NCBI RefSeq assembly: GCF_041379045.1
Contig: NZ_CP166871.1
Coordinates: 3,224,001 to 3,288,000 of the forward strand
Reading direction: 5' to 3'
From: Thalassotalea ponticola
GTDB taxonomy: Bacteria > Pseudomonadota > Gammaproteobacteria > Enterobacterales > Alteromonadaceae
Length of the DNA: 64,000 bases
Shown one piece after another: positions 1 to 64,000 of this stretch; position 1 is the stretch's first letter, and each line of letters starts with the position of its first letter. The notes under the pieces were generated by a model, which was given only the letters and a program-made list of their open reading frames with translations, did no database searches and was not told the origin of the DNA. The position numbers and the translations under genes were made by a program.

Positions 1-814
1 CTAGTTCGCTGTCGAGTTTGGAAATCAGCTTGCTAATGCGCTGCCGCGCCTTGAGCTCACCTGATACGATAACCGAGTTCGTTCGCTCATCGGCGACAAT
101 TTTAGGGATTAAAAACGCAGGGGTATCAGACTTGCCACTGGCGGGTTTGTTAATGTTTTCAATAATGCGCACCATTTCACCGGCCGATGCATATTCCAAC
201 TTGATGATTTCAACACCTTGGTCACCGGCGCGGTCAACCCGTTGGATGATATTCGCCAAGCGATTAACCACAGCGGCAGTACCGGTCATCATAATAACGT
301 TTGACGGTTCATAGTGAACCACATTACCACCACCGGCTTGGTCACTTAGCTGACGTAACAGCGGTGATAATTCCCGTACCGAAACATTCTTAACTTCAAT
401 AACGCGAGTGACCATTTGATCACCAATTGCCGAGTGATCGTCACCAACTACTGGAATATTTGCCGTCTTCGCGTCTTTGTTGACCACAACCTTTAAAATG
501 TTGTTTTCCATTTCAACAACGGAATAACCATAAACGTCAAGGACGTTTAAAAAGAATTGATAGTATTGTTCTTCGGTCAGTAAGTCGTAACTGCGGACAT
601 TAACCTTACCGCGGACTTTTGCATCAATAATAAAGGTCTTTTTTAAATTTTTACCAACGATATTAATGAATTCATTAATATCTGTACCTTTAAAATTAGG
701 AGAATACTGTGTCGCATAAGCGTGGTTCACGTTTAAGGTACACGTCAATGCCAGAGCGGCTAACACACTCGCTGAGGCTTTTTTTAGTTGTTGTGCGCAA
801 GTTGTTCGGCGCAT
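1..814 (-). CDS. gspD: GspD, type II secretion outer-membrane secretin (C-terminus cut off)
   Basis: Secretins form the outer-membrane channel of the type II secretion system. Translating the minus strand from ATG at 814 gives about 271 codons open to the window edge, so only the N-terminal part is present. It begins with a signal peptide (MRRTTCAQQLKKA, then a hydrophobic stretch ending near NHAYA). The N0 domain follows (FKGTDINEFINIVGKNLKK, KVRGKVNVRSYDLL), then N1/N2 repeats (VTRVIEVKNVSVRELSPLL; VEIIKLEYASAGEMVRIIE), as expected of GspD. The start lies 13 nt after the gspC stop, so the two are co-transcribed leftward. The membrane-embedded secretin core is outside the window. Confidence 0.93.
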   Translation of the reverse strand, partial: MRRTTCAQQLKKASASVLAALALTCTLNVNHAYATQYSPNFKGTDINEFINIVGKNLKKTFIIDAKVRGKVNVRSYDLLTEEQYYQFFLNVLDVYGYSVVEMENNILKVVVNKDAKTANIPVVGDDHSAIGDQMVTRVIEVKNVSVRELSPLLRQLSDQAGGGNVVHYEPSNVIMMTGTAAVVNRLANIIQRVDRAGDQGVEIIKLEYASAGEMVRIIENINKPASGKSDTPAFLIPKIVADERTNSVIVSGELKARQRISKLISKLDSEL

Positions 815-827
815 GAATGTGCTCCAG

Positions 828-1778
828 TTAATTATCCAGTCCTAGTGAAATATCGTGTAACTCACCTTGGCGATCGACTAATATGTCGATCTGCTCAGCT
901 ACTTTTAATTCGATTAGTGCTTGTTGCGCTTCGCGCATATCGGTTAAATCACGACCATTAATTTGTACCGCCACATCGCCAGGTACTAAACCGACTTGTT
1001 TAAAAAACTCCGGTTTACTGCTCGGCATCAAGCGATAACCGACAATTTTACCGTCAACTCTGTGCGGAGATACTTTTATGTAGTCGGTGATCTTGGTGGG
1101 ATCTTTAGCGATATCGGCTCGCAATTCGGCGATTTTCTCTTTAATGCGTTGCTGTTTAACAGGTTGTGGCCCTGGTGGCTTGGTGTTGCGTGTTTGCTTG
1201 ATGTCTAGCTGCGGCCGGGCTGTTGAGCTAGTGGAGTTAGCGTTAATTTGCTTCGTGTATTTAAAGCCGTCAAGCATCAAGGTTTCCATGTTGCCAGCCG
1301 TTTCGATAATGACACGATCGGGGTGAACCTGCTTTAACACTGCCCGAGTCCCAGTTATTTTATCGTCAATACCATAGGTTTGCTGTGATCCCTTCGACTC
1401 AATAATCGCGGCAGCAACTGCATCATCAGTTGACGCGACGACTCCGGTTAACGTCAGTTGCAGTTTGGTTTCTGGCGCCGATTCAACAGTCTTAACAGGC
1501 GCTTTTACTTCGCTTGGTTTAACAAACTTACCGAACAAATTAAGGTCGCGGATAACACTGACATCAATCGTTGGCGAGCTTGACGATAATTGATTACTCG
1601 ATGTCTGAGTAGACTTTGGCAGTGGTTTCACCTGTTCGGGAATAACAAGCCAAGTGACAGTTGCCGCCCAATATGCAAGATAAATAACGATTGTGGTAAT
1701 AAGCGCGCGAGCTAAAGCCTGCATAGGTAGCTTTTGCCATACTTGTTGTATTTGAGAATGTAGTTGCGCTAAGTCCAT
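828..1778 (-). CDS. gspC: GspC, inner-membrane component of type II secretion
   Basis: GspC links the inner-membrane platform to the GspD secretin. The 316-residue protein has a short cytoplasmic N-terminus, one membrane segment at about residues 25-46 (ALITTIVIYLAYWAATVTWL) and a proline/serine-rich linker. A homology-region domain follows at about 85-165 (LQLTLTGVVASTDDAVAAAI), and a C-terminal PDZ-like domain covers about 215-310 (PEFFKQVGLVPGDVAVQING). Length and domain order are those of full GspC. It is the first gene of the leftward operon with gspD. A small dyad, AGCACT-aaca-AGTGCT, lies at 1842-1857 upstream. The exported GlyGly-CTERM cyclophilin at 32133 may belong to the same secretion pathway. 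Confidence 0.93.
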   Translation of the reverse strand: MDLAQLHSQIQQVWQKLPMQALARALITTIVIYLAYWAATVTWLVIPEQVKPLPKSTQTSSNQLSSSSPTIDVSVIRDLNLFGKFVKPSEVKAPVKTVESAPETKLQLTLTGVVASTDDAVAAAIIESKGSQQTYGIDDKITGTRAVLKQVHPDRVIIETAGNMETLMLDGFKYTKQINANSTSSTARPQLDIKQTRNTKPPGPQPVKQQRIKEKIAELRADIAKDPTKITDYIKVSPHRVDGKIVGYRLMPSSKPEFFKQVGLVPGDVAVQINGRDLTDMREAQQALIELKVAEQIDILVDRQGELHDISLGLDN

Positions 1779-2168
1779 AAATCGTTTTCGTTATTTATAT
1801 TATTATCAAAGATTCTGTTGCTGATAATACTGAACCCAGCCAGCACTAACAAGTGCTAGCTAAGGCCAATAATGCGATTTACCGCAACTTATCTATACGG
1901 TTTCTCGCTTTCGTCCCATCGCTTGCAGGCATTTGTCTACATATATTACGTAGTATGGGCAAATAAATCATACAATCAAATGAAACCACCTAAAGCTATC
2001 ATTAAAGCCCCCTCGATTGACAGAAAATTAACAATATTTTCGCCAATGCCCCCTCATTTGCTAAAAAAACAATCAAAGCGTTGCTTTTTTAGCCTAGTTA
2101 AAGCCGTTAAGTGGCGAAAAATTCGCATTTGTGGTAAAAAGAGGCGTTATTTTTAGGCTGAGATCACT
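1779..2168. other. Divergent intergenic region gspC / hslR
   Basis: This 390-bp spacer must carry promoters for the leftward gsp operon and the rightward hslR-hslO pair. It holds a short dyad (1842-1857) and AT-rich tracts. An open frame at 1872-2156 is basic, low in complexity and has no recognisable family, so I do not call it a gene. I could not identify a convincing sigma-70 or heat-shock promoter by eye. Confidence 0.5.
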
Positions 2169-2579
2169 GTGAGTAAAAAATCAAACCACTACATTGAAGA
2201 CAGCGCCGTACGCCTCGACAAATGGTTGTGGGCAGCGCGCTTTTACAAAACCCGAGCGATTGCCAAGCAAATGATTGATGGCGGTAAAGTGTTTTACAAT
2301 GGACAACGCAGCAAATCCAGTAAAAATGTCAACATTGGTGATAGAATTAAGGTTCGACAAGGCTATGACGAACGCGAAGTCATTGTCGTCGAGCTTGCCG
2401 ATCGCCGCCGCGATGCGAACTTTGCTCAAACACTGTATAGCGAAACGGAACAAAGCATTGAAACCCGAGCTGCCAATGCTGTCGCGCGCAAGCAGGGAAC
2501 CTTACTAAATCCCGCTAGCGAAACTAAGCCGGATAAAAAACAACGTCGTAAACTCAGAGAATTTAAAGAAAGGATCTAA
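2169..2579 (+). CDS. hslR: Hsp15, ribosome-associated heat shock protein (S4 domain)
   Basis: Hsp15 binds free 50S subunits carrying a nascent chain and helps recycle stalled ribosomes. The 136-residue protein has an S4 RNA-binding domain at about residues 14-75 (VRLDKWLWAARFYKTRAIAK, then VFYNGQRSKSSKNVNIGD) and a basic C-terminal tail (KQRRKLREFKERI), both typical of the family. Translation starts at GTG 2169; no better upstream start exists. The stop is directly followed by the GTG start of hslO, so the pair is an operon, as in enterobacteria. Confidence 0.93.
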   Translation: MSKKSNHYIEDSAVRLDKWLWAARFYKTRAIAKQMIDGGKVFYNGQRSKSSKNVNIGDRIKVRQGYDEREVIVVELADRRRDANFAQTLYSETEQSIETRAANAVARKQGTLLNPASETKPDKKQRRKLREFKERI

Positions 2580-2580
2580 C

Positions 2581-3438
2581 GTGACAATACAAACTGATGT
2601 GTTGAACCGCTTCCTGTTTGAAGACCTACACGCCCGAGGCGAATTAGTTCAACTAGACCAAAGCTTCAAACAAATTGTTGAAAACCACAACTATCCCGAC
2701 GCTGTTAAACAGTTACTCGGTGAACTTATGGCCGCTACCTGTTTGTTGACAGCCACCTTAAAGTTTGAAGGTGAAATTGCGGTTCAAATTCAAGGTGATG
2801 GACCGGTGCAATACATGGTAATCAATGGCGATCACCAGCAACGCATGCGTGGCACGGCCAATATTAACGGCCAAATTACAGGTACCAGCCTCAATGATCT
2901 GATGGGTAACGCAAACATGGTCATTACGGTAATGCCTAAAAACGGTGAACGCTACCAAGGCATTGTCCGTTTAGAAGGTGACTCTCTTGCAGAGTGTATT
3001 GAACACTACTTTGCCACCTCGGAGCAGTTGGCTACCCGTATTTGGTTATACGCAGACAGCTCCGAGATGCTCGCTGCAGGAGCACTGGTTCAGGTGCTCC
3101 CAGATAGCGAAGACAAAGATCAGCAAATGCTAGATTTTGAGCATATTTGCCAGCTAACCGCTACGTTAAAAGCCAGTGAAATCTTTCAATTACCTGCCGA
3201 AGAGGTGCTCTATCGCCTTTACCACGAGCAAACGGTTCGCGTATTCGACCCGCAGTCAGTAACCTTTGTCTGTGGCTGTAGTGAAGACAAGTGCTTGACC
3301 GCCATTGCCAATATTGGTCAAACTGCAATTGAAGAGCACTTAGCAGAGCATGGCGAAATAAAGATAAACTGTGAGTTTTGCCTTAAACAGTATCATTTTG
3401 ATCGAGAAAAGTTAAAACCACTACTTAAACCGAACTAA
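2581..3438 (+). CDS. hslO: Hsp33, redox-activated holdase chaperone
   Basis: Hsp33 is a cytoplasmic chaperone switched on when oxidants release zinc from its C-terminal cysteines. The 285-residue protein shows the complete switch: Cys231 and Cys233 (FVCGCSEDKC) and Cys264 and Cys267 (INCEFCL). This gives the family spacing CxC-X30-CxxC. The N-terminal body matches the family (RFLFEDLHARGELVQLD near residue 10). Its GTG start lies immediately after the hslR stop. The neighbours hslR and pckA reproduce the gene order known from E. coli. Together with the oxyR/ahp cluster at 56-60 kb it contributes to oxidative-stress defence. Confidence 0.95.
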   Translation: MTIQTDVLNRFLFEDLHARGELVQLDQSFKQIVENHNYPDAVKQLLGELMAATCLLTATLKFEGEIAVQIQGDGPVQYMVINGDHQQRMRGTANINGQITGTSLNDLMGNANMVITVMPKNGERYQGIVRLEGDSLAECIEHYFATSEQLATRIWLYADSSEMLAAGALVQVLPDSEDKDQQMLDFEHICQLTATLKASEIFQLPAEEVLYRLYHEQTVRVFDPQSVTFVCGCSEDKCLTAIANIGQTAIEEHLAEHGEIKINCEFCLKQYHFDREKLKPLLKPN

Positions 3439-3482
3439 AGTAGCCATTTCTGGCTAAGAAATTTGGTGTAATTTTACTACTA

Positions 3483-3536
3483 AAATGGCGTTAAACCGTA
3501 GATAAACTGTTATTTTTACGACAATTAACGCCATTT
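3483..3536. promoter_or_regulatory. 12-bp inverted repeat upstream of pckA
   Basis: The arms AAATGGCGTTAA (3483-3494) and TTAACGCCATTT (3525-3536) are exact complements separated by 30 nt. The repeat lies 45 nt after hslO and about 135 nt before pckA. No U-run follows it, so it is either a long-loop hairpin or a pair of regulator half-sites. A second, shorter dyad (TAGCCA-tttc-TGGCTA, 3441-3456) is close to the hslO stop. Confidence 0.4.
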
Positions 3537-3671
3537 ATGAAAGCCCTGCAAAAAACTTCCATTACTTACTTCATTTCCCTTTTATTTAACGCCCACATTC
3601 GTTACTATTTGCCCCATAAAACGCTCTTTTAGAGTGAATAATCTAAGAACTAACGCTGGGAGCCTTCGGGG

Positions 3672-5279
3672 ATGACGACTGCTAAAACCATAGACTTGTC
3701 GCAATACGGTATCAACAACACATCTAACATTGTTTACAATCCAACTTATGAACAGCTTTTTGAAGAAGAAACCAAACCTGAACTAGAAGGTTTTGAAAAA
3801 GGCACCGTGACCAACACGGGTGCTGTTGCCGTCGATACGGGTATTTTTACCGGGCGTTCACCAAAAGACAAATACATCGTCCGCGACGATGTTACCCGCG
3901 ATACGGTATGGTGGTCAGATCAAGGTCAAAACGACAACAAACCAATGAGCCAAGAAACTTGGCAGCAGTTAAAGACGTTAGTTACCGAACAGTTATCGAA
4001 TAAGCGCTTATTTGTCGTCGACACCTTCTGTGGTGCCAATGAAGACACTCGTCTGAAAGTGCGCTTTATTACCGAAGTTGCGTGGCAAGCTCACTTCGTA
4101 AAAAATATGTTTATCCGCCCAACAGCAGCGGAACTGGAAGATTACCAACCTGACTTCGTCGTCATGAACGGTGCGAAAACCAGTAACCCTAACTGGCAAC
4201 AACAAGGTCTAAATTCAGAAAACTTTGTTGCCTTTAACCTGACTGAGCGCATGCAGCTAATAGGTGGTACTTGGTATGGCGGCGAAATGAAAAAAGGTAT
4301 GTTCTCGATGATGAACTACCTACTGCCATTACAAGGCATCGCCTCAATGCACTGCAGTGCCAATGTGGGTAAAGATGGTGATACGGCAATCTTTTTTGGC
4401 TTATCAGGTACCGGTAAAACCACCTTGTCTACCGATCCTCACCGCCAGTTAATCGGTGATGATGAACACGGTTGGGATGACAATGGTATATTCAACTTTG
4501 AAGGTGGTTGTTATGCAAAAACAATCAACTTGAGCAAAGAAAATGAGCCCGATATCTACAACGCCATTCGCCGCAATGCGCTGTTGGAGAATGTAGTGGT
4601 TCGCGAAGACGGTTCAATTGACTACGACAGCAATGAAAAAACCGAAAACACCCGCGTTTCCTACCCTATCGATCACATTGACAACATCGTTAAGCCGATT
4701 TCTCGAGGTGGTCACGCGAGTAAAGTGATTTTCTTAACCGCTGATGCGTTCGGTGTTTTACCGCCAGTAGCAAAGTTAACGCCAGAGCAAACTGAGTACT
4801 ATTTCTTATCTGGTTTTACGGCTAAGCTAGCAGGTACAGAGCGCGGAATTACCGAACCGACTCCGACTTTCTCAAGCTGTTTTGGTGCCGCGTTTTTAAG
4901 TTTACATCCAACCCAATACGCCGATGTACTCGTTAAGCGTATGCAAGCAGCTGGCGCCCAGGCTTACTTGGTAAACACCGGTTGGAACGGTACTGGTAAG
5001 CGCATTTCGATTAAAGATACACGTGCGATTATTGACGCCATTTTAGACGGCTCAATAGAACAAGCAGAGTGTCAGACCTTGCCACTGTTTAACTTGGCTG
5101 TACCCACGGCGTTACACGGTGTCGACAGCGGTATTTTAGATCCGCGTGACACCTATCAACAGCCACAACAATGGCTAGATAAAGCAACCAATCTAGCCGG
5201 TAAATTTATTGATAACTTCACCAAATTTACCGATACAGACCACGGCAAATCACTCGTCGCCGCTGGTCCACAAAAGTAA
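3672..5279 (+). CDS. pckA: Phosphoenolpyruvate carboxykinase (ATP)
   Basis: Converts oxaloacetate and ATP to phosphoenolpyruvate, CO2 and ADP, the entry step of gluconeogenesis. The 535-residue protein has the full ATP-type signature. [10 protein letters not shown] (substrate site) lies near residue 60 and [20 protein letters not shown] near 200. The P-loop [11 protein letters not shown] lies near 250, followed by the metal-binding [10 protein letters not shown]. Length is that of the family (about 520-540). The ATG is preceded by TTCGGGG. The gene sits between hslO and envZ/ompR as in E. coli. A hairpin directly downstream (5293-5321) ends the transcript. Confidence 0.97.
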
Positions 5280-5292
5280 ATAACTACGACGC

Positions 5293-5321
5293 TAGCGAGT
5301 GGTATAGCAAGCCACTCGCTA
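5293..5321 (+). terminator. Hairpin terminator after pckA
   Basis: Perfect 10-bp stem TAGCGAGTGG / CCACTCGCTA with a 9-nt loop, starting 13 nt after the pckA stop. The following tract (TCCCTT) is only weakly U-rich, so termination may be partial. Confidence 0.6.
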
Positions 5322-5593
5322 TCCCTTAACTCGGGCGTTCGCTCGCTTTAACAAAACCTATAAATAATTTTTTAACAACAAGTTAGCCGGAAGATGGTGC
5401 TCGATAAAGTCCGCTAATACGGTGTTGCTTTTTGCTGTTACCGGCTTGGTTAGCTTTAGCGAAAATATGATCTAGAATAAAGTAATCCCCCACATAACAA
5501 TAAGGAATCTCTCGCAATCAACCGCAAATGGAGATAAGAATAATGATATAAGCAGCGTGCTGCTATGGATTTTGATTTGCTATCAAAATACCT
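5322..5593. other. Intergenic stretch pckA - small membrane protein, with a possible 10-codon leader
   Basis: The gap from pckA to the next gene is 314 bp including the terminator. Just before the next gene a 10-codon frame runs from ATG 5565 to TGA 5595-5597 (product [10 protein letters not shown]). Its stop overlaps the next start as ATGA, and it is preceded by a small dyad AGCAGC-gt-GCTGCT. This could couple translation, but no strong ribosome site precedes either start. Nothing else is recognisable. Confidence 0.35.
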
Positions 5594-5932
5594 ATGACCA
5601 TTCTCGATCAACAAGTACCATTAACGCACAACCTCAAGTTCGCGTTGCAAAACCATCGTTTTCTTTGGCTGCTTTTGCTGTTTACCGCCGGCCTCGATTA
5701 CATTTCCACCATTGAGTTTATGACCCACGGTAGCATTGCCCACGAGGGTAACCTCATTGTCAGAACATTAGCGTATCAGCTCGGTATACTTCCCGGAGTA
5801 GCGGTGGGTAAATTACTGCAAATACTGGCAGCGATGGCGTTTTGTGCACTGACCAAAGAAATGGCGCGGCCGATTATGATGATCATAATCGCTCTCAACA
5901 TTTGTGCGTTTTATATCAATACCAGTTATTAA
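5594..5932 (+). CDS. Small integral membrane protein of unknown function
   Basis: A 112-residue hydrophobic protein with about three membrane segments: residues 24-42 ([20 protein letters not shown]), 72-92 ([20 protein letters not shown]) and 95-110 ([14 protein letters not shown]). The first helix carries a conserved-looking D-x4-E pair (LDYISTIEF), which recalls DUF5658-type small membrane proteins; that assignment is tentative. Its 3' end overlaps the end of the convergent envZ by 4 bp. No clear Shine-Dalgarno is visible; a short upstream frame ending ATGA may couple its translation. No function can be assigned. Confidence 0.7.
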
Positions 5933-7269
5933 TGTGGCGTTGCTCGTTCTGGCGTGTTGATCGGCAGTTCTACTCGCGCCATTAAGCCGCCATCATCGCG
6001 ATTTGACAGCAATACTCGACCACCGTGACCGTCAATGATGCGCTTGATAATTGCCAAGCCTAGGCCACTGCCTTTTGCGCCCCTTGCGGTATCACCTTGG
6101 GTAAACGGTTGAAACAGGCGCTCTATATCATCTTCGTTTATCCCTGGACCTCTATCGGCTACAGTGAAATAGACGTATGTTGCCGATGGATCACAACCTG
6201 AGGTGATTTCCACTTGATGATTACCGTGCTTAACGGCATTTTCCAGCAAATTAGTTAACACCCGTTTTATCGCTGGATAAACCATAGCAACGTCAGGTAA
6301 CCCTTCGGCTAGGTCGAGCTTGAAAAGCTGTTGTTCAGCTCGTTCGAGTTTGACCACATCGTTAATCAGCTGATTGAGTTGATGCGGTTTCGATTTTTCC
6401 ATCATATCGTGGCGTATGTAATCGATGAACTGATCAATTATCGAGTTCATGTCATCAATATCGCTAACGATGCCTTCTTTGAGGTAATCTTCGTCTTCGC
6501 TCATCATTTCGGTTGCTAAGCGAATACGGGTTAATGGCGTGCGCAAATCATGGGATATACCCGCCATCAATAAACTGCGATCAGACTCTAATTGTTTAAT
6601 ACCGTGTGACATGCGATTGAATGCCTTAGTTACCGCCACAACCTCACTGGTGCCACGCTCCTTGAGCGGTTTGGGGAACTTGCCTCGGCTGACATCGATT
6701 GCCGCATTTTGTAACGCTTTGAGGGGACGATTTAATTGGCGGACAAATAAATAGCCACCAATAACACTTAATCCACCGATCAGTACGAGGTAAAAAATTA
6801 GAGGGTAAAAGCTAGATTCTTCAATGCCTTTAAGCGGAATTTTCACCCACAATGGTGGCGCATTTGCGGGGCGAACACCTTGCGGTAATCGAATCCAAAA
6901 AAGGTACTCCTCACCTTCCGAGATATGAACTTGCGTTTGCCCTTGAACGAGCTCACTCATTTGCATCGACAAATACGGATAGTGTGTTGCACTTGCCAAC
7001 CCCAATTCCATCGCGTCCGTCTGTCGGTACACACCAATACCTGTCTCGCGATGAAATGCCGTCGCCAAACGCGGGTTAAAAGGCACATCCCCGCCGTAGA
7101 TCGAGGCAACGACTTTCACTTGTTTAGCGAGTAGCTGATTGGTTTGTTCCAGCGTTGGTTTAATGACATAAATAGCCACGCTTAAGTAAGAGACTACTTG
7201 GTTGATCAGCAATAAAAAGCCAATCAACAATACCGTTTGGCCAAATGCACTTTTCGGTAGTAAACGCAT
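5929..7269 (-). CDS. envZ: EnvZ, osmosensor histidine kinase
   Basis: Inner-membrane sensor kinase that phosphorylates OmpR. The 446-residue protein has transmembrane segments at about residues 11-33 and 155-178 flanking a periplasmic sensor domain, and a HAMP linker ([19 protein letters not shown]). The dimerisation/phosphoacceptor box follows ([20 protein letters not shown], catalytic His near 240), then the ATPase boxes N ([10 protein letters not shown]), G1 ([10 protein letters not shown]) and G2 ([13 protein letters not shown]). All catalytic motifs are intact. It starts 25 nt after ompR, in the same leftward operon, and overlaps the convergent small membrane gene by 4 bp. Confidence 0.95.
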
Positions 7270-7294
7270 ATCAACACAAACTCATCGGCGTAAA

Positions 7295-8017
7295 CTAACT
7301 GCTGGTGCCATCGGGAACAAACACATAGCCAAGTCCCCAAACGGTTTGGATATAGCGAGGGTTGGCAGGATCTTGTTCAAGCATACGGCGCAATCGCGAC
7401 ACTTGTACGTCAATACTGCGCTCCAGTGCTGAGTAGTCTCGACCACGGGCTAAATTCATTAATTTATCGCGAGATAAGGGTTCGCGAGGATGTGTGATCA
7501 AGGCTTTTAACACCGCAAACTCGCCACTGGTCAAAGGCATTTCAAGGTCACCTTTACGCATTTCGCGCGTCGCCAAGTTGAGGCTAAACGCACCAAATTC
7601 AATCACCTCTTCTGCCTGTGACGGGGCTCCGGGTGCTTCCGTGCTTTTGCGGCGCAATACCGCTTTAATACGAGCTAATAACTCTCGAGGATTAAACGGT
7701 TTTGGCATGTAGTCATCGGCGCCTAGCTCTAAGCCAATAATACGATCAACTTCATCGCCCTTCGCCGTTAACATAATAATCGGGATCTCGTTTTCGGCTT
7801 GACGCAAACGACGACAAATTGACAAGCCATCTTCGCCAGGTAACATCAAGTCGAGCACCACCAGATGAAAGTTTTCGCGCTCGATCAATCTGTCCATTTG
7901 TTCTGAATTGGCCGCGCTGCGCACCACATAGCCTTGTTCCACCAAATAGCGTTCGAGCAGTGCGCGCAAACGCATATCATCATCTACGACTAATATTTTT
8001 GGTGTTTCCTGTCCCAT
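7295..8017 (-). CDS. ompR: OmpR, response regulator of osmolarity/porin genes
   Basis: The 240-residue DNA-binding response regulator is paired with EnvZ. The receiver domain (1-120) has the acidic pocket VVDDD (residues 10-14), phosphoacceptor Asp56 (VVLDLMLPGEDG) and the switch Lys in YMPKPFNPREL. The C-terminal winged-helix domain (about 140-240) contains the recognition segment LSRDKLMNLARGRDYSALER, ending in YIQTVWGLGYVFVPDG. Length and sequence agree closely with enterobacterial OmpR (239 residues). It is the first gene of the ompR-envZ operon and lies about 100 nt from greB on the same strand. Confidence 0.96.
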   Translation of the reverse strand: MGQETPKILVVDDDMRLRALLERYLVEQGYVVRSAANSEQMDRLIERENFHLVVLDLMLPGEDGLSICRRLRQAENEIPIIMLTAKGDEVDRIIGLELGADDYMPKPFNPRELLARIKAVLRRKSTEAPGAPSQAEEVIEFGAFSLNLATREMRKGDLEMPLTSGEFAVLKALITHPREPLSRDKLMNLARGRDYSALERSIDVQVSRLRRMLEQDPANPRYIQTVWGLGYVFVPDGTSS

Positions 8018-8117
8018 AGAAGCCTCTAAAATACGGTTTATATATCTTTTTTAATTATCTACTGTATGTAATTTCCGGCGTGATTAACAGTTAAAATCAA
8101 CGCTCATTTGTTACAAA

Positions 8118-8597
8118 CTATGAACGCTGGTAATAAATATCAACAATCTCCAAAAAGCGTTCACCGTCAGGGGTGTTAACGACGACTTCGTCACCGGCCT
8201 GTTTTCCCAACAGTGCACGAGCAACGGGTGAGTCGATGCTGATTTCACCCTTGCTGACATCCCATTCATCAGGACCGACGATGCGATACTCAAATTCGCG
8301 GTCTTGTTCATCAATAATCTTGACCGACGCGCCAAAAAAGACTTTGCCCTGCTGTTGTTGCTCGGGATAAACAATGGTTAATTGATCTAGGCGCTTACTT
8401 AGAAAGCGAATTCGACGGTCTATTTCTCGCAACCGCTTTTTGCCGTAGATGTACTCGGCATTTTCACTGCGATCGCCTAGCGCGGCGGCCTCAGAAACGG
8501 CTTTGGTAACCTGTGGTCGCTCTTGCTTCCAAAGAAACTTAAGTTCGTCGTCAAGCCGTTGCCAGCCTGCTCTTGTTATGTAATTGGATCGACTCAT
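8118..8597 (-). CDS. greB: Transcript cleavage factor GreB
   Basis: GreB stimulates cleavage of backtracked RNA by RNA polymerase. The 159-residue protein has the N-terminal coiled coil with its acidic tip ([20 protein letters not shown], residues about 35-55), where the tip Asp and Glu coordinate the catalytic metal. The C-terminal FKBP-like domain ends in [38 protein letters not shown] is the pattern that separates GreB from GreA. It is transcribed leftward toward ompR and divergently from tex, with 90 nt between the two start codons, as is common in the group. Confidence 0.95.
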
Positions 8598-8687
8598 TTT
8601 ACTAAAAATATTGTAATTTCACTGGCATTATTGTCGCGCTACAGGTATATACTCTGCAACTTAAAATTTTTACTAGCGACCATTGAT

Positions 8688-11009
8688 ATGCTTAATATTT
8701 CGCAGACTATTGCCAACGAATTATCGGTTAAACCAGCCCAAATTGATGCGGCGATTAACTTACTTGATCAGGGCGCTACCGTTCCCTTTATAGCTCGTTA
8801 TCGCAAAGAAGTCACCTCGGGACTTGACGATGGCCACTTGCGTCATCTAGAACAACGCCTCAGCTACTTGCGCGCGCTCGACGAACGCAGACAGCTAGTG
8901 TTAAAAAACATTGCTGAACAAGGCAAACTCAACGAATCGCTAAAACAGCAAATATTAGCAGTCGACAACAAAACCGAGCTCGAAGATTTGTATCTTCCGT
9001 TCCGCCCCAAACGCCGCACTAAAGGTCAAATGGCCATTGAAGCGGGACTGACGCCATTAGCCGAGTCGCTATTTAACGATTGGCAACTCGACCCACAACA
9101 ACTCGGCCAACAATACGTTGCGCCAGAAAAGGGTATTAGCGATGTAAAGTCCGCACTTGAAGGGGCGAGCTATATTCTAATCGAGCGTTTCTGTGAAGAT
9201 GCGGTACTCATTCAAAAATTGCGTCGCCACCTGCAAAAACACGCTCACATCGAAACTAAAGTCATAGCCGGTAAAGAGCGAGAAGCGGCGAAGTACAAAG
9301 ACTACTTTGAGCACAGTGAAAAGCTCAGTCAAGTCCCCTCACACCGCGCACTAGCTATGTTGCGCGGGCGCAACGATGGCTTGCTAAAGTTGAGTTTAAA
9401 TGCCGATGCCAATCGTGACGATCTGGATGAATCAAGCCCGGAAGCGATCATTCGCAAGCACTTACAGTTACAGGTAAATAATCAACCCGCGGCCTCTTGG
9501 ATCAATGATTTAGTGCGCCTTACTTGGCGCACCAAGCTATCGCTGTCACTGGAAACCGAGTTGTTCGCGGCGATGCGCGAAAAAGCGCAGACACAAGCAA
9601 TAGAGGTTTTTGCCCAAAATCTAAAGGACTTGTTAATGGCAGCCCCTGCAGGTGCTAAAGTGACGATGGGCATCGATCCGGGTATTCGCACCGGCTGTAA
9701 AATCGCCATTGTCGATGCGACGGGCAAGCTGCTCTACACCACCACAATCTACCCGCATGAGCCGCAGAAACACTGGGATAAATCGATTCGCACGATCGCA
9801 AACTTAGTCACTCAGTACAAAGTCGACTTGATTGCCATTGGTAACGGTACGGGTTCTCGTGAGACCGATAAGTTGTGCGCACAAGCGCTGACCAAGCTAG
9901 ATACTAAGCCGACAAAATTGATTATTAGTGAAGCCGGTGCCAGTGTCTACTCAGCCTCAGAGCAAGCTGCAGAAGAATTTCCCAATCTAGATGTGTCGCT
10001 GCGCGGTGCCGTTTCAATCGCCCGCCGCCTACAAGATCCCTTGGCCGAATTAGTAAAAATCGAACCCAAAGCCATTGGCGTTGGCCAGTATCAACACGAT
10101 GTAAGCCAAAGCCAGCTGAGTTATGCGCTAGATGCGGTCGTAGAAGACTGTGTGAATGCCGTTGGTGTCGATGTAAATAGCGCATCAGCGTCGCTGTTAA
10201 ACCGGGTCGCAGGATTAAATAAAACCATGGCCAATAATATTGTCAAATATCGTGAGCAACACGGTCGGTTTGACAACCGCGCGGCATTAAAAGACGTTCC
10301 GCGTATCGGCCCCAAAGCCTTCGAACAGGCGGCAGGCTTTTTGCGCATCAATGACGGTGATAACCCACTAGATAGCTCTGCTGTGCATCCCGAGAGTTAT
10401 CCGCTAGTGGCAAAGATGGCAGAAACTTGTGGCAGTGATGTAACCGATTTAATTGGACACAGTGAGCGAATTAAGCAACTTGATGCGGCTCAGTTCGCCA
10501 ACCAGCAAGTTGGTTTACTGACCATCAAAGACATTCTTGCCGAGCTAGACAAGCCGGGTCGAGATCCGCGTCCTGAATTTAAAACTGCGGCGTTTAAGGC
10601 CGGTGTTGAAAACATTAACGATTTGCAGCCCAACATGGTATTAGAAGGTGTCGTATCGAATGTGGCGAACTTTGGTGCCTTTGTCGACATCGGCGTTCAT
10701 CAAGATGGTTTGGTGCACATTTCATCGCTGACCGATAAATTTATCAGTGACCCACGCGACGTGGTTAAGGTTGGCGATGTAGTCAAGGTCAAAGTGCTAG
10801 ATATTGATGTGGCGCGCAAACGCATTAGTTTAACCATGCGCCTTGATGAAACCTCAAACCAACGCGCATCGATGCCAAAAGGTGATAACGCCAAATCTGC
10901 GCCAACTCGCACTAAGGGCAAAGCGAAAAGTAACAAGCCGCAACCGATGGGCAACAATATGATGGGCAATGCCTTTGCCGAGGCGTTCGCCAAAGCCAAA
11001 AAAAATTGA
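8688..11009 (+). CDS. tex: Tex, RNA-binding transcription accessory protein
   Basis: Tex (YhgF) is a nucleic-acid-binding protein affecting transcription and expression of surface or toxin genes. I place the start at ATG 8688 ([14 protein letters not shown]), giving 773 residues, the usual family length. The open frame extends further upstream, but that part overlaps greB antisense and does not match the family. Visible domains are an N-terminal Tex helix bundle ([16 protein letters not shown]), a YqgF/RNase H-like domain ([18 protein letters not shown] near 320), helix-hairpin-helix segments ([20 protein letters not shown]) and a C-terminal S1 domain ([20 protein letters not shown]) with a basic tail. 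Confidence 0.95.
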
Positions 11010-11017
11010 TAAAACCT

Positions 11018-11051
11018 AACCAACCAAGTATTTAACCACACTTGGTTGGTT
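11018..11051 (+). terminator. Hairpin terminator after tex
   Basis: Perfect 12-bp stem AACCAACCAAGT / ACTTGGTTGGTT with a 10-nt loop, 8 nt after the tex stop and followed by a pyrimidine-rich tract (CACCCTTCTTTC). Confidence 0.65.
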
Positions 11052-11146
11052 CACCCTTCTTTCTCCGCTGATTTCATTTATTATCATTGACTTAAGCGAC
11101 AAACGTCGTAGTCTAAAGTAACCGTAACCACGAGCTGGAGACCTTG

Positions 11147-12283
11147 GTGAAAATTGTCATTGCACCAGATTCATTCAAAGAAAGTCTATCGGCAATAGAG
11201 GTATGTGAAGCCATTAGCCAAGGTATGCGGAGCGTGCTTACCGAGGCTGAATTCACCCTATTGCCAATGGCCGATGGCGGTGAAGGAAGTACCGACATAT
11301 TGCTTCGCGCTACCAACGGTCAGCGTCGCCACCGCAGAGTGCGCGATCCGCTCGGACGGTTGGTAACTGCGTATTACGGTTTAATCGATCAGGGTAAAAC
11401 TGCGATTGTTGAAGTGGCGCAAGCCTCAGGGTTGCATTTATTAGCCGCCGATGAGCGACAGGCAAAGCACACCTGTAGCTTTGGCACAGGTGAACTTATC
11501 AAAGACGCAATCGAGCAAGGGGCAAGACATATTATTTTATGTCTAGGCGGCAGTGCGACTAATGATGCCGGTGCTGGCTTACTTCGCGCGCTCGGTCTGG
11601 ATTTACTCGATAGACATGGTCAACCCGTTAAGCCTGGTGGTATTCATCTCGACCAGGTAGCCCAAATTGACGACCGAGCACTGCAGCGCACCCTTGCACA
11701 AGTGACCATTACCTTGGCCTGTGACGTTGATAATCCAATGTGTGGTCGACTGGGTGCCTCGCGTGTGTTTGGTCCACAAAAAGGTGCGACTAGTGCCGAT
11801 ATCGAGATGCTTGATCGCGCCTTACAACACTTTGCTACGAGCCTAGAAAATAAATATCAACGGCCTATTGTTGATATCCCTGGCTCGGGCGCTGCCGGTG
11901 GTATCGCCGGTGCGCTGATGGCGGTCAGTAAGGCGCAAATAAAACCGGGTATTGAGGTTATCATCGAGGCAACTGCTGTTGCCAACCAGCTCAGCGATGC
12001 CCAGTTAGTGATCACTGGCGAAGGTAGAATCGATGGACAAACCATTCACGGTAAAACGCCAGTGGGTATCGCCAAGTTAGCCAAGCAATACCAGCTGCCA
12101 TGTATTGCGGTTTGCGGTTCAATTGGCGCCAATTACGAGCGCGTTTTTGCCCATGGCATCGATGCCGTGTTTAGCATTATGACAACACCACAAAGCCTCG
12201 ACCAAGCGTTGCAAGATGCAGAGCAAAACCTGATCCAATGCAGTCGAAATATCGCCAAAACGCTTACCTTATTAGATCAATAA
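11147..12283 (+). CDS. Glycerate 2-kinase (GarK/GlxK family)
   Basis: Phosphorylates D-glycerate, feeding C3 acids into glycolysis. The 378-residue protein starts with the family signature KIVIAPDSFKESLSA and contains LLPMADGGEGSTDIL (near 45), LCLGGSATNDAGAGLLRALG (near 130) and GSGAAGGIAGALMA (near 250), all hallmarks of type-1 glycerate kinases. I prefer GTG 11147 because GGAG (11137-11140) is 6 nt upstream; an in-frame TTG one codon earlier would sit too close. It is a single gene between the tex terminator and the hydrolase gene. The substrate isomer and product position cannot be resolved from sequence alone. Confidence 0.9.
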   Translation: MKIVIAPDSFKESLSAIEVCEAISQGMRSVLTEAEFTLLPMADGGEGSTDILLRATNGQRRHRRVRDPLGRLVTAYYGLIDQGKTAIVEVAQASGLHLLAADERQAKHTCSFGTGELIKDAIEQGARHIILCLGGSATNDAGAGLLRALGLDLLDRHGQPVKPGGIHLDQVAQIDDRALQRTLAQVTITLACDVDNPMCGRLGASRVFGPQKGATSADIEMLDRALQHFATSLENKYQRPIVDIPGSGAAGGIAGALMAVSKAQIKPGIEVIIEATAVANQLSDAQLVITGEGRIDGQTIHGKTPVGIAKLAKQYQLPCIAVCGSIGANYERVFAHGIDAVFSIMTTPQSLDQALQDAEQNLIQCSRNIAKTLTLLDQ

Positions 12284-12412
12284 GCACTGCGAAGAGTCTG
12301 ATAGTGTGTTATAAAGCGTTGTTATACAAAGTGAAATGGTAGACACCTGTTGGCTCCTTATACGCTAAAATAATCATAACCAACACATTGTGACAACACG
12401 GGCGTGTTTCAT

Positions 12413-12451
12413 TGTACAATCAAGGTGTGCAATCAACATGTACAATCAACA
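12413..12451. repeat. Three tandem 13-bp repeats upstream of the hydrolase gene
   Basis: Three head-to-tail units: TGTACAATCAAGG, TGTGCAATCAACA and TGTACAATCAACA. The array lies 34 nt before the hydrolase start codon, a position expected for a regulator site overlapping a promoter. Confidence 0.6.
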
Positions 12452-12484
12452 ATCGGTGCGAACAAACGTTAACAAGTAAAACCT

Positions 12485-13504
12485 ATGACCAAAACGCAAG
12501 ATGCATCCCCTTCCTACACGTTTAGCCAAGAGGCCGACCTACTCGAGCGGCAAGCTTCGATCGAACACCTGTGGCAACAAGGTACTATCGATGCGTTTAA
12601 ATCCAAAGACGGTCTCGATATCTATTACGCACTGTTTATTATCGAGCCACAGCGCCCTTGCATCGTCGTGTCTCCTGGGCGCTCTGAAAGCTTGTTAAAA
12701 TACAAGGAAGTGACCGTTGACCTAATTAACAATGGCTATAACGTCGCCTTAATTGATCACCGTGGTCAGGGGTTGTCAACTCGTCAGTTAAAAGATAAGT
12801 ACAAAGGTTATGTGGCCAACTTTCAAGACTATGTTGACGATTTCGAGCAATTTGTCAGTACCATTGTTAAAGTGCAATGCCCACAGTCACCTTGCTATCT
12901 GTTAGCCCATTCCATGGGGGCTACTATTGCTATGTTGCATCTGCAGCAATATCCGCAAACGTTTGTCGCCGCCAGCCTGTCAGCACCGATGATCGAGATC
13001 AATACGCAACCAATACCCGCATGGCTAGCAAAAACATTGGTGAAACTGTGGCATGGTGTCAGTCGATTATTCACTGACCAGTCTCCTTACTTCATCAGCC
13101 ACGGGCCGTTCAAACCCAAAGTGTTTGACGGCAACGACTTAATGCAGTCAAAAGTGCGTTTTGATATTTTTCAGAACTTGTACCGATCAACGCCAAACAT
13201 TCAACTCGGCGGTGTCACTCTAGCATGGCTCAATGCAGCCATCGATGCACAAGTGGCGATACTCAGCGGTGTGGCGCAAATAGCGACCCCCACGCTGGTA
13301 TTGCAGGCAGGCTCTGAACGCGTGGTCAGTAACGCTCAGCAAGGCCACTTTTGCCGCCTTTTACATCGACATAACCCTCGTTTATGTGCTGACCACAATC
13401 CGTGTGTTATTGCCAACGCGCGCCACGAATTATTATTTGAAATAGACCCTATTCGCCATCGTGCATTAAGCGCAACGCTCGACTGGTTTGCTCACCACCC
13501 TTAG
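12485..13504 (+). CDS. Alpha/beta hydrolase, lysophospholipase L2-like
   Basis: The 339-residue serine hydrolase resembles PldB-type lysophospholipases/monoacylglycerol lipases. VVSPGRSESLLKY (near 65) and LIDHRGQGLSTR (near 95) match the family. The nucleophile elbow is LLAHSMGATIAM (GxSxG variant AHSMG, near 140). An acid region lies at TLVLQAGSERVVSN and a C-terminal His at NARHELLFEIDP. No signal peptide or membrane anchor is apparent, which differs from membrane-associated PldB. It is monocistronic and convergent with the FieF-like gene 13 nt downstream. Substrate is unproven. Confidence 0.85.
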   Translation: MTKTQDASPSYTFSQEADLLERQASIEHLWQQGTIDAFKSKDGLDIYYALFIIEPQRPCIVVSPGRSESLLKYKEVTVDLINNGYNVALIDHRGQGLSTRQLKDKYKGYVANFQDYVDDFEQFVSTIVKVQCPQSPCYLLAHSMGATIAMLHLQQYPQTFVAASLSAPMIEINTQPIPAWLAKTLVKLWHGVSRLFTDQSPYFISHGPFKPKVFDGNDLMQSKVRFDIFQNLYRSTPNIQLGGVTLAWLNAAIDAQVAILSGVAQIATPTLVLQAGSERVVSNAQQGHFCRLLHRHNPRLCADHNPCVIANARHELLFEIDPIRHRALSATLDWFAHHP

Positions 13505-13517
13505 AATATTGCCGTTA

Positions 13518-14441
13518 TTAACGGTCGAAGCGATGGTGGTTTTGCTCGCTGCCGACAACCGACTGAGGGTCTTGATGAATCAGTACCTCGGCAAATGGGT
13601 ACTCGGCGATGATCGCCTGTTCAACGCTATCGGCAATGGTGTGCGCTTGCTTTAACGTCAACTCGTCGTCCAATTCTAAATGAAATTGGATGTGCTGTAC
13701 TTTACCCGCCTGGCGCGTGCGTAATTGGTGGTAGCCGATGACCTGCTCATTGGCTTCGATAATCCTGCCGATACGTGCTCGGTCGTCGCTATCTAACTCG
13801 CGATCGAGCAAGTCTTGTACGGCGTGATATGCGATTTTTATTGAGCCATAACCTAAATACACGCCCACCAGTACAGCAAAAGCACCATCGGCGTAATGAT
13901 AAGAAAACTTGCTTAACAACAGAGCTAATATGACCCCTGCATTAAGCAATAAATCACTTTGATAGTGAAGCGAGTCGGCTGATATCGCTATCGAACCGGT
14001 TTTGTTTACCACATATTTTTGCACCGCGACTAAGGCCAAGGTGAGTATGATTGCCAATATTGACACAGATATCGCCAGAGTACTGTGGGTAATCGGATGT
14101 GGCGACATCATTCGCTCACTGCCGTGGAAAACCAACAAGGTTGCCGAACCCAGTACAAATGAGGCTTGCATTAACGCCGCTAGGTTTTCTGCCTTGCCAT
14201 GACCAAAGCGATGCTCTTTATCTGCTGGCGCAAGCGCATAACTGAGTATGACAAAACTACTCAGTGAAGCGAGTACGTCCAGGATCGAATCGGTCGCCGA
14301 CGCCAACATCGAAGCAGAACTCGACAACCACCATGCCCAAAGCTTACTACTGACCAGTAGCACGGCGACCGCGACGGCACACCGACTGGCAAATTTTACC
14401 CAGTAATCATAACCCTGGTTGTGCTGCTGATTGTCGTTCAT
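13518..14441 (-). CDS. Cation diffusion facilitator (FieF-like Fe/Zn exporter)
   Basis: A 307-residue inner-membrane metal/proton antiporter of the CDF family. About six membrane helices are followed by a cytoplasmic C-terminal domain. The transport-site motifs are present: SATDSILDVLASL (D-x3-D, helix 2) and LHYQSDLLLNAGV (HxxxD, helix 5), the pattern of FieF rather than of purely zinc-specific ZitB. The C-terminal domain keeps histidines and acids for metal binding (IQFHLELDDELTLKQAH; VLIHQDP). It is read divergently from trmL (70 nt between start codons). Iron versus zinc preference cannot be told from sequence. Confidence 0.88.
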   Translation of the reverse strand: MNDNQQHNQGYDYWVKFASRCAVAVAVLLVSSKLWAWWLSSSASMLASATDSILDVLASLSSFVILSYALAPADKEHRFGHGKAENLAALMQASFVLGSATLLVFHGSERMMSPHPITHSTLAISVSILAIILTLALVAVQKYVVNKTGSIAISADSLHYQSDLLLNAGVILALLLSKFSYHYADGAFAVLVGVYLGYGSIKIAYHAVQDLLDRELDSDDRARIGRIIEANEQVIGYHQLRTRQAGKVQHIQFHLELDDELTLKQAHTIADSVEQAIIAEYPFAEVLIHQDPQSVVGSEQNHHRFDR

Positions 14442-14454
14442 TGTTATCTTCGAG

Positions 14455-14484
14455 TTACCACAACGCTTGTATCCATAGTATAAT
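14455..14484 (+). promoter_or_regulatory. Probable sigma-70 promoter of trmL
   Basis: A perfect -10 hexamer TATAAT (14479-14484) is preceded, with an 18-nt spacer, by TTACCA (4 of 6 matches to the -35 consensus). It lies 27 nt before the trmL ATG. Confidence 0.5.
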
Positions 14485-14511
14485 CTGATTTATTTTCAGT
14501 GCTATTTCACC

Positions 14512-14979
14512 ATGCTAGACATTGTATTATTTGAACCAGAGATCCCGCCTAATACAGGTAATATCATTCGCCTTTGTGCCAATAGTGGCTTTCGTTTACA
14601 TCTAATTGAACCGCTCGGGTTTGATATTGATGATAAGCGTTTACGCCGCGCTGGCTTAGATTATCACGAGTTTGCCAACCTAAAACGTCACGCCAGCTTT
14701 GACGATTTTGTTACCAGCGAGCAACCTAAGCGGATTATTGCCTCAACGACGCGTGGCACGCAGCCACATACCGCAATTGCGTTTAGCCAAGGTGATTACA
14801 TCCTCTTCGGCTCAGAAACGCGTGGGCTACCCGACGATGTCCACGCCAAAATTCCACATCAGCACAAAGTGCGCATCCCCATGGTTAAAGACTCGCGTAG
14901 CATGAATTTATCCAATTCTGTCGCGGTGCTGGTTTACGAAGCGTGGCGACAACTTGGCTATGACGGCGCCGACCTGTAA
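14512..14979 (+). CDS. trmL: tRNA (cytidine/uridine(34)-2'-O)-methyltransferase TrmL
   Basis: SPOUT-class enzyme that methylates the ribose of the wobble base in tRNA-Leu using S-adenosylmethionine. The 155-residue length is exact for the family. The trefoil-knot motifs are visible: [20 protein letters not shown] at the N-terminus, [13 protein letters not shown] (near 100) and the knot [20 protein letters not shown] (near 125). These match E. coli YibK/TrmL. It is a single gene flanked by convergent and divergent neighbours. Confidence 0.95.
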
Positions 14980-15027
14980 ATCCACAATATCGGTATCCAA
15001 TGTTTCGCTTACATGCCTCATTGCAAC

Positions 15028-16743
15028 TCACTTGGCTGGTAAGCGAAACCTAAACTCGCCAATACGCAGATCGTCGTAACGCGGTTTTATCACCTCAATT
15101 TGCTCATTTTCTAGCAAGTATTTTATCAGTTGCTCGCTACTTGAATTTTCAGTATTGACGTAAAACCGCTGCCACTGCTGATCAACAAATCGCCATTGAT
15201 AGGCCGATGTGTGTTGCTGTTGTTGGCTGATGAGCAGGTACTCATCTTGGCCGTCGTGATCCAAATCGACGGCGAGCAAATACTGATAAAGGTCATTGAT
15301 AGCGGTTGATTGATAACGCTGATAAACCGCATCAACTAAACCGCTTGGCAGCTCGGCACCGCTAGGCCAAACCGTCAGCGCCGCGTCAAACTCGGTTCGC
15401 TCTATCTGTTGATTCGCTGCTCGTCGGCCGTATTTAGGTCGCGGATATAAACGTTCAAGCTGAGCGACAAACGCCGGTGATGAGTCGGCGCGAGTTTGTT
15501 TAAGCCGTTCGATGTGAAGATACCCTGCACGGCCGAGATCTCGAGCAAAGTATTGTTGATCAAATTGTTGTTCGCTGATCTGAGCTGATTCTAATCGCTT
15601 GATTTGATTACTCGCCGATATGGCTTGAAAATTCAGCAACGGCGAGTTGGCCACTAGCATAGTGGCCAAAACCAGCCAGCCCATATTAATATTAACCTTT
15701 GCTAATGGCGCCAACCAGTTATCGCCTCGCCTGACGATCGCGACCATATAACCAATTGACAAGATAGCTAATAAGAACCAAATTAATATCCCCCAGCAAC
15801 GGCTTACGGTTAAGCCATATTGCTCAATGCGCAACCACAAACCGTAACACACTATCGCACTGTAAACCGGTAACACAGCAATACTGACATAAATCAATCG
15901 ATGCAAAAACACCCCATACGGGCGCTGCTGCTTATTATCTTGATAAACGGCATTGACGAAAAACAGCAACAGAGCTTGTAACCAAAGTATCAGGCTGCTG
16001 CCAGCGCCGGTTTGCCATAACTTGTCGAAACCAGTAACCATCAAGGTGGCTAAAAAGCCCAGCGATAACAAGCTCATCAAAGGCAATAAAAAAGTTAGCA
16101 GGGTTTGCAGTACCTTGGCGATAGTGTCAGCCGTATAGGTAATGTTGCGAAAGATAATCACGGCAAAGGCAAAACCGAGGTGAATTAACGGTATAACCAC
16201 CCAATCTTTATCCAATAGCTGTTTGAATAGGTCGATGCCAACAACGGCAAACAAGGCGGCACCAAGCTCCAAAATAACAAATAATATACCGGTAAACAGC
16301 ACACTCTCAGCAAAAACAATAAAGTTATGCCAAGAGTAGTTAAACAGTTTGGAATAGTGCTGCGGTTGAAGGTCAATACGCAATTGCAAATACATCAATG
16401 CCTTAAACGCGGCGATAGCGCCAGTGATACACAACACCACAATGACATAGTTATTGTTGATCATCTCCAAAGGCATCAGTTGCCGACCAACATAAGCACC
16501 AAGCGCACTGAGTAGCAGTGCAAACGGAAGCATATAGGCTAGGGTTCTGGTGATCGTATCGCGCCTGACACTGAGCAACACCATCGGCGCAAAGACTAAC
16601 AGCAAGGTGAGCATAGACACCGACCACATCGGTGCTTGTGCTGGCCACAAGCCCTCGTCAACGCGCCGATAGATTACGGTCAGTAATACGCCGTGGAGCA
16701 ACGCTAACACGAGCATAAAGCGCTTAGGTAATTGCGGATCCAT
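15028..16743 (-). CDS. DUF4153 domain integral membrane protein
   Basis: I place the start at ATG 16743 (MDPQLPKRFMLV), because AGAGG sits 7 nt upstream on the minus strand; a frame starting 11 codons earlier has no ribosome site. The 571-residue protein has about ten to twelve membrane segments over the first 380 residues. A soluble C-terminal part follows (ARDLGRAGYLHIERLKQTRA; DLDHDGQDEYLLIS). The general architecture and sequence fit DUF4153 proteins, whose function is unknown. The C-terminal D-x-D-x-D-like loop (DLDHDGQDE) may bind calcium. It is monocistronic. Confidence 0.8.
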   Translation of the reverse strand: MDPQLPKRFMLVLALLHGVLLTVIYRRVDEGLWPAQAPMWSVSMLTLLLVFAPMVLLSVRRDTITRTLAYMLPFALLLSALGAYVGRQLMPLEMINNNYVIVVLCITGAIAAFKALMYLQLRIDLQPQHYSKLFNYSWHNFIVFAESVLFTGILFVILELGAALFAVVGIDLFKQLLDKDWVVIPLIHLGFAFAVIIFRNITYTADTIAKVLQTLLTFLLPLMSLLSLGFLATLMVTGFDKLWQTGAGSSLILWLQALLLFFVNAVYQDNKQQRPYGVFLHRLIYVSIAVLPVYSAIVCYGLWLRIEQYGLTVSRCWGILIWFLLAILSIGYMVAIVRRGDNWLAPLAKVNINMGWLVLATMLVANSPLLNFQAISASNQIKRLESAQISEQQFDQQYFARDLGRAGYLHIERLKQTRADSSPAFVAQLERLYPRPKYGRRAANQQIERTEFDAALTVWPSGAELPSGLVDAVYQRYQSTAINDLYQYLLAVDLDHDGQDEYLLISQQQQHTSAYQWRFVDQQWQRFYVNTENSSSEQLIKYLLENEQIEVIKPRYDDLRIGEFRFRLPAK

Positions 16744-16842
16744 TATCTTGCCTCTTTTCCATCCAAAAACCGACATGGGATTGATCGGTCACTGGTTAGC
16801 AGTGTATCGGTGAAAAATATCGCAAGTCAAACTTATCCAAAA

Positions 16843-16878
16843 AAAAGCACGCTATATCATATAGATAAAGCGTGCTTA
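16843..16878 (-). terminator. Rho-independent terminator of the amidohydrolase operon
   Basis: Read leftward, a stem of about 14 bp with one mismatch (AAGCACGCTTTATC / GATATAGCGTGCTT) is followed by a run of eight U. It starts about 40 nt after the stop of the second amidohydrolase. Confidence 0.8.
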
Positions 16879-16917
16879 TGGTTACCTTATAGGGTGGTAA
16901 CTATCAAACAACAGCGA

Positions 16918-18192
16918 TTATGGGCGAGTGTACTGCTGTGGTTTTTTCTCATCAATCGTCAGGTAGCGATCGCGCAATTTGGTTTGACGCGACTCTAACT
17001 TCACTTCTTCGCCATTGATGATAACGTTGGTGGGGGCGACCATCACTTCTAGCGGATCACCAGACCAAACCACAACATCGGCCTGCATACCCGGTTGCAA
17101 ACGACCTAAGGTATCATCAATGCCGTAGATTTTTGCAGGTACTGTCGTTAACGCAGCCAATCCAGCTTGATACGGTAAGCCGTTAGCAACGGCATTACCC
17201 GCCTGTTGCGGTGCAAGGCGAATATTGTGGGTATCCATGCCAATGGCAACTTTAACGCCAGCCTGATGCAAACGGGCTGCGTTTTCTAGCGTTGCACCGT
17301 TTTGTTCAAACGCATACGGCAAGTTTGATTCAGGATTAACAATAACCTCGATATCGGCAGCGGCAATTTGCTCAGCGACACGCCAACCTTCGGCAACACC
17401 AACTAAGGTGATATCCAAGTTTTTAAAGGCTTGTTTCAGACGCAATAGTTGGCGAATATCAGCCGCTCGGTGAACTTTGAATAACACCGGCATGTCACCA
17501 TTGATCACTGGAATCAACGCTTTCGCATCCGCTTTTGACAACGTGCCATGCCATTCTGTTTGCGGGGTTAACTCAATCGACTTAGCGTACTCGGCTTCTG
17601 CCAGTGCATCGTTCAGGCTTTGCCACATTGAAGCGCGAGAGCCCGCCATTTTATCGGCACCCGAGTTAGACACATCAATGCTCATAAACGCACGGTGCTT
17701 TAACACTGGATCGGCATCGTTACCTAAGGTGATAAAGGCACCTTGGCCTAAAAACATGCTATCGGCAGCGCCGAGTGCGGTTGCGGCACTGGTAATCCCC
17801 TCAATGCGTGAAATATTGCGCAATGTGGTATCCGTTGTCACCGCCGAGCCTGCATCTAAGGCTGCGTGATACGGGCTGTTCTCAACATAAGCATCAACGG
17901 TGTTGGCCCAAGACGGTACCTCCACCAAACCCAGTGAGGTGTACGCGCCGATAAACCCTGGCGTAACGACTTTGCCAGAGGTGTCGATAATGCGATAGCT
18001 ATCATCAAGGGTCAGCGCTTGCTTGCTCACTTGACTGATTTTGCCATCTTCAATAACGACCGTGCCATTTTCAATAGTGCCTGCTGTGCCCATGGTGTGA
18101 ATGGTACCGCCAACTAGCGCTAGTTTTTCGGCATATGCTGAGCTAGATAACGCCGTAGCAAGAGCAATAGCGGTGATTGTTAAAGTTCTCAT
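16918..18192 (-). CDS. Exported amidohydrolase-family protein lacking the HxH metal motif
   Basis: A 424-residue protein with a clear signal peptide (MRTLTITAIALATALSSSAYA), so periplasmic. The fold is that of the imidazolonepropionase-like amidohydrolases, with a composite beta-sandwich at both ends (LVGGTIHTMG; LQPGMQADVVVWSGDPLEVM). The strand-1 ligand motif, normally PGxIDxHxH, reads TPGFIGAYTSLG, so both histidines are replaced (Tyr84, Ser86). A later IGMDTHNIRLA is present. It overlaps the upstream paralogue by 4 nt (ATGA), implying coupled translation and perhaps a heteromeric or non-catalytic role. Substrate is unknown. Confidence 0.85.
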   Translation of the reverse strand: MRTLTITAIALATALSSSAYAEKLALVGGTIHTMGTAGTIENGTVVIEDGKISQVSKQALTLDDSYRIIDTSGKVVTPGFIGAYTSLGLVEVPSWANTVDAYVENSPYHAALDAGSAVTTDTTLRNISRIEGITSAATALGAADSMFLGQGAFITLGNDADPVLKHRAFMSIDVSNSGADKMAGSRASMWQSLNDALAEAEYAKSIELTPQTEWHGTLSKADAKALIPVINGDMPVLFKVHRAADIRQLLRLKQAFKNLDITLVGVAEGWRVAEQIAAADIEVIVNPESNLPYAFEQNGATLENAARLHQAGVKVAIGMDTHNIRLAPQQAGNAVANGLPYQAGLAALTTVPAKIYGIDDTLGRLQPGMQADVVVWSGDPLEVMVAPTNVIINGEEVKLESRQTKLRDRYLTIDEKKPQQYTRP

Positions 18193-19607
18193 TTACGGTC
18201 TCCTTCGCCTATTTGACCAAGTTCATAGTCACTAATCGCCCATTGCTCTGGCTTGTTGCGATCATATGCTAAGCCACCGTCAATAAATACCATTTCTGCT
18301 TGTGCATAAGTTGAAAACGGCTCGGCAGTCCACAAAACCACGTCGGCATTTTTACCGACTTGTAGTGAACCGGTTTGCTCAAAAATACCCAGTGACTTAG
18401 CCGCATTCGAGGTTAGCCACGTCCATGCTTGTGCTTTTGATATGTCAATGCCAGCTCGTTGACCGTCAGATAGGGCTTTGGCCGCTTCTTGATTCAAGCG
18501 TTGAATACCGATGTCTGAATCTGAGTGAACGATGGCACAGGCATTAGCCGCTTCAACCATAGGAACATTTTCGCGAATGCCGTCGTAAGCTTCCATTTTA
18601 AAGCCCCACCAGTCAGCCCACATTGCCGAGCAGATATTATTTTCAGCCAGCTTGTCTGCTATTTTATAGGCTTCTACCGCGTGTTGGAATGACGCGATTT
18701 GATAATCAAATTCCTTCATCACATCAATCATCGTGCCCATATCGTCGGCGCGATAACAATGCATGTGAACTAAAATCTCACCGTCTAGCACACCCATTAG
18801 GGTTTCTTTATTCAAGTCGCGTTTAGGTGGTTTAGCATCTTTGCCTGCTTCATAATCCGCTTGGTATTTTTCCCAAGCGCGCTTGTAGTCTTGTGCATCT
18901 GACCACGCTTGACGGTATCCGGCAACATTGCCCATACGCGTCATCGGGCCGCCTTTTTGACCATAAACGCGTTTTGGATTTTCACCACACGCCATTTTTA
19001 AGCCGTACGGCGCATCCGGAAACTTCATATCTTGAATGACTCGCCCCGGCAGGTTTTTAATGGTCACGCTGCGACCACCCACTAAGTTAGCACTACCCGG
19101 TAAAATTTGTAAGGTAGTAACACCACCGGCTAGAGCTCGGCGAAAACCGGGATCTTGTGGCCAAATAGAGTGTTCTGCCCACACTGCCGCCGTTACCGGC
19201 TTGGTCATTTCATTACCATCGGCATGCGAACCAGCGTCGGGTGTCGCATAAACCCCCAAGTGACTATGAACGTCAATAATACCCGGCGTTAACCATTTAT
19301 CGGTACCGTCAATAATGTTACTGACACTGCTGGCATCAATGTCGTCGCCGATAGCGACAATTTTGCCATTGTCCAGCAGTACCGATACGCCTTGTGCCAT
19401 ACCACCAACGCCATCATACATATTAACGTTGCTTATTAGCGTGGTTTCAGTGGGTAGTGGTTGATAAGTGCTTGGGAAAGGATCTTTGTTAATTTCAACA
19501 AAAGCAGCTTGCTTTTTATCAGTGGTCGCTTGCTCCCCACAGCCGGCAACAATGGCTGCAGATAACAACGACACTGAGGTCAACAAAGCTTTATTGACTT
19601 TTTTCAT
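18189..19607 (-). CDS. Amidohydrolase lipoprotein
   Basis: The 472-residue protein starts with a lipoprotein signal peptide (lipobox IVAGC, Cys23), so it is probably membrane-anchored in the periplasm. It carries the canonical metal motif TPGIIDVHSHLGVY (His114, His116), further candidate ligands in LVHMHCYRADD and ASFQHAVEAYK, and the acid in IVHSDSDIGIQRL. GKNADVVLWTAEPFSTYAQA is the usual C-terminal sandwich signature. It is the first gene of a two-gene operon with a degenerate paralogue. It may be a metal-dependent hydrolase of peptides or cyclic amides; the substrate cannot be deduced. Confidence 0.88.
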   Translation of the reverse strand: MKKVNKALLTSVSLLSAAIVAGCGEQATTDKKQAAFVEINKDPFPSTYQPLPTETTLISNVNMYDGVGGMAQGVSVLLDNGKIVAIGDDIDASSVSNIIDGTDKWLTPGIIDVHSHLGVYATPDAGSHADGNEMTKPVTAAVWAEHSIWPQDPGFRRALAGGVTTLQILPGSANLVGGRSVTIKNLPGRVIQDMKFPDAPYGLKMACGENPKRVYGQKGGPMTRMGNVAGYRQAWSDAQDYKRAWEKYQADYEAGKDAKPPKRDLNKETLMGVLDGEILVHMHCYRADDMGTMIDVMKEFDYQIASFQHAVEAYKIADKLAENNICSAMWADWWGFKMEAYDGIRENVPMVEAANACAIVHSDSDIGIQRLNQEAAKALSDGQRAGIDISKAQAWTWLTSNAAKSLGIFEQTGSLQVGKNADVVLWTAEPFSTYAQAEMVFIDGGLAYDRNKPEQWAISDYELGQIGEGDRK

Positions 19608-19737
19608 AGTGTTCCATCATCTTAGAGTTATTTGAAAGCTCATACTCTAGCAAGGACACTGGTTAAAGTCATTGTCGCTTGTCGTAAAAATTACGTTAAT
19701 TATCGGCTCAACGCTGCACTCAACAGCACATTGCTGA

Positions 19738-19766
19738 TTGGTATTATAGCGCTGGTTGGTTATAAT
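19738..19766 (+). promoter_or_regulatory. Probable sigma-70 promoter of ubiD-fre
   Basis: TTGGTA (19738-19743), a 17-nt spacer and a perfect TATAAT (19761-19766), 28 nt before the ubiD ATG. Confidence 0.6.
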
Positions 19767-19794
19767 GCCCGCAAACCCATGCTAGATAGATATT

Positions 19795-21291
19795 ATGAAA
19801 TATAAGGACTTGCGCGACTTTCTCGACAAATTGGAGCAAGTAGGTCAACTCAAGCGCATTACCCAACCGATATCAACCGAATTAGCGATGACCGAAATCA
19901 GCGACCGCACCTTGCGCGCTGGTGGCCCGGCTTTGCTGTTTGAAAACCCGGTCGGCTTTGATATTCCCGTATTAACAAACCTATTTGGCACACCTGAACG
20001 CGTGGCTATGGCCATGGGTCAAAACGATGTCAGTGAACTACGCGATGTAGGTAAGCTTATGGCGAGCTTAAAAGAGCCTGAGCCACCAACCGGTTTTAAA
20101 GATGCCATGGACAAGTTGCCACTCTTTAAACAGGTGTTGAATATGCCTACCAAACGCTTAAAGAAAGCCCCTTGCCAAGAGGTGGTTTATCAGGGTGATG
20201 ACGTTGACTTAACCAAGTTGCCTATTCAAAAGTGCTGGCCTGGTGACGTAGCACCACTAATTACCTGGGGACTAACGGTAACTCGTGGCCCTGAAAAGGC
20301 GCGCCAAAATTTGGGTATCTATCGCCAACAACTGCTCGGTAAAAACAAAATTATTATGCGTTGGTTATCGCATCGCGGTGGCGCGTTAGATTTCCAAGAA
20401 TTTAAAAAGCGTTACCCCGGTGAAAAATATCCGGTATCGGTAGCACTAGGTGCCGATCCCGCAACTATCTTAGGCGCGGTGACACCGGTGCCCGATACCT
20501 TGTCAGAATACGCCTTCGCCGGTTTGCTGCGCGGCAGTAAAACCGAAGTTGTCAAAAGTCTGAGTAACGACTTAGAGGTTCCAGCTTCGGCAGAAATAAT
20601 CCTTGAGGGCTACTTAGACCCTGAAGAAACGGCACCAGAAGGCCCCTATGGTGATCACACTGGGTACTACAACGAAGTCGACGACTTTCCCTTGATGACA
20701 GTGACCCACGTCACCATGCGTGAAAACCCGATATATCACAGCACCTATACCGGCCGTCCACCAGATGAACCGGCTATTTTGGGGGTGGCATTAAACGAAG
20801 TCTTTGTGCCCATTATTCAAAAGCAATTTCCGGAAATTGTCGATTTCTATTTACCACCTGAGGGGTGTTCTTATCGACTCGCGGTAGTGACTATGAAAAA
20901 ACAATATCCGGGTCATGCCAAACGGGTGATGATGGGTGTTTGGAGCTTCTTGCGGCAATTTATGTACACCAAATTTGTCATTGTCTGCGACGATGATGTG
21001 AATGCGCGTGACTGGCAAGATGTGATCTGGGCGATCACCACGCGTATGGACCCGGCACGCGATACGGTCATGGTGGAGAATACCCCCATTGATTATCTTG
21101 ATTTCGCCTCGCCAGTATCGGGTCTGGGCTCAAAAATGGGCCTCGATGCGACCAATAAATGGCCTGGTGAAACCGACCGAGAATGGGGCGAACCGATCAC
21201 CATGGATGCCGATATAAAACAGTATGTTGACGAAATTTGGGAAGAACTCGATATATTCACTACCTCGTCGGCAGTAAACAAATCAAAGTAG
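19795..21291 (+). CDS. ubiD: UbiD, 4-hydroxy-3-polyprenylbenzoate decarboxylase
   Basis: Prenylated-FMN-dependent decarboxylase of ubiquinone biosynthesis. The 498-residue length and motifs match E. coli Ubi[21 protein letters not shown] at the N-terminus, [20 protein letters not shown] (near 155) and the prFMN/metal region. The segment [20 protein letters not shown] (near 285) carries the conserved catalytic Glu. It depends on a UbiX partner, not present here. The start lies 28 nt after a good promoter. The gene is followed 9 nt later by fre, a pairing widely seen in gammaproteobacteria. Confidence 0.96.
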
Positions 21292-21300
21292 TAAAAAAAT

Positions 21301-21996
21301 ATGAATAGAATTCGTTGTCAGGTGGCATCAGTAAAGCCACTAACAGAGACCGTGTTTCAAGTGTTACTCAAACCTGAAACCGCGGTGAGCTATGTTGCAG
21401 GTCAGTACCTCAGTGTGGTCATGGGCGAAGACGACAAACGTCCCTTCTCGATTGCATCTAAGCCAAGCGATGAACTGATTGAGCTGCAAATTGGTGCATT
21501 TGCGGCTGACAGTTGGGCGATGCAAGTCATTGACCGAGTCAAACAAAATGACAGCATTGAGGTTGAACTGCCCGGCGGTGTAGCCCATCTGCAAGAGCAC
21601 AGTGAACGGCCGATTATCTTGCTCGCCGGCGGTACCGGCTTCTCGTATATCAAATCGATTTTAGCCGAACTCGCTGAACGTCATTACACCAAGCCGGTTT
21701 TGGTTTATTGGGGATTGCGCGATGCCGGTGCCTGCTATCAGTTAGAGCAGACGCAAGCCTTAGTCGACCAATTGCCGCAGGGCCAGTTTAATGTTGTGGT
21801 AGAGAACGCGGATAGTGACTGGCAGGGCCGTGTTGGTCGCGTACACGAACCGCTACTTAGCGATGTTGTATCGCTAGAACCGTATGATATCTACATGGCG
21901 GGACGCTTTGATATGGTTGGCTATTTACGCGATGAATTTATCAAGCACGGCGCGCTGACAGAGCACATGTATGCCGATGCATTCGCGTTTATTTAA
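21301..21996 (+). CDS. fre: NAD(P)H-flavin reductase
   Basis: Reduces free FMN, FAD or riboflavin with NAD(P)H; reduced flavin could supply UbiX/UbiD prenyl-FMN chemistry or iron reduction. The 231-residue protein has the ferredoxin-reductase fold: a flavin-binding barrel with RPFSIASKPSD (RxxS motif, near 45) and a nucleotide-binding domain with ILLAGGTGFSYIKSILAEL (near 105), ending in YADAFAFI. Length and ending match Fre/LuxG. It begins 9 nt after ubiD and shares its terminator at 22027-22069. Confidence 0.93.
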   Translation: MNRIRCQVASVKPLTETVFQVLLKPETAVSYVAGQYLSVVMGEDDKRPFSIASKPSDELIELQIGAFAADSWAMQVIDRVKQNDSIEVELPGGVAHLQEHSERPIILLAGGTGFSYIKSILAELAERHYTKPVLVYWGLRDAGACYQLEQTQALVDQLPQGQFNVVVENADSDWQGRVGRVHEPLLSDVVSLEPYDIYMAGRFDMVGYLRDEFIKHGALTEHMYADAFAFI

Positions 21997-22026
21997 TCAC
22001 CGCTTATCATCCACAGCCGATATATA

Positions 22027-22069
22027 AAAAAACGCAAGCTCAACCTGCTAATGGTCAGCTTGCGTTTTT
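22027..22069. terminator. Bidirectional terminator between fre and the DUF885 gene
   Basis: AAAAAACGCAAGCT and AGCTTGCGTTTTT form a stem of at least 10 bp, with A-runs on the left and T-runs on the right. It can therefore serve fre from the left and the convergent cytochrome/DUF885 operon from the right. Confidence 0.8.
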
Positions 22070-22119
22070 CGTTTCAGAACACTCAATAGTTACGCTTAGC
22101 GACAGTTCATTGCTAACGT

Positions 22120-23427
22120 CTAATCACCTGCGCGAGTTTGCATCATCGACGCACTTTTTGGGTTCGCCAATAATTGACTAAACACCTGCCAACGCTTGTC
22201 GTGGTCGCCGTCTGCCTGTGGCTCAACGTAAGCGCGAACAATGTCCTGCCCTAAGTTATAATTGATCACATACGCTCGGTAGCGCTCAATAAAGTCGATG
22301 CGTTGCGCTGATTTGTTTCGATCACTGAGGGCATACTTCATTAAAAACTCGATCGCTTGCTGCTTATTAATCTGCCCATCTAAGTAGCGTTTTGCCGCCA
22401 CGTTACCCGCGTAGGAGAGCTTACTTAGCACACTTTGTACTTGATAATAGCGCTCAGCCTGCGACGCATCTAGCTCCGCTAATTTAAATAATACATCGCG
22501 CTCAAATTCTAAGCGTTGTGGTTGTGGAAATGCCACCTCGATGCCGTAGTTAGCACTGCCTTCAGCTAACAGCGATAACGGCGAATACAGTGGATATTTC
22601 GAATACTCGATCCAGCCCTTGCCGTTAACTAAGTGCTTCTCCATTAATGAATTAAACACGTGATGGCCAGGATACCCCTCGTGGCTTGCCAAATCGATAG
22701 CCCGATCGATTTGCATATCAAAATCGGTATTGACTTGGATCACACTGTGACTATTGCCCTGATACCAATTGTAACCACTCCACGGCTTAGAGGTGACGTA
22801 CTCTAAGGTAAATGACTCATTGCTGGGCAATTCAATATATTGCTTGGTGCGATTTCTAGCTTCGCTGATAGCGGCATCAAATACCTGAGCAAGTTTATCA
22901 CTCGGGATGACAAATTGACGTTGAAACGCGTCAAGTCGTGTATTTAAATCTCCTTGCCCAGGCAATAACTGATCAAGTTCGGCTAACGCGTCGTCAAAAT
23001 CTGCCTCCGTTAATGCCCCAGACACTGCGTCGTATAACGCTAATGATTCTTGGTCAAAAGACAGTTGTTTACCGCCGAGCTGCTCCACAAACGCCAACAG
23101 CGAACGCACTTGCACCTGCAACATATCTTTGCGTAACTGTTGTTCTCGATCGGGGCTAACGCGCTCGATGGCACTCAACAAGCTCTGTGCATCCTCAGCC
23201 AACTCTGTCAGTGGTCGCTTACTAGCCTGCTGTTGCCACTCTTTCGGCCCGTAATATGCATCAATGTAGTAATCGTGATGCTTACCTACTTCTAACGCCA
23301 ATTTTACATATCGCTCTGCCAACGGGTTCATCTGCTTACCTGTATCGTTTGTGTAGCCGCTAGAGCAGCCCCCAAATACACTGCCTGCGACTATCATCAA
23401 GCCTACAATCAAACGTTTAATAATCAA
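22120..23427 (-). CDS. DUF885 family lipoprotein, putative metallopeptidase-like
   Basis: The 435-residue protein has a lipoprotein signal (lipobox VFGGC, Cys21). DUF885 proteins have an M3/M32-like helical fold. The zinc-site-like motif LASHEGYPGHHVFN (near 250) and a downstream glutamate (LLAEGSANYGIEVAF) are consistent with a metallopeptidase, although no activity is proven for this group. It begins 4 nt after the cytochrome c gene and is probably co-transcribed with it. The operon ends at the bidirectional terminator. Confidence 0.82.
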   Translation of the reverse strand: MIIKRLIVGLMIVAGSVFGGCSSGYTNDTGKQMNPLAERYVKLALEVGKHHDYYIDAYYGPKEWQQQASKRPLTELAEDAQSLLSAIERVSPDREQQLRKDMLQVQVRSLLAFVEQLGGKQLSFDQESLALYDAVSGALTEADFDDALAELDQLLPGQGDLNTRLDAFQRQFVIPSDKLAQVFDAAISEARNRTKQYIELPSNESFTLEYVTSKPWSGYNWYQGNSHSVIQVNTDFDMQIDRAIDLASHEGYPGHHVFNSLMEKHLVNGKGWIEYSKYPLYSPLSLLAEGSANYGIEVAFPQPQRLEFERDVLFKLAELDASQAERYYQVQSVLSKLSYAGNVAAKRYLDGQINKQQAIEFLMKYALSDRNKSAQRIDFIERYRAYVINYNLGQDIVRAYVEPQADGDHDKRWQVFSQLLANPKSASMMQTRAGD

Positions 23428-23431
23428 TTAA

Positions 23432-23830
23432 TTATTCCTTCTCGGCCGCTTTGAACTGAGCAAAATAATGCGCTAGTGCCCGCAATTCATCATCACTGAA
23501 GCGCAACATCATCGGCTGCTTTACTTTTTGCTCTTCTAACTGATCGCGATAATACTGCATTTTAATAAACAATTGCTGCTCACCCTGACCTGCTAAATCG
23601 GGATATATTGCTAAGCTTGCCCTACCCTCGATGCCATGACACGGGGCACAGTAACGTATGTGCTGCCTGAGCTTTTGCTGAGCCAACTGCTCTTCGGCAA
23701 TTTCTGCTTCGGCCATAAGCATGCCTTGTTCAAATAATGGATCGTCGATGGCAATAGGTTGCCAAGCATAACTGCTGTGCGCAACCAACGCTAAGCTCAG
23801 TAATTTGATGCTGGTTATTTTTCTTATCAT
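23432..23830 (-). CDS. Exported monohaem c-type cytochrome
   Basis: A 132-residue protein with an N-terminal signal peptide (MIRKITSIKLLSLALVAHSSYA) and one haem site, IRYCAPCHGIEGR (CxxCH). The distal Met ligand is probably in QPMMLRFSDDELRALAHYF. It resembles the cytochrome c4/c553 class, with an extra 30-residue helical segment between the signal peptide and the haem motif. It lies 4 nt before the DUF885 gene and downstream of a second cytochrome from which a terminator separates it. It is probably a periplasmic electron carrier; the partner is unknown. Confidence 0.88.
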   Translation of the reverse strand: MIRKITSIKLLSLALVAHSSYAWQPIAIDDPLFEQGMLMAEAEIAEEQLAQQKLRQHIRYCAPCHGIEGRASLAIYPDLAGQGEQQLFIKMQYYRDQLEEQKVKQPMMLRFSDDELRALAHYFAQFKAAEKE

Positions 23831-23894
23831 GGTCAGGTGATGGCGTTAAATAGGTAGTGTTCTATCAAACCGTATTCCGCTTTGTAACGGCAAT

Positions 23895-23923
23895 AAAAAA
23901 AGCGCATATCAATGCGCTTTTTT
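23895..23923 (-). terminator. Rho-independent terminator after the 103-residue cytochrome c
   Basis: Perfect stem AAAAAAGCGCAT / ATGCGCTTTTTT with a 4-nt loop, 16 nt past the stop codon on the minus strand and ending in a U-run. Confidence 0.85.
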
Positions 23924-23938
23924 ACCTACATAGGCGGC

Positions 23939-24250
23939 TTACTTAGCGTCTAAGCTTGCGTAGTAAGCAGCTAAGTTAGCGATATCTTCGTCCGTTAATG
24001 GCATTGCCATTGGCGCCATTACTGGATCTTTGCGGTTACCAGCTTTAAAATCTTTCAATTGCTTTGCAATGTAAGCTTCTTTTTGGCCAGCAAGGTTTGG
24101 ATACATAGGTACCGCTGAAATACCTTCAGCACCGTGACAAGCTGCACAAACAGCTGATTTGGCTTTACCAGCTTCAACATCAGCAGCCATTGCTGGTGCA
24201 GATAGTACAACAGATGCAGCTAAGGCTAGAGTTAATTTTTTCATAGTCAT
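23939..24250 (-). CDS. Periplasmic cytochrome c (c4/c553-like, monohaem)
   Basis: A 103-residue protein with signal peptide ([23 protein letters not shown]), haem site [14 protein letters not shown] and axial Met in [19 protein letters not shown]. It is close to a single domain of cytochrome c4 and to the abundant small cytochromes of Shewanella and Colwellia, which carry electrons to the terminal oxidase. It is transcribed divergently from selO and has its own terminator, so it is probably expressed independently of the 132-residue cytochrome downstream. Confidence 0.92.
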
Positions 24251-24395
24251 TACTCTTTGTTGTTTAAGTGAATTATTTAAACCTCATTTGATTATATGGA
24301 AAAAAACCTATCGTGTCTGTGGTTTTTTCGCAAAAACATATATCTTTGATAAATATCACGTAAAATACCAAGGTATTCAACGTATCAGGATCGCC

Positions 24396-25856
24396 ATGAT
24401 TACACTGAACAATAGTTATCTCACCTTAGGCAACCAATTTTTTCAACGGGTGATGCCGAGTAGAGTCGATAACCCGCAACTGTATTTATTCAATCGCGAC
24501 TTGGCAACCAACTCGCGTATTTCAGAGGCACTGATCGACGACCGGCAAGCACTAGCCAATATCTTTGCCGGTAACGTAGAGGCGTGTGACATCTCCCCTG
24601 TGGCACTGGCGTATGCCGGTCACCAGTTTGGCCACTTTAATCCACAGCTTGGCGATGGTCGAGCGCATTTACTTGGCGAGTTAACCGACGTTGATAATCA
24701 GATACGAGAGTTACAATTAAAAGGTTCAGGACAAACCCCGTTTTCAAGACAAGGCGATGGCAAATGTGCCCTTGGACCGGCCATCAGGGAGTACCTGATG
24801 GGAGAGGCCATGCACGCCCTCGGGGTTCCGACCACCCGCAGCCTCAGCGTGGTATTGACGAATCAAACCGTATATCGCCAACAACCCGAGCCGGGTGCCG
24901 TGGTTAGTCGCTTGGCTAGCAGTCATCTTCGAGTTGGCAGTTTCCAGTATTTTGCGGCGAGAAACGACTACCAAAGTGTTAAACAATTGGCTGATTTTGC
25001 GATTAAACGTCATTATCCACAGATAGATATCGCCAGTGATAATTATTTACTGCAGTTTCTCCAAGCGGTAATCGATAAACACGTCAGTTTGCAAGTGCAT
25101 TGGTTGCGAGTTGGGTTTATTCACGGTGTAATGAATACCGATAACACCACCATCAGCGGTGAAACAATCGACTACGGTCCATGTGCAATGATGGGGGTTT
25201 ACGATCCAGACACCGTGTACAGCTCAATTGACCATCATGGTCGTTACGCGTTTGGACAACAAGCCAACATCAGTCAATGGAATATGGCTCGCCTTGCAGA
25301 GACGCTACTGCCATTGATTGACGCCGACAGCGATCAAGCGGTGGAAATGGTATTGCCTATTGTTAAGAGCTTTGGTGAAAAGTTTAATCAAGCCAATGAG
25401 CAAATGTTGGTGAATAAAATTGGCTTTGAGCGCGTTAATGCCGATACTTTGTCACTGATTCACCAATTACTCACTGTCTTGAAAGTAGAGCAACTCGATT
25501 ATACCAATGCGTTTTTTCACTTAGCGCATACCCTACAAGGTAAACCTCTTCCCGCATCACTTGCTCCAGCACTAAGTGCTTGGTTGGAGAATTGGCACCA
25601 AGCCCTCAGTGATCACACCGCCGCCTATCAGTTGATGCGCCAAACTAACCCGGTGGTGATTCCGCGAAATCACCATGTCGAGGCAATACTCGCCGAGTCA
25701 TATCAACGGGTTGCTGACAACGACATGTCCACTGAGCACATCGAGTCGTTTTTGCGCGTTGTGAGCAAGCCTTTTTATCAAGGCGAACAAACGCATAACT
25801 ACCAAACCCCAGCAGCGGATAACGACGCGGGTTACCAAACCTTTTGCGGAACCTAA
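24396..25856 (+). CDS. selO: SelO/YdiU protein adenylyltransferase (AMPylase pseudokinase)
   Basis: SelO transfers AMP from ATP to Ser/Thr/Tyr residues of redox-related proteins. I place the start at ATG 24396 (MITLNNSYLTLGNQFFQ), giving 486 residues; the longer open frame runs antisense through the divergent cytochrome gene. Conserved elements are AYAGHQFGHFNPQLGDGRAH (near 65), LQLKGSGQTPFSRQGDG (nucleotide loop, near 110), VGFIHGVMNTDNTTI (catalytic Asn region, near 245) and IDYGPCAMM (metal-binding Asp). A C-terminal Cys (TFCGT) matches the redox cysteine reported for the family. Confidence 0.94.
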   Translation: MITLNNSYLTLGNQFFQRVMPSRVDNPQLYLFNRDLATNSRISEALIDDRQALANIFAGNVEACDISPVALAYAGHQFGHFNPQLGDGRAHLLGELTDVDNQIRELQLKGSGQTPFSRQGDGKCALGPAIREYLMGEAMHALGVPTTRSLSVVLTNQTVYRQQPEPGAVVSRLASSHLRVGSFQYFAARNDYQSVKQLADFAIKRHYPQIDIASDNYLLQFLQAVIDKHVSLQVHWLRVGFIHGVMNTDNTTISGETIDYGPCAMMGVYDPDTVYSSIDHHGRYAFGQQANISQWNMARLAETLLPLIDADSDQAVEMVLPIVKSFGEKFNQANEQMLVNKIGFERVNADTLSLIHQLLTVLKVEQLDYTNAFFHLAHTLQGKPLPASLAPALSAWLENWHQALSDHTAAYQLMRQTNPVVIPRNHHVEAILAESYQRVADNDMSTEHIESFLRVVSKPFYQGEQTHNYQTPAADNDAGYQTFCGT

Positions 25857-25877
25857 GCCGAGCCAAACGAGCCCACT

Positions 25878-26168
25878 ATGAAGCTTACTCAAATTAATAA
25901 CCACACAGTGGCCATAACCTTTACAGACGATTGGCAGATCGAACAAACTGAAGATCTAGCCAAGCACATTCTCAGTTACTTAGACGAACACCAAGTGTTG
26001 GAAAAGGTAATCGGCGCAGATCGCTTCGACTGTCGCTTTCGCTTTTTGCAGTGCGACTTCGTACTGCATTTTGAGCACTACAGTGAGTCTTGTTGGATTG
26101 AGGCACAAGATCGCTTTAATCAACGGGGTGTGCAAGACATAGTCGCCGCCCTAATCAAAGCGCAATAA
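25878..26168 (+). CDS. Small conserved protein, probably DUF3630
   Basis: A 96-residue soluble protein (MKLTQINNHTVAITFTDDWQ) with a compact alternating pattern and a conserved-looking core GADRFDCRFRFLQCDFVLHF followed by EHYSESCWIEA. The pattern and size are those I associate with DUF3630, a family of Alteromonadales proteins of unknown function; this identification is from memory and uncertain. It begins 21 nt after selO and may be co-transcribed. Its last 18 nt overlap the end of the convergent oxidoreductase gene. Confidence 0.75.
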   Translation: MKLTQINNHTVAITFTDDWQIEQTEDLAKHILSYLDEHQVLEKVIGADRFDCRFRFLQCDFVLHFEHYSESCWIEAQDRFNQRGVQDIVAALIKAQ

Positions 26169-27191
26169 CACTTTGCCATCACTTTTGTGAACGGCATAGT
26201 GCTCCAATGCTGGAACGAACTGATCGACGTTGAACTGACCGTAGATATCGGTGGCAAAAATGCCATCGCGAAATAATTTTTGCACCTTCTTAGACAAGGC
26301 TAATACTCGTAGCGGGTTGGCCTTGGTTAATTCTGTTGCCAACCAAAACCCCTCAATTCGCTGATTTTTAAAAATCACATCAGCAACGGAAAAATAACCG
26401 CCATACGGGTCCACGGTCTCGGTTAACCGACCGTAGACAATAGCGGTTGAGCCACTGGGCATTTGTGCTAAAACTCGCGGTGTATCCGTATCGGCGACCG
26501 CATCAATAAACACACTTGCGCCAAGCGTTTTACAGGCGTGCTTTAATTGCTCACAGAAATCGTCAGCACTCGTCAATAACACACAATCGGCACGCAACTG
26601 CTTAAGTGCCTCGACATTCGCTCGCGAGCGCACCGTTGCAATGGTTTTTATACCCTGTGTTTTGGCGTAGCGAATTACTCCCTTGCCCACTTGGCTGGCA
26701 GCGGCGTTTAACACCATGGCTTTGGCGCCAAGTTGTTTAGCTCTGTCGACCAAACAAACCGAGGTACAGGGGTTAACGATCAGCGTTGCGGCTTGTGCGT
26801 CGGTTAAGTCGGCATGTACCGGCAGACAGTGATTGGCCTGTACAATGGCGTACTTGGCCCACAGACCATCTGCCCCAGGCGTGGCTGATAACGCCACGCG
26901 CTTGCCGGTGAGGTATTTTCCATACAAGCCGGCGTTGGCCTCAATCACTTGACCACAACCTTCAAAACCGGCGTATGCGCCATCAACGGGGGGTAAGCCG
27001 TATTGGCCCATCAAGTAAACCAAGTCGGATGGGTTCACTGGTGAGGCGATCATTTTTACTAACACTTGTCCCGACTTTAACGACGGCAAGTCTTTTTCTT
27101 GTAACTGCAAACGCTCAGCAAAAGGGCGTTGTAAGTCGTCAATCACTTTAAGGGCAAAGCCCTGATTTTTAATCACTTGATGCAACCTCAT
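26151..27191 (-). CDS. MDR-superfamily NAD(P)H-dependent oxidoreductase (quinone/enoyl reductase-like)
   Basis: The 346-residue medium-chain dehydrogenase/reductase has an N-terminal GroES-like domain (VKMIASPVNPSDLVYLMGQY; PPVDGAYAGFEGCGQVIEA) and a Rossmann domain (MVLNAAASQVGKGVIRYAKT). The structural-zinc cysteine cluster of alcohol dehydrogenases is absent, so it belongs with the zinc-independent quinone oxidoreductases or 2-enoyl thioester reductases. NPSDLVYLMGQYG resembles the mitochondrial enoyl reductase (MECR) pattern. It is monocistronic, convergent with the DUF3630-like gene (18-nt overlap). Confidence 0.85.
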   Translation of the reverse strand: MRLHQVIKNQGFALKVIDDLQRPFAERLQLQEKDLPSLKSGQVLVKMIASPVNPSDLVYLMGQYGLPPVDGAYAGFEGCGQVIEANAGLYGKYLTGKRVALSATPGADGLWAKYAIVQANHCLPVHADLTDAQAATLIVNPCTSVCLVDRAKQLGAKAMVLNAAASQVGKGVIRYAKTQGIKTIATVRSRANVEALKQLRADCVLLTSADDFCEQLKHACKTLGASVFIDAVADTDTPRVLAQMPSGSTAIVYGRLTETVDPYGGYFSVADVIFKNQRIEGFWLATELTKANPLRVLALSKKVQKLFRDGIFATDIYGQFNVDQFVPALEHYAVHKSDGKVLLRFD

Positions 27192-27314
27192 ATAGAGTTA
27201 AAAACTGCTAGAATTAAAGTAAACCGAAGGCCTATCTACGAGTTGGTCTTAACGACACTCACCCTAACACAAATCGGCCATAGTCCAAACCAGTATAACC
27301 TGTTCCAATTTTGA
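27192..27314. other. Upstream region of the MDR gene, left flank of the MITE
   Basis: This is the first part of a 516-bp gene-free gap between the MDR gene and the OsmC-YcaO gene. The remainder is the 269-bp inverted-repeat element and an AT-rich leader (27584-27707). Nothing recognisable was seen in this segment. Confidence 0.4.
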
Positions 27315-27583
27315 CTAGGGCGTGTTGATCTTTGAGGTACAAATTTTGTTCAACCTAAATGATTTCTGATCAAAATAGCTGTCATGCAGCATAGTCATCT
27401 ATGTAAATGTCAGATATTACAGAGCAGGGAGAATTTAGGCTGAACCCTTTGGGCAGCGTTTGTTTGACATTTCTACTTTGTTACCGCCTATTTATTTAGA
27501 TGGCTAAACTTTATAGTCGTTGCCTTGTAAAAATCTCAAACAACTCGCTGCAAAAATGAACAGCAAAGATCAACACGCCCTAG
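27315..27583. mobile_element. Non-autonomous inverted-repeat element (MITE) with CTAG target duplication
   Basis: The 16-bp ends GGCGTGTTGATCTTTG (27319-27334) and CAAAGATCAACACGCC (27564-27579) are perfect inverted repeats, each flanked by CTAG. That is a 4-bp YTAR duplication as produced by IS5-group transposases. An inner inverted pair, TTCAACCTAAAT (27349-27360) and ATTTAGGCTGAA (27433-27444), has one mismatch. No transposase frame is present. The outer 40 bp of the right end, read inward, match the element end at 62350, so at least two family members occur in this window. Confidence 0.85.
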
Positions 27584-27707
27584 GATCCGTTGGTTTTTGC
27601 GGTAATTTTTTTTCACAAAAGCAAGATTAATTTCTGAAAAACAACGATAATTAGCGGATAAATTGACGTCTTTGCTAAATCTAAGCAAACCAAATTCGGT
27701 AACTACC

Positions 27708-29897
27708 ATGGAAATTAAAGTAAACTTTCTCGACAACTTAAAGGTCGAAGCTAAATTCGATGATTACTCAGTGATCGCCGACCAACCGATCCGCTACAAA
27801 GGCGACGGTTCAGCACCAAGTCCATTTGATTATTTTCTCGCTTCTTCTGCCTTGTGTGCGGCTTACTTTATCCGTGTCTACTGCAACGCGCGTGACATAC
27901 CGACTGACAACATACGCTTATCGCAAAACAACATTATTGACCCGGAAAATCGCTACAACCAAATATTTCAAATTCAAGTTGAACTACCCGAGGACATCTC
28001 AGAGAAGGATAGGCAAGGTATTTTGCGCTCGATTGATCGCTGCACGGTAAAAAAGGTGATACAAACCGGCCCCGAATTTAAGGTAGAGATCGTCGATAGC
28101 TTAAGCGATGATGCGCAAGCCATGCTCATGCAACACCGCGAAGATGACAGCAATACATTTATTGTTGGTAAAGATTTGCCGTTAGAACAAACCATTGACA
28201 ACATGACCGCATTGCTGGCCGATTTAGGGATGAAAATTGAAGTCTCCTCGTGGCGCAATATCGTTCCCAATGTCTGGTCGCTGCACATTCGTGACGCGGC
28301 CTCATTCATGTGCTTTACCAATGGCAAAGGCGCGACCAAAGAAAGTGCGCTTTGCTCGGCATTAGGCGAGTTTATCGAACGTTTGAACTGCAATTTTTTT
28401 TACAACGATCAGTATTTGGGCGAGGATATTGCCAATAGTGAATTTGTCCACTACCCCAACGAAAAGTGGTTCAAACCCGATGCGAGTGATGCCCTACCTG
28501 AGGGCTTGCTCGATGATTATTGTTTATCGATTTACAACCCAGATGGCGAGTTGCAAGGCAGCCATTTAATCGATACCAACTCGGGAAATGTTGAGCGCGG
28601 TATCGTCGCTTTGCCGTATACCAGACACAGTGACGGCGAAACCGTTTACTTCCCGTCGAACTTGATCGAAAACCTGTTTTTAAGTAATGGCATGAGTGCG
28701 GGCAACAACTTATTTGAAGCCAAAGTACAGTGTTTATCGGAAATTTTTGAACGGGCGGTGAAACGTCAAATTATCGAAGATGAAATCGCGCTACCCGACG
28801 TACCGCACAGCGTATTAGAGAAATACCCGAGTATCCTTGCGGGCATTGATGCGCTTGAACAACAAGGCTTTCCCATTGTCGTCAAAGACGCCTCTCTTGG
28901 CGGTCAGTTTCCGGTGATGTGTGTCACCTTGATGAATCCGAAAACAGGCGGGGTATTTGCCTCGTTTGGCGCTCACCCCAATTTTGAAGTTGCACTTGAG
29001 CGCAGTTTAACCGAACTGCTACAAGGCCGCAGCTTCGAGGGTCTGAACGACATTCAAAAACCGACCTTTAATTCGATGGCGGTACAAGAACCTGAAAACT
29101 TTGTCGAACACTTCATTGACTCGACTGGTGTTATTTCATGGCGCTTTTTCAGTGCCGCTCATGACTATGAGTTTGTTGAATGGGATTTCTCCGGTAGCAA
29201 CGAAGAAGAGTGCAATGCCTTGTTTGCGATTTTAGACGATTTAGGCAAAGAGGCTTATGTTGCTGAGTACACTGATATCGGTATCGCCTGTCGAATTTTA
29301 GTACCCGATTACTCAGAAGTGTATCCAGTGGAAGATTTGATTTGGGATAACACCAACAAAGCATTGCAATATCGCCACGACATTCTCAATATTCATCGCT
29401 TAGATGACGATCAACTGGCCGATTTGGTGGATCGCTTAGAGCAAAGTCAACTGGATAATTACATCGATATTATCACCCTAATTGGCGTCGAGTTTGACGA
29501 CAATACGCCGTGGGGACAACTGACCATAATCGAACTCAAAATATTAATTTATATTGCCTTAGGGGTTCTCGAACAAGCATATGAACTGATTGGTGAATTG
29601 TTGCAATACAACGACAACTCACTGACTGAACGCCTGCGCTTTTACCAAGCGATGCACGTCACCTTAGAAGTCGCACTCGCGGATGACCTCGAATTTGAGG
29701 ATTACCATCAAGCGTTTAACCGCATGTTCAGCGAAGACATTATGAACAGTGTGATTGGTTCAATTAACGGCGACATTAAGTTTTATGGATTAACGCCGAC
29801 CAGCAGTAAATTAGAGGGTATCGAAAAACACTTAAAGTTAATTGAAAGCTATAAGAAACTGCATCGAGCACGCGCCAACATCGCCGCACAAAAGTAA
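27708..29897 (+). CDS. OsmC-YcaO fusion protein
   Basis: I choose ATG 27708 (MEIKVNFLDNLKVEAKF), giving 729 residues. Residues 1-150 form an OsmC/YhfA-type domain with both family cysteines (LASSALCAAYF; IDRCTVKKVIQTG). Residues about 210-570 form a YcaO domain with the ATP/Mg motif CFTNGKGATKESALCSALGE followed by FIERLN. The rest is a helical C-terminal region, as in E. coli YcaO. YcaO enzymes activate amide backbones with ATP; E. coli YcaO is linked to beta-methylthiolation of ribosomal protein S12 with RimO, but its exact step is unresolved. No RiPP precursor or dehydrogenase lies beside it. The MITE sits 124 nt upstream. Confidence 0.9.
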   Translation: MEIKVNFLDNLKVEAKFDDYSVIADQPIRYKGDGSAPSPFDYFLASSALCAAYFIRVYCNARDIPTDNIRLSQNNIIDPENRYNQIFQIQVELPEDISEKDRQGILRSIDRCTVKKVIQTGPEFKVEIVDSLSDDAQAMLMQHREDDSNTFIVGKDLPLEQTIDNMTALLADLGMKIEVSSWRNIVPNVWSLHIRDAASFMCFTNGKGATKESALCSALGEFIERLNCNFFYNDQYLGEDIANSEFVHYPNEKWFKPDASDALPEGLLDDYCLSIYNPDGELQGSHLIDTNSGNVERGIVALPYTRHSDGETVYFPSNLIENLFLSNGMSAGNNLFEAKVQCLSEIFERAVKRQIIEDEIALPDVPHSVLEKYPSILAGIDALEQQGFPIVVKDASLGGQFPVMCVTLMNPKTGGVFASFGAHPNFEVALERSLTELLQGRSFEGLNDIQKPTFNSMAVQEPENFVEHFIDSTGVISWRFFSAAHDYEFVEWDFSGSNEEECNALFAILDDLGKEAYVAEYTDIGIACRILVPDYSEVYPVEDLIWDNTNKALQYRHDILNIHRLDDDQLADLVDRLEQSQLDNYIDIITLIGVEFDDNTPWGQLTIIELKILIYIALGVLEQAYELIGELLQYNDNSLTERLRFYQAMHVTLEVALADDLEFEDYHQAFNRMFSEDIMNSVIGSINGDIKFYGLTPTSSKLEGIEKHLKLIESYKKLHRARANIAAQK

Positions 29898-29961
29898 CCG
29901 CTACAGCAAGGTCAAGTAATGTTCCAGGCAGGGCTTGACCTCAATCTGCTAGCTAGTGGTA

Positions 29962-29980
29962 GCGATAATGGCATTATCGC
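29962..29980. promoter_or_regulatory. 19-bp palindrome upstream of the acyl-CoA dehydrogenase
   Basis: GCGATAATGGCATTATCGC has 9-bp perfect arms around one central base. It lies 158 nt before the dehydrogenase start in a 240-bp gap. It is too tight to form a hairpin and has the shape of a dimeric repressor site (TetR/GntR type). A weaker dyad (AGGTCAAG / CTTGACCT, 29909-29941) lies next to it. Confidence 0.5.
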
Positions 29981-30137
29981 CATATATTTGATATTAGTCA
30001 TATAACAACCCCTGTGACCCTGCTAAGCTAACGTCCTAGACGGCACAATGTACTCAGTGCATCGACCCTGTTACAGTGAACAACTGGGAAGAGGTAGTTG
30101 ACGCCAGCAAAGAATAATATCGCACGGGAGAGGTAAG

Positions 30138-31319
30138 GTGAGTAACAGACAATCTAATTGGCAAGATATTTTATTGTTAGAGCAACAGCTAACGGATGAT
30201 GAGCGAATGATCAGCGCGATGGCGCGAGATTTTTGCCAAAATGAATTGCAGCCGGGTATCTTAATGGCCAACCGCAACGAACAGTTTGACCCCGATATAA
30301 TGCGTCAGTTTGGAGAATTGGGCTTACTCGGTGCCACCATCAAAGGCTATGGCTGTTCGGGTATTTCATATGTTGGCTATGGCTTGATTGCGCGTGAAGT
30401 TGAACGCGTTGATTCGGGCTACCGCAGCGCGATGAGTGTGCAATCATCGTTGGTTATGCACCCTATTTATACCTGGGGTAGCGACGCACAAAAACAAAAA
30501 TACTTGGCAAAACTAGCAAGTGGAGAGCTGATTGGTTGCTTTGGCCTAACCGAACCCGATGCCGGCTCCGACCCCGCCAGCATGAATACCCGAGCGCGCA
30601 AAGTCGAAGGCGGCTATCGCCTAACTGGCAATAAAATGTGGATCACCAATGCGCCTATTGCCGATGTGTTCATTGTCTGGGCAAAATCCGAGCAGCACGA
30701 CAACCAAATTTGTGGCTTTATTCTCGAGAAAGGCATGCCAGGACTCAGCGCCCCTAAAATTGTCGGTAAGCAGTCGTTAAAGGCTTCGATTACCGGTGAA
30801 ATTGTCATGGATAACGTGTTTGTTCCCGAGGAAAATATGTTTCCTGAAGTCCGCGGTTTAAAAGGCCCGTTTAGCTGTTTAAATATGGCGCGCTATGGTA
30901 TTTCATGGGGAGTGATGGGCGCGGCAGAAGACTGTTGGCATCGAGCCCGTCAATACGGTTTAGAACGCCATCAGTTTGGTAAACCTCTGGCGCAAACCCA
31001 GCTGTATCAAAAGAAATTAGCCGATATGCAAACCGAAATAACCCTCGGTTTACAAGCTTCGCTACGAGTTGGTCAATTGATTGACAGCGGCCAGTTTCAG
31101 CCTGCCATGATCAGCCTGGTCAAGCGCAATAACTGTGGTAAAGCGTTGACAATAGCGCGTGAAGCGCGCGATATGCACGGCGGTAATGGCATTGCTGATG
31201 AATACCATGTCATTCGCCATATGATTAACTTGGAAACCGTGAATACCTACGAGGGAACCCACGATATTCACGCCCTTATTTTGGGACGGGAGCAAACCGG
31301 ATTACAAGCGTTTTTTTAA
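30138..31319 (+). CDS. Acyl-CoA dehydrogenase, probably glutaryl-CoA dehydrogenase
   Basis: FAD enzyme of the acyl-CoA dehydrogenase family, 393 residues. [20 protein letters not shown] (near 135), [17 protein letters not shown] and the C-terminal [20 protein letters not shown] followed by [15 protein letters not shown] match glutaryl-CoA dehydrogenases, with the catalytic base Glu in YEGT. That enzyme oxidises and decarboxylates glutaryl-CoA to crotonyl-CoA in lysine/tryptophan breakdown. The GTG start at 30138 is supported by GGGAGAGG just upstream. A palindrome further upstream may be its operator. No CoA-transferase partner lies next to it. Confidence 0.87.
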
Positions 31320-31449
31320 GCTTCTGGCAACCGTGTAAATAGCGAGCAGGATAAGCGATTCCTCCCCTAAAAACGAAGAAATGTTGTCTTTTTCTGATCG
31401 CTATTGTTGGAGTATAACCTCGACACCAACTGCACCGTACTAAGCGCCT

Positions 31450-31980
31450 TTATTCGAGTGGCACCACTTTACCTATGTATGGGAGGTAGCGGTAGTTCTG
31501 AGCGTAATCGATTCCGACACCGACGACAAATTCATCGGGAATGTCGAAGCCCACCCATGTCACATCAACCTCGACTTCGCGTCGCGACGGTTTGTCGAGC
31601 AAGGTGCAAATGTTGATTGACAATGGGTCGCGCAATTGCAGCATTTGCACCACTTTTCGCAAGGTATTGCCGGTATCAATAATGTCTTCAACTAACAGCA
31701 CATGCTTATCGGCAATATCGCCATCCAAATCTTTGAGAATATGAACATCGCGCGAACTGTGCATGCTATTGCCATAGCTTGAGGCGGTCATAAAATCGAC
31801 TTCGTGGGCAACGGTTATTTTGCGCGATAAGTCGGCCATAAACACATACGATCCGCGCAATAGGCCAACCATAACTAATGGCTCGTCACTTGGGTAATGG
31901 GCACTAATTTGTTGGCCTAACATGGCAATGCGATCAGCTACTTGCTGTTCGCTTATCATCACCTCCACTCGATGTTTCAT
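31450..31980 (-). CDS. hpt: Hypoxanthine phosphoribosyltransferase
   Basis: Salvages hypoxanthine (and guanine) to IMP/GMP with PRPP. I choose ATG 31980 ([14 protein letters not shown]), preceded by AGAGAG, giving 176 residues and aligning with the E. coli Hpt start MKHTVEVMI; a GTG two codons upstream is less likely. The PRPP loop is [17 protein letters not shown] (near 100). [15 protein letters not shown] (near 65) and [18 protein letters not shown] are typical of the family. It is monocistronic and convergent with the acyl-CoA dehydrogenase gene. Confidence 0.95.
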
Positions 31981-32132
31981 GATCACTCTCTTATTGCTAC
32001 ATTGACGTGTTGATAACTATAGCCGATGTCGGCTGGTTTGCGGAAAATCTGATACACGAGACAATTTACCCTTGCTTTGTATGCACAATTCGTTAAGCTT
32101 GCCCGGTAATTTTTTAAGCAGTATTTACAACA

Positions 32133-32957
32133 ATGGTTAACACAATAATGAATAAATTACTTTCTCTTTGCAGTAAAGCAGCACTTTGCTGCGCCTTACT
32201 CACTTCAAATGCGCAAGCCACCACGATTTTAGTAAAAACCAATATGGGTGATTTCGAGGCGGAGCTATTTGACACTCACACACCTAAAACCGTCGCCAAC
32301 TTTCTTTCCTACGTAGAAAACGGTGATTACACAGATGCCGTTTTTCATCGTAGCATCAAAGGCTTTATCGTACAAACCGGCGGTTTTACCTACGATTATG
32401 AAGAGCACAATGTAAGCAGAATTGAAACCACTGAGGCCGTCGAAAATGAGCCTGTGTTCTCAAACGTGCGCGGTACAATCGCCATGGCTAAATTAGGCGG
32501 TAATCCCGACAGCGCAACGAGCCAGTGGTTTATCAATACCGGTGACAATGCGAGTAACTTAGATGGACAAAACGGTGGCTTTACCGTTTTCGGTAAAGTG
32601 TCTGAGCAAGGCATGGAAATTATTGATGCCATCAACTACCTAAAAACCTATAACCTCAGCCCAGGTAATATGACCTTTGCCGAAACACCTCTGCAAGGTT
32701 TACCCGCAGAAGACGAAGTGCAAGTACTGACCGAAAAGCACCTAGTACTGGTTGAGTCGATCACCGTTATCAACCCTGAGCCAGAGACGGCGAGCGAACT
32801 ACCACCACTAAACGATGCCGATGCGAACGACGACAACACCGATTCAGACGTAGCCGACAAAGAGCCTGAATCAAATGACAACTCGAGCTCAGGTGGTAGT
32901 CTGAGTTGGTTACTTGCATTATTTACTGCTACAGTTGCTTTACGTAAGCAGAAATAA
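32133..32957 (+). CDS. Exported cyclophilin-type peptidyl-prolyl isomerase with GlyGly-CTERM tail
   Basis: The 274-residue protein has a signal peptide (LCCALLTSNAQA) and a cyclophilin domain at about 30-215 (MGDFEAELFDTHTPKTVANF; DAVFHRSIKGFIVQTGG; TSQWFINTGDNA; GFTVFGKVSEQGMEIID). An acidic low-complexity linker follows (DADANDDNTDSDVADKEPES). The C-terminus is Gly-Gly, a hydrophobic helix and a basic end (SSGGSLSWLLALFTATVALR), the GlyGly-CTERM pattern processed by rhombosortase and tied to type II secretion. Start may be ATG 32133 or ATG 32148; neither has a strong ribosome site. It probably folds exported proteins at the cell surface. Confidence 0.9.
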   Translation: MVNTIMNKLLSLCSKAALCCALLTSNAQATTILVKTNMGDFEAELFDTHTPKTVANFLSYVENGDYTDAVFHRSIKGFIVQTGGFTYDYEEHNVSRIETTEAVENEPVFSNVRGTIAMAKLGGNPDSATSQWFINTGDNASNLDGQNGGFTVFGKVSEQGMEIIDAINYLKTYNLSPGNMTFAETPLQGLPAEDEVQVLTEKHLVLVESITVINPEPETASELPPLNDADANDDNTDSDVADKEPESNDNSSSGGSLSWLLALFTATVALRKQK

Positions 32958-32966
32958 TCGCAATCG

Positions 32967-33338
32967 ATGAAACTCAGGGTTTATGTTTTCCGAGCACCCA
33001 TACGGGTGCTGCGGATCAAGCGAAAACGCGGCATTTATCAAGTACGTCGGCAGATGTTAACCTTGAAAATGGCGCTCGCCCAAGAAAAACAAGAAACCCG
33101 TGAGATGCTTACTGTTTACCTCAAATACACGCGTAAGCAAGCTACCAAAGACGAAATGAAAATAGCCAATAAGCAATTTTTCGATTTGCTCAAAGGTCTC
33201 GGTATTGGCGTAGTGGCTATTTTGCCTTTTGCGCCAATTACTATCCCGATCATGATAAAGCTCGGTGACTGGGTTGGTGTTGACATCTTACCTAGCTCGT
33301 TTTCTGATAAAAATCGGCAAAATCGCGAAATTCGATAA
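32967..33338 (+). CDS. Small LETM1-domain-like protein
   Basis: A 123-residue basic protein. The segment EMKIANKQFFDLLKGLGIGV followed by VAILPFAPITIPIMIKLGDW and GVDILPSSF (residues about 60-112) is the LETM1-like pattern of small bacterial proteins of unknown role. One membrane helix is likely in it. The start is uncertain: ATG 32967 lies 9 nt after the cyclophilin stop, and an internal ATG at 33054 (MLTLKMALAQ) would skip a hairpin (AGCACCC-atac-GGGTGCT, 32993-33010). Neither has a good ribosome site. Confidence 0.7.
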   Translation: MKLRVYVFRAPIRVLRIKRKRGIYQVRRQMLTLKMALAQEKQETREMLTVYLKYTRKQATKDEMKIANKQFFDLLKGLGIGVVAILPFAPITIPIMIKLGDWVGVDILPSSFSDKNRQNREIR

Positions 33339-33380
33339 TCACATGCGTCTGCTCACAGACGCGCGTCATTGATTCACTTC

Positions 33381-33507
33381 ACAATCAACTAAACAACTCG
33401 ACAGCACCAACCAATATCGCAGGGTGTTAGGGTGTGCTTATCTTTGTTTGTATTTTCTACAATCAGCTAAACAACTTGACAGCACCGACCAATATCGTAG
33501 GGTGTTA
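33381..33507. repeat. Two 49-bp direct repeats with a 78-bp period
   Basis: Copy 1 (33381-33429) and copy 2 (33459-33507) begin ACAATCAACTAAACAACTCG and ACAATCAGCTAAACAACTTG and end in AGGGTGTTA. They differ at four positions, all transitions. They lie between the LETM1-like gene and a small hypothetical gene. Confidence 0.8.
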
Positions 33508-33532
33508 TTATCCTCTCGGTCTCTGGATTAAT

Positions 33533-33733
33533 ATGAAACTGATTATGCGCAGCGAGTTTGATAACTTGCGACTCAATGACCAGCATGCCTTCGATGTTGA
33601 TCGCAACGGTGATAAACAAGTCGTTAAGATTTATGCCGGCAACAAACTTATCGCCAAAAAAGTCACCCATAAAAAATCAATACGCTATTTTGCGGTTAAA
33701 GAGTATAAAGACTATTTAGTTGATCTTTCGTAG
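33533..33733 (+). CDS. Hypothetical small basic protein
   Basis: A 66-residue frame from ATG 33533 (MKLIMRSEFDNLRLNDQ). The open frame extends to 33434, but that part lies inside the direct repeat and looks non-coding. The product is soluble and rich in Lys, Asp and Tyr (RNGDKQVVKIYAGNKLIAKK; RYFAVKEYKDYLVDLS), with coding-like composition. No family is recognised. It precedes the YdgA-like gene by 78 nt on the same strand. An alternative start is ATG 33545. Confidence 0.5.
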   Translation: MKLIMRSEFDNLRLNDQHAFDVDRNGDKQVVKIYAGNKLIAKKVTHKKSIRYFAVKEYKDYLVDLS

Positions 33734-33811
33734 TTAAAACCCACTGCAATATCAGTGGTTAAATGTTATGCTGAAGATGTCTTAAATAACAATAATAACA
33801 AGGATATAGCT

Positions 33812-35101
33812 ATGAAAATGCGCTACGTCAGCCTTGCCCTTGGGGCAGGCTTATTAGCGAGCCCGTATTTTGCTGGTAAGCAGATAGAGCGGGATTTCAC
33901 CCATATTATTGCGCAAATATCAGCGCAAACCCCCTATGATGTGTCAATTGATCACTACCAACGCGGTTGGTTTTCAAGCACCGCTGATGTCAGCATTCAA
34001 GTTGAGCAGCTAGTTGACGATATGGTCGAGCCATTGGTATTAACCTTTAAGGCCACACATGATATTCAACACGGCCCTTTACTGAGCCAATCTTCATTAA
34101 CGTTAGGCCTAGCCGACATTCGCCACCATATCACTTTAGAGCACAATATGCCCGATAGTGATCAGCTCAACCACGACTTCAGCAATGATAAAGTCGACTA
34201 TTACACGCAGATTACCTTTTTAGGCGACTCCTATTCAACACTCAGTAGCAAAACCATCACCGTGAACTCCAGTGATGCGGTGATGAAAATTTTACCGACT
34301 GACTTGACCATTAAATTAACCCATCAAGGTGAACTTGCGCTAAATGGTATTTGGCAAGGTATGACGGTTTATCAACACGAGCAAGCGTTAGTAGAGATTG
34401 GTCAGATGCAGATGACCTCAAATCAACAAATCGTGCGCGGCAGTGTTTGGGCAAATACCGCTATTATGGTCGGTGACAGCAACATTCACTTGGATAGCTT
34501 ACTGATTCAAGATAATGACGATGTGGGACCTATTGCAATGAACCACGTTGACATCACCACAACCAGTGCTGACCACAATGGTTTGATGGCGGGCAAAGCG
34601 GTGGTTAGCGCAAAAGATATTCGCGCATTGGGACTGACATTCGATGGTTTTAATTATCAATCGAGCATCAAAAATGTTGATTTAGATACTTACGCAGAAC
34701 TGCAGGCCTTATTGGTAAAGGCATCAATGCAAGACAATCCACAACAGTTTGCTCAGCAAGTGCAAGTGATAATTCCCAAGCTACTGAAAAGTGCCCCCGA
34801 ATTTAAAATGGACAATTTAGCGCTTACCACCGGACAAGGTGACATTAGCAGTTACATGGATATATCGTTCGATAGCGATAAGATTGATACCAGTAATCCG
34901 ATGTCCATCTATACCGCAATTGATGCTAACGCCCATGGACAAGCACCTCTCGATTTCTTTGTCGAGTTGAACATGAGTGAGGTAATCGACGACTTACTGG
35001 CTGAGAAAATACTCATTCGCGAGCAACAAAATATTCGCTTTGACTTTAGCTTGGCCGACGGCCTACCCATACTCAATGGCCAAGCAGTACCGCTAGGCTA
35101 G
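33812..35101 (+). CDS. YdgA-like DUF945 protein
   Basis: I choose ATG 33812 (MKMRYVSLALGAGLLASPYF), because AAGGA lies 7 nt upstream; this gives 429 residues. A single N-terminal hydrophobic segment acts as signal or anchor. The conserved family start pattern follows (GKQIERDFTHIIAQIS, then YQRGWFSSTADVSIQ), with repeated beta-rich segments afterwards. DUF945/YdgA proteins are periplasmic and AsmA-like in style; their function is not established. The transcript ends at a strong hairpin (35131-35157). Confidence 0.85.
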   Translation: MKMRYVSLALGAGLLASPYFAGKQIERDFTHIIAQISAQTPYDVSIDHYQRGWFSSTADVSIQVEQLVDDMVEPLVLTFKATHDIQHGPLLSQSSLTLGLADIRHHITLEHNMPDSDQLNHDFSNDKVDYYTQITFLGDSYSTLSSKTITVNSSDAVMKILPTDLTIKLTHQGELALNGIWQGMTVYQHEQALVEIGQMQMTSNQQIVRGSVWANTAIMVGDSNIHLDSLLIQDNDDVGPIAMNHVDITTTSADHNGLMAGKAVVSAKDIRALGLTFDGFNYQSSIKNVDLDTYAELQALLVKASMQDNPQQFAQQVQVIIPKLLKSAPEFKMDNLALTTGQGDISSYMDISFDSDKIDTSNPMSIYTAIDANAHGQAPLDFFVELNMSEVIDDLLAEKILIREQQNIRFDFSLADGLPILNGQAVPLG

Positions 35102-35130
35102 CGCCCCCCTGACGTCATTAGCCAATAAAA

Positions 35131-35157
35131 AAGCCACAACCCGAACGGTTGTGGCTT
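35131..35157 (+). terminator. Rho-independent terminator after the YdgA-like gene
   Basis: Perfect 11-bp stem AAGCCACAACC / GGTTGTGGCTT with loop CGAAC, followed by ATTAATTT and starting 29 nt after the stop codon. The A-run on its left side means it could also act leftward. Confidence 0.8.
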
Positions 35158-35274
35158 ATTAATTTAGCGCTTTATTTTTATTGTCTTATGATTATTCTTG
35201 TTTAGCGCCTCACCTGAATCCAGGTGCTCTCTTCCCCAATGTTAGCGTCGCTGTCAAAGCGCTGGGTTTATCCC

Positions 35275-36285
35275 CTACGCCTGCTTGACAACGGTTTGCT
35301 TGATTTGACCAAAAATTGATTGGCCATTGGCATCAAACATTTCAATTTCAATGGTGTCGCCAAAGCTCATAAACGGTGTACTCGGCTGACCATTATCAAT
35401 GGTTTCAATCATTCGAATTTCAGCAATACAGCTGTATCCCACGCCACCTTCAGATACCGGCTTACCTGCGCCGCCGTCCAGTTTATTTGACACCGTACCC
35501 GAGCCAATAATGGTTCCGGCTGCAAGAGGACGCGTACGCGCCGCGTGAGCAATTAACTGACCAAAGTTGAAGGTCATATCAACACCGGCGTTGGGTTTAC
35601 CAAATACGCCGCCATTGTATTTTGAACACAACGGTAAATGCAACACACCATTTTGCCATGCGTCACCCAATGCCTCAGGGGTAACACACACTGGGCTGAA
35701 CGCACTTGATGGCTTTGATTGGAAGAAGCCAAAGCCTTTTGCGAGCTCGCCTGGAATTAAACCGCGCAGTGACACGTCGTTGACGATCATCACTAACTTG
35801 ATATGAGATAGAGCTTGTTCGGCGCTGACTCCCATTGGTACGTCATCGGTAATCACCGCAATCTCAGCCTCAAAGTCAATGCCAAAACCATCGTCTTGTG
35901 GCATAACAATATCATCTGTTGGCGCTAAAAAGCTATCTGAGCCACCTTGGTACATCAGAGGGTCGGTCCAAAAGCTCTCTGGCATTTCCGCGTTACGCGC
36001 TTTGCGAACTAATTCAACGTGATTGACATAGGCACTGCCGTCAGCCCATTGAAAGGCACGAGGTAATGGTGAGTGACATTGGCTTTGTTCAAAGGCAACA
36101 CCGTCAATTTGGCCCTGTTCCAACTGTTGGTGTAGTTGCTGTAATTGCGGAGCAACAGTCTGCCAATTGTCTAACGCACTTTGCATCGTTGGTGCAACCT
36201 GCTCTGCTGATACCATTTTGGTTAACGCGTTATTAACCACGTAAAGGGCGCCATCACGGCCCGCTTTTAAACTTGTTAATTTCAT
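35275..36285 (-). CDS. Fumarylacetoacetate hydrolase family protein
   Basis: The 336-residue enzyme hydrolyses a C-C bond of fumarylacetoacetate-type diketo acids, the last step of homogentisate breakdown. The metal-binding acids lie in GFGIDFEAEIAVITDD (near 140) and MIVNDVSLRGLIPGE. The substrate loop has FFQSKPSSAFSPVCVTPEAL, and GTIIGSGTVSNKLDGG is a family signature. It is the third gene of the operon hpd-VOC-FAH; its start directly abuts the VOC stop. It is shorter than eukaryotic FAH and matches the shorter enzymes of marine gammaproteobacteria. Confidence 0.88.
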   Translation of the reverse strand: MKLTSLKAGRDGALYVVNNALTKMVSAEQVAPTMQSALDNWQTVAPQLQQLHQQLEQGQIDGVAFEQSQCHSPLPRAFQWADGSAYVNHVELVRKARNAEMPESFWTDPLMYQGGSDSFLAPTDDIVMPQDDGFGIDFEAEIAVITDDVPMGVSAEQALSHIKLVMIVNDVSLRGLIPGELAKGFGFFQSKPSSAFSPVCVTPEALGDAWQNGVLHLPLCSKYNGGVFGKPNAGVDMTFNFGQLIAHAARTRPLAAGTIIGSGTVSNKLDGGAGKPVSEGGVGYSCIAEIRMIETIDNGQPSTPFMSFGDTIEIEMFDANGQSIFGQIKQTVVKQA

Positions 36286-36830
36286 TATTTATTATCCTGA
36301 AAATCTTCACCGTTGTGTAACCAAGCGGCATGCTGAGGTGCCTTTTTGGTTTCTGCCCACTCATCAAGCATATCCACTGACACGCGCTTTAATTCTTCTA
36401 ACATACCCGGTTTGGCAGTTTGCGCTGCAAGCTCAATGCGATGACCGTTGGGGTCAAAGAAATAGATAGATTTAAAGATGGTATGATCAACGGGCCCTAA
36501 CACCGACAAACCAGCCGCTTCGAGCTTAGCTTTGTGGTTGAGCAGATCATCCATAGACTCAACTTCAAAGGCAATGTGTTGTACCCATTCAGGGGTATTT
36601 TGATCGCGATCCATCTTCGGCGAATTTGGCAGTTCGAAGAATGCCAATACATTGCCCATACCCGCGTCTAAAAAGACGTGCATGTACGGATCCGGCTCTT
36701 TGGTCGAAGGCACTTCATTTTCTGCTATCGCTAGCTGAAAATCCATGCCCAGTAAATCGCGATAAAACGCAACCGTTTGTTTGGCATCATTGCAGCGATA
36801 AGCCACGTGATGAATGCGCTTAATGGTCAT
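36285..36830 (-). CDS. VOC (glyoxalase/dioxygenase) family protein in the tyrosine operon
   Basis: A 181-residue two-module VOC protein. Candidate metal ligands are His in RIHHVAYRCND (near 8), Glu in VLAFFELPNSP (near 67), His in EWVQHIAFEVES (near 88) and Glu in GHRIELAAQ (near 135). This is the arrangement of metal-dependent VOC enzymes (extradiol dioxygenase/glyoxalase I). It lies between 4-hydroxyphenylpyruvate dioxygenase and the FAH-type hydrolase, with 8 nt to the former, so it should act on homogentisate or a later intermediate. No cupin-type homogentisate dioxygenase or maleylacetoacetate isomerase is in the window; the precise reaction is not known to me. Confidence 0.85.
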   Translation of the reverse strand: MTIKRIHHVAYRCNDAKQTVAFYRDLLGMDFQLAIAENEVPSTKEPDPYMHVFLDAGMGNVLAFFELPNSPKMDRDQNTPEWVQHIAFEVESMDDLLNHKAKLEAAGLSVLGPVDHTIFKSIYFFDPNGHRIELAAQTAKPGMLEELKRVSVDMLDEWAETKKAPQHAAWLHNGEDFQDNK

Positions 36831-36838
36831 GCTACCCC

Positions 36839-37927
36839 CTAAGCCTGCTTCGCTTCGTCTTTGATCACGCCGCGCTCCAATTGGTCGCGTTCAATAGATT
36901 CAAACAGTGCTTTAAAGTTACCTTCGCCAAAGCCTTCATCTTCTTTGCGTTGAATAAATTCAAAAAACACTGGACCAAGCAAGGTATCAGAGAAGATTTG
37001 CAATAACAATCTAGGTTGGCCACCTTCGGTGCTACCATCAAGTAAGATACCTCGAGTTTGCAACTCGTCTACTGGCTCTCCATGACCAGGTAAACGCTCT
37101 TCCAACATATCGTAATAGGTGCTCGGAGGCGCTGTCATAAACTTGATACCACGCGCTTTTAACTTATCCCAACACGCGATGATATCATCACAAGCAAAAG
37201 CAATGTGTTGGATACCTTCACCATTGTACTTCATTAGGAATTCTTCAATTTGGCCACCGCCACCTGCTGCTTCTTCGTTCAGTGGAATGCGAATCTTGCC
37301 GTCAGGTGCGGTCATCGCCTTAGACAATAAGCCCGTGTACTCACCCTTAATATCAAAGTAGCGAATTTCGCGGAAGTTAAATAAGTTTTCGTAGTATGAA
37401 GCCCAATAATCCATGCGGCCGCGGTACACGTTGTGAGTAAGGTGGTCCAGCGTGTGGAAGCCACACCCCTGTGGATGGCGATCGACCCCTTCAATCCAGT
37501 CAAAATCGATGTCGTAAATGGTATTGTTACCTTGATAGCGATCGATTAAGTACAACGTTGCACCACCGATGCCTTTAATCGCAGGTAAGCGCAATTCCAT
37601 CGGCCCGGTCGCTACTTCAACCGGTTGTGCACCCTTAGCTAAACATTGCTTGTAAGCATAGGCTGCATCTTTAACGCGAAATGCCAAGCCACATGCCGAT
37701 GGGCCGTGCTCTTGCGCATAGTAATCGGCATGACTTTTTTTCTCGTAATTGGCAATAAAGTTAATATCGCCTTGGCGCCATAATTGCACATCTTTTGATT
37801 TGTGATTCGCCACATGAGTGAATCCCATGCTGTCAAAAACCGGCTCAAGAATGCCTTTCTCTGGTGCCGAAAACTCTACAAATTCAAAGCCATCAAGCCC
37901 CATTGGGTTGTCAAATAAATCAGCCAT
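36839..37927 (-). CDS. hpd: 4-Hydroxyphenylpyruvate dioxygenase
   Basis: Fe(II) enzyme converting 4-hydroxyphenylpyruvate to homogentisate, the second step of tyrosine catabolism. The 362-residue protein has two VOC halves. The C-terminal one carries the 2-His-1-Glu site: His in [17 protein letters not shown] (near 160), His in [12 protein letters not shown] (near 240) and Glu in [20 protein letters not shown] (near 320). It is the first gene of the leftward operon. A 16-bp palindrome (38007-38022) lies upstream in the gap shared with the divergent MarR-type regulator. Confidence 0.95.
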
Positions 37928-38006
37928 CCTGTCTCTCCATCTCTTGTTGTTTGCTCAACTTGCGTTAGCTATAGCAATATCGTGCAAATCGTATTATTCT
38001 AATTAT

Positions 38007-38022
38007 AGTTACATTTGAAACT
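38007..38022. promoter_or_regulatory. Candidate operator between hpd and the MarR gene
   Basis: AGTTACATTTGAAACT is a 16-bp palindrome with one mismatched pair per arm (AGTTACA / TGAAACT). It is central in the 137-bp divergent promoter region, the usual place for a MarR autoregulatory site. Confidence 0.5.
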
Positions 38023-38064
38023 AGTTTAGTCTTTTCACTAGCAATGCTCAATTAGCGTGACAAT

Positions 38065-38541
38065 ATGTTTACCTGCACAAATGGCACCATATCTTTACAA
38101 CAATTTTTACCGTACCGGCTGACGACGTTGGCAAATCGCATATCGCAATCACTGGCCAAAAAATACCAAACGCAATTTGGTATTAGTGTGAGTGAATGGC
38201 GAATCATTGCTGTATTAGGTGAAAAACGAAAGGCCAGTGCGGTCGAAATAACCCAAACCATTGCCATGGACAAAGTGTCGGTATCAAGAGCGGTTAAGAA
38301 GTTACTCACTAAGCACATAGTTGATAAAGTGGTCAGCAAAACAGATAGCCGTTCGTATGATCTGCAACTCACTGAACAAGGACAGGATTTGTATCAGCAA
38401 CTGGTGCCAATTGCTATAGAGCATCAACGCTTAGCGCTAAGGGAGTTCTCGGCTGACGAGCAACGCCTTCTCGCCAATTTACTCACCAAGCTCGATAACA
38501 GCCGAGCGACGGATTATTTGACCGAAAAGAATGAGTATTAA
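38065..38541 (+). CDS. MarR-family transcriptional regulator
   Basis: A 158-residue winged-helix regulator. The DNA-binding part is ISVSEWRIIAVLGEKRKASA with the recognition helix MDKVSVSRAVKKLLTKHIVD (near 75), followed by the wing SKTDSRSYDLQLTEQGQDLY. It is transcribed divergently from the hpd operon, as local regulators of homogentisate pathways often are. It probably controls hpd-VOC-FAH in response to a pathway intermediate; this is inferred from position only. The last 4 nt overlap the end of the convergent DUF748 gene. Confidence 0.88.
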   Translation: MFTCTNGTISLQQFLPYRLTTLANRISQSLAKKYQTQFGISVSEWRIIAVLGEKRKASAVEITQTIAMDKVSVSRAVKKLLTKHIVDKVVSKTDSRSYDLQLTEQGQDLYQQLVPIAIEHQRLALREFSADEQRLLANLLTKLDNSRATDYLTEKNEY

Positions 38542-41500
38542 TTGGCTTTAAAGGTCAACTTAGGCTTGCTCTTGGCTTTTATTTTGGTGCGACACGGGAT
38601 CAGGCGAGTGCTCTTAATGTTGTGCTTATCAATCAGCTCATCAATAAACAACTCGGTGCGCTTTTGCCCCATTTTGCGCAGCTCATGTGCGACCGTTTTA
38701 TCGTCTGTATTACCGATAACTACTGGGCAAATGGTTAGATGTAATTTTTTTCTCTGATTCAATAACTTGGCGAGCTTATCTACAAACGGTTGCTGTTCAT
38801 CGGTTAGCTCTGTTTGCCCTATTTGGTAAGGCAAATCTTCAATTTTAATCTTAAACAAATCACCAGATGCCATCATCACGATATTGGCAACCCCGGCATA
38901 CGGTACCAGCGTTTGTAATAAATACATCTGCGCCCCTTCTTTTATCGCTTTGGTGGTGATCAGCGAAATAAAGCCACCAAGACCAAAATTGGGGTCGTCA
39001 ACGTTGCCCGTTAACGGCACCGTGACTTTCATATTGCCTTGTTCATCAGTTAATTGCGCCACCACCGTACTCAGAGGTAAACCTGATGCCGATGCATTAC
39101 TCGATTTTTGCTCTTTGATGCGAAGGCCGTTAATACGAGTTTTCACTTCACCATCGATTAAACCTTTTGCTACGGCAAAGTGAAAATCGGCATACAACAG
39201 GCCTCGCTCGATTGATAACCCAGACGAATCAATTAAATAAGGAGTAAACTTTTTCAGATCGATGCCATCCAGCCGCCCTTTTGCTTGCGTGTCTAAGCGC
39301 TCGGCAAAAGGAAACAACGAGCCTTCTATTGAGATGAGTGAACGTTTACCCAATCGCCCTTGCCCCGCAAATTTGGTCCGCATCTTACGCGAACCATCGG
39401 TGGTTTTATCAATATCGGTGACCGTTAACTGCTCAATCACAACACGTTGCTCAAAAACTTCAGTTAGTGAGTAATCGTGAATGAAAAACTCTGGCTTACC
39501 ACTGAGTTGGACTTGATTTACATGCATTGAAAAGTCTTCTGTTTGGCCACTTGTGGTTTTAGCTTCTGAGGTTGCGGCTTTACCTTGCTTTGGTTGTGCA
39601 TTTTCACTGGCGAAAATATTGACTAAGTTTGCAATTTTGCTTTGTTCATCGCGATACAATTCAACGTGTTTAACATCAATATCAATATTATCGACCTGTA
39701 AATCACGGTCTTTCCAACTTAGCTTGGCTAACTTTAATTGGTTAAATTCCAGTAGCGGTTTAATTGCCGAACTCTCAATACCGCTCAAGGTATTCATTTT
39801 ATTGACATGCGAGAACAAGCCATTGGTAAGTGTGATATTATCAAGGGTCACGACCATCGGTTTTTTGTTCTGTTGAGCTAAGGTCAGCGCGACAATTTGC
39901 GCACCTTCTAAGCTGAGAATTTTAGCGATTGGCTCGCCTTGTTTATCTGTTTGTAGCCAGTGCAAGCTCTGGGTTGCACCATCAAAACGAGAGCTGAATT
40001 GGCGAAATGCGTTGTTTTGATCAAAGCTCAGATTAAAGTCTGACAAGCCTGCTCGCACCGTTTCAATGTCAATTTTTGAGAACGAGTCTTCTTTGTTTAA
40101 AATGTTATCAATAGTGCCCTCGGTTAAACTGACCTCGCTTTTTTCACTGGTAACAACAATCCCCTGATCATCGTAAACGAGCTTCGCTTGCCCGTTGACG
40201 GTGAAAACGCCTTGCGACAACGGCAGCGCATTGGTTAAAAAATCATTGATGTCTTCAACGTCAACCCTTGCATCAACATTATCAGCACCCAGTTCAACAA
40301 ACTTGCCTTTGCCTTTGGCGTGAGCGGCAAGAGCTGCCGTGTTTTGTCGGTATACTAGGTTCGCATCAAGTTGAGCCTGATAACTGTCTTTATTTAAGGC
40401 AATATTGGTCAATGTCAGCTGCTTGACCTGCAGTGGATCCTTGTCCTTGGCAAAGACGATATCGGCAACGCCCGCTAACGAGTCAATCGCCAGCTGCTGT
40501 GCTGGCGAATGCGCAATCGCGTTTGCCGTCAATTCAGCGTTGTTAATCATCAGCAATTGCGTTTTTTGTTTTTCTTGGCTGTTGGACCAAATAAATTTCT
40601 CAACCGTGGCCGACGCATCGCTGGTAATGTTCAGTTGACTATTACTGGCGAGGCTGACATTGGTTTGGCGGGTCTTTAACTGCAGTTGTTGCAGCTCAAA
40701 GTGGTCTGTTTTGTTAGCTCGAACATCGCGAAATCTAAGCTTAGGACTCACCAAGCTCCACTCGCTAGAGCCCGTAAAAAATGTAAGCGCACCATCACTG
40801 TGTTGCACACGCATATCTGTCGTGGTCAGCGCTAGTGCTTTGCTACTTGCGTTAACCGATTTTTGCTCTGCTACGCGAAGGCTTTTAACCTGAGCTTTAT
40901 CGGCTTGCAGCTGTGCGAGCTGAGTTTGCACATTGAGCTGACCTTGAGTGATATCTATGTTGGTATTCTCAGTTTGTAATTTCGCCACCCCCAGGACTAT
41001 CTTGGCCCCAGCTTGGTCACTGGCGATGTTGGTGAGTTGCCCGTTTTGCAGAACGAGTGACGCATCTTTACTCGTGATGTTGATTTGCTCAGGCTGATAT
41101 CTGATCTTTGCTTGGCCGACTAGCGATAGTTGTCCTTGGGTTAATGGTAACGGCTCTGATAATATCGCGTTCACATCGGAGGCAATTACACGGCTGTCAA
41201 CGCTGGTTATGTCAATGAGTAAATCAGCTAATGTGCCGTCGATATCTCCCCCTGCAACTAGGGCGTTGTCCAAGTAGCTGGTATTTATATTAAATTCGGC
41301 TTTATACCCCTGCTCACTCAACTCAACATCCGCCCCTTCTATGGCATGCACCATCAGTGGCGCATGGTCAGGGCTGAATACAAAACGACCGTTAACCCCT
41401 ATTTCATCGATGGTATAACTTTGGCTCGATGTGGGTGTTGGCTCGTTATCTTTTGGCGCTGACGGTTGCCTCGTGAGTTGTTCAATTAGTGGCTTGAGCT

Positions 41501-41822
41501 GTTGATGATTCAAAACAAAACCATCAACATTGAGGTAGTTGAGGTGTATGGTGTTGCTAAACAATGACTGAATTTCTAAATTCGCTGCCAAGTGATCGGT
41601 TTCTAACAACACCTGATCTTGATAATGCACTACGAGCTCATCAACTTCGACCGACAACCCAGTCGGTGAAAAACGCAGGGTTTGGTAACTCAGCGTCGCA
41701 TTGAGGTGCGATAAATAGCGGTTGGCCAAATATTTGATAATGCTGTCACTGGACAACCACAACGCCCCCCATAATCCGGCCAAAACCGCAACGGCAATCA
41801 GTAATTTAAGCCAGATATTCAT
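38538..41822 (-). CDS. Large DUF748 / AsmA-like protein
   Basis: The 1094-residue protein is anchored by one N-terminal membrane helix (WLKLLIAVAVLAGLWGALWL) with the remainder in the periplasm. It shows the repeated beta-rich pattern of AsmA-like bridge proteins (LSYQTLRFSPTGLSVEVDEL; VDVEDINDFLTNALPLSQG). A conserved DUF748 region lies near the C-terminus (VPLTGNVDDPNFGLGGFISL), followed by IEDLPYQIGQTELTDEQQPF, which is OmpA-C-like in flavour. AsmA-like proteins are thought to move phospholipids between membranes; for DUF748 this is inference. It has no co-directional close neighbour. Confidence 0.85.
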   Translation of the reverse strand: MNIWLKLLIAVAVLAGLWGALWLSSDSIIKYLANRYLSHLNATLSYQTLRFSPTGLSVEVDELVVHYQDQVLLETDHLAANLEIQSLFSNTIHLNYLNVDGFVLNHQQLKPLIEQLTRQPSAPKDNEPTPTSSQSYTIDEIGVNGRFVFSPDHAPLMVHAIEGADVELSEQGYKAEFNINTSYLDNALVAGGDIDGTLADLLIDITSVDSRVIASDVNAILSEPLPLTQGQLSLVGQAKIRYQPEQINITSKDASLVLQNGQLTNIASDQAGAKIVLGVAKLQTENTNIDITQGQLNVQTQLAQLQADKAQVKSLRVAEQKSVNASSKALALTTTDMRVQHSDGALTFFTGSSEWSLVSPKLRFRDVRANKTDHFELQQLQLKTRQTNVSLASNSQLNITSDASATVEKFIWSNSQEKQKTQLLMINNAELTANAIAHSPAQQLAIDSLAGVADIVFAKDKDPLQVKQLTLTNIALNKDSYQAQLDANLVYRQNTAALAAHAKGKGKFVELGADNVDARVDVEDINDFLTNALPLSQGVFTVNGQAKLVYDDQGIVVTSEKSEVSLTEGTIDNILNKEDSFSKIDIETVRAGLSDFNLSFDQNNAFRQFSSRFDGATQSLHWLQTDKQGEPIAKILSLEGAQIVALTLAQQNKKPMVVTLDNITLTNGLFSHVNKMNTLSGIESSAIKPLLEFNQLKLAKLSWKDRDLQVDNIDIDVKHVELYRDEQSKIANLVNIFASENAQPKQGKAATSEAKTTSGQTEDFSMHVNQVQLSGKPEFFIHDYSLTEVFEQRVVIEQLTVTDIDKTTDGSRKMRTKFAGQGRLGKRSLISIEGSLFPFAERLDTQAKGRLDGIDLKKFTPYLIDSSGLSIERGLLYADFHFAVAKGLIDGEVKTRINGLRIKEQKSSNASASGLPLSTVVAQLTDEQGNMKVTVPLTGNVDDPNFGLGGFISLITTKAIKEGAQMYLLQTLVPYAGVANIVMMASGDLFKIKIEDLPYQIGQTELTDEQQPFVDKLAKLLNQRKKLHLTICPVVIGNTDDKTVAHELRKMGQKRTELFIDELIDKHNIKSTRLIPCRTKIKAKSKPKLTFKAN

Positions 41823-41906
41823 TGCTACCCCTGTTGTTGTTGACGTCTATAAAGTATGGGTTAAAGACGGTCATAATTTCCAGAAATTAAGGTCAATTTT
41901 GTCAGT

Positions 41907-42656
41907 TTATAACGCCCCACATACAGGACAATCAGCTCGCTTTATTACCGAGAATTGTTGAAATTGCATATCGAGCCCATCGAATAACAATAACTTTCCG
42001 ATGTTGTCATTGCGCCCAAGTAATAATCGCAGAACTTCAAGTGCTTGCAAGCTACCCATAACACCAAGTAATGGTCCAATAACCCCCATATTGGCGCAAT
42101 TTAGCTGCTCATTAGTCAATTGCGGATACAAACACTGATAACAGGGTGACGACGGTTGGCTAAAATCAAAGCTAGACAATTGACCCGTTCCTTGGATTGC
42201 CGCCGCGCTAACTAATTTTACGCCGCTAGTGACACAAGCGCGATTGATGTACTGGCGTGCTTCAGCATTATCGGTACAATCAACAACAACGTCAGCAGAA
42301 CGAAATAACGAGGCGGTATCAAGGTTGAGTATTGAGTCGCAAATGGGCTTTACATGACAATGCGGATTTAAACTTTCCAGCTGCTGCATCGCCACCTCGA
42401 CCTTAGACTCACCGATGTCAAAGTCGCTGTATAGGATTTGCCGCTGAAGGTTAGATAACTCGATGGTATCGTTGTCGACAATGGTTAATCGCCCTACACC
42501 AGCGGTGGCTAAATATTGTGCGGCAGGACAGCCTAAACCGCCCATACCGACGACCACAACACGCGCTTGTTTAAATGACAACTGACCTTGCTCGCCGATT
42601 TGTTCGACCATGATATGTCGATTAAAACGGATGAATTCCCGATCTGACAAACTCAC
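41907..42656 (-). CDS. E1-like adenylyltransferase, HesA/MoeB/ThiF family
   Basis: A 249-residue enzyme that adenylates the C-terminal glycine of a small sulfur-carrier protein (MoaD or ThiS). Motifs are the nucleotide loop VVVGMGGLGCPAAQYLATAG (near 35), IVDNDTIELSNLQRQILYSD (near 60, with the RQ finger), VVDCTDNAEARQYINRAC (near 120) and a four-cysteine zinc site (CYQCLYP and CPVCGAL). Length equals E. coli MoeB (249). No thi or moa genes are adjacent, so molybdopterin versus thiamine use cannot be settled. It is transcribed leftward after the MscS-type gene, 66 nt away. Confidence 0.88.
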   Translation of the reverse strand: MSLSDREFIRFNRHIMVEQIGEQGQLSFKQARVVVVGMGGLGCPAAQYLATAGVGRLTIVDNDTIELSNLQRQILYSDFDIGESKVEVAMQQLESLNPHCHVKPICDSILNLDTASLFRSADVVVDCTDNAEARQYINRACVTSGVKLVSAAAIQGTGQLSSFDFSQPSSPCYQCLYPQLTNEQLNCANMGVIGPLLGVMGSLQALEVLRLLLGRNDNIGKLLLFDGLDMQFQQFSVIKRADCPVCGAL

Positions 42657-42722
42657 GTTTTTCCCCTCACAACATCGCTAAATCGAGGTTATTGTTATCG
42701 CTTAACCACCTCGCTTAGCCGG

Positions 42723-44432
42723 CTATTCTTTTTTGTTTTCACTGATGCCCAATTGATCAAATCGCTGTTTTACCGCTTCTGATATCGACCATTTGGCTTC
42801 ATCGATTTCACTAGAGCGCACCCAAAAACGGGCGATATATTTTACTTCTGATTCGCCTAGCTCATACACCCTAGCATGTTTATCGCGATCCTGCTCTACA
42901 ACCTCACTTTTATCGAGCTCCTCAGAGATAGCCGCCAATATAGCTTTTGAATCACAGGCATAAGGGGCAGTAAAAAATAAATCCAAGCGCACGTGAGGTT
43001 CCGAGGTCACATTGTGGATGATGTCTTTCCAAATGGTGTTATTGGGCACGGTCAAATGGTGGTTGGCCGAAGTAAATATGGTTGTTGTTACTAACGTCAT
43101 CTCTCGCACACGACCTTCGAGCCCAGCAACCCGAATTTTGTCGCCAACATCATAAGGGCGATAAATGAGAATCATCAGACCTGAGGCAAAATTGGCCAGC
43201 GTTTCTTGAAGGGCAAAACCAATGACAAAACCCATAATCCCCAAACCAGCAAGTAATGGACCTATTTGCAGTCCCAGTTGAGCCAATGCATACAATAAAC
43301 CGAGTAATAAAATCAATCGACCAGAGCTGACGATTAAAAACTTGCGCGCTAATTCTGACATATTAGGGCGACTGCGTTTGAGACTAGCACTGACAATATA
43401 GCGCACGAGCTTTGCCAGCAGGCCAGCAATAACAAAGATACCGATAAAGGTTATCGCGCTACCAATGATACTGGGCGCTTGACGCCGTAGCCAAGTTTTA
43501 AAGTTAATCCACCACTCGGTAACAAGGTGTGCCAATACTTGTCCGTCGAGGACCTCTTCACTTAGCGTATTTCGGGCTTGAATTACCGTCTTCTTATAGA
43601 GCGCCGCCGACAAGTCAAGATCTTCCAATAACGTAACTTGTTGCTGTAATCGATTGGCGTACTCTTGAATTTCTAAATTGAGCAGCGCCGTTTGTGAAAT
43701 CAGTTTTTTGCCGGTTTCCGACTCCGTGCGCACCACCGCTTTTTGCTTTTGTAACTTCATCAGCTTGTCTTCGTTTAAACCAATTAAACCGGCTAGTGTG
43801 TCGGCCTGCTTGCGAACTCGCTCCTTAGCTAGCAATAGTGGACGTTGATTATCTACGTCGAGGAACGCCGACTTTTTGGTTAAGTAAACCAGCGCGTAAT
43901 ACAGTTCTTCTTGGTAACGACGGGCGAGGTTTAACCGCCAATTCATTTGCTCTACCCGGTCTTTTGCCGGGCCTGCGTTGACGGTAAAAATGCTTTGTCG
44001 CGCTGTCGCTATTTTTTCTTCCAGTTCGCGTACCGATTTATCGCTACTGTCGATATCCGCGTATATATCGACCAGAGCCTTCTCAACCAGCTCCCGCGCT
44101 GACTGACGATAGGATTTAATGAATGGTTGGTCTTTATTGGCATAGACTTCATCGAGATATTGCAATAGCAAGTTGCGATAGCGAGTTAACGTGCTTTGCC
44201 GCTGCTTTGCCAACGCCCGCTTTTGATATCCAAGGGTATCATCACGCTCGGTTTCGATCTGTTCGATAAGCTCTTGATAATCAGCAATTTCGGTTAGAGT
44301 TTGCTGTAATTTTTGCTCAACATTAGCGTCTTGAGCGTCCGCATTTGATGCTTGAGCGACTGACAGCATGGCGGCGAGCCATGTGCATGACAGCGCGATC
44401 AGTGTATATCGTAAAAAGGGAAGTGATGTCAT
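42723..44432 (-). CDS. MscS-type mechanosensitive channel with coiled-coil periplasmic domain
   Basis: The 569-residue protein has a signal peptide (LIALSCTWLAAMLSVAQA) and a long charged helical domain (about 35-290; KRALAKQRQSTLTRYRNLLL). Membrane helices begin near 325, and an MscS core follows with the pore helix GLGIMGFVIGFALQETLANF (near 400). The beta-domain signature is IYRPYDVGDKIRVAGLEGRV, and VPNNTIWKDIIHNVT comes after it. It probably opens under membrane tension at hypo-osmotic shock. The extended N-terminus resembles that of larger MscK/YnaI-type channels, but no more specific subfamily is assigned. Confidence 0.9.
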   Translation of the reverse strand: MTSLPFLRYTLIALSCTWLAAMLSVAQASNADAQDANVEQKLQQTLTEIADYQELIEQIETERDDTLGYQKRALAKQRQSTLTRYRNLLLQYLDEVYANKDQPFIKSYRQSARELVEKALVDIYADIDSSDKSVRELEEKIATARQSIFTVNAGPAKDRVEQMNWRLNLARRYQEELYYALVYLTKKSAFLDVDNQRPLLLAKERVRKQADTLAGLIGLNEDKLMKLQKQKAVVRTESETGKKLISQTALLNLEIQEYANRLQQQVTLLEDLDLSAALYKKTVIQARNTLSEEVLDGQVLAHLVTEWWINFKTWLRRQAPSIIGSAITFIGIFVIAGLLAKLVRYIVSASLKRSRPNMSELARKFLIVSSGRLILLLGLLYALAQLGLQIGPLLAGLGIMGFVIGFALQETLANFASGLMILIYRPYDVGDKIRVAGLEGRVREMTLVTTTIFTSANHHLTVPNNTIWKDIIHNVTSEPHVRLDLFFTAPYACDSKAILAAISEELDKSEVVEQDRDKHARVYELGESEVKYIARFWVRSSEIDEAKWSISEAVKQRFDQLGISENKKE

Positions 44433-44621
44433 CGTGTAAAATAGTTAATCAAGCATATATATTAACCATAGCAAAACGGCAATATTTCACATTACAGATG
44501 CTGGTTGACTAAAGATGGCTATTGATAAAACGGCAAACCTTTGCCACAAAACCACAAGCAAGAGGCAAAACACTGCCGTATCCACAGCATATCGGTATAC
44601 GCGATAAAGTAATTAACCAAT

Positions 44622-44671
44622 AAAAAAGCACCGGTATTCGCATCTTTAAGAGCGAGTAACGGTGCTTTTTT
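44622..44671 (-). terminator. Terminator of the short-peptide operon
   Basis: Stem AAAAAAGCACCG (44622-44633) / CGGTGCTTTTTT (44660-44671), extended by an inner pairing TATTCGC/GCGAGTA. Read leftward it ends in a U-run and starts 25 nt after the 32-residue frame. Confidence 0.8.
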
Positions 44672-44695
44672 TACGTTCGGTTGAGTGCTTAGTGC

Positions 44696-44794
44696 TTAGC
44701 GCCACCAGTTGTCGGCAGGCATTTCGTATAGCCCTAACTCAACTTCAACTTTATTAACTGGCTTTTTAAACAGTGACTGAAGAAGTGCTAACAT
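44696..44794 (-). CDS. 32-residue protein with acidic beta-strand, partner of the RVKIRI repeat peptide
   Basis: A frame of 32 codons (MLALLQSLFKKPVNKVEVEL, then GLYEMPADNWWR) with a consensus ribosome site AGGAGG ending 4 nt before ATG 44794. It begins 15 nt after the stop of the repeat-peptide gene and ends 25 nt before a strong terminator, so the two form one transcript. The N-terminus is a short amphipathic or hydrophobic helix without a signal peptidase site. The middle (VEVEL) alternates acidic and hydrophobic residues, mirroring the cationic strand of its neighbour; a Trp-Trp-Arg end follows. No family is recognised; partner or immunity role is speculative. Confidence 0.6.
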   Translation of the reverse strand: MLALLQSLFKKPVNKVEVELGLYEMPADNWWR

Positions 44795-44809
44795 AGATCC
44801 TCCTGTCGA

Positions 44810-45037
44810 CTATATGCGGATTTTTACGCGAGTTTGCTCAACATCAAGCTGCTGAGTATCATTTTGCTCAGGCTTAATGCGGATTTTTACACGGCTTAGC
44901 TCTGGCTTAATGCGGATTTTTACGCGGCTTAGCTCTGGCTGAATACGGATTTTTACGCGAGACTCGGTTGCGTCGACAGCATCGCCTTGTACAGGTGACG
45001 TAGCCATAAGTGCAGAGAATAAAATAGAACTTAACAT
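44810..45037 (-). CDS. 75-residue putative exported peptide with four RVKIRI repeats
   Basis: Start ATG 45037 has TTGGAG 6 nt upstream. The first 18 residues (MLSSILFSALMATSPVQG) look like a short signal peptide, though without basic residues. After an acidic spacer (DAVDATES) come 11-residue units RVKIRIQPELS, RVKIRIKPELS and RVKIRIKPEQN, a spacer DTQQLDVEQT, and a final RVKIRI at the C-terminus. Each unit is a perfect alternation of basic and hydrophobic residues, typical of an amphipathic beta-strand, separated by a Pro-Glu turn. The first units are nearly identical 33-bp DNA repeats. It is first gene of a two-gene operon; function unknown. Confidence 0.7.
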   Translation of the reverse strand: MLSSILFSALMATSPVQGDAVDATESRVKIRIQPELSRVKIRIKPELSRVKIRIKPEQNDTQQLDVEQTRVKIRI

Positions 45038-45182
45038 AGTGAACTCCAAGGGATTGTTATTTTTGTATAAATCTAACAATCACCCTGCAGTAACTATGCC
45101 AACTTTACCTCGACACCCAAATCAAGTAGTTAAAACGAAGGTGCTCTCGGCCTAACCGTGATCAACACCACCGCTAAACCAA

Positions 45183-48100
45183 CTAACGATCAGCAAATTT
45201 GGCGCTGTTGCTTGAAATCATATGCGACAGCAAATAATTATCAAACTCGTCGCTGGGTAACGGTCTCGAATACAAATACCCTTGCAGTTCGTCACAGTTC
45301 ATCTGCTTCAACTTATTCAGTTCCGATTCGGTTTCCACCCCTTCAGCAACAACTTTCAGTTCAAGTGTATGAGCGATGTCGACAATGCTGCGCACTAGGT
45401 TATGGCCCTTTTGCGAGGTGTGCATATCGCGAATAAACGTTTTATCTATTTTCAGCGAATCGAGCGGGAATTGCTGTAAATAAGCCAGCGAAGAATAACC
45501 GGTACCAAAGTCATCTAAGGCCAGACTAATCCCCATGGCTTTTAACTTAGTCAGCGTCGCAATAGCTGACTCAGGTGAGCTCATCATCATCCCTTCAGTG
45601 ATTTCCAGCTCTAAATGACGAGGAGGTAAGCCGGTATCGCTTAATACGTCACTGATGATGCGCAACAAGTTCGGTTGATTAAATTGGACTGCCGATAAAT
45701 TGACTGCGACTCGTCCTGAAAACAGACCGTTATCAATCCACTTTTTAGTTTGTTTGCAGGCCTTTTTCAGTACCACGTTGCCAATATCGATGATTTGCCC
45801 TGTTTCTTCAGCAATTGGGATAAATACATCTGGGCTAATGACTCCTTGGCTACCGGCCTGAAAACGAACGAGCGCTTCCATTCCGGCAATTTTGCCTGTT
45901 GGAATGTCGATTTTAGGCTGATAGAAAACGCTAAATAAGTCTTCTTTCAAGCCGTGTTGAATTAAGCCTTCAACCTGCAATCGCTTCACCGCTGCTTGGT
46001 TCATTGAATCGTTAAAGAATTGATAGCTACTGCCACCAGAGCTTTTGGCGTGGTACATTGCGGTATCGGCTTTTTTCAGCAAGTCGGTTGAGGTTTGGCC
46101 ATCATCTGGGTAGAGCACAATACCCACAGAACCCGATAAGAATATTTCGTGCTTTTGCACAAATAAAGGTTCGGCAACGGTATCGAGTACATTTTTCGCA
46201 AAGCTGGTAATTTTATGGATATCGGTCGTGGTTATTAAAAAGGCAAACTCATCTCCGCCTAAGCGGTAGCAATTGTTGTTTACTCCCTCAACAAATCGAA
46301 TGCGCTCAGTTAAGCCACATAATAACAAGTCGCCAAAGTGATGACCGAGAGAGTCATTAATGCGTTTAAAGTTATCCAAATCACACACCACCAAAGCGTG
46401 GGCAACGTCCTGGGCAACTAACTGTTGGTGCTCTTTAAGGAACAACGCTCGGTTAGACAAACCGGTAAGCGTGTCTAAGTGTGTTGCTTTATCAAGTTCT
46501 TCAGCGACGCGTTTTTTCTCAGTGATATCGGCAAATACGGCAACATAGTGCGATATTTGATCGTTGTCGTCTTTGATAACGTCGAAGGTAATATCTATTA
46601 GGCACAAGCTATTATCCGCTTTATGTGCGGTGAGCTCACCAACCCACGAACCTTGCAGTTCAAGTACGCGTCGAATGTTATTGGTAAAGCGCTCTTTTCT
46701 GATGTAATTGGCTAGAGGTGTGCCTAATATGGCTGATTTATCGGCCCCAATTATGGACTCAAATGCCAGATTGCAGTCAATCAATTGAAATTCGGTATCC
46801 CAAATAACCACCGCATCAGTAATACTTTCAATACTTTTGGCCAATAATTTAAGGCGCGCCTCATTGGCTTTGGTTTGGCTAATATCTTTAATGGTTCCCG
46901 CCATTCGCAACGGATTACCCAAGTGGTCTTTTTCTACAATTTTGCCTCGGTCAAGTACCCATAACCACTCGTTATCTCCACCTTTAATTCGATATGATTC
47001 CTCGTAATACGGCGTTTCACCAGCCTTGTGCTTTTGCAATGCTTGGCGCACCCGAACAAAGTCATTTGGATGAATGTTTTGTTGATGTTCTTGATGGGTG
47101 TCGATCTGGGCGCGGTTGGGAAGCCGGTGCCAGATGTTGGAGCGATACATTTTATTGTTGGCGATATCCCAATCCCACATTTCATCGCCTGAACCCCACA
47201 GCGCCAGCTTTAACCGCTCTTCGGATTGTCTGATTTGTAAATTGACTCGTTGCTTTTGCTTTGCTTGTCTATACAGAACGTAAACAATAAGTAGACAGAA
47301 AAGCGCATACATCAAAATTGCGTTCTTTGATTTCCAAAACGGTGGTAATACTTGGATGTACAGCGGCTCTGCGTTGTATTCACGCCCCGTTGACGGACTA
47401 AACGCCTGCAGTTCAAAAGTGTAATGACCGTCGGATAAATTAGTGTACGTTGCACGACGGTTAGTGGCGTCAGTGGTAAACCATTGAGAGTCATTGCCAA
47501 CTAAGCGGTAACGATACTTGATGCGCTGTGCCGACATTGGATTAGGTGAGACAAAGTCGATACTGATCGGCGATTGCTTGTAGTCAAGTGTTATCGCTGG
47601 TTGGTTGTGCAACGGACTTGTTAAGATGACTCTCGATTGTTCGTCTGGCTTATCGCCAATTTGAACCAATTCATTAGCGATATAAAGTTCCGTTAAAATC
47701 GGTTTGTTGATTACCTCTTGTGCGATAGCGATATCTTGACTGTAGAAACTATTAAAGCCATTAAGACCGCCGAAGTACAACTTGTCTTGGCTAGATTTAA
47801 ATCCCGCTCCAGAATTAAATTCACTGCCTTGCAAGCCAAACGTCGTGTCGTAGTTACTGACCGTCGAGGTCTCAACTTCAATCTTGCTAATCCCTTTATT
47901 GGTGCTAACCCAGACGCTGTCGTCAACCACCAGTAACTTAGCAATAAAATTATTCTTTAATCCATTTTGCTCGTTATAGACCGAGAACTGCTTTGATTCT
48001 TTGTGATAGCCAATCACCCCTGAATCCCACGTTGCAAACCACAAGTGGTGTTTCGACTCAACCACATCAGTAATAAAAAGATCGGCAATAGGTGTGGTCT

Positions 48101-49679
48101 CTGGCATGTAAAACAAACTAAACGCGTCTTTGACCACATCGTATTTGAACAACTTACCTAGCGCGCTTTTAACCCAAATACTGCGCTCTTCAGCGCGTCC
48201 AACAGGGTAAAAGTGACTACCCGAGGACGGCATCTTATAAGAGTGAAGCTGGTTGTCTACCGTTGAAAAGCGGTAAATTCGACCGTGGTCAGAACCAAAC
48301 CAAATATTTGAGTCGGTGGTGACAAAGTAAAAGTGCGCAGAGCCGTTCACTTCGCGCAGATGTTGAGTAAACTCGGTATTGTGCGTTAACGACTGAGTCA
48401 CGGGATCGTAAACCCACAACTGGTCGTTATCGGTTATCATCCAAATATGATTGTTTGCATCGCTAAAGATATCAATGATGCGCTCGTTGATTTCGACAGG
48501 GGCCCGAGTGACTTGGCCTGAGGGTTCATCGACATAAAACAAACCGGTGAAATCAGTAGCGACCCATATTTGCCCATCTGCCAATTCGGTAAAGCTTTGT
48601 ACGCTGTGACGGTTGTCTTGGTCATTAACCAAATGATGAGAAAACAAGGTAAATGACGGGTGATATTTCATCACCCCGTTGTGTAAACTCGCCGCCCAAA
48701 TAGCACCTGATGTGTCAGTGTATAAGTCATAAACCGTTTCAACATTAATCGCCCTTGAATGTATATCGCCGGCATTAACAGCCGTTAATTGATTACTGAG
48801 CAAATCAAAGTCGTATAACCCACCTTCTGTAGCCAGTAAAACACTGGTGTCGTCAAGTGGCGCAATATCACGCACCACATTTACCTTCGTTTGGTGACCG
48901 TAGTCTTGTGCCAAGATGTGTTTGACCACTTTGTAGTTTGGCGAAATAACGTAAATACCATTATTGGTGGCAAGCCAATATTGATTATTAATCCGCTTTA
49001 GTGCGTGTATCCCTTGCGCATCAATATCTAATAACCACCTGTTATTGCCATCGGCTTTTTGCAAAAAATTAAAGTGCGCGTCCGCCATGTACAAGCCACT
49101 GTCAAAGGTACCGAGCCAGTAGTTTTGTTCGCTGTCTTGATATACAAACTTAATTTCACTTAGCGCTGTTTGATTGCCCAGTTCAACCTTGCTAAAACGA
49201 CCATCTTCTCTGATATACAAGCTGTCGTCGGTGGTCACCAGTAATTGACCTCGATTGTTCTCTGATATTGACCAAATTGCCTTGCCGTCAAATTCTGTGA
49301 AATTGTTGTCAAAGCTATCGGTTTGCTCGTTATAACGACTCAAGCCTAGCATCGTACCAACCCAGATAGAGCCCAGGCGGTCGGTATACAGCTCGCGAAT
49401 TACATTGTTGGGAATTGTTTGGCTATTACCTGATTGATGTCGATACTGAGTCACCTGGTAGCCGTCGTAGCGATTTAACCCATCGCGAGAACCGAGCCAA
49501 AGGTGGCCGAGGTCATCTTGGGTAATGGAGTAAATGGTGCTTTGAGATAAGCCTTTGTTATGCGATACCTGCTCCACTTTGAAACTGTACTGGCTAGCCG
49601 ACACGCTAAAAGAAAATAACAGAAAGAGAACGAACAATACGGTCCATGTCTGCTTATAAGATAAGGTATGCTGAGCCAT
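45183..49679 (-). CDS. Membrane sensor with propeller, PAS, GGDEF and EAL domains
   Basis: A 1498-residue protein. After a signal peptide (VLFVLFLLFSFSVSA) comes a periplasmic two-component-regulator propeller with many repeats (TIYSITQDDLGHLWLGSRDG) to about residue 730, a Y_Y_Y domain (YRLVGNDSQWFTTDATNRRA), one membrane helix (ILMYALFCLLIVYVLY) and two PAS domains. A GGDEF domain (NCYRLGGDEFAFL) and an EAL domain (AGMEALVRFQ; DDFGTGYSSLAYLQQFPLDS; VVAEGVETESELNKL) follow. Both catalytic signatures are intact, so it could make or degrade c-di-GMP. No RxxD inhibitory site is seen before GGDEF. The upstream signal, possibly a polysaccharide, is unknown. Confidence 0.92.
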   Translation of the reverse strand: MAQHTLSYKQTWTVLFVLFLLFSFSVSASQYSFKVEQVSHNKGLSQSTIYSITQDDLGHLWLGSRDGLNRYDGYQVTQYRHQSGNSQTIPNNVIRELYTDRLGSIWVGTMLGLSRYNEQTDSFDNNFTEFDGKAIWSISENNRGQLLVTTDDSLYIREDGRFSKVELGNQTALSEIKFVYQDSEQNYWLGTFDSGLYMADAHFNFLQKADGNNRWLLDIDAQGIHALKRINNQYWLATNNGIYVISPNYKVVKHILAQDYGHQTKVNVVRDIAPLDDTSVLLATEGGLYDFDLLSNQLTAVNAGDIHSRAINVETVYDLYTDTSGAIWAASLHNGVMKYHPSFTLFSHHLVNDQDNRHSVQSFTELADGQIWVATDFTGLFYVDEPSGQVTRAPVEINERIIDIFSDANNHIWMITDNDQLWVYDPVTQSLTHNTEFTQHLREVNGSAHFYFVTTDSNIWFGSDHGRIYRFSTVDNQLHSYKMPSSGSHFYPVGRAEERSIWVKSALGKLFKYDVVKDAFSLFYMPETTPIADLFITDVVESKHHLWFATWDSGVIGYHKESKQFSVYNEQNGLKNNFIAKLLVVDDSVWVSTNKGISKIEVETSTVSNYDTTFGLQGSEFNSGAGFKSSQDKLYFGGLNGFNSFYSQDIAIAQEVINKPILTELYIANELVQIGDKPDEQSRVILTSPLHNQPAITLDYKQSPISIDFVSPNPMSAQRIKYRYRLVGNDSQWFTTDATNRRATYTNLSDGHYTFELQAFSPSTGREYNAEPLYIQVLPPFWKSKNAILMYALFCLLIVYVLYRQAKQKQRVNLQIRQSEERLKLALWGSGDEMWDWDIANNKMYRSNIWHRLPNRAQIDTHQEHQQNIHPNDFVRVRQALQKHKAGETPYYEESYRIKGGDNEWLWVLDRGKIVEKDHLGNPLRMAGTIKDISQTKANEARLKLLAKSIESITDAVVIWDTEFQLIDCNLAFESIIGADKSAILGTPLANYIRKERFTNNIRRVLELQGSWVGELTAHKADNSLCLIDITFDVIKDDNDQISHYVAVFADITEKKRVAEELDKATHLDTLTGLSNRALFLKEHQQLVAQDVAHALVVCDLDNFKRINDSLGHHFGDLLLCGLTERIRFVEGVNNNCYRLGGDEFAFLITTTDIHKITSFAKNVLDTVAEPLFVQKHEIFLSGSVGIVLYPDDGQTSTDLLKKADTAMYHAKSSGGSSYQFFNDSMNQAAVKRLQVEGLIQHGLKEDLFSVFYQPKIDIPTGKIAGMEALVRFQAGSQGVISPDVFIPIAEETGQIIDIGNVVLKKACKQTKKWIDNGLFSGRVAVNLSAVQFNQPNLLRIISDVLSDTGLPPRHLELEITEGMMMSSPESAIATLTKLKAMGISLALDDFGTGYSSLAYLQQFPLDSLKIDKTFIRDMHTSQKGHNLVRSIVDIAHTLELKVVAEGVETESELNKLKQMNCDELQGYLYSRPLPSDEFDNYLLSHMISSNSAKFADR

Positions 49680-49899
49680 TTATTAGTCTTTTTATCAAAG
49701 CGGTTGATCGTGGTTTGTTATGACATTAGCTAAAAACGTTGCTTGGCGACTGCTAATCAACAATAAACCATTCGGGTTATTCCAGTGTAAACAACTTGCG
49801 CGATGATGAAAAGACTTTAAGTACATAGCATTAGCAAAAGATCAATGCCACTTCACAGCAATATATTTACATTTAAACACCAAGTTACAACACTGGCAG

Positions 49900-49908
49900 T
49901 GATATAAT
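49900..49908 (+). promoter_or_regulatory. Extended -10 promoter of the HI0933-family gene
   Basis: TGA-TATAAT (49900-49908) is an extended -10 element (TGnTATAAT). It predicts a transcript start near 49915, which favours the TTG start at 49940 with GAGG at 49927-49930 over the ATG at 49925. Confidence 0.5.
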
Positions 49909-49939
49909 ACAGTTACTTTTTACTATGAGGTTTAGTCAG

Positions 49940-51121
49940 TTGAAATTTGATGTTGTAGTTATCGGCGCAGGCGCCGCTGGATTGTTTTGTGCGGCCACAG
50001 CAGCGAAACGCGGTCGTCGCGTATTGGTTGTTGATCACGCCAAACGCCCGGGTAAAAAGATTTTGATTTCCGGCGGTGGTCGCTGTAACTTCACTAACTA
50101 CTACATCGAGCCGGAAAAGTACTTGTGTAATAACCCGCACTTTTGTAAATCGGCGCTGAGTCAATACACCCAGTGGGATTTTATTGCGCTGGTTGAACGC
50201 TACAATATTGCCTACCACGAAAAAACGTTAGGCCAATTATTTTGCGACGATAGCGCTAAAGACATTGTCGCCATGTTGGTTAGTGAGTGTGAACAACATC
50301 AGGTGTCGTTTAGCTATCAAACCGAGATTTTGGCTGTTGAAAAGCGCGATGACAACCAGTATCACATTAACACCAGCAAAGCGGATTTTGATTGTGAAAG
50401 CTTGGTTATCGCCACAGGCGGTCTATCAATGCCTAAACTTGGCGCAACGCCATTTGCCTATAAAATTGCCGAACAATTTGGCTTACAAGTGCTACCTACC
50501 CGCGCCGGCTTGGTACCGTTTACCTTACTACCTGAATTAAAAACCCCCTTGGCGGAGGTTTCAGGTGTTTCAATGCCTACCCGTATCAGTGCCAACAACA
50601 TGGCATTTAGCGAGGATATGCTGATTACCCATCGCGGTCTTTCGGGACCTGCGGTACTGCAAATATCATCTTATTGGCAACCCGGCGATGACATAAATAT
50701 AGACCTTTATCCCAATGGGGACTTTAGTGAAGTGCTGAGTAATGCCTTGCAAGAGCAACCTAATGTATCTCTTAAAAACCTATTGAATGTGAACTTTGCT
50801 AAGCGATTTGTCGAAAAGCTATTACCACTTATTGGTTTAGATAACGTACCGATTAAACAACTTAATCACAAGCAACAAGCCAGGCTAGTGGATACTATTC
50901 ACAACTGGACCGTTAAGCCATCGGGTACCGAAGGCTATCGCACGGCCGAAGTAACACTAGGTGGGGTAAACACCGATCATTTATCATCCAAAACCATGGA
51001 AGTGAAAACATGCCCTGGCCTGTATTTTATTGGCGAAGCTATGGATGTCACCGGTTGGTTAGGGGGCTACAACTTTCAGTGGGCGTGGAGCTCTGGTTAC
51101 GTTGCCGGTCAACACGCATAG
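49940..51121 (+). CDS. HI0933/YhiN-family flavoprotein
   Basis: A 393-residue FAD-dependent oxidoreductase-like protein. The dinucleotide loop is FDVVVIGAGAAGLFCAATAA at the N-terminus. KKILISGGGRCNFTN (near 42), LVIATGGLSMPKLGATPFAY (near 155) and the C-terminal GLYFIGEAMDVTGWLGGYNF are all signatures of this conserved family, whose reaction is not firmly known. I prefer TTG 49940 because GAGG lies 9 nt upstream. ATG 49925 is in frame but has no ribosome site and would leave only about 10 nt of leader. It is monocistronic. Confidence 0.88.
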   Translation: MKFDVVVIGAGAAGLFCAATAAKRGRRVLVVDHAKRPGKKILISGGGRCNFTNYYIEPEKYLCNNPHFCKSALSQYTQWDFIALVERYNIAYHEKTLGQLFCDDSAKDIVAMLVSECEQHQVSFSYQTEILAVEKRDDNQYHINTSKADFDCESLVIATGGLSMPKLGATPFAYKIAEQFGLQVLPTRAGLVPFTLLPELKTPLAEVSGVSMPTRISANNMAFSEDMLITHRGLSGPAVLQISSYWQPGDDINIDLYPNGDFSEVLSNALQEQPNVSLKNLLNVNFAKRFVEKLLPLIGLDNVPIKQLNHKQQARLVDTIHNWTVKPSGTEGYRTAEVTLGGVNTDHLSSKTMEVKTCPGLYFIGEAMDVTGWLGGYNFQWAWSSGYVAGQHA

Positions 51122-51180
51122 CTGATGTTTAGCGACAAAAAAGTTTGAGTATTTTTCCATTAGCGTAGCACATATAACTC

Positions 51181-51565
51181 ATCGTCATTCAATAAAGCAG
51201 ACAAACAAAGCCGTCATCCCATCATGTTTTTCGACTGCAAGGATGCAGGACGAAGATCAATGCATGTAGCGGTTGCCAAAGATAAGATGTCATCCAGTTC
51301 CGAGTTGATTCTGTACGGCTGAGTTGTGCCATCAGAGTCAGTCACAATATCAGAAAAAGAACATCGTCATTCCATCATGTTTTTAGATGGAATCTCCTTC
51401 AGTTTCGATGTGGTTTGACCGGCAGCTTTGTGCCATTCAAAGTCGCTCACATAATTAGAAACAATTCAGCGTCATCCCATCATGCTTTTGGATGGGATCT
51501 CCTTCAATTTCGATGTGCCTTGACCGGCAGCTTTGTGCCAATAGCCGACCTTCACGTATATTAGA
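51181..51565. repeat. Tandem array of hairpin repeats, period about 105 bp
   Basis: Two 71-bp copies (51365-51435 and 51470-51540) begin CGTCATTCCATCATG and CGTCATCCCATCATG and end GACCGGCAGCTTTGTGCCA, differing at only a few positions. An inner hairpin pairs CATCCCATC with GATGGGATC. A third, diverged and longer copy starts at 51212, and fragments occur at 51183 and after 51540. The spacers between copies are also related (AGTCGCTCACATAATTAGAA and variants). The 458-bp gap 51122-51579 holds nothing else. It resembles intergenic hairpin repeats of marine gammaproteobacteria. Confidence 0.8.
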
Positions 51566-51579
51566 ATCAGATAAATAAT

Positions 51580-51942
51580 CTACCTTAAGGAAGAGTTTAA
51601 AGGGTGCTCTTTGCGAATCAGTTCTTTTACTTTATCGCAATTGATGTGTATTTCGGGGACACCAACTTTCCAAAAGATTTTGGATTGCATCTCTAGCATA
51701 TAAGGGTATTCAGGCTCTTCTGATTTAACTTTATCAATCAGCCATTTATTTTCTTTTAGCCAATACTTAATTTCTTCAGAGGAAGGGCATATATCTAGGG
51801 AACTTTCAAAAATCGATAATAGCCATGCCGCCCCGCTACCTGTTTGAGAGCACTTATTTGACTTAGAGTCACATAATTCTGTAGCGAGCAACGCATCAGA
51901 GTTGAATAATAAAAAGGATATAAGTAAAACTTTAAGATTCAT
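51580..51942 (-). CDS. Hypothetical exported cysteine-containing protein
   Basis: A 120-residue protein with an N-terminal signal peptide (MNLKVLLISFLLFNSDALLA). The mature part holds four cysteines (ELCDSKSNKCSQTG; SLDICPSSEE; HINCDKVKEL), enough for two disulfides, and a helical centre (EIKYWLKENKWLIDKVKSEE). A Gly-Ala-Ala-Trp-Leu stretch (GSGAAWLLSIFE) recalls Rap1a/Tai-like small exported proteins, but this is only a resemblance. It follows the 133-residue membrane gene by 25 nt and is the last gene of the accessory run. AT-rich codon use differs from the flanking housekeeping genes. Confidence 0.7.
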   Translation of the reverse strand: MNLKVLLISFLLFNSDALLATELCDSKSNKCSQTGSGAAWLLSIFESSLDICPSSEEIKYWLKENKWLIDKVKSEEPEYPYMLEMQSKIFWKVGVPEIHINCDKVKELIRKEHPLNSSLR

Positions 51943-51967
51943 ATAATTTGGACCAACCTAGTGGCTT

Positions 51968-52369
51968 TTAATCGCTCTTCCCTATGTTATTAGTTAAGCC
52001 TTTAAAGGTATAACCAAATAAAACAATCGCCGCGACCAAGGGTAGTACAAAGACTGGTGATAGATTTGTAGGTGTTCCTAGCAAGATATAACACTGAATA
52101 ACCGCTACTGCGCCAAGTATTAGGCCAACTCTAGCAAACTTTATTTGAGCTTTAGTTAAGTTATATCCCAAAGGAATATTTACTGAGAACATTACAGAGT
52201 AGAGACCAATACAACCGCCTAAGAAAGTCAGTAAAACAATAATACCATCAACTTCAAATCCTATTACCGATGCCAGCATATATGGAACCAACCGCAAACC
52301 TAATATTAAAAAGAAGGTTACTGGTGCAAAACATACTAAAAGCAATAAATAGACGGTGATTTTTCTCAT
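51968..52369 (-). CDS. Hypothetical four-helix membrane protein
   Basis: A 133-residue hydrophobic protein with about four membrane segments (residues 5-25, 40-65, 75-100, 104-125; for example VYLLLLVCFAPVTFFLILGL and PVFVLPLVAAIVLFGYTF). No conserved catalytic motif is visible and no family is recognised. It lies between the repeat-bearing spacer after the HEAT-repeat gene and the 120-residue exported protein, 25 nt from the latter, so the two may be one cassette or operon. AT-rich. Confidence 0.65.
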   Translation of the reverse strand: MRKITVYLLLLVCFAPVTFFLILGLRLVPYMLASVIGFEVDGIIVLLTFLGGCIGLYSVMFSVNIPLGYNLTKAQIKFARVGLILGAVAVIQCYILLGTPTNLSPVFVLPLVAAIVLFGYTFKGLTNNIGKSD

Positions 52370-52400
52370 GTCATATAAGTATTATATTGTTGTTTCAACG

Positions 52401-52464
52401 TCCGTTGCTCGCTCACGGCAGCCGTTCGCTACTCACTATGAATCAATAACTTACGCTATTTAAC
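52401..52464. repeat. Spacer repeat, copy C (degenerate attC-like)
   Basis: Read on the minus strand this spacer contains TAGCGTAAGTTATTGATT followed by a GTAGCGAACGGCTGC-type hairpin and GAGCGA. The same block recurs at 54361-54423 and 55481-55541, each time between the same-strand accessory genes. Clean core sites are not evident in this copy. Confidence 0.55.
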
Positions 52465-52495
52465 CGACATGCGCAAATGTGCCAGCGGCATCGAA

Positions 52496-54325
52496 TTATT
52501 TACACGTAGCCATTCTAAAGCTGCCCGTTTCAGACAATAATAAACTTCCGCCACCACTAGTATTGATAAGCAACTCTCCTGTTTCCACAAACCAAGATGA
52601 GTAAGCTGAACCAGGTAATCTAAGCCAAGGTTTGCTTTTCCAGTTTCCCCTACCATCTACATGCAATTCATAGATCAGTCCATCGTTCATAGTAAGGTGT
52701 GCTAAACCTGTTGTTGCGATGTAACGTTCCCCTAATTTGTAGATATCTTCTATATTTTCATCTAATAAGTTAGTCTGCTCTCCATCATCGGCGATATGGA
52801 CTAACTCTCCGCCCCACTCACCTCTATCGCTTCCAACAAGCCAACCATTAGCTACTTTTAATGCTACTCGTGGTACTTGAACAATCTCCTGCCTATGTTC
52901 AATAATATTATGAGAATTAACTTCAATGATGCCGCCTGGGTTATCAGCTTTTTGTTGTTCTTCATCACTGGCACCATAACTTAAAATAACGGATTTATAT
53001 GTTAACTTTTCAAGTTGCTCAGACGCATTTTGTGAGTAAAGCTTTTGAGACGCCGGCTCAGCAACGGTTTCTAAAGTAACTTCATCGCAAGCTTTAATGT
53101 CCATATGTTGAAAGTGGAAATACTCAAAAGCAAAGTTCTTTCTATGAAATTCACTCTCGTAAGCTTGCCCATTGCCTATATGTTCTATCGCTTTTAGAGC
53201 TGCACTCCTTACGGCCGGATACCAATGATTTTCTGCAACCACTTTAAGCGAACTCAGTGCGTCTTTTGATTTTATTCGCCCAAGCGATTCAGCTGCTACA
53301 AAATTTATTTGAACATCAGTTTTATCATTCAGCAATGTAACTAATTTGTGCTCAGCGTTTTTATATCCAATGTAGCCTATTGTTCTCGCCGCAAAGAGCT
53401 TAACGTCCATATCATCGCTATCAAGTAACTGAGTTACTGCGGCCCCAGCCCCAACAGCATTCTGACCCAATTCAGCTATATCCCTAAGAATATAAATATC
53501 AGCACCTTCAGCTAGAGCTTTGGCGTATATTTCTCCCGCATGCTTTGACTTAATCCCTATTAAGGCTTCATTAGCGGCACGGATAAAGTTTTGTTCATTG
53601 TTCCTTAAATCTAATATTTGTGGCTCTATCAGTTTTCCAGCCTCACCTAGAAAACTGATAACTTGTAATGCCCCAATTTTTATCTCTTCATCTACAGAGG
53701 GAGCTAAAGCGACATTTATTAGCTTTTTGGCTGCTTCAGTTTTATCATTATCTGCCATATCTTCTAATGCACTACCTAATAGGTAGTAAGTATCATCATT
53801 ACATTTATACTCACAATGTATTGCTTTAATAATGTAAGGCAAAACACTCTGACCGAAGAGCCGAACGGCATAGCCTTCTTGATTGTGAGGAGCGCTTCTG
53901 GATACTAAATATTTTTTCACTGCCACTTCAGCAGCATTTGGAGTCCCAACCTTCGCAAGAGATGGTGCTAACCATGAAATATCCCTATCTAAACCTGCTA
54001 TGATTTTGGGCAGGAATTTTTCATCAATACTCTCAACCTCTCTAAGTGCTACAGCCCCTATTCGAGCGATAAGTTCGTTATCTTCTTCCAGTAAATTAAT
54101 AATGAAAGGCAATCCATCGTCTTTAAAAAGTGTTAGTTTTTTGATGATTGCTTGTTCAGGCATAGAAGGGTATTGACCAGGTGTCGAATCTCTGTCAAAT
54201 ACTTCAAATATTTTAGCAATGCATTTTTCTGGTGTTTCGCAGCTATCGGGTTCAATATCTTTGTCTATTGCACCCGCAGAAAACGACAATAGTGCCAGTA
54301 AAAGCACCGAAAGCATTAATTTCAA
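52496..54325 (-). CDS. Exported HEAT-repeat protein
   Basis: A 609-residue protein with a signal peptide (MKLMLSVLLLALLSFSAGA). Helical HEAT/PBS-lyase-like repeats span about residues 70-380, for example NELIARIGAVALREVESIDE, MDVKLFAARTIGYIGYKNAE and TDVQINFVAAESLGRIKSKD. A beta-rich C-terminal part (about 430-609; VALKVANGWLVGSDRGEWGG) looks like a few propeller or sandwich strands ending in FRMATCK. It probably acts as a periplasmic protein-binding scaffold; no function is known. AT-rich, within the cassette-like run, with attC-like spacers on both sides. Confidence 0.8.
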   Translation of the reverse strand: MKLMLSVLLLALLSFSAGAIDKDIEPDSCETPEKCIAKIFEVFDRDSTPGQYPSMPEQAIIKKLTLFKDDGLPFIINLLEEDNELIARIGAVALREVESIDEKFLPKIIAGLDRDISWLAPSLAKVGTPNAAEVAVKKYLVSRSAPHNQEGYAVRLFGQSVLPYIIKAIHCEYKCNDDTYYLLGSALEDMADNDKTEAAKKLINVALAPSVDEEIKIGALQVISFLGEAGKLIEPQILDLRNNEQNFIRAANEALIGIKSKHAGEIYAKALAEGADIYILRDIAELGQNAVGAGAAVTQLLDSDDMDVKLFAARTIGYIGYKNAEHKLVTLLNDKTDVQINFVAAESLGRIKSKDALSSLKVVAENHWYPAVRSAALKAIEHIGNGQAYESEFHRKNFAFEYFHFQHMDIKACDEVTLETVAEPASQKLYSQNASEQLEKLTYKSVILSYGASDEEQQKADNPGGIIEVNSHNIIEHRQEIVQVPRVALKVANGWLVGSDRGEWGGELVHIADDGEQTNLLDENIEDIYKLGERYIATTGLAHLTMNDGLIYELHVDGRGNWKSKPWLRLPGSAYSSWFVETGELLINTSGGGSLLLSETGSFRMATCK

Positions 54326-54360
54326 AGTGTTAGTCCCAAAAATAGTTTATATCTGAATGG

Positions 54361-54423
54361 CTCTAAATCGCTCGCAACAGCCTTTCGCCACTGCATTTAT
54401 TAATCAATAACTTACGCTATAAC
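54361..54423. repeat. Spacer repeat, copy B (attC-like, incomplete)
   Basis: Minus-strand TAGCGTAAGTTATTGATT and the following hairpin block are shared with copies A and C. A core-like GTTATGT (plus strand, 54475-54481) contains the stop codon of the 162-residue gene, as in cassettes, but I could not find its matching partner core. Confidence 0.5.
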
Positions 54424-54475
54424 TGCGACCGACGCAAACGTGCCAAACGTTAGCAGTCTCGGACTTTAACATCTG

Positions 54476-54964
54476 TTATGTTTTTACTACTAACAGCCAT
54501 GAACTCAATGAATAATAAAATAAAAACCCAAGTCCACCATAGTAAACATACTTTAAATCATTTTTCAGTTCAAAACGGGATAAAATTGGCCAAACAATTA
54601 ATAGTAAGAAACATAGCCAATCAAGAGAGTGGTACATGTCAAAAGGTTGATTAATACCTTTGAGGTTAGGTGAATCTAAACTCAGCCATCGCCCGAGGAA
54701 TTCGGATTTCGTTAACGACGCTGAGCCACGAGATTTAATTTTCCAACATACGCTATCTAAAGTTTGACGAGTATACAAGTCGCCTTGAAGACGCAGTGTC
54801 AAGTGGCATGTCTCCCCTTTAGAGTGCCTTATCATTTTGGCGCTAACAATATCTACATTGTAGGTTTCAGCTAAAAAAACTGAGTCTACGAATAACAATA
54901 ACAATGAAGAATAAAACAGTCCCCACGCAGGAAGATATTTATTAAAACCAAATTTTAAAAACAT
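54476..54964 (-). CDS. Hypothetical membrane protein of the cassette-like run
   Basis: A 162-residue protein with an N-terminal membrane helix (LPAWGLFYSSLLLLFVDSVF), an extracytoplasmic domain of about 80 residues with two cysteines (GETCHLTLRLQG; DSVCWKIKSRG) and two C-terminal helices (LDWLCFLLLIVWPILSRFE; VYYGGLGFLFYYSLSSWLLV). No family is recognised. The stop codon lies inside an attC-like core (minus strand ACATAAC), a typical feature of integron cassettes. Upstream it is separated from the 99-residue gene by attC-like site 54995-55081. Confidence 0.68.
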   Translation of the reverse strand: MFLKFGFNKYLPAWGLFYSSLLLLFVDSVFLAETYNVDIVSAKMIRHSKGETCHLTLRLQGDLYTRQTLDSVCWKIKSRGSASLTKSEFLGRWLSLDSPNLKGINQPFDMYHSLDWLCFLLLIVWPILSRFELKNDLKYVYYGGLGFLFYYSLSSWLLVVKT

Positions 54965-54994
54965 ACTTTAAATTTCTAGCTAGACTGTCGAAAA

Positions 54995-55081
54995 ACATAA
55001 CGTTTTTAATAAGCGGCGCGTGCTGTTTACGCGTCCGTTGCCACGCTTTTTGTGGCGATTTACTTTATTACCTTGTTAGGT
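54995..55081 (-). other. attC-like recombination site 2
   Basis: An 87-bp imperfect palindrome. On the plus strand it runs from ACATAAC (54995-55001, one mismatch to RYYYAAC) to GTTAGGT (55075-55081, perfect GTTRRRY). The two ends pair: ACATAAC...TAATAAG against ACCTAAC...TAATAAAG. The inside has two hairpins (GCCAC/GTGGC and a GGCGCGT/ACGCGTCC pair). The stop codon of the 99-residue gene is within the GTTAGGT core. Confidence 0.6.
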
Positions 55082-55375
55082 ACTTACTCTATTAATTTGC
55101 GCCTTAATCATTTTGAAAGGCCAATATAAGAATAAAAACACCGTAACAAATATTGCTTTGTATAAGAACACCTTGGGATAAAATTCGGGCAACAAAGCAC
55201 CTATTAGAAGCGCAAAAAGTAAACTTATAACTAACAAAGCAATTAACACGCTTAAAACAACACCGACTGCTTTAATAGCACTTGGCTGCGCCGAAATGAT
55301 ATTTCGTTTTTCCACAAAGGTTATGAACAAAACGTAAAACAATATCACTATCGAATTAGCAAAAAATAAATCCAT
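55076..55375 (-). CDS. Hypothetical small membrane protein of the cassette-like run
   Basis: A 99-residue protein with three predicted membrane segments (FANSIVILFYVLFITFVEKR; VVLSVLIALLVISLLFALLI; FLYKAIFVTVFLFLYWPFKM) and a short basic tail. The ATG lies 13 nt after the core site of attC-like site 1, and the TAA stop lies in the core of site 2, so the gene fits exactly between two sites as an integron cassette would. No family is recognised. Confidence 0.65.
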   Translation of the reverse strand: MDLFFANSIVILFYVLFITFVEKRNIISAQPSAIKAVGVVLSVLIALLVISLLFALLIGALLPEFYPKVFLYKAIFVTVFLFLYWPFKMIKAQINRVST

Positions 55376-55387
55376 GTATTCTTATGT

Positions 55388-55555
55388 ACCTAACAGTTGT
55401 AATAAGTGGAAATATTAATGAAATACGAAATTATTCCATTTTCCACGTTTTTTTGATGATTATCACTAGAGATAAACTGTCTCTTAATCGCTCTAAGCTG
55501 CCTTGCAGCACTGCTTCGTATTCAATAACCTACGCTATTTATTGGCTTGTTAAGT
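55388..55555 (-). other. attC-like recombination site 1
   Basis: A 168-bp element bounded on the plus strand by ACCTAAC (55388-55394, perfect RYYYAAC) and GTTAAGT (55549-55555, perfect GTTRRRY). Its ends are inverted copies: ACCTAACAGTTGTAATAA against ACTTAACAAGCCAATAA. The 111-residue frame reads 12 codons into the site before its TGA. The inner part contains spacer repeat copy A (55481-55541). Confidence 0.65.
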
Positions 55556-55857
55556 ATCAATTTTAGGCGAGCTAATTTTTCTTTTACCTCTAACCCCTCG
55601 TGAGTGTAGCTTTCATCTACGAATTGGCTAGGCGCATGAAAAAACATACCTCTATTTAGTGCAATATACGATTGAGTTGGATTATCTACAATATTTTCCA
55701 TTTCAATATCAATGATTTCTAAATTAAGTTTTTCAGCTAATCTTTTCAATATCGATAAAGCTCTTTCCTCATATCGTGAATCATCTATATGAATGAAAGC
55801 ATCAACTAACTCTTCAAAGCTATAATTATCGAAATTTGGAGCAGTCTCGAAATACAA
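55522..55857 (-). CDS. Hypothetical protein at the start of the cassette-like run
   Basis: A 111-residue soluble acidic protein (MYFETAPNFDNYSFEELVDA; RALSILKRLAEKLNLEIIDI; MFFHAPSQFVDESYTHEGLE). The TTG start at 55857 is supported by AAAGGA 5 nt upstream. A 21-codon frame with its own ribosome site ends just before it. The last 12 residues are encoded by the attC-like site, so the native C-terminus may be an accident of cassette joining. No family is recognised; small soluble proteins like this are sometimes immunity or repair-like modules. Confidence 0.6.
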   Translation of the reverse strand: MYFETAPNFDNYSFEELVDAFIHIDDSRYEERALSILKRLAEKLNLEIIDIEMENIVDNPTQSYIALNRGMFFHAPSQFVDESYTHEGLEVKEKLARLKLILNKPINSVGY

Positions 55858-55859
55858 AA

Positions 55860-55925
55860 TTATCCTTTCCTTGATGTAATAGTAGCCTGTGATGTTGAAA
55901 GTTTTCTAACTCCGCCTTTGGTCAT
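55860..55925 (-). CDS. 21-residue upstream frame
   Basis: ATG 55925 is preceded by GAGAGG (5-nt spacing) and the frame ends with TAA 2 nt before the TTG of the next gene. The product (MTKGGVRKLSTSQATITSRK, ending in Gly) is basic and Ser/Thr-rich. It may be a translated leader that couples expression, or the remnant of a disrupted gene. Confidence 0.35.
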   Translation of the reverse strand: MTKGGVRKLSTSQATITSRKG

Positions 55926-56163
55926 AAACACCTCTCTACTTTCAATTGTAGTGTGTCCATGAAAATGGGGTAAGACGACATATGCGACATTAACGTTGTG
56001 CGGGCATTGCTGTCAAATTAGATGAAAACATTGCTTTCAGCTAACACTAGTACTCACTGAAAGGTGATTAACAACAATTAATGAAGGGCATATATGAGGT
56101 TTGAACTGGCAGGGCGACAAACGCCCTGCGATACTTCGTGTTTTATTAGGTTATAGCTTTGAG
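55926..56163. other. Gap between the cassette-like run and the ferritin gene
   Basis: About 300 bp lie between the 111-residue gene and ftnA if the 21-codon frame is not counted. The gap holds a hairpin GCAGGGCG-acaaa-CGCCCTGC (56109-56129), 35 nt after the ferritin stop and without a U-run. No integrase, attI or recombinase gene is visible here. Confidence 0.5.
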
Positions 56164-56694
56164 CTAAGCGCCGTCGGCCGGTGGCTCTACCGATACCGGG
56201 CCATTTTTCGCCATTTCAGCCAAGTCTTTATCAACGAAGAATAAAGCGTGCCCGTCTTTACCAACCAATTCAATTTTGTCGATAATAGATTTAAATAAAG
56301 TTTCTTCTTCGTGCTGTTCTGCCACAAACCATTGCAAAAAGTTAAAGGTTGAATAGTCTTGAGTAGTAAACGCCGTATGCGCTAACGCGTTAATGCGTTC
56401 GGTTATCAAACATTCGTGCTTATAAGTTTCTTTGAATACGTCAACGAGTGATTCAAAATCGTGTGGTGGCGCTTCAATGGCACCAATGATAGGCATTGCA
56501 CCGGTTTCACTTACGTAGTTAAACAAGCGGTTCATATGCTGCATTTCTTCAATCGCATGCTTGCGCATAAAAGCAGCAGCGCCTTCAAAGCCAGCGTCTT
56601 CACACCATGCACTCATTTGTAAGTACAGGTTTGAAGAATAAAATTCCATATTGATTTGCTCGTTGAGCTGCTCAATCATAGGTTTCTTTAACAT
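56164..56694 (-). CDS. ftnA: Bacterial non-haem ferritin
   Basis: A 24-mer iron store with ferroxidase activity. The 176-residue four-helix protein has the dinuclear iron ligands: Glu in [19 protein letters not shown] (near 17), Glu and His in [15 protein letters not shown] (near 50), Glu in [11 protein letters not shown] (near 94) and Glu/Gln in [13 protein letters not shown] (near 127). Length and ligands fit FtnA rather than bacterioferritin, which would need a haem-binding Met. It lies 34 nt downstream of the peroxiredoxin gene, probably in one operon, linking iron storage to peroxide defence. Confidence 0.93.
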
Positions 56695-56728
56695 AATACG
56701 TCTCTGTTTAATTGGTATGTCAGTTTGT

Positions 56729-57202
56729 TTATAAATTAGCTAACACGTTCTCAGCGCTGCTAACACTAAACTGTTTCGGTTGTTCGACAAAAAGTTTGCT
56801 TACGATACCATCTTTGATGACCATAGCATAACGCTGAGATCGGGTTCCGCCAAACGCGCCTGTGTCCATGGTCAGCCCAAGGGCCTTGTGGAAACTCGCG
56901 TCACCATCGGCAAGCATTAATAAATTTTCAGCATTTTGACTTTTGCCCCATGCATCCATGACAAAAGCGTCGTTTACGGCAACACAGGCAACTTGGTCAA
57001 CACCTAGGGCTTTAAACTCGTCAAAATGGACGACAAACCCAGGTAAGTGAGCTTCTGAGCACGTTGGCGTAAACGCGCCAGGAACAGCAAATAATACCGT
57101 GGTTTTACCGGCGAACAGCTCATCGGTGTTATGGTTTACCATACTGCCATCGACCATCTGGCCCAAGTTACCAGCTGGTACTTTATCGTTGACTTGAATC
57201 AT
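56729..57202 (-). CDS. Peroxiredoxin, Prx5/atypical 2-Cys type
   Basis: A 157-residue thiol peroxidase reducing H2O2 and organic peroxides. The peroxidatic site is [16 protein letters not shown] (Cys48), preceded by TTVLFAVPG, the Prx5 signature. [20 protein letters not shown] and [20 protein letters not shown] complete the fold. The C-terminal glutaredoxin domain found in some gammaproteobacterial Prx5 proteins is absent. The gene sits downstream of oxyR (129 nt gap) and just before ftnA, all leftward, so OxyR control is plausible. Confidence 0.92.
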
Positions 57203-57331
57203 ATCTTATTCCTCTGTTATCTGGCAGCTTCACACGCCCTAAATTGGTGATTGTACGTATCCACAGCAAAGTAGATTCATCAACGTACACTTTTTTGCTG
57301 CCACCGTACGTGCGATTATCCATTAACCGTA

Positions 57332-58246
57332 TCATAGCTGTGTGGACTTTGCATGACTGTTCAGTTCATTTTTAAATAATTGCTGCAGCAGGGTGATGTC
57401 GTTAACGCGAACATAATTGGCCCGGGTAATAAACGCAATACTGCGATGTGGACCCGGCTCGCTTAAATGCAGTGCCGCCAGTTCAGACTGTGGATAGATT
57501 AATTGCGACAATGCCATTTCTGGCACGAGTGTGGTACCGAGTTTTCCCGCCACCATTTGAATAAGGGTATACAAACTGGCCGAATCGAACTCATCATCAC
57601 TGTGATAGCCTTGCAAATGGCAAGCCGCTAACGCGTGATCTTTTAAGCAGTGTCCATCTTTTAACAGCATCAGTTTTTCAAACTTTAATTCGGCACTTGA
57701 TATGTGCTGTTTTGCCGTAGACACATTATCGCAGTGTGTGATCCAATAAAAGTCTTCTTGCCAAAACTGAAAGGTCAACAAGCCCGATGTCTCATACGGC
57801 AAGGCTAAAATAGCACTGTCAAGTTCGCCGTTGCGCACCATATCAACCAACACATGAGACTGTTCTTCAACAATTTTTAATTTAAACTCAGGATACTGCT
57901 CACGCAGCGCTGGCAATACCTTAGGTAACAAGTACGGCCCAATTGTCGGGATAACGCCAATTGCCATAGGTGCAGACAAGGGCGATTTATTGACCGCTGT
58001 TAACTGCTCTAATTCATCTATTTGAACCTGAATTTGACGCGCTTTGGTTAAAAACTCACGGCCAAAGGCGGTCACCAACACTTGCTTGTTGTTGCGCTCA
58101 AACAGTTGCACACCCAAATGTTTCTCTAACTCACTAATGGCTGTACTCAGCGCTGATTGTGATACGTGACACGCCAGTGCGGCGTTTTTAAAGTGCCGAG
58201 TTTTATCTACCGCTAAGGCGTATTGAATTTGTTTTAACGTCACCAT
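57332..58246 (-). CDS. oxyR: OxyR, hydrogen peroxide-sensing LysR-type activator
   Basis: A 304-residue LysR-family regulator. The N-terminal helix-turn-helix has FKNAALACHVSQSALSTAIS (near 25). The redox switch is complete: Cys200 and Cys209 in LKDGHCLKDHALAACHL, equivalent to Cys199/Cys208 of E. coli OxyR. It is transcribed divergently from ahpC, with a 174-bp shared promoter region, and upstream of the peroxiredoxin-ferritin pair, so it is the probable regulator of this cluster. Confidence 0.95.
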   Translation of the reverse strand: MVTLKQIQYALAVDKTRHFKNAALACHVSQSALSTAISELEKHLGVQLFERNNKQVLVTAFGREFLTKARQIQVQIDELEQLTAVNKSPLSAPMAIGVIPTIGPYLLPKVLPALREQYPEFKLKIVEEQSHVLVDMVRNGELDSAILALPYETSGLLTFQFWQEDFYWITHCDNVSTAKQHISSAELKFEKLMLLKDGHCLKDHALAACHLQGYHSDDEFDSASLYTLIQMVAGKLGTTLVPEMALSQLIYPQSELAALHLSEPGPHRSIAFITRANYVRVNDITLLQQLFKNELNSHAKSTQL

Positions 58247-58320
58247 GGTTTAACTCTTCTCGTTGTTATTGACCTATTGGTCGACAACCGCTTAGTAATT
58301 CAATTTTTATGAACATAATT

Positions 58321-58357
58321 ATAGATTGATTCAATTATACTTATCAAACTAACTTCT
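58321..58357. promoter_or_regulatory. Candidate OxyR-binding region upstream of ahpC
   Basis: ATAGATTGATTCAATTATAC begins with one good quarter site (ATAG) followed at the proper spacing by CAAT, then weaker matches to ATAG-N7-CTAT. It contains the symmetric GATTGATTCAAT. Position about 65-100 nt before the ahpC ATG suits an OxyR activation site. Confidence 0.35.
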
Positions 58358-58420
58358 CTATTATTTCCTCATCAACGCAACACACGATACTTTTTTTAAT
58401 AAACCAAGAGGAAAAATAAC

Positions 58421-58984
58421 ATGGCACAGATTGGTAAGCACATTCCAGAATTTAAAGCACAAGCGTTCCACAATGGCGACTTTGTAGAGGTGACCTCAGA
58501 AAGTACCAAAGGCAAATGGAGCATCTTTTTATTCTACCCTGCTGATTTTACGTTTGTTTGCCCAACAGAATTAGAAGATATGGCTAACCACTACCAGGAG
58601 CTTCAAGAGCTTGGTGTAGAAGTATACGCAGTATCAACTGACACGCACTTTTCACATAAAGCGTGGCATGACTCGTCTGAGGCTATCGGCAAAATTAAAT
58701 TCCCGATGGTGGGTGATCAAACAGGTCAAATTACGCGTGGCTTTGATGTGATGATTGAAGAAGATCACATGGCACACCGCGGTACATTTTTGGTCGACCC
58801 AGATGGCATCATTCAAGTAGCGCAAATCCACGCTGGTGGCATTGGCCGCAGCGCAAAAGACATGGTTCGCAATGTTAAAGCCGCACAATACGTACGTGAA
58901 AACGACGGTGAAGTTTGCCCTGCCGCATGGGAAAAAGGTCAAGCGACCCTAACGCCAAGCCTAGATTTAGTCGGCAAAATCTAA
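58421..58984 (+). CDS. ahpC: Alkyl hydroperoxide reductase subunit C
   Basis: Typical 2-Cys peroxiredoxin, the main scavenger of low-level H2O2. The 187-residue length is exact for the family. The peroxidatic Cys47 is in [17 protein letters not shown] and the resolving Cys166 in [31 protein letters not shown] is also a signature. AGAGGA precedes the ATG. It is divergent from oxyR and followed by ahpF, its reductase, across a strong hairpin that probably gives more ahpC than ahpF mRNA. Confidence 0.97.
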
Positions 58985-59032
58985 CCGAACCGTCAGCTCC
59001 AAACTGACTTCACACTTATGCAAACTGCGTTT

Positions 59033-59070
59033 GGCGGGCCTAAGACTCCGTTTTCTAGCCCGCCTTTTTT
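59033..59070 (+). terminator. Terminator/attenuator between ahpC and ahpF
   Basis: GGCGGGC (59033-59039) and GCCCGCC (59058-59064) form a GC-rich stem with a long loop, followed by TTTTTT. It lies 48 nt after ahpC and 46 nt before ahpF. Confidence 0.85.
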
Positions 59071-59115
59071 GTCTCGTTAGTTGGGTGAACAACCGCTTTT
59101 AAAAAGGATGAACAC

Positions 59116-60681
59116 ATGTTATCGCAAGAAATCTTAACAACTCTAAAAAGCTACACCGCCGATATGGCAAAACCGGTAACCTTAGTTTTACAAACAGGCG
59201 AGCACGCAAAACGCGATGAGCTTGTTCAGTTTCTCAATCAACTGTGCTCAGTCTCAGATAATTTGCACCTCAAACAAGCAGACATAAGCTTGCGTAGCCC
59301 CCTATCTTTCGTTGTAGAAGTAGACGGAGCGCTCAATGGCATTATTTTCTCAGGCATCCCTGGAGGCCATGAATTTAACTCGCTGGTATTGGCCATTTTA
59401 CAATCGTCGGGCAGCGCAATTAAGTTAGATAACAACATCAAAAGCATGCTCGAAAAGATTGATGACGAGTTACATTTTGAGGTGTTTGTGTCACTCAGCT
59501 GTCACAACTGCCCAGACGTCGTTCAAGCGCTAAATCAGTTCGCGCTGGTCAATGAAAAGATCAATAGCGAAATGATCGACGGTGGCGAGTTTCAAGACAT
59601 TATTGCCGAGCGAAATATTCAAGGTGTGCCGAGTGTCTATTTGAATGGCGAATTGTTTGCCAACGGTAAAATCGACACTGCCCAACTCATTGATAAATTG
59701 GTTCAACGCTACAGTTACATAGCGCAACAACAGTCTACCGAGCAACTGCCACTGCAAGACGTGACGGTTATAGGTTCAGGCCCTGCGGGTGTTGCCGCGG
59801 CGATTTACGCGGCGCGCAAGGGTCTCAATGTCACTGTTGTTGGCGATCGATTTGGCGGACAAGTTAAAGATACAGTCGATATTGAAAACCTAATTTCGGT
59901 ATCGAAAACAACCGGTAATCAGCTTGCAGCAAATTTACAAGCGCACCTTAACGATTATCAAATTACGTTAAAAGAGCACGTTCGTGTCGATAAAATTGAA
60001 ACGCCTGTTGATGCTGCAAGCAAAGACAAAACCTTGTATTTGTCGTCAGGCGAGGTGATCAATTCAAAAACGGTGATTATTGCCACAGGCGCCAAGTGGC
60101 GGCAACTCGGTGTACCGGGTGAACAAGAAAACATCGGTTCAGGTGTGGCGTATTGCCCACACTGTGACGGGCCATTCTTTAAAGGCAAAAATGTTGCGGT
60201 TGTCGGCGGTGGTAATTCGGGTATCGAAGCCGCACTAGATTTAGCCGGCATGGTCAATCACGTTACTGTCCTTGAGTTCATGGAGGACTTTAAGGCCGAC
60301 CAAGTTTTGCTTGATAAAGCGCAACAACACCCGAAAATTAACTTAATAAGCAATGCCAAAACTGAGCAAATTACCGCTGCAGGTGGCAAGGTCAATGCAA
60401 TTGAGTATACCGATCGCGTGAGTAACGAAACCCGACGCGTTGACGTTGCCGGGGTATTTGTCCAAATCGGTTTGGTGCCAAACAGTGACTTTTTACAAAA
60501 TGCGGTAGAGTGCACACCATACGGTGAAGTGATTATTGACGAAAAATGCCAAACATCAACCCCAGGTATTTATGCGGCGGGTGATGTATCAACCGTACCG
60601 TATAAGCAAATTGTGATAGCTATGGGAGAGGGTTCAAAAGCGGCTTTATCGGCATTCGAATATATTATTAAAGAATATTAA
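59116..60681 (+). CDS. ahpF: Alkyl hydroperoxide reductase subunit F
   Basis: NADH-dependent disulfide reductase that recycles AhpC. The 521-residue length is that of E. coli AhpF. The N-terminal thioredoxin-fold pair carries VSLSCHNCPDVVQAL (CxxC near 130). The flavin domain starts at VTVIGSGPAGVAAAIYAARK (near 217). The NADH domain has the redox pair VAYCPHCDGPFF (near 347) and VAVVGGGNSGIEAALDLAGM. The C-terminal TPGIYAAGDVSTVPYKQIVI binds FAD. ATG 59116 follows AAAAAGGATGAAC with a good ribosome site. Confidence 0.97.
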   Translation: MLSQEILTTLKSYTADMAKPVTLVLQTGEHAKRDELVQFLNQLCSVSDNLHLKQADISLRSPLSFVVEVDGALNGIIFSGIPGGHEFNSLVLAILQSSGSAIKLDNNIKSMLEKIDDELHFEVFVSLSCHNCPDVVQALNQFALVNEKINSEMIDGGEFQDIIAERNIQGVPSVYLNGELFANGKIDTAQLIDKLVQRYSYIAQQQSTEQLPLQDVTVIGSGPAGVAAAIYAARKGLNVTVVGDRFGGQVKDTVDIENLISVSKTTGNQLAANLQAHLNDYQITLKEHVRVDKIETPVDAASKDKTLYLSSGEVINSKTVIIATGAKWRQLGVPGEQENIGSGVAYCPHCDGPFFKGKNVAVVGGGNSGIEAALDLAGMVNHVTVLEFMEDFKADQVLLDKAQQHPKINLISNAKTEQITAAGGKVNAIEYTDRVSNETRRVDVAGVFVQIGLVPNSDFLQNAVECTPYGEVIIDEKCQTSTPGIYAAGDVSTVPYKQIVIAMGEGSKAALSAFEYIIKEY

Positions 60682-60715
60682 TCATCGCTATCAACACCAA
60701 ACGGCTCCGTGGCTT

Positions 60716-60748
60716 CAAGGTGTTTGAGTTTCGTCAAACACCTTGTTT
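60716..60748 (+). terminator. Terminator after ahpF
   Basis: Perfect 12-bp stem CAAGGTGTTTGA / TCAAACACCTTG with loop GTTTCG, followed by TTTATACC and starting 34 nt after the ahpF stop. Confidence 0.8.
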
Positions 60749-60791
60749 ATACCATCACAGCTGTTGCCACAAACACCGTTATGGAATTGCG

Positions 60792-61631
60792 CTAGCTTTT
60801 CGGTAAGCCTTGCACAACATAAATATCAAAGCGATTTTTTTTCATTTTAATAGATGTAGACGGCTTTCTACCGGCAAGTGGCTCGGCGTAATTGGGGCGT
60901 TTTACCACCACGCGGTATTTTGCGATCGCCAACGCTTTATCCAATAACTGATCGGCATCGGGATCGCTGCCAACCAAGCCTTGAAAAACACGCATCTCTT
61001 TTTTCACCGCAGCCGACTTTTCTCGGTGTGGATACATGGGGTCCAGATAAACCACATCAATATCGGCCAACGCCTGCTCACTGGCCATTGCATCAATACT
61101 CGATGCGTGAATAAGCTGCATCCTCTCGCTAATCCAGGCGCCAAGTTCTTCATCCTGTTGCGCTCGTCTCAAACCATCATCTAACAGTGCCGCGACCGGT
61201 TGTTGCCGCTCAATCATCGTCAGTCGACAGCCCAAGTTAGCTAAGACAAAAGCATCTCGACCAAGACCTGCCGTAGCATCAAGCACATGTGGGTTAAAGC
61301 CGTGTTTTAAACCCACCGCTTTGGCGATGTCTTGACCTCGTCCTCCGCCAAACTTGCGTCGATGGCCAGCAGCTCCGCCAACAAAATCAACGTGAATACC
61401 ACCCAGTTTCGGCTCGTCCGTTTTGTGTAAGGCAACGTGGTCGTCGCTAACCAGCAAGTAATACGGGCTCTTTACTTTACTAATGTCTCTGAGCTCACCC
61501 GCATAAGGTAACTGCCAGCGCTCGCTGACACCTTCGGCTTTCATGACATTGGCTAGGTTATCAGCAAACACCAAACAATGGGCGTGACCGAACGCGGATT
61601 TCGTCGTGTTGTCACTAGACGCTTTGGCCAT
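60792..61631 (-). CDS. rsmJ: 16S rRNA (guanine(1516)-N(2))-methyltransferase RsmJ
   Basis: Methylates G1516 of 16S rRNA with S-adenosylmethionine. The 279-residue protein has the family's [20 protein letters not shown] (near 95), the SAM loop [20 protein letters not shown] (near 118), acidic motif [18 protein letters not shown] and the catalytic loop [20 protein letters not shown] (near 205). It starts with ATG 61631 preceded by AGGAGA. It is 11 nt downstream of the DNA glycosylase gene, so they share a transcript. Confidence 0.94.
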
Positions 61632-61642
61632 TGGTGTTCTCC

Positions 61643-62341
61643 TTAGGCTGGCACATAGTTATCGCCACAACTCAGAGCAATGAGGCGACTGATGGTTTGC
61701 ATACTATAGCCACTTTGTTGCTGCCATTCATTAAAACATGCTTGAATTTTAGTTAAGCTGGTTTTTGACGACAAGCCACCACTAATTAAATCGCGTGAAC
61801 GAAAATAGGCTTCAACATCACGACTTAGTAAAAAAGTATCCTTGCCGAGTGCGCGCAATGCATAAGGGCCAGTATTCCCGCCTAACCGTTGACCGTGCTT
61901 TTTCAGATACGCCCAAAGGCCAATAATATCGGTTTCTGGCCAGTTGGCGATAAACTCGGCAAAGCTTCCCTGTTCAACATCGACATCGTAAATCATTTGC
62001 GCATTGGCCTTAATGGTCTGCACCTTTTTGAAATTGCGAATGATTTTTGGGTTTGCCGCTTTTTGCTCAAGCATCTCGTCCGGCATCATTAATATCTTTT
62101 CAATAGAGAATTGAAAGAATTGCTCTTCAAAGTCGGGCCACTTTTGCTCAACCACACGCCAGACAAAGCCAGATTGAAACACTTTCTTGGTGAATTCAGA
62201 CAAAAATCGATCGCTGCCTAAGACTGATAATTCACGCTTATTTTGAGCCAAACTGGCATTACCCTGAATCAGCATCTGTAAGTTTGTTTCGCTGCCTTTG
62301 CGCTCTAGGGCGCGTTGGTAAATACTCGCAATTTTTTCCAT
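61643..62341 (-). CDS. DNA-3-methyladenine glycosylase I family protein
   Basis: The 232-residue protein resembles Tag-type helix-hairpin-helix glycosylases, which remove 3-methyladenine from alkylated [23 protein letters not shown] (near 45), [20 protein letters not shown] (near 98) and [20 protein letters not shown] (near 155, the helix-hairpin-helix region) match the family. The product is longer and more divergent than E. coli Tag and may be a separate subgroup. Only 8 nt separate its ATG from the CTAG of an element end (62350), so no clear ribosome site remains upstream. It is co-transcribed with rsmJ. Confidence 0.82.
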
Positions 62342-62349
62342 ATCAATTA

Positions 62350-62483
62350 CTAGGGCCTGTTGATCTTTGCAGTATATTTTTGCACAGTTTTGGTGAGCAT
62401 TATCACTAGGCAGCGCTTACGATGTGTGGTTATTCCACAAGAGGAACTAATAACGCTGTAACAATGCTCACTTAACGCTGTGC
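62350..62483. mobile_element. Second inverted-repeat element end (degenerate MITE) upstream of the glycosylase gene
   Basis: CTAG (62350-62353) is followed by GGCCTGTTGATCTTTG (62354-62369), one mismatch from the terminal repeat of the element at 27315. Similarity continues for about 35 bp toward the inside. Next is a long inverted pair: GCACAG...GTGAGCATT (62382-62401) and AATGCTCAC...GCTGTGC (62463-62483). No matching right terminal repeat is found, so it is truncated or diverged. Confidence 0.65.
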
Positions 62484-62497
62484 AATGGATTCATTTA

Positions 62498-62530
62498 AAA
62501 AAATCGGTGTGTCAGAAACCCAACACACCG
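62498..62530 (-). terminator. Rho-independent terminator after prlC
   Basis: Read leftward, CGGTGTGT / ACACACCG (arms 62523-62530 and 62505-62512) with a 10-nt loop is followed by ATTTTTTT. It starts 47 nt after the prlC stop. Confidence 0.8.
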
Positions 62531-62576
62531 TTTATTGTGGTTAATATTACCCACCGAGTCGACATTAACCACCAAG

Positions 62577-64000
62577 TTAGGCGTTAATCCCTGAATGGCG
62601 CAACAGTGCATCAACCTGAGGTTCGCGACCGCGAAACGCCTTAAACAACGCCATCGGCTCTTCGCTACCCCCTTTTTCTAAAATACACTGTAAGAAGTCT
62701 TTACCTGTATCACGGTTGAAAATCCCCTCTTCTTCAAAGCGCGAGTAAGCATCTGCCGATAACACCTCTGCCCACTTATACGAGTAATAGCCCGCCGCGT
62801 AACCGCCAGCAAAAATATGACCGAAGCTGTGTTGAAAGCGATTAAACTCAGGGGCGTTAACCACTGCGTATTTTTGACGAACTAAATTTAGCGTATCTTG
62901 AATGCGATCGCCTTGTTTCGGGTCGTAATCTGCGTGAATGGTAAAATCAAATAAACTAAACTCCAATTGACGCAGCATTTGCATTGCCGATTGAAAGTTT
63001 TTGGCTGCCAGCATTTTATCGAGCATCTCCTGCGGTAAAGGTTCGCCCGTTTGGTAATGACCAGATAAAAACGCTAGCGCTTCAGGCTCCCAACACCAAT
63101 TTTCTAAAAACTGACTCGGTAATTCTACCGCATCCCATGGAACGCCATTAATACCAGCAACGCCGGCGGCATTCACTTGGGTTAACATATGGTGTAAACC
63201 GTGACCAAATTCGTGAAACAACGTAACGACTTCATCATGGGTAAACAGCGCCGGTTTATCACCCACTGGCTTGGTAAAATTACACGTTAAGAATGCAACC
63301 GGTAACTGCACAGTACCATCGTCTAACTGACGACGGCCAATACAGTCGGCCATCCACGCACCACCGCGCTTTTTATCCCGCGCGTACAAGTCGAAATAGA
63401 AACTACCGCGCAGGTTGTTATCGCTGTCATAGACGTGATAAAAGCTAACATCTTGATGCCAGGTATCAACACCTTGTTGAGCTTTTATCGTAATCCCGTA
63501 CAAGCGCTCAACCACTTCAAACAAACCAGCTATCACTTTGTGTTCTGGAAAATACGGACGCAAGTCTTCATCTGAAATAGCGTATCGAGCCTGCTTTAAT
63601 TTTTCTGAGTAATAGGCCAAGTCCCAAGGTTGTAAGGTTTGTTTGTTAAACTCTTGCGCCGCAAATTCGGTTAGTTCAGCTAAATCTTGTTCACCCTGTG
63701 GCTTAGACTTTTGCGCCAGATCTTGTAAAAATGCAAATACCTGTTGAGTGTTCTCGGCCATTTTGGTTGCCAGCGACTCTTCAGCATAATTGTCAAAGCC
63801 CAGTAACTGTGCCATTTCATGACGCAGCGCCAGCGTTTCACTCATGATGTCACTGTTGTCAAACTCGCCGGCATTTGGTCCCAATTCTGATGCGCGGGTA
63901 ACGTAAGCGGTATACATTTTTTCACGTAACGCCTCGTTGTCACTGTACATCATCACCGGCAAATAGCTCGGGATATCAAGGGTAAATAACCAGCCCTGCT
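62577..64000 (-). CDS. prlC: Oligopeptidase A (N-terminus outside the window)
   Basis: M3-family zinc metallopeptidase of the cytoplasm that degrades signal peptides and other oligopeptides. The visible 474 codons are the C-terminal two thirds. The frame continues unbroken to the window edge (RAGWLFTLDIPSYLPVMMYS), so the true start lies beyond 64000. The zinc motif is VTLFHEFGHGLHHMLTQVNA (HExxH). GVPWDAVELPSQFLENWCWE is the PrlC-type third-ligand region, and SFGHIFAGGYAAGYYSYKWA near the C-terminus is a family signature. Confidence 0.95.
   Translation of the reverse strand, partial: QGWLFTLDIPSYLPVMMYSDNEALREKMYTAYVTRASELGPNAGEFDNSDIMSETLALRHEMAQLLGFDNYAEESLATKMAENTQQVFAFLQDLAQKSKPQGEQDLAELTEFAAQEFNKQTLQPWDLAYYSEKLKQARYAISDEDLRPYFPEHKVIAGLFEVVERLYGITIKAQQGVDTWHQDVSFYHVYDSDNNLRGSFYFDLYARDKKRGGAWMADCIGRRQLDDGTVQLPVAFLTCNFTKPVGDKPALFTHDEVVTLFHEFGHGLHHMLTQVNAAGVAGINGVPWDAVELPSQFLENWCWEPEALAFLSGHYQTGEPLPQEMLDKMLAAKNFQSAMQMLRQLEFSLFDFTIHADYDPKQGDRIQDTLNLVRQKYAVVNAPEFNRFQHSFGHIFAGGYAAGYYSYKWAEVLSADAYSRFEEEGIFNRDTGKDFLQCILEKGGSEEPMALFKAFRGREPQVDALLRHSGINA

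Follow-up and report, generated by a model that had tools for sequence, protein, structure and literature searches.

A two-gene operon on the minus strand of the 64-kb window, the whole stretch of DNA analyzed here, encodes a precursor with four identical copies of the peptide core RVKIRI and belongs to an apparently undescribed family of repeat peptides. Both ORFs are real genes, the core copies are identical within nearly all arrays examined across the family, the operons share a sigma-54-type promoter, and the precursor gene is linked to the gene for a propeller sensor. We slightly favor the proposal, drawn from sequence comparison, that the precursor yields a species-specific peptide signal that is exported and then sensed by the propeller, which would set c-di-GMP. 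The sigma-54 promoter would drive an operon of the exported precursor and a small accessory peptide, and the short cationic core (RVKIRI in the window) would be set free outside the cytoplasm. It would be read by the propeller in the periplasmic part of the neighboring PAS-GGDEF-EAL sensor, this reading would alter c-di-GMP turnover, and the core copy number would set the signal dose. Core and propeller would together form a species-specific peptide signal and its receptor. Export, core excision, propeller binding, c-di-GMP output, and use between cells are steps that we infer.

The features of the locus are listed in Table 1. The original prediction had placed two ORFs 15 nt apart, the first with RVKIRI four times and the second behind an AGGAGG, downstream of a GGDEF-EAL sensor on the same strand and before a strong terminator, and sequence reading, the Pfam scan, and folding found every one of these elements in its place. 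The terminator hairpin, which was absent from the output of a simple terminator scan, had a folding energy of −24.1 kcal/mol (z −5.5), and equal stability was reached in 0/200 shuffles. The operon's own sigma-54-type promoter is an addition to that description.

Table 1. Features of the sensor-peptide locus (positions in the window)
Feature	Position	Strand	Basis
Sensor, 1498 aa	45183..49679	-	Pfam scan; periplasmic part modelled, best PDB match BT4663
Sigma-54-type promoter TGGCATAGTTACTGC	45087..45101	-	Score 9/12 and conserved place in 65/65 loci
Peptide precursor, 75 aa: hydrophobic leader (residues 1-12), linker, four RVKIRI cores	44810..45037	-	
Core copy 1, RVKIRI	44942..44959	-	Read from translation
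Core copy 2, RVKIRI	44909..44926	-	Read from translation
Core copy 3, RVKIRI	44876..44893	-	Read from translation
Core copy 4, RVKIRI, very C-terminus of precursor	44813..44830	-	Read from translation
AGGAGG ribosome-binding site of second gene	44799..44804	-	Read from sequence
WW peptide, 32 aa, C-terminal EMPADNWWR	44696..44794	-	Family profile, purifying selection in family
Terminator hairpin with T run	about 44622..44671	-	Folding vs shuffles

Neither peptide had a match above the curated cut-off among the Pfam and NCBIfam families searched, in line with the earlier statement that no named family has this repeat, and a single-sequence search of 5.8 billion proteins with the window precursor returned only itself. 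Genes of 32 to 75 codons can conceal a coherent family, and relatives surfaced only through six-frame and profile searches. The six-frame search gave matches in 15/59 genomes at E values up to 1; the precursor was found in its own genome and in seven congeners, the matches beyond these being unrelated frames by reading. The congener precursors start with MLSSLI or a close variant, and each has its own tandem core. A precursor profile matched 80 database proteins, including that of the window, with displayed names that were all “hypothetical” or “uncharacterized”; the sequences of 42 of the 80 were read. Two relatives, P0011 and P0013, carried the precomputed label PF27509.1, a family absent from the Pfam set searched.

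Scanning of 66 loci gave 40 distinct precursors that could be parsed by pattern (L032, for example, was missed). They share a hydrophobic N-terminus (MLSS in 29/40), a linker, and then core copies of 6 to 10 residues with or without spacers, and the C-terminus falls exactly at a core in 30/40, one of the other ten being interrupted by N. In the window, three 11-residue units RVKIRI[Q/K]PExx precede the C-terminal RVKIRI, and cores elsewhere in the family include NRIRI, NKIRI, GTKRGTVRI, GTKRTQVRI, GKSHGKVRI, GIREGKVRI, ARRNVRM, and AKGRGVKV. The net charge was 3 to 5 in the ten cores examined. Copy number ranges from 1 in Thalassomonas, where a 68-residue precursor ends in GRRSVRI or similar, to 14 in L034, and precursors with the core GTKRGTVRI carry five copies in L063 and four in P0028. 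The repeat peptide is probably exported. By reading, the precursor of L185 has a classical signal-peptide shape (ALVIAAAVVASAPALA) directly before its first core copy. In the window and most close relatives, the leader is without the basic residue usual in signal peptides. No excision protease was identified for the precursor. A double-glycine peptide with a C39 exporter was also considered but gained no support; the window has no double-glycine leader, and one C39 protein is encoded in the genome.

The core copies are held identical by selection. All located copies were identical in protein though their DNA differed in 35/37 arrays (the 40 parsed precursors minus three single-copy ones), with a mean pS of 0.353 and a pN of 0.0078; copies were located with up to 3 mismatches in 7 residues, and those diverging more escape the count. 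The two exceptions were the window, with S or T before RVKIRI, and L088. The spacers change, with a pS of 0.383 and a pN of 0.137 in the 12 arrays with equal-length spacers (12/14 named arrays; L051 has one usable spacer, and L032 was not among the rows). Cores in the spacer comparison were found by exact match, which makes their pN low by construction there and leaves 0.0078 as the fair figure. The spacers have diverged in protein, so the identical cores are unlikely to stem from recent duplication or gene conversion. In two related species with six copies each (L049 and L056), the fourth core residue differs, S in one species and T in the other throughout all six, with the codons AGT/AGC against ACG/ACT/ACA. 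L054 and L068 end in ...NEISI and ...NEVSI, possibly decayed cores that core locating missed, and a divergent copy was present in at least 9 of the 42 database precursors read (P0015, P0019, P0020, P0027, P0034, P0038, P0042, P0075, and P0077). A core fixed by selection inside one precursor yet different from species to species is the pattern expected of a ligand.

Sites resembling the sigma-54 consensus (GG-N10-GC, 8 to 11 of 12 consensus positions) were found 38 to 72 nt before the start codon in 40/40 parsed loci and also in 25/25 loci of a second precursor set (shuffles 0 to 4 of 300), making 65/65 in total. Per-locus shuffles reached the site score in 0 to 2 of 300 cases, but in 10 of 300 for the window, where the site scores 9/12 and its 16-base motif stands 48 nt ahead of the start codon. 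Taken as a pattern alone, the window site is within chance, with one match in 64 kb against 1.75 expected, and the evidence for this promoter is therefore its conserved place across the 65 loci. The GG-N10-GC element, in −24/−12 arrangement close before the gene, and RpoN encoded in the genome (a Sigma54_DBD match) are as predicted for a sigma-54 operon. Terminator-like repeats seen by eye between sensor and promoter in several Colwellia suggest that sensor and peptide operon are transcribed separately.

In the Pfam scan (18 families matched), the sensor comprised an N-terminal propeller (Reg_prop and Y_Y_Y), two PAS domains, GGDEF, and EAL, with no TPR domain and no histidine kinase, receiver, or DNA-binding output among the matches. 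The modelled periplasmic part (pLDDT 80, pTM 0.57) had its best Foldseek matches in 4a2m and 4a2l (BT4663; E about 1e-45, 24% identity). BT4663 and its kind, hybrid two-component sensors of Bacteroides, share this fold, a periplasmic Reg_prop propeller with Y_Y_Y; BT4663 itself is titled for heparin/heparan sulphate sensing, whereas the sensor here has a PAS-GGDEF-EAL output and a linked peptide gene. Among 31 sensors, the mean difference was 0.605 in the propeller versus 0.243 in the cytoplasmic half.

Gene order is conserved around the sensor. The 23 named loci have the order M16-type peptidase (21/23), sensor (22), precursor, WW gene, convergent fadJ (22), and fadI, and the missing genes include those of loci cut by contig ends. 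Among the sensors listed, 61/73 had a same-strand WW gene 313 to 840 nt downstream, and wherever the locus was read the precursor lay between the two; this set covers 69 genomes with WW matches, two of them weak and probably false (G129 and G210). The other 12 comprised two with WW on another contig (G017 and G084); three on short or cut contigs that show none (G155, which was read, G117, and G022); one with precursor and WW by reading (G070); four of genus g46 in which the precursor is joined by a WW-like ORF that lacks the WW end; one in which the WW match and the best sensor match lie apart (G307); and one that has lost the propeller (G001). In the window, sensor, precursor, and WW gene stay together, and the flanks are unlike those of the 23 named loci. 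The module lies between an MscS-type channel gene (42723-44432) and a 398-aa ORF (49925-51121) rather than in the M16-fadJ slot of its relatives, and it therefore seems to have moved as one block.

The linkage would also fit if the precursor were a periplasmic reporter within its own cell, with no signal between cells; the propeller sensor would then gauge the state of the envelope from the precursor's export, proteolysis, or accumulation. The M16-type peptidase encoded upstream of the sensor in 21/23 named loci could then remove the peptide, although that gene does not adjoin the sensor in the window. Nothing in such a reporter calls for exact repeated copies or for a core that differs between species, and we consider it unlikely.

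The sensor-precursor pair extends to distant genera. Downstream DNA was read for 24 full-length distant sensors (35 to 40% identity), and 20/24 had a sigma-54 site and a precursor there. The leaders of these precursors are mostly of another kind (MLKAYAVAL or a similar sequence) and have a lysine near the start, as signal peptides do. Most carry one C-terminal peptide (WKPRSVRI, IKVGSVRF, GHGVGF, and others), and three have 2 to 5 copies; the single-copy precursors of the second set are 44 to 59 aa long. Hypothetical proteins of Bowmanella were the relatives of one of them. No WW ORF was seen by reading downstream of the 20 distant precursors. In the remaining four, all of genus g3, no precursor was present in the downstream DNA read.

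Sensors without the propeller had no precursor. Ten sensors align to that of the window only from about residue 787 (626 in G284), and together with G001 these gave 11/11 sensors lacking the propeller, or most of it, with no precursor downstream; one of the ten had a chance-like sigma-54 site (score 9). In a quick tree of the cytoplasmic halves of 33 sensors, which carries a long-branch warning that includes the branch of the window, seven propeller-less rows fell in three places. G001 is nested inside the Thalassotalea-type clade (SH-aLRT 98) and occupies the ancestral slot, flanked by the M16 gene and fadJ, so that the propeller there was lost along with the peptide. The independent pairs, three in all, mostly agreed in direction (2.8 of 3 on average) but are too few to be tested. 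In the large propeller-less clade the sensor gene stands at a different locus, and a propeller may never have been present.

These distributions also bear on whether the cores are sigma-54-controlled effectors (antimicrobial, matrix, or surface-binding peptides), with the sensor merely co-regulated or adjacent. Their cationic character (net charge 3 to 5 in the ten examined) and varying copy number would suit such a role. Single-copy precursors in the distant genera and Thalassomonas, the loss of the peptide along with the propeller in G001, and a core length of 6 to 10 aa, which is short for a membrane-active peptide, argue against it, and we rate this role as somewhat less probable still than the self-sensing reporter.

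A mirror-tree comparison of propeller and peptide given the cytoplasmic half gave a partial r of 0.43 (0/2000 permutations) before a neighbor-gene control was applied. With the control, the propeller was not singled out: over 28 rows the partial r was 0.124 for the propeller (35/2000) and 0.28 for fadJ, which correlates with the peptide at least as well. The 16 Colwellia-type rows gave 0.299 for the propeller versus 0.093 for fadJ (12/2000), and the 12 Thalassotalea-type rows gave 0.215 versus 0.405 (151/2000). Core identity, the sensor-precursor linkage, the 20/24 distant precursors, and the 11/11 propeller-less sensors without a precursor speak for a signal read by the propeller. The g3 sensors without a precursor, the fadJ result, the leader without a basic residue, and the divergent copies speak against it.

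The second gene of the operon encodes the WW peptide. Behind the congener precursors stand one or two ORFs of 33 to 36 aa ending in EMSANSWWS or similar, and the ending common to the partner family is EMPAxxWW. A WW profile matched 12/15 genomes of the window's genus, its own included; 66/295 genomes and 16/52 genera in a family-wide sample, two of the 66 being weak; and 10/394 genomes in an order-wide sample, eight of them in the same family and one weak. The named relatives with WW (27 loci) belong to Colwellia, Cognaticolwellia, Pseudocolwellia, Thalassotalea, Thalassomonas, and Litorilituus, and a repeat ORF lies upstream of the WW ORF in the loci read. The WW ORFs are under purifying selection (pN 0.108 versus pS 0.618 in 139 pairs of at least 70% identity). 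Homologues of both ORFs with conserved frames, their co-occurrence, a variable number of repeats, and, for WW ORFs and cores alike, a synonymous/nonsynonymous ratio that is not near one all favor the reality of the two genes. The WW peptide begins with an amphipathic stretch, contains invariant E, A, and W residues, and, by eye, has no signal peptide; our guess is that it serves as a cytoplasmic helper of the precursor. A toxin-antitoxin or toxin-immunity pair, whose two partners should stay together, is not supported, given the 20 distant precursors with no WW ORF downstream and the four g46 loci with a degenerate WW end.

The original prediction had further taken the two products for a beta-repeat fiber or matrix component in which an acidic second peptide pairs with the cationic first. 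The local alternation of RVKIRI and VEVEL in the window fits charge-matched strands, and the VEVEL stretch is indeed acidic; the whole 32-aa product is neutral, and distant genera keep the peptide with no such partner seen. A fiber is unlikely because single-copy precursors exist (44 to 59 aa, or 68 aa in Thalassomonas) and because the core is exact within a precursor yet variable between species; cores such as GTKRGTVRI, moreover, have no strand alternation. We give the fiber very little credence. A RiPP, made when enzymes modify the cores or the WW end to give a small natural product, is likewise highly improbable. A conserved leader with repeated variable cores and an invariant tryptophan in the partner would suit it, but the conserved neighbors in the 23 named loci include no modifying enzyme, and a search for SPASM radical-SAM proteins, the one enzyme type looked for, found none in the window's genome, against matches in 8/14 genomes in the control search.

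The proposed signal and receptor resemble several known systems in part. In RRNPPA systems of Firmicutes (Rap-Phr, PlcR, NprR, and AimR), the propeptide gene is reported to lie downstream of that for its receptor, as the peptide gene lies directly downstream of the candidate receptor gene here, with up to six identical copies and with some receptors lacking a peptide (PMC9765709). The peptide-sensor system is not a member of RRNPPA, because the receptor class differs in the Pfam scan: the RRNPPA receptor is a TPR protein, whereas the candidate here is a periplasmic propeller fused to GGDEF-EAL and has no TPR domain. RRNPPA receptors bind their peptide after uptake. The hosts here, moreover, are Gram-negative, and the system has a sigma-54 promoter and a WW partner. 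The output of the sensor resembles bifunctional c-di-GMP enzymes such as that of NspS-MbaA in Vibrio cholerae, in which an outside signal reportedly alters the activity of the enzyme; that system differs in having a polyamine ligand and a separate binding protein, NspS (PMC8967002). The precursor layout recalls those of yeast alpha-factor and animal neuropeptides, in which tandem identical short peptides with spacers are secreted; the likeness is an analogy only, without homology. We know of no linked peptide precursor for NspS-MbaA.

We rate the peptide-sensor system, with the function hypothesized here, as putatively new in kind, because neither peptide matches a Pfam or NCBIfam family searched and no description of the system was found in the literature covered (open-licence papers, preprints excluded). 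To our knowledge, few propeller c-di-GMP sensors have an identified ligand, and dedicated receptors for peptide pheromones are chiefly a Gram-positive feature; the present findings suggest an unrecognized peptide signaling system in Gram-negative bacteria. More tentatively, and at a little under an even chance, we extend this to a widespread, unreported class of marine-gammaproteobacterial peptide pheromones, in which a sigma-54-driven, exported, often multicopy propeptide would supply a short, species-particular cationic core as ligand of a periplasmic propeller with direct control of c-di-GMP, with the WW helper confined to one branch. A candidate ligand is encoded beside its candidate receptor in many natural variants, and there are natural cases that lack both propeller and peptide. 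Synthetic peptides of 6 to 10 residues make it possible to test recognition, specificity, and a link to biofilm or motility.

Several minor observations concern single loci. In g3 loci L160 and L177-L179, full-length propeller sensors occupy the fadJ slot without a precursor and may be receptors without a signal gene of their own. The first 12 precursor codons of L049 and L056 are identical in DNA, although later synonymous sites have diverged, and an RNA-level constraint near the start codon is possible. In most g1 loci the precursor is followed by a tandem of two differing WW peptides, against a single one in the window and in G014. In the g46 loci L161-L164, the WW-like ORF after the precursor ends in KELPAATSL or SEMPAAKSL, with both tryptophans absent, and this partner is possibly decaying. 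The metagenome precursors P0025 and P0055 read through in frame into the WW peptide, the intervening stop codon being absent, which reflects either an assembly error or a natural fusion. In another family of the order (L096, G652), a 38-aa WW-like peptide ending in PAGSWWS (E 2.4e-5) lies at a contig end, and its precursor would fall beyond the contig.
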